Shown: positions 1-33,783 of the stretch, piece by piece
Layout: each line of letters opens with the position of its first letter
Position numbering within the stretch: position 1 is the first letter of the stretch
Assembly: GCA_016929655.1 (NCBI GenBank)
Contig: JAFGIJ010000173.1
Span: 1-33,783, forward strand
DNA from: Clostridia bacterium
Lineage (GTDB): Bacteria > Bacillota > Clostridia > DUPQ01
DNA: 33,783 nt
Direction: 5' to 3'
Translations under genes and position numbers: made by a program
The notes under the pieces: generated by a model
Told to the model about the DNA's origin: nothing
What the model saw: the letters and a program-made list of their open reading frames with translations, nothing else
Database searches by the model: none

Positions 1-635
1 AGCTGCACAATAAGGTCATCAGGAATCAATACCATAATCAACAGTGCAATCAGAACTCCTATCAGGAAATGCAGACTGATATCTGATAAAAATTCACCAA
101 AGGTAAATTTAAGGGATTCAATTGTACGCTGCATTATGCTTTTCTTTATCTCAATTGTAACTGATTCATGTTCCTGGCAGCAGCAGCCGTCAGTGCATGT
201 ATCTTCACCTGCCGAGGTTGACGGAGCATCTCCATTTTTACCGAATATTTTTACCAGGATTCCTGTCAGTATTCCTGAAAGGAATGCTGCAAGAGGTCGG
301 AACCATGCAAATGTCAGACCCATCATTCCGTAAGTTGCTGCTATCGAATCAACTCCGGTCTGGGGTGTCGACACCAGAAATGATACAGTGGCTGCATTGG
401 ATCCACCTTTTTCCTTTATATACATACCAGCAGGAATTACTCCACACGAACAAAGAGGAAGCGGAACACCAAGGAGACTGGCCTTGGTTATTGACCACAG
501 GTTATCGCTGCCCAGATGGTCTGCTATGAATTCTTTCTTTAAAAAGAGATTGGCAAATGCAACAAGAAGCAGACCAATCATCATGTAAAAACCCATATCA
601 ACTGCCATGTTCAATGTAATTTTTAGATATTCCAT
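1..635 (-). CDS. Metal-efflux permease, SO_0444/DUF318 (ArsP-like) family, partial
   Basis: The reading frame runs from ATG at 635 to the window edge without a stop, giving about 211 residues of an incomplete protein. The start is supported by AAGGAGC seven bases upstream. Several hydrophobic segments are visible (about residues 10-32, 95-130 and 188-205). The conserved PLPLCSCGVIP stretch (58-68) is typical of the permease family PF03773, which includes SO_0444-type Cu/Zn efflux proteins and ArsP. A cytoplasmic or loop stretch at 147-156 (CTDGCCCQEH) is rich in Cys and His and could bind a soft metal. The family moves metals or organoarsenicals across the inner membrane. The exact substrate here is inferred, and the C-terminal half is missing. 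It has its own possible promoter, so it is probably not part of the clpX transcript. Confidence 0.82.
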   Translation of the reverse strand, partial: MEYLKITLNMAVDMGFYMMIGLLLVAFANLFLKKEFIADHLGSDNLWSITKASLLGVPLPLCSCGVIPAGMYIKEKGGSNAATVSFLVSTPQTGVDSIAATYGMMGLTFAWFRPLAAFLSGILTGILVKIFGKNGDAPSTSAGEDTCTDGCCCQEHESVTIEIKKSIMQRTIESLKFTFGEFLSDISLHFLIGVLIALLIMVLIPDDLIVQ

Positions 636-672
636 CGTTTGCTCCTTAATCCATATGCATATAGATACCCTA

Positions 673-702
673 ATTATATGGTCTCCTTCAAACATCCACT
701 AA
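673..702 (-). promoter_or_regulatory. Possible sigma-A promoter for the permease gene
   Basis: A consensus -10 box TATAAT (673-678 on the minus strand) lies 38 bases before the permease start. A weak -35 candidate, TTAGTG, is at 697-702 with an 18-base spacer. The -10 is convincing and the -35 is not. Confidence 0.4.
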
Positions 703-715
703 TATCCACCAAACA

Positions 716-767
716 GCCTAATAATTCAGACAGACGTAAATATTTACGTCTGTCTGAATTATTAGGC
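716..767. repeat. Perfect spacer-less palindrome, copy 1 (50-bp core shared with copy 2)
   Basis: Bases 717-766 are an exact 50-bp palindrome. The left half begins CCTAATAATTCAGACAGACG and the right half is its exact reverse complement. Here it extends one pair further, to 52 bp. The same 50 bp occurs without a mismatch at 9496-9545. It lies between the clpX terminator and the permease promoter. It lacks an adjacent T-run of its own, so it does not look like a normal terminator. Confidence 0.95.
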
Positions 768-768
768 G

Positions 769-794
769 AAAAAACCCGGTCCTGGGACCGGGTT
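769..794 (-). terminator. Rho-independent terminator after clpX
   Basis: On the minus strand a GC-rich stem, AACCCGGTCC paired with GGACCGGGTT around a very short loop, is followed by six T residues. It starts 14 bases past the clpX stop and should end the tig-clpP-clpX transcript. Confidence 0.9.
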
Positions 795-808
795 AGATTC
801 CTGTGTTA

Positions 809-2071
809 TCAGGAAGCACTTTCCTTCCTGCGCTTTTTATACAATATCTTTGGTTTGGTGCCTGACAATATCGTTGATTCCTCAATAATGCATTTCTCGG
901 CATCCTTGTCTGAAGGAATCTCGTACATGATTTCCATCATGGCTTTTTCAAGAATCGACCTTAATCCCCTGGCTCCGGTCTTCCTTTCCAAGCCTTTCTT
1001 TGCAACTGCCCTGAGTGCTTCTTCAGTGAACTCAATTTCACAGTCATCCATCTCAAACAATTTTGTATATTGTTTTACAAGAGAATTTTTTGGTTCTTTA
1101 AGGATTGATACAAGGGTTTCTTCGTCCAGCTGATGTACGGATACAATAATCGGAATCCTACCGATAAGCTCGGGTATCAGTCCATATTTCAAAAGGTCCT
1201 CAGGTTCTGCAAACTGATACATTTCTACTGCATCCACACTGTCCCTGGCAATAATTTCTGCACCGAATCCGATAGCCCTTTTTCCAATACGGTTCTGTAT
1301 GATTTCTTCAATTCCCTGGAATGCGCCGCCGCATATGAACAATATATTTGTTGTGTCAATCTGAATATATTCCTGCTGAGGATGCTTTCTTCCTCCCTGC
1401 GGAGGAACAGAAGCAACCGTACCTTCCAGTATTTTCAGAAGAGCCTGCTGTACTCCCTCACCACTGACATCCCTTGTAATGGATGGATTCTCACTGCGTC
1501 TTGATATCTTGTCAATTTCATCAATGTAGATGATTCCCTTCTGGGCCTTTTCAATATCATAATCTGCAGCCTGTATAAGCCTCAGAAGAATATTCTCAAC
1601 ATCTTCACCTACGTAACCGGCTTCAGTAAGGGTCGTTGCATCGGCTATAGCAAAAGGAACATTGAGAATCCTTGCAAGAGTCTGGGCTATATATGTTTTA
1701 CCTGTTCCTGTGGGACCAAGAATAAGAATATTACTTTTCTGTATTTCAACACCATCATCATCATCGGATTGCATGATTCTTTTATAATGATTATAAACGG
1801 CAACCGAAACTGCCTTCTTTGCTTCATCCTGACCTATTACATATTCGTCAAGGCCTTCCTTTATTTCCTGGGGGATAGGTAATTTGAAATCCGGGTTGTC
1901 AAGCAATTCATCTGCCGGAGAATAATCATCTTCCATTATTTCATTGCACAAATCTATGCATTCGGAGCAGATGTATACACCGGGTCCGGCAATAATCCTG
2001 TCAACCTGATTCTGATTCTTTCCACAGAAAGAACACTTGGTAAGTTTTGTCCCATTGTCTTCCTTTGTCAT
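809..2071 (-). CDS. clpX: ATP-dependent Clp protease ATP-binding subunit ClpX
   Basis: This 420-residue AAA+ unfoldase recognises tagged or damaged proteins, unfolds them with ATP and threads them into the ClpP chamber in the cytoplasm. The N-terminal zinc-binding domain has Cys13, Cys16, Cys35 and Cys38. The AAA+ core shows Walker A GPTGTGKT (119-126), the pore loop GYVGEDVE (152-159) and Walker B IIYIDEID (180-187), followed by the RKH-loop region near 227. Length is normal for the family. It is the last gene of the tig-clpP-clpX operon, 30 bases behind clpP, with a strong terminator after its TGA. No defect is seen. Confidence 0.98.
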
Positions 2072-2101
2072 ATTTATCTCCTTATGACTGACATGACATG
2101 T

Positions 2102-2680
2102 TTATTTTGTCATGACTTTGTCGATGAGCCCATATTTCACACCTTCTTCGGCACTCATGAAATAGTCTCTTTCTACATCCCGCTCAATCTTTTCAAGGGT
2201 CTGTCCGGTATGCTTGCTCAAAGCCTTGTTAAGGTCATCCTTTATTTTCAAGAGCCATTCTGTATGGATTTTAATGTCTGTAGCCTGTCCCTGAACACCA
2301 CCCAACGGCTGATGTATAAGAAGCTGGCTGTTAGGAAGCGCAAATCTCTTTCCTTTGGTTCCTGCTGTAAGCAGAAATGCGCCCATAGATGCTGCAAGTC
2401 CCACACACATGGTGGAAACATCACATTTGACATACTGCATTGTGTCATATATAGCCAATCCTGCAGTAACCGAACCACCAGGGCTGTTTATATATAATTT
2501 TATGTCTTTTTCCGGATCCTCATGTTCAAGAAACAACATCTGTGCAATTACCAGGCTTGCCGTTGTATCATCCACCTGTTCTCCCAGGAATATAATCCTG
2601 TCCTTGAGCAACCGTGAAAATATATCATAGGATCTTTCCCCTCTGTTTGTCTGTTCTACTACTATAGGTACTAAACTCAT
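2102..2680 (-). CDS. clpP: ATP-dependent Clp protease proteolytic subunit ClpP
   Basis: This 192-residue serine peptidase forms the double-heptamer proteolytic chamber served by ClpX. The catalytic triad is visible as Ser98 (GLAASMG), His123 (LLIHQPLGG) and Asp172. The oxyanion-loop motif SPGGSVTAG lies at 66-74. The start has a good Shine-Dalgarno, AAAGGAGG, just upstream. It sits 32 bases after tig and 30 before clpX, so the three are almost certainly co-transcribed. Length and motifs are typical of family S14. Confidence 0.98.
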
Positions 2681-2712
2681 CTCTCTACCTCCTTTTGAAA
2701 TAATTATACTAC

Positions 2713-4050
2713 TTATTCTTTTTCAGCATCGTCCTTTTTTGACTCTTTGCTTTTAGCTGTTTTCTTTGATTTCACAGACTTTTCAAAAATAAGGTCAACT
2801 GTCTTTTCATAGACAATGCCGTCCTTCATGTACTCAATGTATTCATCATTAAGATTCTTTTTATAATCTTCAACACTCATGCCATAATTTCTGGCAACTT
2901 CTTCAATCTTAGCTTCAAACTCCTCGTCAGCAGCTTCAACTTTCTCTGCAAGTGAAACAGCTTCTGTTACGAGCTGTACCTTGACCTGTTTCAAGGATGA
3001 TTCCCTGAATTGCTCTCTCATCTGCTGCCTGTCCATTCCTATAAGGCCAAGATACTGGTCCAGGTCCATTCCCTGATATTTGATTCTCATTTCAAAATCG
3101 CGTATCTGACCATCAATGCGTCTTTCAACCATTGCAGGAGGAATCTCGACTTCTGCATTTTCAACAGCTTTGCCAAGAGCTTCGTCCTTCATTGTCTCTT
3201 CGGCATCTTTCTGCCTTTTTTCCTTGATGTTCTTTTTAATATCTTCTTTGTATTCTTCAAGTGTATCAAATTCAGATACATCCATTGCAAATTCATCATC
3301 GATGACCGGTATTTCAGTTTCCTTTATTTCGTGCAGTTTTACTTTAAAGACAGTATCCCTGCCCTTCAGTTCCTCTGCCTGATAATCTTCCGGGAATGTT
3401 ACATTTACATCAAATTCTTCTCCTATATTCCTGCCGATGATCTGCTCTTCAAATCCAGGAATAAACTGACCGGAACCAATCTTTAGCTCATGGTTCTCAC
3501 CTTTTCCACCTTCGAAAGCTTCTCCATCAAGAAATCCTTCAAAATCTATGATGGCTAAATCCCCGTCTTTTACAGGTCTGCCCTCAACGGTAATGGTCCT
3601 TGAATTCTTTTTTGCTTCAGCCTCAAGTGCTTCTTCAACGTCCTTGGATGTTACCTTGACGGCAATATTTTCTATTTCAACACCTTTGTATTTGCCGAGT
3701 TTAACCTCAGGTTTAACATCTACTTCAACAGCCATAACAACGCCTTTTTTAGGATCAATTTCCTTTAGATCAACAGAAGGATGGTCCACAGGATAAATTC
3801 CGGTTTCGTCAATAGCTTTTTCATACTGTTCTGGGAAAAGGATGTTAATTGCTTCATCATAGAAAACACCTTCTCCATAAACTCTTTCAATCATATACTG
3901 CGGTGCTTTGCCTTTTCTGAAACCCTGCACATTGTAGCGGCCCTTGGTCTTTTGGTAAGCCCTGCTTATACCATCTTTGAAATCCTCAGGTGATATTGAA
4001 ATCTCCATACTGACCTTGTAGCCTTCCTGTTTTAAAACCTTTGCTCCCAT
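2713..4050 (-). CDS. tig: Trigger factor, ribosome-associated chaperone and peptidyl-prolyl isomerase
   Basis: This 445-residue protein matches trigger factor along its length. The N-terminal ribosome-binding domain carries the signature GFRKGKAP (43-50), which docks next to the exit tunnel. An FKBP-type prolyl isomerase domain covers about 160-250 ([11 protein letters not shown] onward). The C-terminal helical chaperone arms follow, ending in a Lys/Glu-rich tail. The start is preceded by CGGAGG. It is the first gene of the clp operon, which links folding of new chains with ClpXP degradation. The upstream 116 bases hold an extended -10 promoter. Confidence 0.98.
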
Positions 4051-4109
4051 TTATCTGAATCCTCCGTTAAAATTATCAATTCCAGCACCATCAGGCGCAT
4101 AGCTGAGAT

Positions 4110-4118
4110 ATTATATCA
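4110..4118 (-). promoter_or_regulatory. Extended -10 promoter for tig-clpP-clpX
   Basis: TGATATAAT on the minus strand is a full extended -10 element about 60 bases before the tig start. The -35 region is poor, which fits an extended -10 promoter. A small imperfect hairpin (GCGCC/GGTGC) lies in the predicted 5' leader. No CtsR-type or CIRCE-type operator is evident. Confidence 0.6.
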
Positions 4119-4166
4119 CAAGAAACACGCCTTTGCATAATTGATATATTACCCATGCTCCGGGCT

Positions 4167-4832
4167 TCAAATCATATGTGGTCTGAACCCGATCCGGTCA
4201 GCCGATACATTTATATAGTGGATGCCATCGGACTCATATTCATTGGGTTTGTCCCACTTGCCATGAATGTGGCCGAACAAGCATCTGCTGATACCATTTT
4301 TTTTCATCATTTCTATGAAATCAGGATTGTTGTCAGGCGGGAAGTGAAATACTGCAATCTTTTCACCCAGGCACTTTTCACCTGCATCCAGCGAAAGGCC
4401 GAATCTTATGATTTCCCTGTTCCTGATTGTCTGGTCCTTCTCATTTTCAAAATCAAATCCCTTGGTTCCCACATAACATCTTTCTTCTGCAGACACACAA
4501 TTGTTGTACAGGAATCCTATGCTTTTAACCCCAATGGAATCAAGGAACTTTTCCATTTTTGTGACAGTTTCCCACCAATAATCGTGGTTTCCTTTAAGCA
4601 TGACCTTTTTTCCGGGCAGTCTTTCGAGAAATAGAAAATCCTCGACGGCCTGTTCAAGATATGTAGCCCATGAAAAATCACCTGGTAAAATAACGGTATC
4701 TTTTTCCCTTACCACATCATTCCAGTTTCTTTCGATCTGCTCAGAATGATTTGCCCATCCATCACCGAATATATCCATGGGTTTTTCTACCTGGTGTGAC
4801 AGATGAAGGTCGCCTATTGCTAAAACACTCAT
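4167..4832 (-). CDS. Calcineurin-like metallophosphoesterase
   Basis: This 221-residue cytoplasmic protein has the full dimetal phosphoesterase signature: GDLHLS (7-12), GDFSW (51-55), GNHDYWW (81-87), an HFP stretch near 163 and GHIHG (187-191). Members of this fold hydrolyse phosphomono- or diesters, and the true substrate of this subgroup is not apparent from sequence. Its ATG overlaps the uvrC stop in an ATGA arrangement, so it is translationally coupled to uvrC as the last gene of the amidohydrolase-tsaE-tsaB-rimI-uvrC operon. A role in nucleic-acid or nucleotide processing is a guess from that context. No clear terminator follows it. Confidence 0.9.
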   Translation of the reverse strand: MSVLAIGDLHLSHQVEKPMDIFGDGWANHSEQIERNWNDVVREKDTVILPGDFSWATYLEQAVEDFLFLERLPGKKVMLKGNHDYWWETVTKMEKFLDSIGVKSIGFLYNNCVSAEERCYVGTKGFDFENEKDQTIRNREIIRFGLSLDAGEKCLGEKIAVFHFPPDNNPDFIEMMKKNGISRCLFGHIHGKWDKPNEYESDGIHYINVSADRIGFRPHMI

Positions 4833-6652
4833 TTTCCCGCCTTTCCATGGAAGTATTCATATATTCCAGCTGCAGTTGAACTGCTGATTCCGTTTACTTC
4901 TTCAATCTGGGTTATCCCGGCTGCCTTGATTTCCCTGATGGATCCAAAATGCCTCATCAGACTTTCCTTTCTCTTGCTGCCGATACCCGGAATTTTATCA
5001 AGTTCTGAATCAAAATATCTCTTTTTTCTCTTTTTTCTGTTGAATTCAATGGCAAATCTATGGGCTTCATTCTGTATGGATGCAACAAACCTGAACAGGC
5101 TTTCCGTTGGTGCCAGATTGACGGTTTTACCCATATAAACAAGTGCTTTGGTAATATGCCTGTCATCCTTGACCATCCCGCAGACAGGGATTTCATAACC
5201 TGTGTCAGACAGTACTGACAGTACTGCATTCACCTGATTGATTCCTCCGTCTATCATAATAAGTTCAGGTTGCCCTCCGAAAGTTTCATCATCAAACCTA
5301 GCAAGTCTTCTGCTTAAAACTTCAGCCATTGCCGCAAGGTCATTGCCGGATGCTTCTGTCTTTATGGAAAATTTCCTATACATGCTTCGTCTGGGTTTTC
5401 CGTCTATAAAAACTACCATAGATCCCACAGTGTCAGAACCTGCCAGATTCGATATGTCATAGGCTTCGATTCTATGTGGAAATTCTTCCAGTTTTAAAAG
5501 TTTTGCAAGGTCCACCAGATTCCTGCTGTCTGAAAGCAGTCTTTCTTCATAGGACTGAAGGACATGGAATGCATTGCTGTATGCCAGTTCGGCAAGCTTT
5601 CTCTTCTCACCCTGCTTTGGAATTCTAATATGCACGGTTTGCCCCTTAATACTGCCAAGCCACTCTGACAGCCATTCCGGGTTTTCCAGCGGGTTATAAA
5701 CAAGAAGCTCATTGGGAATGGCATTCCCACCTGAATAATACTGCCTTAGGAAGTTTTCCGTAATTTCATTACCGCTTCCTATTGAGCTGAACTCAAACTG
5801 CCGTCTGTCAATGACTGCGCCTTCATTGATATTCAAAACATATGCCACGGCAAGACTACCCTTTGATGCCACTGCTACTATGTCCGTTCTCTTCATGCCC
5901 GGTTTTACCATATAAAGGTCTGAGGCTTTCCGCAGAGTATTGATTCTATCCCTGAATACAGCTGCCGTTTCATAGCGTTGCTCCTTGCTGGCTTCTTCCA
6001 TTTTTACCTTGAATTCCTCCAGAATTTCAGGTGACTTCCCTTCGAGGAAACGCAGAAGACCTGCAACCTGCTCCATGTACTCCTCTTTGGTACAAAGGGA
6101 GGCACACGGGCCCAGGCATCTCTTTATATGATAGTTGAGGCACGGCCTTTTATCCTGACCCATCTTCGTCTTTTTGCAGGTTCTTACCGGAAAATTGGTC
6201 TGAAGTATGTTAATTGCATTTTTTGCCGAAACCCTCTCAGGATATGGACCAAAATAACGGGATTTGTCTTTCTCAACTTTTCTTGTAATGCTTATCCTAG
6301 GATATTCTTCATCTGTTGTGATCCTGATGTAGGGATATGTCTTGTCATCCTTCATCATAATATTGTAATAGGGCATATGGCTTTTTATCAGGTTGCATTC
6401 CATTATGAATGCTTCCCTTTCGTCATTTGCCATTACACATTCAAAACTGTCTATGGATTCCACCATCCGGCGGATACGGCTCGATTTGTCACTTTTCTGA
6501 AAATAAGAACGAACCCGGCTTTGAAGGTCAACTGCCTTACCGACATAAATAACTTCACCATCCTTGTCCTTCATAAGATAGACACCCGGAGTCTTCGGAA
6601 GTTTTTTTAGTTCATCTTCAATGATAAATGTTTTTTCCTCTGTCATAGACAT
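4829..6652 (-). CDS. uvrC: UvrABC excision nuclease subunit C
   Basis: This 607-residue subunit makes both incisions during nucleotide excision repair after UvrA and UvrB mark the lesion. The N-terminal GIY-YIG nuclease domain is clear (GVYLMKD from 23, IYVGKA at 35-40, Arg45). A four-Cys cluster spans about 158-182, a UVR domain about 205-238, the RNase H-like second nuclease domain begins near EAYDISNLAGSDTVG, and helix-hairpin-helix motifs (LDKIPGIGSKRK) close the C-terminus. Two in-frame ATGs lie two codons apart. The first is used here, though its ribosome site is weak. It is 25 bases behind rimI and overlaps the phosphoesterase by four bases. Confidence 0.98.
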   Translation of the reverse strand: MSMTEEKTFIIEDELKKLPKTPGVYLMKDKDGEVIYVGKAVDLQSRVRSYFQKSDKSSRIRRMVESIDSFECVMANDEREAFIMECNLIKSHMPYYNIMMKDDKTYPYIRITTDEEYPRISITRKVEKDKSRYFGPYPERVSAKNAINILQTNFPVRTCKKTKMGQDKRPCLNYHIKRCLGPCASLCTKEEYMEQVAGLLRFLEGKSPEILEEFKVKMEEASKEQRYETAAVFRDRINTLRKASDLYMVKPGMKRTDIVAVASKGSLAVAYVLNINEGAVIDRRQFEFSSIGSGNEITENFLRQYYSGGNAIPNELLVYNPLENPEWLSEWLGSIKGQTVHIRIPKQGEKRKLAELAYSNAFHVLQSYEERLLSDSRNLVDLAKLLKLEEFPHRIEAYDISNLAGSDTVGSMVVFIDGKPRRSMYRKFSIKTEASGNDLAAMAEVLSRRLARFDDETFGGQPELIMIDGGINQVNAVLSVLSDTGYEIPVCGMVKDDRHITKALVYMGKTVNLAPTESLFRFVASIQNEAHRFAIEFNRKKRKKRYFDSELDKIPGIGSKRKESLMRHFGSIREIKAAGITQIEEVNGISSSTAAGIYEYFHGKAGK

Positions 6653-6677
6653 GCTTTAATTATACCCTTGCAGATTT

Positions 6678-7142
6678 TTATTTCATCGGTTCCATGATTT
6701 TGCTCATAAGTAGAGCATCTTCGTCATTGTTTGCATAGTACTTTTTCCTTAGACCGGCAACACTGAACCCCAGACTTTTATACAGATCCCTGGCCGCTTT
6801 ATTCGAAACCCGCACCTCAAGGGAGACTGTAATGATTCCCATCTCCTGTGCCTTTTCAAGCAATAGCTCCATCATTTTCCTTCCGATGCCTTTTCTTCTG
6901 TATTCCGTTTTAACAGCTACATTTGTTATATGGGCTTCATCAAGGACAAACCAGAATCCGGCATATGAAACCACCCGGCCATTTACCAACCCAACAATAT
7001 AATATGCAATTTCATGGCCGCAGACATCCTGCTCAAGGCTTTCATAGGACCATGGAGTTGGAAAAACTTCCAGTTCAATTTCATGCATCTGGGCAACATG
7101 CTCTTCAGCAGCCCTGACAAACATAACATCGTTATCTATCAT
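6678..7142 (-). CDS. rimI: Ribosomal protein S18-alanine N-acetyltransferase (RimI)
   Basis: This 154-residue GNAT acetyltransferase has the acetyl-CoA-binding motif RRKGIGRK at 82-89 and the usual C-terminal NKAARDLYKSLGF segment. RimI transfers acetyl from acetyl-CoA to the N-terminal alanine of ribosomal protein S18. In Gram-positive genomes it is commonly encoded beside tsaB and tsaE, as here. Its start overlaps the end of tsaB by 11 bases. The family call is firm. The exact S18 substrate rests on family and context. Confidence 0.93.
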   Translation of the reverse strand: MIDNDVMFVRAAEEHVAQMHEIELEVFPTPWSYESLEQDVCGHEIAYYIVGLVNGRVVSYAGFWFVLDEAHITNVAVKTEYRRKGIGRKMMELLLEKAQEMGIITVSLEVRVSNKAARDLYKSLGFSVAGLRKKYYANNDEDALLMSKIMEPMK

Positions 7143-7824
7143 AAAGCCTCTTTGCCTGTGACTCCCTTAAATAAAAAGGCAGAGTCGCAGATGCACTTCC
7201 TTTGTCAATAAGCTCAATACCCCTCGCAGCCATGTCAGCAAGGACAGCTGCCGATGGATATTTATTCGAGGAATCGGATTCAATTCCTATGATTCCGGCT
7301 TCAGCAGTCAAAAATTCCTGATATTTTTCCAGGGCATCGCCACATATGACTATCGGACCGTCTTTTTCCGCAAGAATTTCCGAAAGCTTCTCAATGCTTA
7401 TACCAATATAATCCGTTTCAGGCTCATAGAAATCGCCGTTCCATTTATATAAAGCTGTATAGACCTGTCTGTTGCGTGCATCTATCATTGGGCAGACAAT
7501 ACCAACAGGCGCTTTATATCTGTTTGCCAGTATATCCAGTGATTTTGCTGAATGTATGCTTTTTCCAGCCGCAAATGCCATTCCCTTGACTGCCGACATT
7601 CCTATTCTAATTCCTGTAAATGAACCAGGACCGCTTCCAACGGCAAAAAAATCCATATCCCCGGCAGTCAGACTATTTTCTGCAAGCAAATCACTGACCA
7701 TAGGCATCAGCGAAGAGGAATGTCTCCGTTTATCCACCGGGGACTTTTTCTCCACAATTTCCCCTTCGATATACAGTGCACAGGAAGCCTGCTCACATGA
7801 TGTATCAATTGCCAGTATCTTCAT
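7132..7824 (-). CDS. tsaB: tRNA threonylcarbamoyladenosine biosynthesis protein TsaB
   Basis: This 230-residue protein has the ASKHA-fold start ILAIDTSCEQAS and the conserved segments KRRHSSSLMP and GSGPGSFTGIRIG. TsaB is the inactive paralogue of TsaD. Together with TsaD and TsaE it installs t6A at position 37 of ANN-decoding tRNAs. The gene overlaps tsaE (ATGA, four bases) upstream and rimI downstream, so the three are co-translated. TsaD and TsaC are not in this window. Confidence 0.95.
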   Translation of the reverse strand: MKILAIDTSCEQASCALYIEGEIVEKKSPVDKRRHSSSLMPMVSDLLAENSLTAGDMDFFAVGSGPGSFTGIRIGMSAVKGMAFAAGKSIHSAKSLDILANRYKAPVGIVCPMIDARNRQVYTALYKWNGDFYEPETDYIGISIEKLSEILAEKDGPIVICGDALEKYQEFLTAEAGIIGIESDSSNKYPSAAVLADMAARGIELIDKGSASATLPFYLRESQAKRLYDR

Positions 7825-8285
7825 TTCAATTTCCCTGCAAATTCTTCAATGCTTTCCCGTGGACCATCCAGACTAATAAGCCTTTTATTGGATTCTCCTG
7901 AGTACTCTATCCTTACTCTGAAACCACCTTCATTTATGGAATCTTCTATCATATCAGCCCATTCAATTACGGTTATGTATCCTTCATCAATGATTTCATC
8001 AAAACCTATATCATAAAGCATAGCTTCGTCAGTTATCCTGTATGCATCCATATGGTTGAAGAAAAGACCATCCTTTTCATACACATTCACTATGTTGAAT
8101 GTGGGACTTGTAATATATCCCTCTATTCCAAGACCTGCTGCTACCCCTCTTGCAAACACAGTTTTACCAGTTCCCAGATCTCCTTCAAGTCTTACAATTC
8201 CCCGGGCTATACCTGAAAGGACTCTGCCTGCTTCAAATGTTTCATCTTCATTCACAGTACAGAAGATGCAGCACTTATCCTTCAT
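7821..8285 (-). CDS. tsaE: tRNA threonylcarbamoyladenosine biosynthesis ATPase TsaE
   Basis: From ATG at 8285 this is a 154-residue P-loop ATPase with Walker A GDLGTGKT at 35-42 and the family segments SPTFNIVNVYE and HMDAYRI. TsaE binds the TsaB-TsaD complex and its ATPase cycle supports t6A synthesis. A longer frame to 8315 exists, but the extra residues are hydrophobic and unlike the family, and they only shadow the end of the upstream gene. The chosen start overlaps the amidohydrolase stop by 11 bases, with no strong Shine-Dalgarno, suggesting translational coupling. Confidence 0.94.
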   Translation of the reverse strand: MKDKCCIFCTVNEDETFEAGRVLSGIARGIVRLEGDLGTGKTVFARGVAAGLGIEGYITSPTFNIVNVYEKDGLFFNHMDAYRITDEAMLYDIGFDEIIDEGYITVIEWADMIEDSINEGGFRVRIEYSGESNKRLISLDGPRESIEEFAGKLK

Positions 8286-9426
8286 ATACAACAACACCAT
8301 TAATGACAGTTGCAATTACGCCAGTCCTTATCTCAAGCGGATTACCATCAAATACTGCAATATCTGCATCCTTGCCGGTTTCAAGGCTTCCAACCCGGTC
8401 TTCAATGCCCGTCACTTCAGCAGCATACAGTGATATAGCCCTGAGTGCTTCGAGCTCATCCATCCCCTCCTTGACTGCAACTCCTGCGCATAACGGCAGG
8501 TACTGTATCGGTATGACATGGTGGTCAGTCATAATAGCCGTTTTAACACCGTGCTTCTGAAGCAGTCCCGGATTTTTTATCGTACTGTTGGTCAATTCAA
8601 ATTTCGAGCGAAATGAAAGAAGCGGCCCAACAATAACAGGAATGTTTTCCTTTTTCAAAATATCTTTTATCAGGTAGCCTTCGGTACAGTGTTCAATGGT
8701 AAAATTGAGACCGAATTCCCTGCCTATTCTTATGGCTGTCAGAATATCATCTTCCCGGTGGGCATGAATTTTTACCAAAAGGCCGTCAAAGACCTGTGCC
8801 AGGGCTTCCTTCTTGAAATCTACCTTCTCCTTGTCCGCATCCGGCCTTTCACGGTATGCCTTAGCCTCCATAAGAGCTTCACGTAATATGGCAGCAGTTG
8901 CCATTCTTGTTGATGGTGATTTCTTCTGGCCGCTGTAAACACGTTTGGGGTTTTCACCAAAAGCCATTTTCATTGCGACAGGTTCTTTCAAGAGCATTTC
9001 TTCAATGCTGTTCCCGTAAGTTTTAAGTGCCGCAAATTGTCCTCCGATGACATTGGCACTTCCGGGGCCTGTAACAACTGTGGTTATTCCAGCTTTCATG
9101 GCATCCCCGAAGGACCTGTCTTTATAATATATCCCATCAATGGCTCTCATATGAGGGGTCACAGGATCCGTCATTTCATTTCCGTCCGCACCTTCAAAGC
9201 CTATGCCGTTTTCCCACATGCCCACGTGACAATGTGGATCAATGAAACCAGGCATAATGAAACCTCCGGCAGCATCAATGACCCTGTCACATTTTTCTTC
9301 AATTCCAGCCGGAAGTTCATCCATCTTCCCGACCTTCTTTATCTTATCGTCTTCAACCAGAACATAACCCATGAATCCATTTTGATCCTTCATTGTGTAT
9401 ACTTTTCCATTTTTAACCAGCAGCAT
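8275..9426 (-). CDS. Metal-dependent amidohydrolase (imidazolonepropionase/dihydroorotase-like superfamily)
   Basis: This 383-residue protein has the amidohydrolase layout: a short N-terminal beta domain (LVKNGKVYTM), the metal motif HCH at 65-67, His221 and His223, His246, and DHH at 301-303, then a C-terminal GSLETGKDADIAVFDG segment shared with urease-like hydrolases. The family cleaves C-N bonds in rings or amides. I cannot name the substrate, but the subgroup looks like the uncharacterised imidazolonepropionase-like amidohydrolases. It has a good promoter and ribosome site (GGAGG) and is the first gene of the tsaE-tsaB-rimI-uvrC operon. Its C-terminus overlaps tsaE. Confidence 0.9.
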   Translation of the reverse strand: MLLVKNGKVYTMKDQNGFMGYVLVEDDKIKKVGKMDELPAGIEEKCDRVIDAAGGFIMPGFIDPHCHVGMWENGIGFEGADGNEMTDPVTPHMRAIDGIYYKDRSFGDAMKAGITTVVTGPGSANVIGGQFAALKTYGNSIEEMLLKEPVAMKMAFGENPKRVYSGQKKSPSTRMATAAILREALMEAKAYRERPDADKEKVDFKKEALAQVFDGLLVKIHAHREDDILTAIRIGREFGLNFTIEHCTEGYLIKDILKKENIPVIVGPLLSFRSKFELTNSTIKNPGLLQKHGVKTAIMTDHHVIPIQYLPLCAGVAVKEGMDELEALRAISLYAAEVTGIEDRVGSLETGKDADIAVFDGNPLEIRTGVIATVINGVVVYEG

Positions 9427-9453
9427 AAAAATCCTCCGCTATTTAGTAAATAC

Positions 9454-9482
9454 ATTCTAACACTATTTTCTCCCCTGCCCAA
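9454..9482 (-). promoter_or_regulatory. Sigma-A promoter of the amidohydrolase-tsaEB-rimI-uvrC operon
   Basis: On the minus strand TTGGGC (9477-9482) and TAGAAT (9454-9459) are separated by exactly 17 bases and lie 28-56 bases before the start codon. The palindrome at 9496-9545 begins 13 bases upstream of the -35 box. Confidence 0.7.
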
Positions 9483-9495
9483 TATTTACATCAAC

Positions 9496-9545
9496 CCTAA
9501 TAATTCAGACAGACGTAAATATTTACGTCTGTCTGAATTATTAGG
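9496..9545. repeat. Perfect spacer-less 50-bp palindrome, copy 2
   Basis: This is identical over all 50 bases to 717-766, with CCTAATAATTCAG at one end and the exact reverse complement at the other. The flanking bases differ between copies, so the repeated unit is defined as exactly 50 bp. It lies between the rpsI terminator and the amidohydrolase promoter, the same relative position as copy 1. Confidence 0.95.
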
Positions 9546-9547
9546 AC

Positions 9548-9574
9548 AAAAAAAGACGCCTTTCGGCGTCTTTT
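9548..9574 (-). terminator. Rho-independent terminator after rpsI
   Basis: On the minus strand the stem AAAAGACGCC pairs with GGCGTCTTTT around a GAAA loop and is followed by a T-run. It starts a few bases past the rpsI stop. Confidence 0.93.
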
Positions 9575-9580
9575 GTGGTT

Positions 9581-9976
9581 TTATCTCTTTGAGAACTGAG
9601 GAGCTTTTCTTGCCTTTTTAAGACCGTATTTCTTTCTTTCTTTCATTCTTGGATCTCTGGTAAGGAATCCGGCTTTCTTGAGGTCGCCTCTGAGTCCTGG
9701 TTCTGATTCAAGGAGCGCCCTTGAAATACCATGTCTGATTGCACCGGCCTGGCCTGTGAATCCACCGCCCTTTACATTGACCAGAACATCAAAACGTCCG
9801 TCTGTCTTGGTCAATACAAGAGGCTGCCTTACAATAACCTTAAGGGTTTCAAGTCCAAAATATTCGTCAATTGACCTTTTGTTTATAGTTATCTGTCCTG
9901 TTCCCGGTACAAGCCTGACCCTTGCTATTGATTTCTTTCTTCTTCCGGTTCCGTAATACTGTACGCTGTTAGCCAT
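9581..9976 (-). CDS. rpsI: 30S ribosomal protein S9
   Basis: This 131-residue protein has the S9 signature: the N-terminal [16 protein letters not shown], the central [19 protein letters not shown] and the basic tail [12 protein letters not shown] that reaches the P-site tRNA. It lies 18 bases behind rplM, the near-universal L13-S9 pair, and has its own GGAGG ribosome site. A strong terminator ends the transcript. Confidence 0.99.
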
Positions 9977-9994
9977 TTCTGCATCCTCCCTTCA

Positions 9995-10429
9995 CTACGA
10001 TTTGAGTTCAAGTACTTCGGGTTTCTGAGCTTCATGATTATGCTCTGAACCAGCGTAGACTTTTAACTTCTTGATCATTTGCCTTCCAAGGCTATTCTTC
10101 GGCAGCATTCCCTTTATAGCAGATGTTATGATTCTTTCGGGATGCTTCTGCATCATTTCCTTGTATGGGATTTCTTTAAGGTTTCCTATCCAACCAGTAT
10201 GATGTTTATATACTTTTTGGGTTTCCTTATTTCCCGTTACCTTTATTTTTTCGCAATTGATGATTATAACATAATCACCGGTGTCAGCATGAGGTGTGTA
10301 CTCCGGTTTGTTCTTGCCTTTGAGTATTGATGCTACCTGGCTTGCAAGTCTTCCCAGTGTCTGTCCGTCTGCGTCCACTACGTACCATTTTCTTTCAACG
10401 GTCTCGCTATTGGCCATTACAGTTTTCAT
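9995..10429 (-). CDS. rplM: 50S ribosomal protein L13
   Basis: This 144-residue protein starts [16 protein letters not shown], as usual for Firmicutes L13, and contains the conserved [10 protein letters not shown] and [12 protein letters not shown] segments. The ATG at 10429 is preferred over an upstream in-frame start because AAGGAGC lies eight bases ahead of it and the added upstream residues are not found in the family. It binds 23S rRNA early in 50S assembly. It is the first gene of the rplM-rpsI operon, with a near-consensus promoter about 60 bases upstream. Confidence 0.98.
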
Positions 10430-10434
10430 TACTG

Positions 10435-10484
10435 AATGCTCCTTCCTTGTATATAAAATAATTCTATGCCTTTTAGTCAGCATT
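10435..10484 (-). promoter_or_regulatory. Possible rplM 5' leader structure covering the ribosome site
   Basis: The 5' end of the predicted rplM mRNA carries AATGCT (10479-10484), which can pair with AGCATT (10435-10440) at the Shine-Dalgarno. The resulting stem-loop would partly hide the ribosome site. L13 leaders are known in Firmicutes, but I cannot confirm a family match by eye. Confidence 0.3.
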
Positions 10485-10488
10485 GATT

Positions 10489-10517
10489 ATTCTAATACAA
10501 GCTCTTTGCTATGTCAA
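10489..10517 (-). promoter_or_regulatory. Strong sigma-A promoter of rplM-rpsI
   Basis: A perfect -35 TTGACA (10512-10517) and a -10 TAGAAT (10489-10494) are separated by 17 bases on the minus strand. This near-consensus arrangement fits a highly expressed ribosomal operon. Confidence 0.88.
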
Positions 10518-10564
10518 GCATAATTTGTGATTATTTCAGTATGCAATTTTGATGCTCTGTTTTT

Positions 10565-10611
10565 CGCCGTTTTTCGGCATTTTACACCCAAATACTCCGT
10601 CCCCATCCCAC
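10565..10611. repeat. Intergenic element with G-rich block and small hairpin
   Basis: Between the yfbR stop and the rplM promoter the minus strand reads GTGGGATGGGGACGG, followed by a GCCG-AAAAA-CGGC hairpin. The run of G triplets and quadruplets stands out in AT-rich DNA and resembles intergenic repeats that I recall next to REP-associated transposases in clostridia. Only one copy is visible here and no transposase is present. Confidence 0.3.
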
Positions 10612-10616
10612 TTTTA

Positions 10617-11192
10617 TCAACATTCATCAACATTCATACCATAAACTGGTATAAATTCCCTCATGAAATGTTCCACTTCCTCAAGTTCAAATCTGTCAAT
10701 GGCTTTTTTAAGTGTTTGTTTTGCAGTGGCGAAATCATCATTGCCTGCACGCTCTTCCTCCAGACATTTGATGTATGCGGAAATTTTATCAGCAGCCTTT
10801 ACTATCATCTTTTCTTCTGAATCCTTTATATACATATAATCATGATATGCATCCGTTAGTTCATCCGGCAGCATGCAGAGGATTCTTTTCTTTGCTTCTG
10901 ATTCAAGCGCCTTGTAAGCTTTCATTATTTCCGGATTCCCATATTTTACAGGAGTCGGCATATCTCCGGTTATTGCTTCATTTGCATCATGGAACAGTGC
11001 ACACATTGCTATTCTGTCCGCATTATAGTTCTTGCTGTAATACCTGTTCCCAATCAAAGCCAACCCATGGGCAACAACTGCAACGTCAAAACTATGTTCC
11101 TTCAGATTTTCATAACTGGTGTTTCTCATCAATCCCCAGCGCGTTATATATTTCATTCTATGAACGAATGCGTAGAAACCATTTTTACTCAT
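10617..11192 (-). CDS. 5'-deoxynucleotidase, YfbR-like HD-domain phosphohydrolase
   Basis: This 191-residue HD-domain enzyme has His33 (EHSFDV), His68-Asp69, Glu72 and Asp77 (LFHDANEAITGDMPTPVKY). As far as I recall these are the same numbers as in E. coli YfbR, which supports the ATG at 11192. That ATG follows GGGAGG by six bases, whereas an in-frame start ten codons earlier has no such site. YfbR removes phosphate from deoxynucleoside 5'-monophosphates with a divalent metal. It is transcribed divergently from the dGTPase-like gene, 76 bases away, suggesting joint control of deoxynucleotide pools. Confidence 0.93.
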   Translation of the reverse strand: MSKNGFYAFVHRMKYITRWGLMRNTSYENLKEHSFDVAVVAHGLALIGNRYYSKNYNADRIAMCALFHDANEAITGDMPTPVKYGNPEIMKAYKALESEAKKRILCMLPDELTDAYHDYMYIKDSEEKMIVKAADKISAYIKCLEEERAGNDDFATAKQTLKKAIDRFELEEVEHFMREFIPVYGMNVDEC

Positions 11193-11268
11193 GTGCGCCT
11201 CCCTTTGTAATAACCTGTCCAAAGATATATAATTATTATATCAAAAATCAAATCAGGCAGGTGGAATT

Positions 11269-12495
11269 ATGAAGGATTCATTCAGGAAACAAGCTTTGGT
11301 TCCGGGTAACCCAAAATATGAAACATCAATTGCCAGATACGGATCTCTGTCCGTTAAGAAGGATGATGTAAGGACACCCTTTGAAAGGGATTACACAAGA
11401 ATACTGCATTCAAGGGCTTACAGTCGTTTGAAACATAAGACCCAGGTTTTCTTTGCCACAACCAATGACCATATCTGCACAAGGATAGAGCACGTAAATC
11501 ATGTTTCATCGATTTCGGTGGCCATTTGCAAGCATCTCGGTCTGAATGAAGAGCTTGCCCTGGCGATTGCAACAGGACACGACCTTGGACATGCCCCATT
11601 CGGTCACTCCGGAGAAAAATATATAAGTCAATTAACCAATGAATATCTTGGTCAGAGCTTCATTCACGAAAAGAACAGCCTTAGGTTCATAGACAATTAT
11701 GAAACACTGCAAAACTCAAGGGGGTTTGAGCAAAACCTCAACCTGACCTATGCTGTAAGAGACGGGATAATCTGTCATTGCGGAGAAGTTGAAGATGACA
11801 TTCTTTTCCCACGTAATACATATGTAAAACTGGAGGAAATAGAGCAACCCAACCAGTTCTCACCTTATACCTGGGAAGGCTGCGTGGTAAAAATTGCCGA
11901 CAATATTGCCTATGTGGGAAGAGACATAGAAGATGCTCTGCGTCTTCATATACTGGATGGTGTACACGAAAAACTCCTTGAAGAAATGCTCAAGGATTAT
12001 GCTGATATAGATGTGAGTAAAACTAACAACACCTCCATGATATATCATCTTGTAACTGACCTATGTGAGCAAAGTACACCTGACAGAGGTATGCGTTATT
12101 CAGACGATCATCTGAAATTCCTAAGGGAAATAAAGGATTTCAATTACAAATACATCTATGATAATGAGCGCCTTGTTATTTTTCATGACTATGCAAAGCT
12201 TATTCTGGATTCCATTTTTAAAGTTCTTTATAAAATGTACCGGAGCAATGACACAATAAGTTATATAAGGGACCACTATCTGAGTATTTATCCTGAATTG
12301 TGCAGTACCTTCATTTCAAAGCTTGAGAAATTTTCAGACCTGGGAGGAATCGTTGAAAGAAATTCAATGTACCAGAACAGGGTGATTTATGCTCTGGGAA
12401 ACGAAGTGGATTATATAATGGCAATCATTGATTATCTTTCTTCAATGACAGATTACTTTGCCATAAAGATATTTGATGAGCTTACTACTTTCTAG
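11269..12495 (+). CDS. dgt: dGTPase-like deoxynucleotide triphosphohydrolase
   Basis: This 408-residue HD-domain protein shows the dNTP triphosphohydrolase signature: RILHSRAYSRLKHKTQV (44-60), His75 in RIEHVNH, His104-Asp105 in GHDLGHAPFGHSGE and a later KIADNIAYVGRDIEDA segment. Enzymes of this family split dNTPs into deoxynucleoside and triphosphate. Base specificity cannot be read from the sequence. The start follows AGGTGG. It is the only plus-strand gene between the two long minus-strand blocks and converges on the PMT gene 36 bases away. Related enzymes can limit phage replication, but nothing here shows a defence role. Confidence 0.92.
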   Translation: MKDSFRKQALVPGNPKYETSIARYGSLSVKKDDVRTPFERDYTRILHSRAYSRLKHKTQVFFATTNDHICTRIEHVNHVSSISVAICKHLGLNEELALAIATGHDLGHAPFGHSGEKYISQLTNEYLGQSFIHEKNSLRFIDNYETLQNSRGFEQNLNLTYAVRDGIICHCGEVEDDILFPRNTYVKLEEIEQPNQFSPYTWEGCVVKIADNIAYVGRDIEDALRLHILDGVHEKLLEEMLKDYADIDVSKTNNTSMIYHLVTDLCEQSTPDRGMRYSDDHLKFLREIKDFNYKYIYDNERLVIFHDYAKLILDSIFKVLYKMYRSNDTISYIRDHYLSIYPELCSTFISKLEKFSDLGGIVERNSMYQNRVIYALGNEVDYIMAIIDYLSSMTDYFAIKIFDELTTF

Positions 12496-12546
12496 AAAAG
12501 CCAATTACTTTCCGGAAAAACCAATTGCATTCTAGAAAAACCATGA
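12487..12546. repeat. Three tandem 20-bp units spanning both convergent stop codons
   Basis: Units at 12487-12506, 12507-12526 and 12527-12546 share the pattern ACTTTCTAGAAAAACCAATT with a few changes. Each has a 10-bp or shorter palindrome (TTTCTAGAAA or TTTCCGGAAA). The stop TAG of the dGTPase gene lies in unit 1, and the minus-strand TAG of the mannosyltransferase lies in unit 3. Confidence 0.8.
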
Positions 12547-14295
12547 TGGCAGCCATCTGAGACTTTCAGTGTACCATTCCGGAACAATGATTCCGCTGAG
12601 GGATGGATAAAATCCGATGAACAGTAAAACTACAATGCCAAGAAAAATGTATATACCTTTTCGCGCATTCCTGTATTTATCCAAAAGGTGTTCGAATATG
12701 TAGGAAATTGATAATATCAGAAAAGGAATACATGCAAAGTAGTGATATAGGAATGTTATTTTCCTTGGACTGAATGCCCATGGAATAAGTATTGCAAGAT
12801 ACCCTGCAAATATAATGAATACCCGTTTATCTTTCTTTGTAATTGCAACCCATATGGTCCAGAACAACGTAACAAGACCGCCCCACCAAACTGCAGGATT
12901 TCCGAATGAAGCTATGCTTCCCCATTTTCCATCTTCAAGAACCGGTGACAGGTAATAATAAACAGGTTTTACCATGAAGGGCCATTGCCACCAGACTGAT
13001 GCGAATGGGTGTTCACTGGTTACTCCGCTGTGATAATTGTACATATGCTTCTGACTAGCGAGCAAATCTTTGAACCATCCCGCTGTGCCTGTTGCATTGA
13101 AGTATGGGATATACGAAATGGTGTAAATTACAACAGGTATTATTATAAAGAAAATGACACACATTCCCATGGTTCCCCATATATATTTGGTTTTAAAAAG
13201 CCGGACATCCATTTTTCCTTTTTTATAATCCCTGAATTCAAGTATCCTTGAAAGGAAGAAAAGAAACGCAAGGCCCGCTCCTGCAAAAATACCTATCCAT
13301 TTTACTGAAATGCCTAGCCCAAAGAATATTCCTGATAACAGGAGTGGTATCTGGGATTTTAAAAATCCTTTTTCATAGGATTTGGTTGAAAAATACTTAT
13401 ACATGAACATATATGACACAATGATGAAGAATACAAGGAACCCATCAACGGTTCCTATCCTTGTCTGAACAAAGTGCATGAAGTCAAACATCATTAAGAA
13501 TGCAGTTGTAAAAGCCAGGAAGGTGTTTCCAAAAACCCATTTGCCGAATATATACATGAGAGGAATCATTAATATTCCAAAAAGTGTTCCCATGAACCTC
13601 CATGCAAAGGCATTGACTCCGAAAATTTCATATGAAATCATTATCAGTGTCTTTCCAAGAGGTGGGTGAGTGTTTTCGAAGGGTTCCATTCCCTCCATGT
13701 ACTCAAATGCCGTCCTTGGAAAGTATATTTCATCAAAATATGTGCTATTCATGAAAGATGGTGTATAAACCGCCTGGTCCTGTTCGTCAAACAGTTTTTC
13801 CATTCCCTGTGATTCTTTGTCAAGTGGTTCCAGTCTGTCGATGGCAATGGGAGTTTCATTTTCACCACTGTAAAAAGCAACCTCAAGGATTTCACCTTTG
13901 ACACCGCTTATATTGCTGTCAGGATCATAGTATTTTCCTGTAGTCAGTCTAACAGCAGATGTTGTTGCCTCAACTTCCTTGTGAAGCCATTTGAATACCC
14001 TGTTATCCGGTTTTTCCAGGGAACAAAGTTCGACGAATCTGTTGTTTTCGTCGAGATATTCGACATCCAGCTGTCCGGCGCTGTACCAGTCATCACCGAT
14101 GCCGATATAATAGGTAATCCAGTCAATGCTGCTTTCTTCCTCAAAATAAACAATGATGCTTCTGCGTTCAGAATCCGGAGTATAGCCTTCTTCCGGAGCT
14201 GACATGGATCCCAGGTTTATAAATGCTATGATTGCATAAATGACAGTCATTGCCAGGACAACGAGATAATCCTTTTTGCGCATCCTGTAATCCAT
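12532..14295 (-). CDS. PMT-type (GT39) polyprenyl-phosphate-mannose protein mannosyltransferase
   Basis: This 587-residue polytopic membrane protein has the protein O-mannosyltransferase hallmarks: an acidic Asp188-Glu189 pair in FDEIYFPRTA, the HPPLGK segment at 210-215, and about ten hydrophobic spans. The family moves a sugar, usually mannose, from a polyprenyl-phosphate carrier to Ser or Thr of exported proteins. An extra domain of about 130 residues lies between TM1 (9-28) and the catalytic loop. It is hydrophilic, beta-rich and ends VEATTSAVRLTTG, resembling discoidin-like sugar-binding folds. The gene follows the YgjP-like gene by 71 bases without an obvious terminator between. The ribosome site, GGGGGT, is weak. 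Substrates are unknown. Confidence 0.87.
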   Translation of the reverse strand: MDYRMRKKDYLVVLAMTVIYAIIAFINLGSMSAPEEGYTPDSERRSIIVYFEEESSIDWITYYIGIGDDWYSAGQLDVEYLDENNRFVELCSLEKPDNRVFKWLHKEVEATTSAVRLTTGKYYDPDSNISGVKGEILEVAFYSGENETPIAIDRLEPLDKESQGMEKLFDEQDQAVYTPSFMNSTYFDEIYFPRTAFEYMEGMEPFENTHPPLGKTLIMISYEIFGVNAFAWRFMGTLFGILMIPLMYIFGKWVFGNTFLAFTTAFLMMFDFMHFVQTRIGTVDGFLVFFIIVSYMFMYKYFSTKSYEKGFLKSQIPLLLSGIFFGLGISVKWIGIFAGAGLAFLFFLSRILEFRDYKKGKMDVRLFKTKYIWGTMGMCVIFFIIIPVVIYTISYIPYFNATGTAGWFKDLLASQKHMYNYHSGVTSEHPFASVWWQWPFMVKPVYYYLSPVLEDGKWGSIASFGNPAVWWGGLVTLFWTIWVAITKKDKRVFIIFAGYLAILIPWAFSPRKITFLYHYFACIPFLILSISYIFEHLLDKYRNARKGIYIFLGIVVLLFIGFYPSLSGIIVPEWYTESLRWLPSWFF

Positions 14296-14332
14296 TGTTT
14301 ACCCCCGTTTGATTTATTCTTTCCACTTGATT

Positions 14333-14353
14333 TTATATAAGGTACTGTGCCAT
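14333..14353 (-). other. Possible six-codon mini-ORF with a strong ribosome site
   Basis: Directly after the YgjP-like stop codon, AGGAGG is followed seven bases later by ATG and the codons for M-A-Q-Y-L-I, then TAA. The site is better than that of the following PMT gene. It could be a leader peptide that affects PMT expression, or chance. Confidence 0.25.
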
Positions 14354-14366
14354 TGCAAGACCTCCT

Positions 14367-15050
14367 CTAAATCAGCAGAAGATATTCATGGTCCCTGAGC
14401 CATTTTTTCTCAGCCCTATAGTCAGGAAACACCTTTTCAAGACAATTGTAAAACCTTTTTGAGTGATCCATATGCTTTAGATGGCAAATCTCATGCCAAA
14501 GCACATATTCGATGGCAGAGGGTCTGCACATGGATATCCTTGAGTTTATATTTATGTTCCGCTTTGTATTGCAGCTTCCCCATATTCTTCTCTGTCTTCG
14601 AATCTTGAATGTACAGTTCGGAATGGCGGATTTGTTTTTTTCTATGAACTCCTTTACAAATCCATGGCTTTGCTGTCTGTACCATTCATCAAGATCATCT
14701 GATGTAAACCCCATGGGAACTATAATCCTATCCCGGAGGACAATCATGGAGGATCCTGATACTTCCAGTGTTCTCGGCGTTCCCGAATAATATAAAATCC
14801 TTCCGGGAGTCATTCCTGAGCCAGCTCCAGCCCCGGCAGAAGCTTCCATCAGTTTGATTCGTTTTTTTATCCAGTTTTCTTTTGCTTCAATGAACTCCTT
14901 GAGTCTGGATTCGGGAAGTCCGACAGGTGCCTTGAAATACAGTTCCCCTGCAGATTTTACTGCAAGGGATATTGTTTTTCTTCTTTGATATTCTACTATA
15001 ACTGAGAGTGTTCTGCCATCAAGGATGACATCAGGTATTCTACGCTTCAA
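14367..15050 (-). CDS. YgjP-like (DUF45) zinc metallopeptidase
   Basis: The C-terminal half holds the zinc site HEICHLKHMDHS, with HExxH at residues 186-190 and a likely third ligand His196, and the preceding RRIWGSCN segment typical of YgjP/DUF45 proteins. I use a TTG start at 15050, giving 227 residues. An AGGAAG site lies just before it, and the start overlaps the nagA stop by 11 bases. A longer frame to 15119 would bury about 80 bases in nagA and add residues unlike the family. Family functions are poorly known. A cytoplasmic peptidase role is inferred. A Gly/Ala linker lies near residues 70-78. Confidence 0.87.
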   Translation of the reverse strand: MKRRIPDVILDGRTLSVIVEYQRRKTISLAVKSAGELYFKAPVGLPESRLKEFIEAKENWIKKRIKLMEASAGAGAGSGMTPGRILYYSGTPRTLEVSGSSMIVLRDRIIVPMGFTSDDLDEWYRQQSHGFVKEFIEKNKSAIPNCTFKIRRQRRIWGSCNTKRNININSRISMCRPSAIEYVLWHEICHLKHMDHSKRFYNCLEKVFPDYRAEKKWLRDHEYLLLI

Positions 15051-16218
15051 ATATCTTCCTGCCTCCGACAATGGTAATACTGATATTAAAATTATCGTCA
15101 AAAATGACCATGTCCGCATATTTACCGGTACTCAGTGAACCTGCCCGGTCGTATACATTCATGATTCTGGCAGGGGAAGCAGTCAGCATTTCAACTGCTC
15201 TTTCAACCGGAACACCAGCCATGCCCACCATTGTTTTTATCAGCCTGTCTGCAGTTGCGACACTGCCTGCAAAAGCACTTCTGTCGGGAAGTTTGGCAAC
15301 TCCATCCTCCACAATTGCCTTTATACCTGTTTCCCTGTCTCCGACGATTGTCTCAATGGATGGATCCCCGGCTGCCCTGACCGAATCAGTTACCAGTGCT
15401 ATCCTTGAGATTGATTTATTCTGACATATCAATTTCAAAAGACTTGCCGGAAGATGATGTCCGTCAGCTATTATTTCCACATTCATTCCGTCTATCAAAA
15501 AAGCACTTTCAACTACTCCTGCTACCCTATATGCATTTATTCTTCTCATAATCGAGCATCCGGAATATAGATGTGTTATTAATTCAAAACCATTTTCATA
15601 TGCTTCCAGGACCTGTTCATATGTTGCATTTGAATGTCCTATTGCAGGGAGTATTCCCCTGGCTTTAAGCTCAGCCGCAAATTCATATGCGCCTGGAAGT
15701 TCCGGTGCCAGACTCCACCTTACAATCCTGTCAGTCATCTGAAGTATCTCAAGATATTCTTCTCTTACAGGAGGTCTTACATATCTGGGATCCTGTGCAC
15801 CTCTTTGTTCCATGGCAAAATACGGGCCCTCAAGATGAAGACCTGGCATTCTTGCTCCACCGGTTCCACCTGCTGGAATTGATTCAAAATTTTTAATGGC
15901 AGTTTTCAGAACATCAAACTTACTTGATGTGAGGGTTGGAAAAATCATGGTAGTTCCATATCTTGCATGAGTCTTTGAAATTTTATCAAAAACATTTGGG
16001 TCATTATCCATGAAATCAACACCACCACCTCCATGTGAGTGGATGTCTATGAATCCCGGAGCTACGTAATTTCCTCCTGCATCCAGAATTTCATATCCCG
16101 AATCATCAGTTCTTTCCCCAACTCCTGAAATTATGCCATTTTCAAAAACAACCTCGGCATTTTCAAGAATTCGATATGGGGTTATTATCCTGCCGTTTAC
16201 AACCTTTGATTTACTCAT
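15040..16218 (-). CDS. nagA: N-acetylglucosamine-6-phosphate deacetylase
   Basis: This 392-residue amidohydrolase removes acetate from GlcNAc-6-phosphate to give glucosamine-6-phosphate, the first committed step of amino-sugar use and cell-wall recycling. Visible motifs are HSHGGGG (60-66), HLEGPYF with Glu130, GHSNATYE with His195, THLYSG with His216, and VTDSVRAAG with Asp278. The ATG at 16218 follows AAGGAG by seven bases. An in-frame start 13 codons upstream lacks this. It lies ten bases behind the binding-lipoprotein gene. nagB is not in this window. Confidence 0.96.
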   Translation of the reverse strand: MSKSKVVNGRIITPYRILENAEVVFENGIISGVGERTDDSGYEILDAGGNYVAPGFIDIHSHGGGGVDFMDNDPNVFDKISKTHARYGTTMIFPTLTSSKFDVLKTAIKNFESIPAGGTGGARMPGLHLEGPYFAMEQRGAQDPRYVRPPVREEYLEILQMTDRIVRWSLAPELPGAYEFAAELKARGILPAIGHSNATYEQVLEAYENGFELITHLYSGCSIMRRINAYRVAGVVESAFLIDGMNVEIIADGHHLPASLLKLICQNKSISRIALVTDSVRAAGDPSIETIVGDRETGIKAIVEDGVAKLPDRSAFAGSVATADRLIKTMVGMAGVPVERAVEMLTASPARIMNVYDRAGSLSTGKYADMVIFDDNFNISITIVGGRKIFEA

Positions 16219-16228
16219 AACTGACTCC

Positions 16229-17812
16229 TTAATACGAGTTACCTGTTTCCCTGCCAATCCGTTTGTTCAATTCATCCAATATATCCTGCATTCCCAGATG
16301 TTTCATACCCCGTATATATGCTGCTGTACCATCTTTTACTGATGTAGCCCCAGTAATAATTTGATTGAAGATAGTATCAAACAAAGCAGCTGAACTGCTG
16401 TTGAGCAATTCCCCCTCCTTTACTTTGAACATTTCAGGATATGCAAGATCCATGGAGAGGTCATACATGTATCCAAGCTGCTTTGACTCCATGATATATT
16501 TGTCCTTTGTCTCTATGGAGTCCATAAGCCTACCTATAATAGTTCCATCTGAAAGTTCCGTGTTGTCCGTAAGGTTCATGGTCTCATATTTGAAAAATGG
16601 ACTGTTCATAAGAATTGAATCACTGCGGGGCGAGAAGAATCCATAGCTGTTGATGATTACTTCATTTCCGTTTAGCTCATATAAATTCCCGGGAGCCCCT
16701 CTGCTGGCAAATAGAAAACCTTCCAGATCACCTAGAAACAGATTTATGAAAGTATGCAGTGTTGCTGTAGGATTTGAGGTATCTGCTCCAAGGACATACA
16801 TACCGGCAGAAAAATCATAGGAAAGGGGTGTTAAATTTTCGTTCCTTACTCCGGTTATGCCATTTAGAATCGTAATTCTATCATCGACGAATGCCTGGTT
16901 TGAGACTATGTCATAAATATTTGATGTTGAAGGGTTTCCATCAATATCGTTGTTGAAATTAAATCTCCAGCCTTCTTTTCTTAGAATTCCATCCTGCTTC
17001 AGCCTGGTAATATATTCTAATGCACCCTCCATTTCTTCAAGAAGCATGCTGTCCTCATATGAGTCATAATACGGGTTATATACTATGCTTGTTCTTTGGT
17101 AACCATCACTCCCAATACTTATGGGAGCTCCTGATGCACTGAATATGTCTCTGAAATTCATAGCATTATAATAAGTCATACCATTGGTATCATTTATATT
17201 GTTGCCGTCAGGGTCACCCTGTGACAAGGCAAGGGATACAGTATAAAGTGAATCTAGATTTGTCGGAGCATCCAATCCAAGGGCCTCAAGGTAATCTGCC
17301 CTTATCATTCTTCCATAGACAACAGGCTCAAAGCTTCTTGGCAAGGCCCATACATGTCCGTCTTCAAGTCTGAATATGTTCCTAAGGGATGACGGCATCT
17401 GGTTCCAGAGCTCATTGCCTTCAAGCAATTCATCAATGGCAAGTATCTGATTGGAATTCCGAAGTTCAACAAGCCTTTCAATATTGGAAAGCGGAAACTG
17501 ATAAAAACCGTTTGCTCCGGTAGCATTAAGAAGTTCAACTATTTTATTCCCTGACAAATCAATTACCTGATGAGGTGTTATTTTCAATTCTTTGTCAAAG
17601 ATTTCATTGAATTTATCTACCGAATCATTAATATACTCCATATTTATGGAGCGGAAATAAACAATATGAATATCAAATGCCTTTGCTTCACCGGCAAATT
17701 CAATTCCTTCAAGGACGGGCTTTTCAAATGTGGTATCCATCTTGCCGCCGCAGCCTGTAATTCCCACTACCAGAATCACAGTTATTAGTATAAGGATTAT
17801 TCTTTTAAGCAT
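16229..17812 (-). CDS. Extracellular solute-binding lipoprotein (ABC-type, sugar-like)
   Basis: This 527-residue exported lipoprotein has a basic start, a hydrophobic segment (5-18) and a lipobox ending ITGC with Cys21. The mature part looks like a large family-1 solute-binding protein and carries an EF-hand-like calcium loop, DPDGNNINDTNG (200-211). Such proteins capture sugars or oligosaccharides outside the membrane. No permease or ATPase gene is adjacent. The gene is followed at once by nagA, so an amino-sugar ligand is a fair inference. It has a CGGAGG ribosome site and a divergent promoter region. Confidence 0.85.
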   Translation of the reverse strand: MLKRIILILITVILVVGITGCGGKMDTTFEKPVLEGIEFAGEAKAFDIHIVYFRSINMEYINDSVDKFNEIFDKELKITPHQVIDLSGNKIVELLNATGANGFYQFPLSNIERLVELRNSNQILAIDELLEGNELWNQMPSSLRNIFRLEDGHVWALPRSFEPVVYGRMIRADYLEALGLDAPTNLDSLYTVSLALSQGDPDGNNINDTNGMTYYNAMNFRDIFSASGAPISIGSDGYQRTSIVYNPYYDSYEDSMLLEEMEGALEYITRLKQDGILRKEGWRFNFNNDIDGNPSTSNIYDIVSNQAFVDDRITILNGITGVRNENLTPLSYDFSAGMYVLGADTSNPTATLHTFINLFLGDLEGFLFASRGAPGNLYELNGNEVIINSYGFFSPRSDSILMNSPFFKYETMNLTDNTELSDGTIIGRLMDSIETKDKYIMESKQLGYMYDLSMDLAYPEMFKVKEGELLNSSSAALFDTIFNQIITGATSVKDGTAAYIRGMKHLGMQDILDELNKRIGRETGNSY

Positions 17813-17832
17813 TAAAAACCTCCGCGATAATG

Positions 17833-17862
17833 ATTATATAGTAAAAGGAATATTTTTTGTAA
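17833..17862 (-). promoter_or_regulatory. Promoter of the binding-lipoprotein-nagA operon
   Basis: On the minus strand TTACAA (17857-17862) and TATAAT (17833-17838) are separated by 18 bases, 21 bases before the start codon. Confidence 0.55.
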
Positions 17863-17869
17863 GTTTTTG

Positions 17870-17898
17870 GTATCAAAAGTATCTCAATATAATATAAT
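17870..17898 (+). promoter_or_regulatory. -10 region of the plus-strand sugar genes with a GTATC direct repeat
   Basis: Two overlapping TATAAT boxes (17888-17893 and 17893-17898) precede the isomerase-like gene. A direct repeat GTATC-AAAA-GTATC (17870-17883) lies just upstream, between the two divergent promoters, and could bind a regulator. The -35 is weak. Confidence 0.4.
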
Positions 17899-17928
17899 GG
17901 GGGCTGTAATACAGGCAGGAGGTCAATC

Positions 17929-18702
17929 ATGAGGAATTTTAAAATTTCAGCACAGCTCTATACATTGAGGAAGTATACACAGACACCCGAGGGGTTGCTT
18001 GATACCCTGAAGAAAATAAAGGAAATTGGCTATAAGAGTTTTCAGTTATCAGGTGCAGGACCCATGGATCCTGCATATATCAGAAAGTGTCTTGATGAAA
18101 CCGGACTTGTTATGTCTGCAACCCACACTTCTCCACAGCGTCTCAAGGAAGACCTCGATAGTGTCATCAGGGAACATAAGCTCTGGAACTGTGAATTTGT
18201 TGGTGTTGGAATGATGCCTGAGGAATATCGCGATGACTATGCAGGAATAGTTCGTTTTTCACATGAATACGATGAAATCGGCAGGAAATTAAAGGCAAAT
18301 GGACTTACACTCATATATCATAACCATGATTTTGAATTCCAGAAGTTCGATGACAAGTTGATCATGGATATCCTGATGGATGAAACCAATCCCAGGAGCT
18401 TTGAATTTGAAATTGATACTTACTGGGTGCAATCAGGCGGAGGTAATCCTGAAGACTGGATTTACAAGATGGATGGCCGAATGAGATATATTCATTTCAA
18501 GGACATGGCCATGGATGGTAGAAAGCAGATTTTTGCTCCTGTTGGAGAAGGCAATCTCAATTGGGAAAAAATTATTACAGCATGCGAAGAGACCAAGGTT
18601 GAATGGTGTGCAATAGAGCAGGATACATGCATGGGCAATGAATTTGATGCCCTGAGACAGAGTTATGAGAATCTCACGATAACATATGGTATGGAGGATT
18701 GA
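17929..18702 (+). CDS. Sugar phosphate isomerase/epimerase-like TIM-barrel protein
   Basis: This 257-residue protein belongs to the xylose-isomerase-like TIM-barrel family (AP endonuclease 2 fold). It opens with KISAQLYTLRKY, has the metal-site stretch HNHDFEF (131-137), an EIDTYWV acidic strand near 163-169, HFKDM and a late AIEQD segment. Relatives isomerise or epimerise sugars, inositols or sugar phosphates in the cytoplasm. The substrate here is unknown. GGAGG lies just before the ATG. It is followed one base later by an oxidoreductase gene, a frequent pairing in catabolism of oxidised sugars or cyclitols. Confidence 0.9.
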   Translation: MRNFKISAQLYTLRKYTQTPEGLLDTLKKIKEIGYKSFQLSGAGPMDPAYIRKCLDETGLVMSATHTSPQRLKEDLDSVIREHKLWNCEFVGVGMMPEEYRDDYAGIVRFSHEYDEIGRKLKANGLTLIYHNHDFEFQKFDDKLIMDILMDETNPRSFEFEIDTYWVQSGGGNPEDWIYKMDGRMRYIHFKDMAMDGRKQIFAPVGEGNLNWEKIITACEETKVEWCAIEQDTCMGNEFDALRQSYENLTITYGMED

Positions 18703-18703
18703 A

Positions 18704-19861
18704 GTGGATAGAGTAAGGCTTGGCATCATTGGCTATGGAAGTATGGGTTCTTCTCATGCGGATTATATAGTAAAAGGCGAAGTTCCAGGATGTGAACTTA
18801 CAGCGGTTTTTGACAAAGACACTGGAAAAGTCAAAAAAGCACATGAAAATCTTCCAGAGTATGTAAGTGTTTTCAATGACCTTGATTCACTTTTGACATC
18901 CGGAATCATTGATGCTGTATTAATAGCAACTCCCCATTACTTCCATCCCGAAATAGCTATTCAGGCTTTTGAAAAAGGTTTTCATGTTTTATGCGAAAAG
19001 CCTGCAGGTGTATACACTAATCAAGTTGAGGAAATGAATACCGCTGCGGTTAAAAGCGGCAAAGTCTTCTCAATGATGTTCAATCAAAGAACCAATCCTA
19101 TATATCAGAAAACCAAGGAAATGGTTTCCTCCGGCGAGCTCGGAGAATTGAAGCGATGTGTCTGGATAATAACTGACTGGTACAGACCCCAGAGCTATTT
19201 CAATGCCGGAACGTGGCGGGCAACATGGAAGGGCGAGGGAGGCGGAGTTCTTCTTAACCAGGATCCCCATCAACTTGACCTGTGGCAGTGGATCTGCGGT
19301 ATGCCCGTTTCTATAAGTGCACGATGCTATTTTGGAAAATTCCATGATATTGAAGTTGAGGATGACGTAACTGCTTTTGTAGAATATGAAAATGGAGCAA
19401 CGGGAGTCTTCATCACCAGCACCGGAGAAGCACCGGGGACCAACAGATTCGAAATAAGCGGAGATATGGGTAAAATCGTCATAGAAGGCGGCAAGCTAAC
19501 ATTTTATAGGCTTGAAATGTCTGAACGAAAGTTCAACAAGGAATTCAAAGGTGGTTTTGGTCAACCGGAGTTCACGGTTGAAGAAATAAATGTTGAGGGT
19601 GAAAACCCATCTCACAAGGGTATTACCAGAAATTTTGTCAATGCCATACTCCATGGCGAGAAGCTAATAGCACCCGGAAGTGAAGGAATTAAAAGTCTGA
19701 CACTTTCCAATGCCATGCTTCTTTCTTCATGGCTTGACCAAAAACTCAGTATACCGATTGACGGGAATTTATATAAAGAAATGCTTGACCTTAAAATCAA
19801 GGAATCTACTCATGAAAAAGAAATATCCGATGTAATTCTTGATACGAAAGGGACATACTAA
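18704..19861 (+). CDS. Gfo/Idh/MocA family NAD(P)-dependent oxidoreductase
   Basis: From a GTG start at 18704 this is 385 residues. GGAGG lies seven bases before the GTG, and the preceding gene's TGA ends one base before it. An ATG six codons earlier lies inside the preceding gene. The N-terminal Rossmann fold shows GIIGYGSMG (about residues 7-15), then the family motif EKPAG near residue 100 and the C-terminal domain motif QDPHQLDLWQW. The family oxidises or reduces sugars and cyclitols. With the isomerase-like neighbour it probably forms a small sugar-conversion module, whose substrate cannot be read from the sequence. Confidence 0.93.
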   Translation: MDRVRLGIIGYGSMGSSHADYIVKGEVPGCELTAVFDKDTGKVKKAHENLPEYVSVFNDLDSLLTSGIIDAVLIATPHYFHPEIAIQAFEKGFHVLCEKPAGVYTNQVEEMNTAAVKSGKVFSMMFNQRTNPIYQKTKEMVSSGELGELKRCVWIITDWYRPQSYFNAGTWRATWKGEGGGVLLNQDPHQLDLWQWICGMPVSISARCYFGKFHDIEVEDDVTAFVEYENGATGVFITSTGEAPGTNRFEISGDMGKIVIEGGKLTFYRLEMSERKFNKEFKGGFGQPEFTVEEINVEGENPSHKGITRNFVNAILHGEKLIAPGSEGIKSLTLSNAMLLSSWLDQKLSIPIDGNLYKEMLDLKIKESTHEKEISDVILDTKGTY

Positions 19862-19962
19862 ATAAGTCAATTCGAAAGTATTATTTTTTAGTATATTCAC
19901 CAATACTGTAATGTATGATATCTTATTGTCAGCATTCTCAATAACATCATCAGGAGTACATC

Positions 19963-20298
19963 ATGACAGTTAATTGGACTCTTATTGGAAAGCGTATCAA
20001 AGATCGGCGGATAAAATTGAAACTGACCCAGGAGCAGTTGGCAGAAAAGGTCAAAACATCAAATATTTATATCTGCAGAATTGAATTAGGGGCTGCAAGT
20101 CCCACACTCACGATTCTTTTGCAAATCTGCAAGGCTCTTGGTTGTTCAATTTCCTATCTTATTGAAGGCACTGAGGTTATACAATACGATCCGAATGCCA
20201 GGGAAATCTACAAGCTGCTTGACGGGTGTTCCCCATACAAAATACAGGTTGTAAGCAAGGTTATTAAATCCATACTTGATGCCGATGTAGTAACATGA
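19963..20298 (+). CDS. XRE-family helix-turn-helix regulator
   Basis: This 111-residue protein has a clear Cro/CI-type DNA-binding domain over about residues 8-65 (LTQEQLAEKVKTSNIYICRIELG, with recognition helix near 35-45), followed by a short helical tail that may dimerise. The start follows AGGAG by seven bases. It lies 101 bases after the oxidoreductase gene with no strong terminator between, so read-through is possible. Its target is unknown. The divergent sugar promoters 2 kb upstream are one candidate, by proximity only. Confidence 0.9.
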   Translation: MTVNWTLIGKRIKDRRIKLKLTQEQLAEKVKTSNIYICRIELGAASPTLTILLQICKALGCSISYLIEGTEVIQYDPNAREIYKLLDGCSPYKIQVVSKVIKSILDADVVT

Positions 20299-20461
20299 CC
20301 AATGCTTTCGAGCATAATAATCATTAGTGCAATAGGATTTCTTCATTACAGGGAATTCCTATAGGTTCGTCGGTTATGGTTATTTGCTTTTCATCAAATC
20401 ATTCCATATTCAAAACACTGGTATTCTTGATTCATTAATAGAATCTCATCTTAGTGATAAA
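20299..20461. other. Convergent gap between XRE gene and hflX
   Basis: These 163 bases separate convergent genes. I see only weak dyads, such as GATTC/GAATC around 20430, no T-run terminator and no convincing ORF. Confidence 0.5.
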
Positions 20462-22198
20462 CTATTGTAAATTTAATTCCTTGCTGATGTTCTGTATGTT
20501 TTTCTCAGTCAATTTAAGCTTGAACCTTATCGTATCACCAAGGTACTCTTTTTCAAGAACTTCTGTATTTGAGTGTATATATGATATCAGACGGCCCATT
20601 TCATAACCTACATTGAATTCCTTTATATACCTGTTACCCTCTGCCTCTTCCTCTATTTTACTTACAAGTTCAGTTATCCCCTGCCCGGTAAGTGCCGATA
20701 TGTAGAATCTTCTATTGAAGTTTTTAACCCCAGTGTACAACTCCGGCATTAGATCTATTTTATTAACCACCTCAATTACCGGGATTCCCCCGGCTCCGAG
20801 CTCTTTCAGTATTTCATCAACTATATTTTTTTCTGCATCCATCTTCGGACTTGATCCATCCATCACATGGATAATCAAATCAGCCTGTGCTACCACATCA
20901 AGTGTCGACTTGAATGCCTCCACAAGTTCATGAGGTAATTTGCTGACAAATCCTACGGTATCAGTTAGAATTATAGCTTCACCCGACGGAAGTTCAAAGC
21001 GCCTGGCAGACGGGTCCAGTGTCGCAAACAGCATATCCTCAGCAAAAACCGAGCTGTCTGTAAGTTTGTTGATCAGCGTTGATTTTCCTGCATTGGTATA
21101 TCCTGCAAGTGCAGCAGTAAACATATTCTGCTTTTTTCGGTTGTTTGTCAGAACTTCTCTTCTTGCGTCATTTTGTTTCAATTCTCTTTTTAGAATATTA
21201 ATTTTTCTAAGTATATGTCTTCTGTCGGTCTCAAGCTTTGATTCTCCGGGGCCCCTTGTTCCTATTCCTCCTCCGAGTCTTGAGAGCTCTGTTCCCCGTC
21301 CTGTGAGTCTGGGCAGCATGTACGTAAGCTGTGCAAGTTCAACCTGAAGCTTACCTTCCCTGGAATGGGCACGCTGGGCAAAAATATCCAAAATAAGAGA
21401 GCTCCTGTCCAGCACCTTGACATTCAGCATCTGCTCAATGTTCCGAATCTGAGCCGGAGACAACGAATCATCAAATACGATTGTATCGGCATCATATTCC
21501 CTGCAGATGTGGTTAAGTTCCTGTATTTTGCCTCTTCCCATATAACTCGCCGGGTCAAATGAATCCCTTTGCTGTTCTTCTTTATGAACACAGATTCCTC
21601 CGGCAGAGTCAATAAGTTCCGCAAGTTCATCCAATAAGGCACTTTGCCCTGGTCTGCTTACTCCCGCCGCAATTACAATTTCTCTTTCGCGGTCTTCCTC
21701 AATTTCTTTATTGGACCCAAACCTAAGCATTTCCTGAATCATATCATCTGTTTCAAACACATTATAATATGGTCCCGAAATGACGGGCTGCCCTTCGATA
21801 TTTACATAAGCACAGGAAATGCCGTTGGGTTTTCCTTCGTATGTACCTACGGCTGCCATTACCGCCATGTCGGTATTCTTCAGAGTATCCAGGTCAATTG
21901 CCGATAATGTGCTGTCAGGTCCAGGATGAGTATGTATGCACCTTGTCTGTCTGTCAATATCAAGTCTTCTCAAGGTAACTGTCTTGAAATCCCCTACGGA
22001 TATTTCTTCTGTTTTTCCCCTGGGTGATATAAAGACAGAGATTTCTCTGTTTACATGTCCTGTTATATCGCAAATTTCGTCAATGATATGCTGGTCACAG
22101 AGAACAGCCGGATCGCTCTTGATTTCAAAGAGATTCTCCAGTCGCTCAAGTATGCTCCTTTTCAGACCATTCGTATTTCCTGTAATTTCATTTGCCAT
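20462..22198 (-). CDS. hflX: GTPase HflX with N-terminal JAMM-like extension
   Basis: This 578-residue ribosome-associated GTPase splits stalled 70S ribosomes under stress in characterised bacteria. The GTPase core has G1 GYTNAGKST (365-373), G3 DTVGF (412-416) and NKID, preceded by the HflX domain with GGGIGTRGPGESKLE. About 170 residues precede the usual HflX start. This extension contains HTHPGPDSTLSAID (89-102), an exact HxHx7SxxD metal pattern of JAMM/RadC-like proteins, with Glu64-Glu65 upstream as a possible catalytic acid. The ATG at 22198 follows GGAGA and lies four bases after tldE. A TTG six codons upstream is less likely. Confidence 0.95.
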   Translation of the reverse strand: MANEITGNTNGLKRSILERLENLFEIKSDPAVLCDQHIIDEICDITGHVNREISVFISPRGKTEEISVGDFKTVTLRRLDIDRQTRCIHTHPGPDSTLSAIDLDTLKNTDMAVMAAVGTYEGKPNGISCAYVNIEGQPVISGPYYNVFETDDMIQEMLRFGSNKEIEEDREREIVIAAGVSRPGQSALLDELAELIDSAGGICVHKEEQQRDSFDPASYMGRGKIQELNHICREYDADTIVFDDSLSPAQIRNIEQMLNVKVLDRSSLILDIFAQRAHSREGKLQVELAQLTYMLPRLTGRGTELSRLGGGIGTRGPGESKLETDRRHILRKINILKRELKQNDARREVLTNNRKKQNMFTAALAGYTNAGKSTLINKLTDSSVFAEDMLFATLDPSARRFELPSGEAIILTDTVGFVSKLPHELVEAFKSTLDVVAQADLIIHVMDGSSPKMDAEKNIVDEILKELGAGGIPVIEVVNKIDLMPELYTGVKNFNRRFYISALTGQGITELVSKIEEEAEGNRYIKEFNVGYEMGRLISYIHSNTEVLEKEYLGDTIRFKLKLTEKNIQNISKELNLQ

Positions 22199-22202
22199 TA
22201 AT

Positions 22203-23549
22203 TTATTCTCCGGCAACGGAGAGCTTCTTGATTCTGACAGGAGGTGAACCTATGCCTCCTCCCATTCCGAACCTCAGCTCCGATGCAAATTCTTCTATAT
22301 TCATCAGCATTTCATAAAAGTTACCCGATACAGTAATCTGGTTGACTGAGCGGGCCACTTTGCCATTTTCGATCAGGTATCCTTTTGCTCCAAGAGAAAA
22401 GTCCCCTGAAATCGGATTGAATCCTGAATGCAGACCGTCAAGGTCAACCAGGTAAAGCCCTTTGCTGATTTTTTCCATTATTCCTTCCAGATTTTTATCA
22501 CCCGGTTTAAAATACATATTTGTCGGTGATATGCCGATTGTTGATTTATAAGAATCCCTTGAGGCATTCCCTGTGGATTCAACACCATCCTTTGATGCAC
22601 TCTTCAGGTTATGCAGGAATGTTTTCAACACTCCACCTTCAATTATATTCTTGTACTTGGTTGCAACACCTTCACCATCAAATGATGATGTCGAAGTTCC
22701 GCCCTTGTAAAATGGGTCATCCACCAAAGTTACGCATTCTGCAGCTACTTTTTCTCCAAGTTTACCTTTCAGTAGTGACAGATTTTTATGAACAGCCCTT
22801 GCTGAAAAAATTGAAGATACTGCACCCAGCAATCCTGCAGATGCCATTCCATCAAGTACTATTTCATATTCTCCACTTTCAACCGGTTTTGCATCAAGGA
22901 GGTCAATTGCATTTTTTACAGCCTTTTTTGCAAGTTTACCAGTATCAAACTTTGAAAAATCATTGTCGATGATGAAATCAAAACCGGAACTATAGACACC
23001 GTTTTCTTCAGCAAGCACCATCAGAATTGCATAGGCAAAGTTACCTTCGTCAGCCAAAGCGAGTCCTTTGGTATTGAAAAGCTCTGATGAGTAAGCGCCT
23101 GTTCCCAGCATACAGTATTGGCTTGCCTTTATTCTGCTGTCCATTTCAAGTGCTTTTTTTTCCATTTCAATGGCAAAGTCAATCTTCTGTTTTTCTGTAA
23201 CCCCATCAAGTTCAGTATTTAGATTATTTACCGGAGTATATTTCAAAGATCCTTCAAATATATAATCCTGATCCTTTGTATCATTTATTTCGGCATTTTC
23301 AATAGCACCTTTTACCAGATAGGGTATAGAGTCATCTGAAATCTTTTCTGTGTAAGAGTATCCGATTTTACCATTGTAGAATCCTCTGAACCCCAGCCCT
23401 GAATTATCAGCTAGTTTATACCCATCAATTTCTGACCTGGTTATCTTTACTTCAAATTCCCTGCTTCCTGAAACATAGACTTCCATGTCCTGCATCCCGG
23501 CTTCATTTCCTGCTTTGAATATTCTTTCTGCCAATTCTTTGTATTTCAT
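22203..23549 (-). CDS. tldE: TldE/PmbA subunit of the TldD-TldE metalloprotease
   Basis: This 448-residue protein is the PmbA/TldE partner, which lacks the zinc motif of TldD. It shows family segments such as LADNSGLGFRGFYNGKIGYSY near the start and LEGIMEKISKGLYLVDLDGLHSG and GDFSLGAKGYLIENGK near the end. In characterised systems the TldD-TldE heterodimer degrades unfolded peptides and trims RiPP precursors. It starts one base after the tldD stop, with AGGAGG inside tldD, and is followed by hflX after four bases. No RiPP precursor gene is visible nearby. Confidence 0.95.
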   Translation of the reverse strand: MKYKELAERIFKAGNEAGMQDMEVYVSGSREFEVKITRSEIDGYKLADNSGLGFRGFYNGKIGYSYTEKISDDSIPYLVKGAIENAEINDTKDQDYIFEGSLKYTPVNNLNTELDGVTEKQKIDFAIEMEKKALEMDSRIKASQYCMLGTGAYSSELFNTKGLALADEGNFAYAILMVLAEENGVYSSGFDFIIDNDFSKFDTGKLAKKAVKNAIDLLDAKPVESGEYEIVLDGMASAGLLGAVSSIFSARAVHKNLSLLKGKLGEKVAAECVTLVDDPFYKGGTSTSSFDGEGVATKYKNIIEGGVLKTFLHNLKSASKDGVESTGNASRDSYKSTIGISPTNMYFKPGDKNLEGIMEKISKGLYLVDLDGLHSGFNPISGDFSLGAKGYLIENGKVARSVNQITVSGNFYEMLMNIEEFASELRFGMGGGIGSPPVRIKKLSVAGE

Positions 23550-23550
23550 G

Positions 23551-24930
23551 TTATCTGCCTCCTACTGTGATGGAACTCACCCTTACTGCAGGCTGGCCTA
23601 CATTTGCAGGTACACTACCGCTTGAAGAGCCGCACATTCCCTGGTCCATATCAAGATTATCCGCAACCATATCTATCTTTTGAAGAACATCAGGTCCTTT
23701 TCCAATCAATGTTCCGCCCCTGACCGGTTCTGCTATTTTACCATTCCTGATCATATAGCCCTCTCTGACTGAGAAATTGAACTCTCCTGTCCCTGGATTT
23801 ACACTTCCGCCCCCCATGACCTTTGCGTATAGTCCGAAGTCAACAGATGAAATGATTTCTTCTTTTTTACTGTGACCGTTGTCTATAAAAGTGTTTGACA
23901 TCCTTGAAGTGGGTGCGAATTTATAGCTTTCCCTTCTTGATGACCCGGTTGACTCCATGCCCATCTTTCTGCCATTGAATCTATCTACCAGATAACCTTT
24001 CAGGATACCCTTTTCTATAAGTACATTCCTTCTGGTATCAGATCCCTCGTCATCCATGTTTGTTGAACCCCACTCGTTGGGCATTGTTCCGTCATCAATT
24101 GCTGTAACCACTTCCGGTGCAACTTTTTCACCTATCTTGCCGGCAAACACAGATGTTCCCTTGGCAACACTTGTGGCTTCAAGTCCATGTCCGCAGGCTT
24201 CGTGGAATATGACTCCGCCGAATGCATTGTCGATTACAACGGGCATGACGCCGGCTTTGCAATATTCTGCATTTACCATTACCACTGCAGTAGCAGCGGC
24301 ACTCCTTGCAATTGCATTCAAATCCAATCCCTGGATAAATTCATACCCACCATGAGATCCCGGATTGGCAGAGCCGGTCTGCATCTGTCCATTCTTTTCT
24401 GCAACTGCATTTATCATGAGCCTTGTATATACTCTTGTATCTTCTCTGTAAAGTCCCTCAGTATTTGCAATTGCCACATTCTGAACTGTATCTGAATATC
24501 GGGATGAAACCTGTTTTATCAGTGAATCATAAGCTATTGCAGAATTATATGCCGTTTTAACTATATCAAGTTTATCCTTTTTACTTACAGAATCCGGCAT
24601 AATTTCAACAACATGTATTCTGTTTGTCTTCATGTTGTTCAAAACTTTAATTCCTTGATGGACAGAACCCCTTACAGCCTGGGCAGCTTTAAGAGCAGTT
24701 TCAACAAGACTATCCTGATCAAAACTGTTAGTGTAGGCATAGATGCAGTTCAATCCGCTGAAAATTCGTATACCAACTCCAAAGTCCCTTCCGGTTTGTG
24801 ATGATTCAAGCTGTCCATCAAGATAATTCAGGCTTGATTTACTTGAATCCTCTATAAATAATTCGGCAAAATCGCCTCCTGTTGATACCGCCGCCTCAAG
24901 CACCGAGGCTATTACATTCTTTGAAATCAT
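23551..24930 (-). CDS. tldD: TldD subunit of the TldD-TldE metalloprotease
   Basis: From ATG at 24930 this is a 459-residue protein with the zinc motif HEACGH (HExxxH) at 243-248, the catalytic signature of TldD. AAGGTGG lies five bases upstream of this ATG. A GTG three codons earlier falls inside that site and is rejected. Other family segments are DFGVGIRIFSG and GGGSVNPGTGEFNFSVREGYM. It cuts peptides in complex with TldE. It is first in tldD-tldE-hflX and has an extended -10 promoter. Confidence 0.96.
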   Translation of the reverse strand: MISKNVIASVLEAAVSTGGDFAELFIEDSSKSSLNYLDGQLESSQTGRDFGVGIRIFSGLNCIYAYTNSFDQDSLVETALKAAQAVRGSVHQGIKVLNNMKTNRIHVVEIMPDSVSKKDKLDIVKTAYNSAIAYDSLIKQVSSRYSDTVQNVAIANTEGLYREDTRVYTRLMINAVAEKNGQMQTGSANPGSHGGYEFIQGLDLNAIARSAAATAVVMVNAEYCKAGVMPVVIDNAFGGVIFHEACGHGLEATSVAKGTSVFAGKIGEKVAPEVVTAIDDGTMPNEWGSTNMDDEGSDTRRNVLIEKGILKGYLVDRFNGRKMGMESTGSSRRESYKFAPTSRMSNTFIDNGHSKKEEIISSVDFGLYAKVMGGGSVNPGTGEFNFSVREGYMIRNGKIAEPVRGGTLIGKGPDVLQKIDMVADNLDMDQGMCGSSSGSVPANVGQPAVRVSSITVGGR

Positions 24931-24962
24931 AATGACCACCTTAATCTGTTATTCCTTTTAGT

Positions 24963-24971
24963 ATTATATCA
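24963..24971 (-). promoter_or_regulatory. Extended -10 promoter of tldD-tldE-hflX
   Basis: TGATATAAT on the minus strand lies 33 bases before the tldD start. A -35 candidate TGCAAT with a 17-base spacer is weak. Confidence 0.6.
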
Positions 24972-25000
24972 CTTATACAAATTTCATTGCAGGCATATAA

Positions 25001-25029
25001 TGACTATAGTGGACAACTCCACAAAGTCA
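25001..25029. promoter_or_regulatory. Imperfect dyad upstream of the tldD promoter
   Basis: TGACT at 25001 pairs with AGTCA at 25025-25029, and inside it GTGGA pairs with TCCAC around a CAAC loop. It lies about 30 bases upstream of the -10 box and has no T-run, so an operator is as likely as a terminator. Confidence 0.35.
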
Positions 25030-25076
25030 GTAACATTGCATCCTTAATAATACGTTGATTTTTCGCAATTATTAAA

Positions 25077-25210
25077 AACCAATCATCCTTAACCAATCAT
25101 CCTTAACCAATCATCCTTAACCAATCATCCCAAGGATGATTGGTTGCTTATGGAATGATTGGTTGCTTATGGGATGATTGGTTGCTTTTGGGATGATTGG
25201 TTGCTTTTGG
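25077..25210. repeat. Inverted array of eight AACCAATCATCC units
   Basis: Four direct copies of AACCAATCATCC with a 14-bp period (25077-25130) meet, across a CAA spacer, four reverse-complement copies with an 18-19-bp period (GGGATGATTGGTTGCTTTT type, 25134-25210). Seven units keep the 12-mer exactly; the second right-hand unit has one G to A change. On the minus strand the transcript of the preceding ydbC gene could fold into a branched hairpin ending GGTTTTTAA. It lies between ydbC and the tldD promoter. Confidence 0.93.
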
Positions 25211-25249
25211 ATTATTCATTATTTTCGCTGAAATCCGAAGTTGGATATG

Positions 25250-25471
25250 TCAGTTCAATATATCCTGGAGCATTGCACTGAGTTTTGCCACTTCATCCTT
25301 GGTAAATGAAATACCCTTCGACATCTTGGACCTGTCAGGTGACCATTCCCTGATATCATATTTAGGTTCCCGTTCATTCCAGCTTATATGGTTGAGTTCC
25401 TTGCTCCAACCTGAACCGGATATACTGAGAACCCCTAGTCTTTCAACAATCTCGTACTTGAAATCACTCAT
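25250..25471 (-). CDS. YdbC/PC4-family single-stranded DNA-binding protein
   Basis: This 73-residue protein matches the YdbC family of bacterial PC4-like proteins along its whole length: FKYEIVERLGVLS, GWSKELNHISWNEREPKYDIR and the C-terminal helix LTKDEVAKLSAML-like segment. The fold binds single-stranded nucleic acid as a dimer and may act in transcription or repair. The start follows AAGGAGG with good spacing. It stands alone between the nitroreductase gene and the inverted repeat array, which may serve as its terminator. Confidence 0.92.
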   Translation of the reverse strand: MSDFKYEIVERLGVLSISGSGWSKELNHISWNEREPKYDIREWSPDRSKMSKGISFTKDEVAKLSAMLQDILN

Positions 25472-25492
25472 TGTACTTCCTCCTTATATTAC

Positions 25493-25522
25493 AATATATG
25501 TTAATTCTACGAAGGTGTACAA
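25493..25522 (-). promoter_or_regulatory. Possible promoter of ydbC
   Basis: TTGTAC (25517-25522) and TATATT (25493-25498) are spaced by 18 bases on the minus strand, about 22 bases before the ydbC start. Confidence 0.4.
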
Positions 25523-25551
25523 TTTCCTTTATTTTTTACAATTTATGGCAA

Positions 25552-26094
25552 TTAATACTTATTGAAAGAACTCATTTCTTCAAGTGTCTTTCTGCTTTTA
25601 CTCCTGAGTTTATAGTCTTTTTCATATCCAATTGCTATCATTACACCGATTCTCTTATTTTTTGGTATTTCAAGGAGTTTCTTGATTTCCTTATGCCGGC
25701 TCCATCCAAGTATGCAAGTTCCGATACCTAATTCGGTTGCCTGCAGGCAGAAATTCTCAACGGATATACCCATATCAATCAGTGCATAATCCAAATTGGT
25801 AAAAAAGGAACCTGCGTGTGAAGCAAATGTACCGGGTTCCATTACCACTACAGCAAATGCTGCAGCATTGTCTGTAAACTTATTGAACTTAACCACTGTA
25901 TTGTATGTAAGAGAAGCCAGTTTTTTTACAAGTTCCGGTTCATCTGCAATGATGTATTTCCATGGCTGGGCATTACATGCTGATGGCGCAAGCCTGGCTG
26001 CTTCCAGACATTTTCCCAAATGACCCCTGCTTACCGGTTTATCCTCGAATTTCCTTGTACTCTGCCTTGTTCTGACCAATTTTTCAAAATCCAT
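25552..26094 (-). CDS. Nitroreductase-family FMN oxidoreductase
   Basis: This 180-residue protein has the nitroreductase start, RTRQSTRKFEDKPVS with APSACNAQPWKY (36-47), which binds FMN, and the dimer-core segment DMGISVENFCLQATELGIGTCILGW. Such enzymes reduce nitro compounds, quinones or flavins with NAD(P)H in the cytoplasm. The real substrate is unknown. GGAGGG lies just upstream of the start. It is a single gene, 80 bases before ydbC in the same direction and divergent from araM. Confidence 0.93.
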   Translation of the reverse strand: MDFEKLVRTRQSTRKFEDKPVSRGHLGKCLEAARLAPSACNAQPWKYIIADEPELVKKLASLTYNTVVKFNKFTDNAAAFAVVVMEPGTFASHAGSFFTNLDYALIDMGISVENFCLQATELGIGTCILGWSRHKEIKKLLEIPKNKRIGVMIAIGYEKDYKLRSKSRKTLEEMSSFNKY

Positions 26095-26164
26095 ATTTTC
26101 CCTCCTATGAAAGCTACTACCTTTTTTATACCTTAATTTTCATGCAATTACCAATGAAATTCTA

Positions 26165-26170
26165 TATAAT
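26165..26170 (+). promoter_or_regulatory. -10 box for the araM-like gene
   Basis: TATAAT lies 31 bases before the preferred start codon at 26202. The -35 region is weak. This position argues that the longer reading frame starting at 26142 is not translated. Confidence 0.45.
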
Positions 26171-26201
26171 ACCTTTAGTAACAACCCAAGGGAGTCTATC
26201 A

Positions 26202-27545
26202 ATGATTGAATACAAGAACAACAGACTGGTTATAAACCGGCCCACATGCAGCTGTAATTACCACTGTATACCCGATGCCAATTTATATATTGGCACCGAT
26301 ATTATCGGAAACTCCGTAGAATATATAAAGAATCACATAAACGGCTCAAAATGCATGATTGTAACAGATGCTAAACTTCACAGACTTTTCGGGCAAAAAG
26401 TCATTGGCATCCTTTCAACCGGCTTTGAAGTTTTTACCTGCATTCCTCCGTCAGAAGATAACCTGAAACCGGATAATGCAGCTCTTGGTTATATCATGAT
26501 GGAGTATAAGCCTGACTATGATTTTATGATAGCCCTGGGTTCAGGCACAGTAAATGATCTGGTCAGGTATGCATCATATCTCCTTAAGATTCCGTTTGTA
26601 AGCATTGGAACCGCTCCTTCCATGGATGGATATATTTCAGTTATATCACCTATGCTCAAGGGAAATCTAAAGATCAATATCCCTGCTGATTATCCTGCAG
26701 TCGGTATTTATGACCTGGATATTATGGCAACTGCTCCTCCGGAAATGCTTTTTGCAGGTTTTGGTGATGTCATAGGCAAATACATAGCAAAGGCCGATTG
26801 GATTCTAAGTTCATATATTACAGGAGAACATGTCTGTCCCTACTGTATTGAATTATCTGACCAGGCCATCAACCTTGTACTTTCAAATATTGATGAAATA
26901 GCAAAAAATTCTTCACTTGGAGTAAAAGCGCTCCTTGAAGCTCTGTTGCTCACAGGGCTTGCAATGCTCATTAACACCAACTCCCGCCCTGCTGCATCAA
27001 ATGAACACAATATGGGTCACTTCTGGGAAATGATGAAACTGGAAGAAGGAAAACCTCATCCTTCACATGGAGAAGCCGTGGGAATTGCAACCCTTTACTG
27101 CCTTGCATTATACGAAAAGCTATTTTCCCTGAACCCTGCTTCAATTAATCCCGCTCATCTAACGGAAGGAAATTTCAATGCTTCTGCTAGAGAATCCATG
27201 CTTCTTAAAATATATGGAATTACTGTCGGAAGGTCAATAGTTACCGACAATCCTGATGAACCGATATCAGCGGATGAACGACTAAAAAGGGTTGATATTT
27301 TTCTGAATAAGTTCAACGAAATAAAGGAAGCAATGTCATTCCTACCCGACTACAGGGATATTCTCAGCATATATAGTAAACTGGGCGGGCCATTGAACGC
27401 TGAACAAATCGGCATTGAAAAATATTTGTTGAAGAATGCATTGCTGTATGCCAAGGATTACCGCAGCAGATACAGTATTTTCAAAACAGCTGATGAACTT
27501 GGCATTCTTGAAAATTTGGCAGATGAAATTCTAGATATTTTCTAG
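26202..27545 (+). CDS. araM: sn-Glycerol-1-phosphate dehydrogenase, AraM/EgsA family
   Basis: This 447-residue protein of the iron-containing-dehydrogenase-like fold shows GSGTVND (113-119), GTAPSMDGYIS with Asp142, GDVIGKYIAKADW, and the metal-site region NEHNMGHFWEMM followed by HPSHGEAVG. AraM/EgsA reduces dihydroxyacetone phosphate to glycerol-1-phosphate with NAD(P)H, the archaeal-type glycerol isomer. In Bacillus it feeds PcrB and heptaprenylglyceryl phosphate. The ATG at 26202 follows AAGGGAG. An earlier in-frame ATG at 26142 has no ribosome site. Its last 15 bases overlap the end of the convergent CDF gene. Confidence 0.9.
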   Translation: MIEYKNNRLVINRPTCSCNYHCIPDANLYIGTDIIGNSVEYIKNHINGSKCMIVTDAKLHRLFGQKVIGILSTGFEVFTCIPPSEDNLKPDNAALGYIMMEYKPDYDFMIALGSGTVNDLVRYASYLLKIPFVSIGTAPSMDGYISVISPMLKGNLKINIPADYPAVGIYDLDIMATAPPEMLFAGFGDVIGKYIAKADWILSSYITGEHVCPYCIELSDQAINLVLSNIDEIAKNSSLGVKALLEALLLTGLAMLINTNSRPAASNEHNMGHFWEMMKLEEGKPHPSHGEAVGIATLYCLALYEKLFSLNPASINPAHLTEGNFNASARESMLLKIYGITVGRSIVTDNPDEPISADERLKRVDIFLNKFNEIKEAMSFLPDYRDILSIYSKLGGPLNAEQIGIEKYLLKNALLYAKDYRSRYSIFKTADELGILENLADEILDIF

Positions 27546-28436
27546 TCTTTGTTTTTCATCATTGGGTTCTATATGAATCGATACAAGAGAATCTTCACCA
27601 ATGTATGCTTTCAGGGAGCATTCCAACTCAGTTGATATATCATGTGCATTTCTTATATCCAGTTTACTGTCCACCAGTATATGAACATCCACTGCATTTA
27701 TAGACCCGACTCTTCTGGTGCGAAGATGATGATATTCCTGCACCTTTGGGTGGTTTTCAAATATACTTTTTATCATAGCTGTTTTTTCATCATCAAGTGA
27801 TGCATCCACCAATTGCCCGATGTTTGGTATCAGTATTTTATATGCAGCTCTGAAAATGAACAGACTTACAACAATCTGAGCCACAGAATCAAGGAATGCA
27901 AACCGAGGCCCTAGAATAAGAGCACCACCAACACCAATAAGAACTCCCAATGATGAGAATGCATCTGAACGCTGATGCCAGGCATTGGCAATCAAAGCAT
28001 CACTACCTTCCTTTTTTCCTATAGTGATCGTAAACCTGAATAGAGTTTCTTTTACCAATAATGAAATCCCGGCAACTATAATCACTATCATGGTCGGTGA
28101 GGTTATTTCAGCACCTTTTGAAAATTCTACAATTTTGGTTATGCCATCCTTCCCAATGGAAAAGCCTGCAATAAATAAAGCTACACTTACCAAAACAGTG
28201 GCAACGGTTTCTACCTTGCCATGGCCGTAATTATGCTTTTCATCTGCCGGTTTCTTTGTTATCTGCAAAGAAATAAAAACAATGACATCCGTTGCAAGAT
28301 CTGACAGTGAGTGAACTCCATCAGCAATAAGTGCTCCACTGCTGCCTAAAAACCCAACGACCAGCTTCAGTGTGCTGAGCAAAGTATTTATGATAAAACT
28401 AATGATTGTGATTTTGCCTGCATTTGACTGTTTCAT
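27531..28436 (-). CDS. Cation diffusion facilitator (CDF) metal transporter
   Basis: This 301-residue membrane protein has six hydrophobic spans and both metal-site motifs: ADGVHSLSDLATD (38-50) with His42 and Asp46, and NAWHQRSDAFSSLGV near residue 150. The C-terminal cytoplasmic domain (about 205-295) has the usual ferredoxin-like regulatory pattern with DVHILVDSKLDI. CDF proteins export Zn, Mn, Fe or Co by proton antiport. The first site is HxxxD rather than the zinc-type HxxxD plus a His-rich loop, so the metal is uncertain. It lies 15 bases behind the unrecognised 28452-29153 gene and is probably co-transcribed with it. Confidence 0.95.
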   Translation of the reverse strand: MKQSNAGKITIISFIINTLLSTLKLVVGFLGSSGALIADGVHSLSDLATDVIVFISLQITKKPADEKHNYGHGKVETVATVLVSVALFIAGFSIGKDGITKIVEFSKGAEITSPTMIVIIVAGISLLVKETLFRFTITIGKKEGSDALIANAWHQRSDAFSSLGVLIGVGGALILGPRFAFLDSVAQIVVSLFIFRAAYKILIPNIGQLVDASLDDEKTAMIKSIFENHPKVQEYHHLRTRRVGSINAVDVHILVDSKLDIRNAHDISTELECSLKAYIGEDSLVSIHIEPNDEKQRLENI

Positions 28437-28451
28437 ACTGTTTTCCTGTTG

Positions 28452-29153
28452 TTAAAAATCTTTCTGAATACCTTCCAATGACTGAAATAGCCCAACCTGT
28501 CCGGATTCTTCGGTTTCTTTTTCATTTTTGTTCCTGGCTTCTTCCATTATTTTCTCACCGATGACCCAGAGGCCTTTGTCAATTTCCCTCAGTGACAACC
28601 CGGTCCTTCTTTTTAAGTATGAGCAGTAGCTTACATATTCGAGGTAATTGTCCCAGGTCGTGGGTCTTGTGTTTGTAAATATGTTTTTCCCAAGTTCATC
28701 ACGGTAGGCTGCCCATACATTGTTGTTAAATATCGGGAACTCCTGCGGCTTGAATAAATGAACGAAAAATGCCGGTATAATTATTGAGTTCTTTGTAATG
28801 GTTTTTGCCTTGTTTATTAAATTGTCAACTGGCAGGTTACCATTCATAAAGGCGAGTCCTGCCCAGAGGTTTTCACTTTTTACAGCCTCATCGATGGCTG
28901 CCCTATTGCTTGGTGCCGCTTCTGAAATATTATAAATATTTTTACCTATTTGTATCGTCTCTATGGGATTTGCAGCAGTTTTATGAACTTTACCTAAAAA
29001 CCAGTAAAAAAGATGCCTTATATCAGTTTCCAATTGTTCGCTGGGCTCAACAGCCTTTCCAATTCTTTTTATATAAAAGTCATAGAATTCCTCGGCATGC
29101 TTCTCTGAGTCATACGCAGTGACTGAATCACGTATATCGGAAAGGGCAGGCAT
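28452..29153 (-). CDS. Unrecognised soluble protein
   Basis: I do not recognise this 233-residue protein. It lacks a signal peptide and membrane spans and appears mostly helical. The middle has a FFVHLFKPQEFPIFNNNVWAAY-like region (about 130-152), with aromatic and Pro-Ile-Phe residues that recall substrate- or DNA-binding helical proteins of unknown function. The C-terminus is charged (KNEKETEESGQ). The start at 29153 follows AAGGAGG by six bases; ATG at 29156 is three bases upstream and also possible. It has a strong promoter and leads a two-gene unit with the CDF transporter. A link to metal is only positional. Confidence 0.85.
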   Translation of the reverse strand: MPALSDIRDSVTAYDSEKHAEEFYDFYIKRIGKAVEPSEQLETDIRHLFYWFLGKVHKTAANPIETIQIGKNIYNISEAAPSNRAAIDEAVKSENLWAGLAFMNGNLPVDNLINKAKTITKNSIIIPAFFVHLFKPQEFPIFNNNVWAAYRDELGKNIFTNTRPTTWDNYLEYVSYCSYLKRRTGLSLREIDKGLWVIGEKIMEEARNKNEKETEESGQVGLFQSLEGIQKDF

Positions 29154-29182
29154 CATATTCCTCCTTGTCCGTTCTTTAATTC

Positions 29183-29211
29183 ATTTTACCAAACCCACTG
29201 GAATTACTCAA
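29183..29211 (-). promoter_or_regulatory. Promoter of the unrecognised gene and CDF transporter
   Basis: TTGAGT (29206-29211) and TAAAAT (29183-29188) are exactly 17 bases apart, with a TGG extension before the -10. It sits just after the end of the glycan operon. Confidence 0.7.
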
Positions 29212-29233
29212 GAATAGTAATATTTACCAATTG

Positions 29234-30607
29234 CTATTTAATGATTTCTACATTGAATTTCTCTATTTCCACAGTATAATCAATGTTTTCATTTTCAAGA
29301 ATGGAACCAGGTTCAAGAAATACTGTTTTCAATGTGAGAAAAAATATCTTAATGTCCATTATTATGGAGTAATTTCTTATATATATCAGGTCATATCTAA
29401 GTTTATCTTCTGCACTGGTTGAGTATTTCCCCATTATCTGTGCCAGTCCTGAAATCCCCGCTTTAACTGAGTGTCTTTTATCATAATCGGGCAGTTGCTT
29501 GCAAAATTCAGCTACAAACTCAGGACGTTCCGGTCTTGGTCCTATAAGGCTCATTTCGCCCTTTAAAACATTTATTATCTGTGGAACCTCATCAATTCTC
29601 GTTTTTCTCAGAAATTTGCCAAATGAAGTTATTCTGTCATCATTAACATAACTTAGTACAGCCCCGGTTTTCTTTTCAGCATCCGTTATCATTGTGCGAA
29701 GTTTATAAATCCTGAAAATACCCATTTCGGTCACTCGTTCCTGTCTGAAGAATACCGGTCCCTTGGAATCGAGTTTTATGAGTATAGCACAGACTGCAAG
29801 TATAGGCGACACAGCAATAAGAAGAAAGAATGAAAAAGCAATATCGAAAATCCTCTTGAATACCCTTTCTTCTGATGTGAGCCCCTTGCTGTCAAAGTAC
29901 AGGTATGGTGTGTCATCAATCTGTGTCAATTTTGGTCTCATTGTATTTATTTCATAAATTTTGGGTGTCAGAAATACTGTTGTTTCGTTTCTAGCGCAGA
30001 TTTCTACAATCCAATCCTGCTTTTCCTTGTTTGTTCCTGAACATACAATTACAATATCAATTTTATCAAGATACTTTTCAAACATATCAATATTGCCATC
30101 AACATCAAATATGTATTTGATTTCATGGGTTTTCTTCTTATTCTTAATGAAGTCATAGCCTGTTTTCATACATTGTTCCAGAGGTCCGACAACAGCTATT
30201 GATTTTGTTTTCATTGCCAGTCTGTATAGAAACTCAACCAGAATTCTTTCTGCTCCAAGAAATGCAATCAATAAAAGAAGAACAAAGATATATGATATTT
30301 TAACTGTTTGATTGTGCCAGGCCCTTACATTTACAAAAATCGCAAACAGTATAGTACCTGCTATTCCTGCAAGTGCACAATTGAATAAAATCTCTATATA
30401 TCTTTTAAATATATTTCTATACATATCTGTAAATATAAATATCAGAACGGTGGCACCGGCGGGCAGGTAAACTATTTTTCTCAAATTAATCAACTTTGCG
30501 AAGGGTTGTTCATTTCCAAAGATCAATACTATATAGAAACACAAAAACACTATAAAAATATCAATTAGTATAACCAGATAATTCCTGAGCCTTGCTTCAC
30601 CTGTCAT
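29234..30607 (-). CDS. Polyprenyl-phosphate sugar phosphotransferase (WbaP/CpsE-type)
   Basis: This 457-residue membrane enzyme has N-terminal hydrophobic spans, a central Rossmann-like CoA-binding-type domain (IAVVGPLEQC onward) and a C-terminal bacterial sugar transferase domain. The latter shows KRIFDIAFSFFLL, FFRQERVTEMG, YKLRTM, RKTRIDEVPQIINVLKGEMS-like and IGPRPERPEF segments. It transfers a sugar-1-phosphate from a nucleotide sugar to undecaprenyl phosphate, the first step of a capsule or exopolysaccharide repeat unit. Its start overlaps the GT4 gene by four bases (ATGA). It is the last visible gene of the operon, with no clear terminator. Confidence 0.94.
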   Translation of the reverse strand: MTGEARLRNYLVILIDIFIVFLCFYIVLIFGNEQPFAKLINLRKIVYLPAGATVLIFIFTDMYRNIFKRYIEILFNCALAGIAGTILFAIFVNVRAWHNQTVKISYIFVLLLLIAFLGAERILVEFLYRLAMKTKSIAVVGPLEQCMKTGYDFIKNKKKTHEIKYIFDVDGNIDMFEKYLDKIDIVIVCSGTNKEKQDWIVEICARNETTVFLTPKIYEINTMRPKLTQIDDTPYLYFDSKGLTSEERVFKRIFDIAFSFFLLIAVSPILAVCAILIKLDSKGPVFFRQERVTEMGIFRIYKLRTMITDAEKKTGAVLSYVNDDRITSFGKFLRKTRIDEVPQIINVLKGEMSLIGPRPERPEFVAEFCKQLPDYDKRHSVKAGISGLAQIMGKYSTSAEDKLRYDLIYIRNYSIIMDIKIFFLTLKTVFLEPGSILENENIDYTVEIEKFNVEIIK

Positions 30608-31674
30608 ATTTTTTCTCCTATACCAAGAAATTCCGCATATTTAACAGCAGATTTTTCAAGACTATAAACATCCATGAGTTTTTTTGCCCTTTCCTTTAAA
30701 TAACTCCTGTCTATGGCCTTATACAAAACTATAAGCATTTTATTTGCTATCTCTGAATAGTTATGCGGATTATTTATATATTCATCACACTCTATTCCCC
30801 CGGCATTTGTTATCGCCGGCATCTCAACGGACAATACCCTTGATTCACATACCATTGCTTCAAGTGGAGTATAACCAAAACCCTTGTATCTGGAAGCATT
30901 GACAAACAGATCTGCATTTCTATAGTATCCAAAAAGTATTTCCCTGCTAATACGTCCAGTAACTATTACCCTGTCCTTTAGACCTGCCCTCTTTATATAT
31001 CTGTAAGCCCTTCCCTTTTCATTGATATCACCGATTACTACCAAATCATGAGGGATTTCATTCTGAATCTTTCTGAAGGATTTCAGTATGGCAATAAGGT
31101 TCTTCTGCTCGCTGTCACTATTGACAGATAATATGAATTTTTTCTTTAGAACAATTTCAACCCCTGCTCTGATATCAACGAGAGGATTGCTTATAACAGT
31201 AATGCTTTCACTTGGCATGTTTTTGTGTTTTACCAGTATTTCATCCTTGACCAAGTTCCCGGCTGCAGCAATTCTGTCAATATTCTTCAATTTTTTAAGT
31301 GTTATTCTTCTGTCCCGGCGGGAAACTTCCTTGGAATTCATGCCATGGGCAGTTGCAGCAGTTTCACATGAGAGTTTCACTGGCATGAGCTTGTGTATGT
31401 GAGGATAATAAACAATATCAACCGGATTTTTTCTGATATACCTTCTTAGTTTTTTTTTGTAAAACTTTTTACCTGTTTTTTTAAATCCTACTGCATGCAG
31501 ACCAGGGTATTCCTTCAGCAGCAGTTTTTTCATTGATTCTGTTGCATAAACAACCAGGCTGGAACTATTTCCCAAGTTATATAAGCCTTGCAGGAGTCCA
31601 AGTGCAAAAACCTCTTCCCCTGTCTTACCTTCCATTTCTGAAACAAATGTCAGGTCATATCCGACTGTTTTCAT
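30604..31674 (-). CDS. Glycosyltransferase family 4 protein
   Basis: This 356-residue GT-B enzyme has the GT4 C-terminal donor-site region ADLFVNASRYKGFGYTPLEAM, with the two conserved Glu positions in the E-x7-E context, and an N-terminal acceptor domain with many Lys residues. Such enzymes add a sugar from a nucleotide donor to a lipid-linked acceptor on the cytoplasmic face. The start overlaps the D-serine dehydratase gene by 20 bases. Donor sugar and linkage are unknown. Confidence 0.9.
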   Translation of the reverse strand: MKTVGYDLTFVSEMEGKTGEEVFALGLLQGLYNLGNSSSLVVYATESMKKLLLKEYPGLHAVGFKKTGKKFYKKKLRRYIRKNPVDIVYYPHIHKLMPVKLSCETAATAHGMNSKEVSRRDRRITLKKLKNIDRIAAAGNLVKDEILVKHKNMPSESITVISNPLVDIRAGVEIVLKKKFILSVNSDSEQKNLIAILKSFRKIQNEIPHDLVVIGDINEKGRAYRYIKRAGLKDRVIVTGRISREILFGYYRNADLFVNASRYKGFGYTPLEAMVCESRVLSVEMPAITNAGGIECDEYINNPHNYSEIANKMLIVLYKAIDRSYLKERAKKLMDVYSLEKSAVKYAEFLGIGEKI

Positions 31675-32920
31675 CTATTATCTTCCCCCTGAGAATCATT
31701 TTATCATATATATCATCAGGTACAAACAACCCTCCCGTAGTCCAGACAATATGATAAGCATCCCTTTCTAAATTCTCAGTTGCAATAGGTCCTGGTATAC
31801 CAGCTGCTGCTGATGGTTCAATCCTTATATTTTCCATTTTATTCAGTAAATAAAGATGCCTGAACATATCATCATCATTTATTGTATAGAATCCATTGCA
31901 TAGTTTTTCTGCCAATGGAGCAACAAAATCAGACGGGCTTGCTACGGCCAGACCATCAAGTTCTGTAATGTTATCAAGGCCATATTCATTGACATTTGTC
32001 TTTCCATATTTCTTAGTCAATACACCCAGTAACATTGAAGGTGAAGACACAGGCTCTGCAAAATAGCATTCAACGGCATCATTGAAAAAATGCTTGAATC
32101 CAAATGTAATCCCCCCAGGTGCACCTCCCACCCCACATGGAAGATAGAGTATAAGCGGTTTTTCCTTTGTTGGAGTTATACCATTCTTTTTAAATTGACT
32201 GCCGATTCGCATGGCTGAAACCGCATATCCCATAAAAAGATTGCAGGACCTTTCATCATCAACAAAATGAATTTTATTTTTACCCTCAGCCTCTTTTCTG
32301 CCCATTGAGGCAGCATATGTAAAATCGCCGTCATGTTCAATTACTTCAACCCCCCTTGCAAGTAATCTGTCCTTTTTCCACTGCTTTGCATCCCCTGACA
32401 TATGAACCCTGGATTTAAAACCCAGTGAAGCCCCAATTATTCCTATGCTTAACCCAAGGTTTCCCGTTGAAGCAACACTTATTGTATAATCGGACAAAGC
32501 TTCACGGATTTTGGGTTCAAGTATTTTAATATAATCGTCATTAATATCAATCAGTTCCTCTTTCAACAGTATTTCTTCAGTAACTTTAAGGACTTCATAT
32601 ATTCCTCCCCGTGCTTTGATGGAGCCTGCGACCTCAAGATGGCTGTCGAGTTTAAGCCACAGACTGCCCTTCATATTTGGATATAGTGCATTTACGAGTT
32701 TTTCAGCTGATACGAAGGGAGACTCTATTATTCCTCCCTTTGTTTCAGGAAATAAACGGTCTATGACCGGTGCAAATCTTTTCATTCGTTTTTCAGCATC
32801 CATGATTTCATTCATCCCAAAATCAAGACCTGCAAGATATTCTCCTGGATTTTTTTCTACATTTTCATTTTTGTAAAAAACAGTTTCCATGTTTTTTATT
32901 CTGGTGATGATATCCTTCAT
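31655..32920 (-). CDS. dsdA: D-serine ammonia-lyase (D-serine dehydratase)
   Basis: This 421-residue fold-type II PLP enzyme turns D-serine into pyruvate and ammonia. The PLP-binding lysine is Lys102 in EVAGSIKARGG. STGNLGLSIG (about 150) and LPCGVGGAPGG bind the cofactor phosphate and substrate. The long N-terminal segment before the lysine and the SRVHMSGDAKQWKKD stretch separate it from threonine dehydratases. It lies in frame between two glycosyltransferase genes, three bases from the GT2 gene and overlapping GT4 by 20 bases, so it is part of the glycan operon. That is an unusual place for dsdA. No dsdC-like regulator or D-serine permease is nearby. Confidence 0.93.
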   Translation of the reverse strand: MKDIITRIKNMETVFYKNENVEKNPGEYLAGLDFGMNEIMDAEKRMKRFAPVIDRLFPETKGGIIESPFVSAEKLVNALYPNMKGSLWLKLDSHLEVAGSIKARGGIYEVLKVTEEILLKEELIDINDDYIKILEPKIREALSDYTISVASTGNLGLSIGIIGASLGFKSRVHMSGDAKQWKKDRLLARGVEVIEHDGDFTYAASMGRKEAEGKNKIHFVDDERSCNLFMGYAVSAMRIGSQFKKNGITPTKEKPLILYLPCGVGGAPGGITFGFKHFFNDAVECYFAEPVSSPSMLLGVLTKKYGKTNVNEYGLDNITELDGLAVASPSDFVAPLAEKLCNGFYTINDDDMFRHLYLLNKMENIRIEPSAAAGIPGPIATENLERDAYHIVWTTGGLFVPDDIYDKMILRGKIIDENSRI

Positions 32921-32923
32921 TCC

Positions 32924-33697
32924 CTATATCCTTTTTGCGATTGAATTCGTTGTATACATGAACATATAATAAAGACTTTTTACAAGGCCCAATTTTTCAT
33001 TCCTACGGTATACTCTCCATCTCCAAATTGCCGCTTTTACTTTATTTCCTGACAATGATTTAGGTGAAACCCTATAGTATGCTAGGGATTCATCCATACC
33101 AAGGAGTTTATATCCCTTTTTTACAAATTCGAGCCATAATAAATAATCCTCATGTCTGCTGCTGGAGAAACAAATATCAGAAATATGAAACCTGTCTATT
33201 ACTACAGTGAGGGTACCAATGTAGTTGTTTTTCAACAATGATCTATAATCAGCTTCTTTATAAAGACATTCAATTACTTTTCCTGTGGTATTTCCATTGG
33301 ATTCCATAAGTTCATAAGATGAATAAGTCATTGCACATCCACTCTGCTTGATGAATTCCATTTGCTTTTCTAATTTATCAATTTTCCATCTATCATCTGA
33401 ATCCAGAAATGATATATATCTTCCTTTTGCTTTTTCCAATGCCTTGTTCCTTGCTGATGCAACCCCTGTGTTTAGATTTCCTTTAACCACCATTATTCTA
33501 CTGTCATTGACTGAGTAATTCTCAGCAATATCCAGTGTCCTGTCACCTGAACAATCATCGTAAACCAACAACTCCCAGTTTGTATAAGTCTGCATAATAA
33601 CTGACTCAATTGCAGCAGAAATTGTGCCTTCACTATAGTAAGCCGGCATTATAACTGAAACCAACCCGTCATTCCATTTTTGTTCCAATGAATTCAT
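32924..33697 (-). CDS. Glycosyltransferase family 2 protein
   Basis: This 257-residue GT-A enzyme opens VSVIMPAYYSEGTISAAI and has the donor-binding Asp47-Asp48 (VYDDCSGD) and DSDD at 99-102. The C-terminal part includes SRHEDYLLWLEF and a basic tail. It transfers a sugar to a growing lipid-linked chain. AGGA lies eight bases before the start. It is the first gene of the operon visible in this window, and a repeat of the AACCAATCATCC family lies just upstream. Confidence 0.92.
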   Translation of the reverse strand: MNSLEQKWNDGLVSVIMPAYYSEGTISAAIESVIMQTYTNWELLVYDDCSGDRTLDIAENYSVNDSRIMVVKGNLNTGVASARNKALEKAKGRYISFLDSDDRWKIDKLEKQMEFIKQSGCAMTYSSYELMESNGNTTGKVIECLYKEADYRSLLKNNYIGTLTVVIDRFHISDICFSSSRHEDYLLWLEFVKKGYKLLGMDESLAYYRVSPKSLSGNKVKAAIWRWRVYRRNEKLGLVKSLYYMFMYTTNSIAKRI

Positions 33698-33740
33698 ATG
33701 AATATCCTACTCCAAAACACCCCTCAACGCAAAGCTTTTC

Positions 33741-33783
33741 AACCAATCATCCCAAGGATCTTTGGTTGTTTTCATCCAATCAT
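33741..33783. repeat. Second locus of the AACCAATCATCC repeat family, cut by the window edge
   Basis: The first 19 bases (AACCAATCATCCCAAGGAT) are identical to 25119-25137 at the centre of the large array. A degenerate inverted arm (TTTGGTTG) and another CATCCAATCAT unit follow up to the last base, so the array probably continues outside the window. Confidence 0.85.

Follow-up and report, generated by a model that had tools for sequence, protein, structure and literature searches.

Two palindromes downstream of clpX and rpsI

The window, which is the whole 33,783-nucleotide stretch of DNA analyzed here, carries two copies of one palindrome, each facing the 3' end of a minus-strand gene. Copy 1 (positions 716–767, with a 50-bp unit at 717–766 and pairing that extends 1 bp on each side) lies downstream of clpX (809–2071), and copy 2 (9496–9545, 50 bp) lies downstream of rpsI, the gene for ribosomal protein S9 (9581–9976); neither copy is assigned a strand. 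Both read CCTAATAATTCAGACAGACGTAAATATTTACGTCTGTCTGAATTATTAGG: they are 100% identical, and each is its own complete reverse complement without a spacer, which confirms in full the exact loopless 50-bp palindrome reported at 717–766 and 9496–9545 in an earlier note. The chance of a palindrome of this length is negligible (about 34,000 × 4^-25). Folded as single-stranded DNA, the 50-mer forms a 23-bp stem (−23.2 kcal/mol, z −15) that is perfect except for four unpaired central bases. The claim that the unit is sharply bounded at 50 bp was nearly right: copy 1 pairs over 52 bp, and the direct repeat reaches 58 nt at 97% only because a separate terminator has its A/T-run directly against each copy.

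These terminators are intrinsic and lie on the minus strand. That of clpX (769–794) has a 9-bp stem, a 4-nt loop, and a T-run towards the palindrome, and that of rpsI (9547–9574) has a 10-bp stem, a 4-nt loop, and a T-run adjoining the palindrome. Along the minus strand, the clpX stop is followed by the hairpin and T-run, then by 2 bp, and then by the palindrome; the rpsI arrangement is alike. Each window copy sits just past the T-run of a separate terminator, in agreement with the earlier view that the palindrome is not a simple terminator.

Conservation of the palindrome beside clpX and rpsI, which had been proposed as a possible line of support, was not found at the orthologous 3' ends where sequence was available. 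The comparison used two Clostridia MAGs of the same genus, G001 (matching contig JAUVJE010000052) and G002 (JAFGQE010000025). G002 has both genes with different downstream DNA, and the rpsI 3' end of G001 has no palindrome; the G001 contig stops right after clpX.

A dispersed family of palindromes and 19-bp arrays

The host genome, G000, is a MAG of an uncultured Clostridia (2.23 Mb, 229 contigs, 89% complete). Copies were gathered with progressively looser patterns, and every match was then read individually. This gave 35 sites, which we call family 1: 17 are palindromes and the other 18 are arrays with a 19-bp unit. The statement that the palindrome is present twice is correct for the window, where both copies are real, but it undercounts the genome. 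At one mismatch, AAATATTTACNTCTG had 113 matches in G000 compared with 4 for the reversed control.

The two forms have the 15-bp motif CAGACGTAAATATTT in common. As an inverted pair it makes the loopless palindrome, and in tandem 19-bp repeats it makes the array. Both forms are capped by (C)CTAATAATT...AATTATTAG(G), variant or shortened in some copies. The consensus of the 17 palindromes is CCTAATAATTACGACAGACGTAAATATTTACGTCTGTCGTAATTATTAGG, and the window copies represent a sub-type with CAGA in place of ACGA. Nine sites, whose flanks are unrelated, carry the ACGA sub-type, and at six of these the palindrome is perfect over 50 bp. The array unit, CAGACGTAAATATTTNNNN (19 bp), is repeated up to 13 times, with a switch of orientation in some arrays, and 6 of the 18 arrays run into contig ends. 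No hairpin was apparent on inspection of the 19-bp unit alone. Within an unbiased 227 kb of G000, all loopless palindromes with arms of ≥11 bp belonged to family 1 (six matches), whereas two genomes of the same genus had none in samples of 68 kb and 129 kb.

Differences among the palindromes are symmetric between the arms. Across nine distinct palindromes, 98.9% of cells are paired, and 16 cells are changed on both sides compared with 4.5 in shuffled and 0–5 in slid controls; moreover, the inner 21 pairs are mismatch-free in 15 of the 17 palindromes. Such perfect arms suggest either that the hairpin form matters for copying or that hairpin-templated correction maintains the symmetry.

All 35 sites are intergenic, one small overlapping ORF call being probably spurious, and sampled G000 DNA is about 89.5% coding and about 10.5% non-coding. 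Most copies are located at gene 3' ends, and some lie between divergent genes. A terminator stands beside 23 of the 35 sites, 21 of them found by the detector and two (contigs C22 and C105), with large or imperfect hairpin loops, added by eye. Of the 25 assembled sites that have a gene 3' end, the detector found a terminator at 19, compared with 25 of 58 comparable element-free gaps (Fisher p = 0.008). The terminator-like hairpin beside the C105 array (L168:1080–1150) contains ACGTCTG/CAGACGT and looks as if a repeat unit became part of the terminator. None of the 11 full-length sites has an abutting direct repeat of 3 to 8 bp, and this absence of a target-site duplication is as expected for Y1 single-strand transposition.

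Family 1 is species-specific. A 28-mer search with up to three mismatches found no copy in 98 relatives, and counts of the family-1 motif in relatives were at the level of the reversed control; sampling comprised one MAG per species, with repeats read from sampled stretches. Exact 20-mer scans gave no match in viral contigs or in 84,980 species genomes, a collection that may omit the window's own genome. An Rfam search likewise returned no match, and a literature search found nothing. The suggestion of recent dispersal is supported by the many intergenic copies, the identical sub-types at unrelated places, and the relatives without the family; the proposed search of the genome and its relatives for such copies yielded 35 sites in the host, every one intergenic.

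RAYT genes and their own repeats

A Pfam Y1_Tnp search combined with a protein search revealed three genes in G000 that resemble those of RAYTs (REP-associated HuH tyrosine transposases), on contigs C89, C149, and C78. The C89 gene (G000:C89:1827–2600) encodes an HuH Y1 transposase of 257 aa with an HTH-like tail. A family-1 palindrome at C89:1695–1744 ends 82 bp upstream of this gene, and a family-1 array at about 4166–4301 lies 1.6 kb downstream, beyond two further genes; a clear nearby copy is therefore present on one side only. With 35 sites and roughly 900 gaps, an estimated number, the chance of one RAYT adjoining family 1 is about p 0.04–0.08, so that the adjacency alone is moderately improbable by chance. 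The link carries weight because RAYTs with their own repeats are found across the genus.

The C89 protein has the motifs NHSH and YVSLNA, the latter with P changed to A relative to the class-2 Y---NP, and His59, His61, Tyr118, and Asn122 are invariant in eight homologues. Loss of the catalytic tyrosine was considered and rejected, since the Y motif YVSLNA was found further along. Long RAYTs match the NCBIfam model NF047646 (REP-associated tyrosine transposase) with E values from 1e-10 to 8e-21, below the cut-off, and the C89 protein does so with E 5e-11, below the curated cut-off. The sole PDB match of the RAYT profile was E. coli TnpA-REP (4ER8, E 0.001), and HTH_29/23/28 gave a weak match, below the cut-off, in G001_C22.

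The C149 gene is flanked on both sides by a second repeat family, AACCAATCATCC-TTG-GGATGATTGGTT, which is unrelated to family 1; the AACCAATCATCC 12-mer has 70 exact copies in G000 and 0 in the reversed control. An array of this family in the window, at 25064–25230, consists of four 14-nt AACCAATCATCC units followed by inverted GGATGATTGGTT in 19-nt units. The window contig ends inside another AACCAATCATCC-family copy (33741–33783), whose reverse complement is present at the start of G000:C76, so that C76 and the window contig may be adjacent or overlapping. The third gene, on C78 (L224:2415–2924), is truncated where its contig ends, and a search for an overlapping contig gave none. It is of a second, shorter type of RAYT in which the long tail is missing, also seen at G002:C46 and G002:C176; the shorter-type RAYT in stretch L254 showed no clear flanking repeats. 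The missing ~10% of G000 could hold another cognate RAYT. A third array family, with the 34-bp unit CTCGGGTATTTACTCGAAAATCAGGTAAACACCC, occupies the contig starts of C20 (L115:1–157) and C160 (L128:12–98), and no RAYT linked to it was identified. A 34-bp array at G001:C55 differs in sequence and also contains TCGAAAATCA. An origin of the 34-bp arrays from IS21-like ends was considered and rejected, the neighboring ORFs being ordinary genes.

Each of the six long RAYTs in G001 and G002 has hairpin or tandem repeats of its own at its flanks. Recurrence was searched in 246 kb of G001 and 341 kb of G002, and the repeats of four of the six genes recur on other contigs, those of G002:C137 by a shorter core. 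The core patterns of G002:C40 and C134 were not found on other contigs of these samples, and none of the six core patterns occurs in another genome. Three RAYT-linked hairpin families (L249, L250, and L225) have the tip CC-TTG-GG in common despite unrelated stems, and this tip is possibly a common recognition element. The center of the family-1 palindrome does not have it.

Origin of family 1 and comparison with known systems

Overall, we interpret the palindrome as one form of a REP-like (REPIN/BIME-like) non-autonomous family that is most likely mobilized by a RAYT, and we assign this reading a probability of roughly 0.6. The role of the RAYT is one that we infer from the adjacency at C89 and the pattern in the genus. 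A domesticated RAYT at G000:C89:1827–2600 would copy family 1 in trans, with the element passing through a folded single-stranded DNA form, and the copies would persist where DNA is non-coding, chiefly in the stretch that follows an intrinsic terminator. A more tentative proposal, which we regard as possible but rather doubtful, is that the long HTH-tailed RAYTs (subclass 2.1 or group 1) do have cognate repeats, but unusual ones. The tail would read the 15-bp double-stranded motif and the HuH domain would do the copying, so that loopless palindromes and 19-bp satellite arrays could arise from one module, and rapid turnover would leave each species and each RAYT with a repeat of its own.

Among the alternatives, the one that comes closest is unlikely, namely that the palindromes arise locally as replication folds back (template switch) where the tandem arrays have their self-complementary AAATATTT box, with hairpin-templated repair keeping the symmetry and a transposase needed at most for the arrays to arise. 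Indeed, the C50 array has at its left end the sequence that makes up the left half of the palindrome (CCTAATAATTACGACAGACGTAAATATTT), and hairpin-templated correction predicts the symmetric changes of the sub-types. However, the ACGA sub-type occupies nine sites with unrelated flanks, and a local fold-back moves no sequence between places; it may have acted together with dispersal by a RAYT. Mobilization by an ordinary DDE transposase, as for a MITE-type non-autonomous element, would account for short, palindromic, multi-copy elements with inverted caps in common, but we consider it improbable and rejected it for want of duplications and a partner: the 11 sites examined show no target-site duplication, the motif occurs in short clusters, no longer element bounded by family-1 ends was seen, and the gene beside a family-1 copy is a RAYT rather than a DDE transposase.

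Similarly improbable is a binding site selected by the host for a chromosomal protein, such as an operator or a gyrase or nucleoid site. The 15-bp core is conserved in both forms, inverted and direct multimers resemble protein sites, and host roles have been reported for E. coli REP/BIMEs; family-1 copies may have a secondary host use. As the main reading it was rejected on species restriction and 3'-end placement: same-genus genomes do not have the family, it is not conserved beside clpX or rpsI, and its copies have no consistent position relative to promoters. The classical operator raised in the earlier note is likewise unsupported, since most copies, whether palindromes or arrays of up to 13 units, are at gene 3' ends. 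A function in transcription termination or as 3'-end RNA hairpins is still less probable. The hairpin is long and stable (−23.2 kcal/mol as DNA) and mostly found at gene 3' ends, but it lies beyond an existing terminator that has its own T-run, most copies have no T-run themselves, and some are between divergent genes; an intrinsic terminator was rejected because the hairpin is AT-rich and placed past the T-run of a separate one. Least credible of all is an assembly artefact, in spite of a fragmented MAG in which six arrays end at contig ends, because the 35 sites have distinct flanks and systematic sub-types and the same architecture is present in two independently assembled relatives. The refutation that the note had itself envisaged, with only two copies and one of them an artefact, is excluded by the 35 sites.

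Taken as a RAYT-linked family, family 1 belongs to an uncultured Clostridia genus whose genomes contain several long RAYTs, every one accompanied by a GTAG-less family of its own. These sets provide natural enzyme–substrate pairs for a RAYT group reported to be without REPs, and family 1 bears on how one motif yields both palindromes and tandem satellites. Moreover, RAYT-linked repeats may explain some contig breaks in such MAGs.

Most descriptions of RAYT-driven repeats concern Proteobacteria and Cyanobacteria, and there the repeats are GTAG-footed hairpins. Family 1 resembles the REP/REPIN/BIME "REPtrons" (PMC8266576, PMC6006769) in being made of short palindromic intergenic repeats that occur singly, in inverted pairs, or in tandem, in being species-specific, in the association of each RAYT with its own family, and in having a copy that adjoins the RAYT gene. 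A palindrome of 20 to 50 nt in many intergenic copies (35 sites) and an HuH Y1 RAYT gene with a close cognate repeat (C89, 82 bp) are both present, and the RAYT proteins match the REP-transposase model, below its cut-off, and, as a profile, 4ER8. In contrast to REPtrons, family 1 is a perfect 50-bp palindrome without a bulge or loop, its 19-bp tandem units have no obvious hairpin of their own, the RAYTs, at about 257 aa, are long and end in an HTH-like tail, and the host belongs to the Clostridia. The GT[AG]G foot is absent at all 11 full-length palindromes. Because this foot and the stem-loop are missing, family 1 is REP-like in its working but is not classed as REP, and a canonical REP was rejected for the lack of GTAG. 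CGTC-tagged REPs (PMC3733652) are also palindromic repeats that contain CGTC and form dimers and clusters. However, their tag is unpaired beside an 8- to 9-bp stem with a 4- to 5-nt loop, they end in a CCA tail, and they have no linked transposase (PMC3733652), whereas the CGTC of family 1 lies within the 25-bp paired arm; this assignment was rejected because the tag is paired.

In TIRtrons, TIRYT HuH Y1 genes have on their flanks inverted repeats that are not related to GTAG REPs; some of these TIRs are self-complementary and belong to families dispersed as singles, dimers, or clusters (Di Nocera 2013, PMC3733652). The same paper describes TIR families beside RAYTs resembling subclass 2.1 and does not mention Clostridia or Firmicutes. 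The repeats on both flanks of the C149 gene and of the six G001 and G002 genes fit this description well. The C89 gene, unlike these, has a clear near copy on one side only, and family 1 is not classed as TIR because TIRs on both sides of this gene are not clearly present. In addition, the GGGGWSAS motif of most, though not all, TIRs is absent from the family-1 palindromes as read. The long RAYTs described here appear to resemble TnpA-Y1 subclass 2.1 (Bertels group 1; PMC6006769) in the NHxH, F-E/F-Q, and Y---N motifs, the length of about 240 to 260 aa, and the HTH-like C terminus, with sequence motifs as the only basis for the subclass and the HTH. In a 2018 survey, subclass 2.1 genes were found to have no REP-like repeats beside them (PMC6006769), whereas in this genus repeats flank the long RAYT genes and are dispersed.
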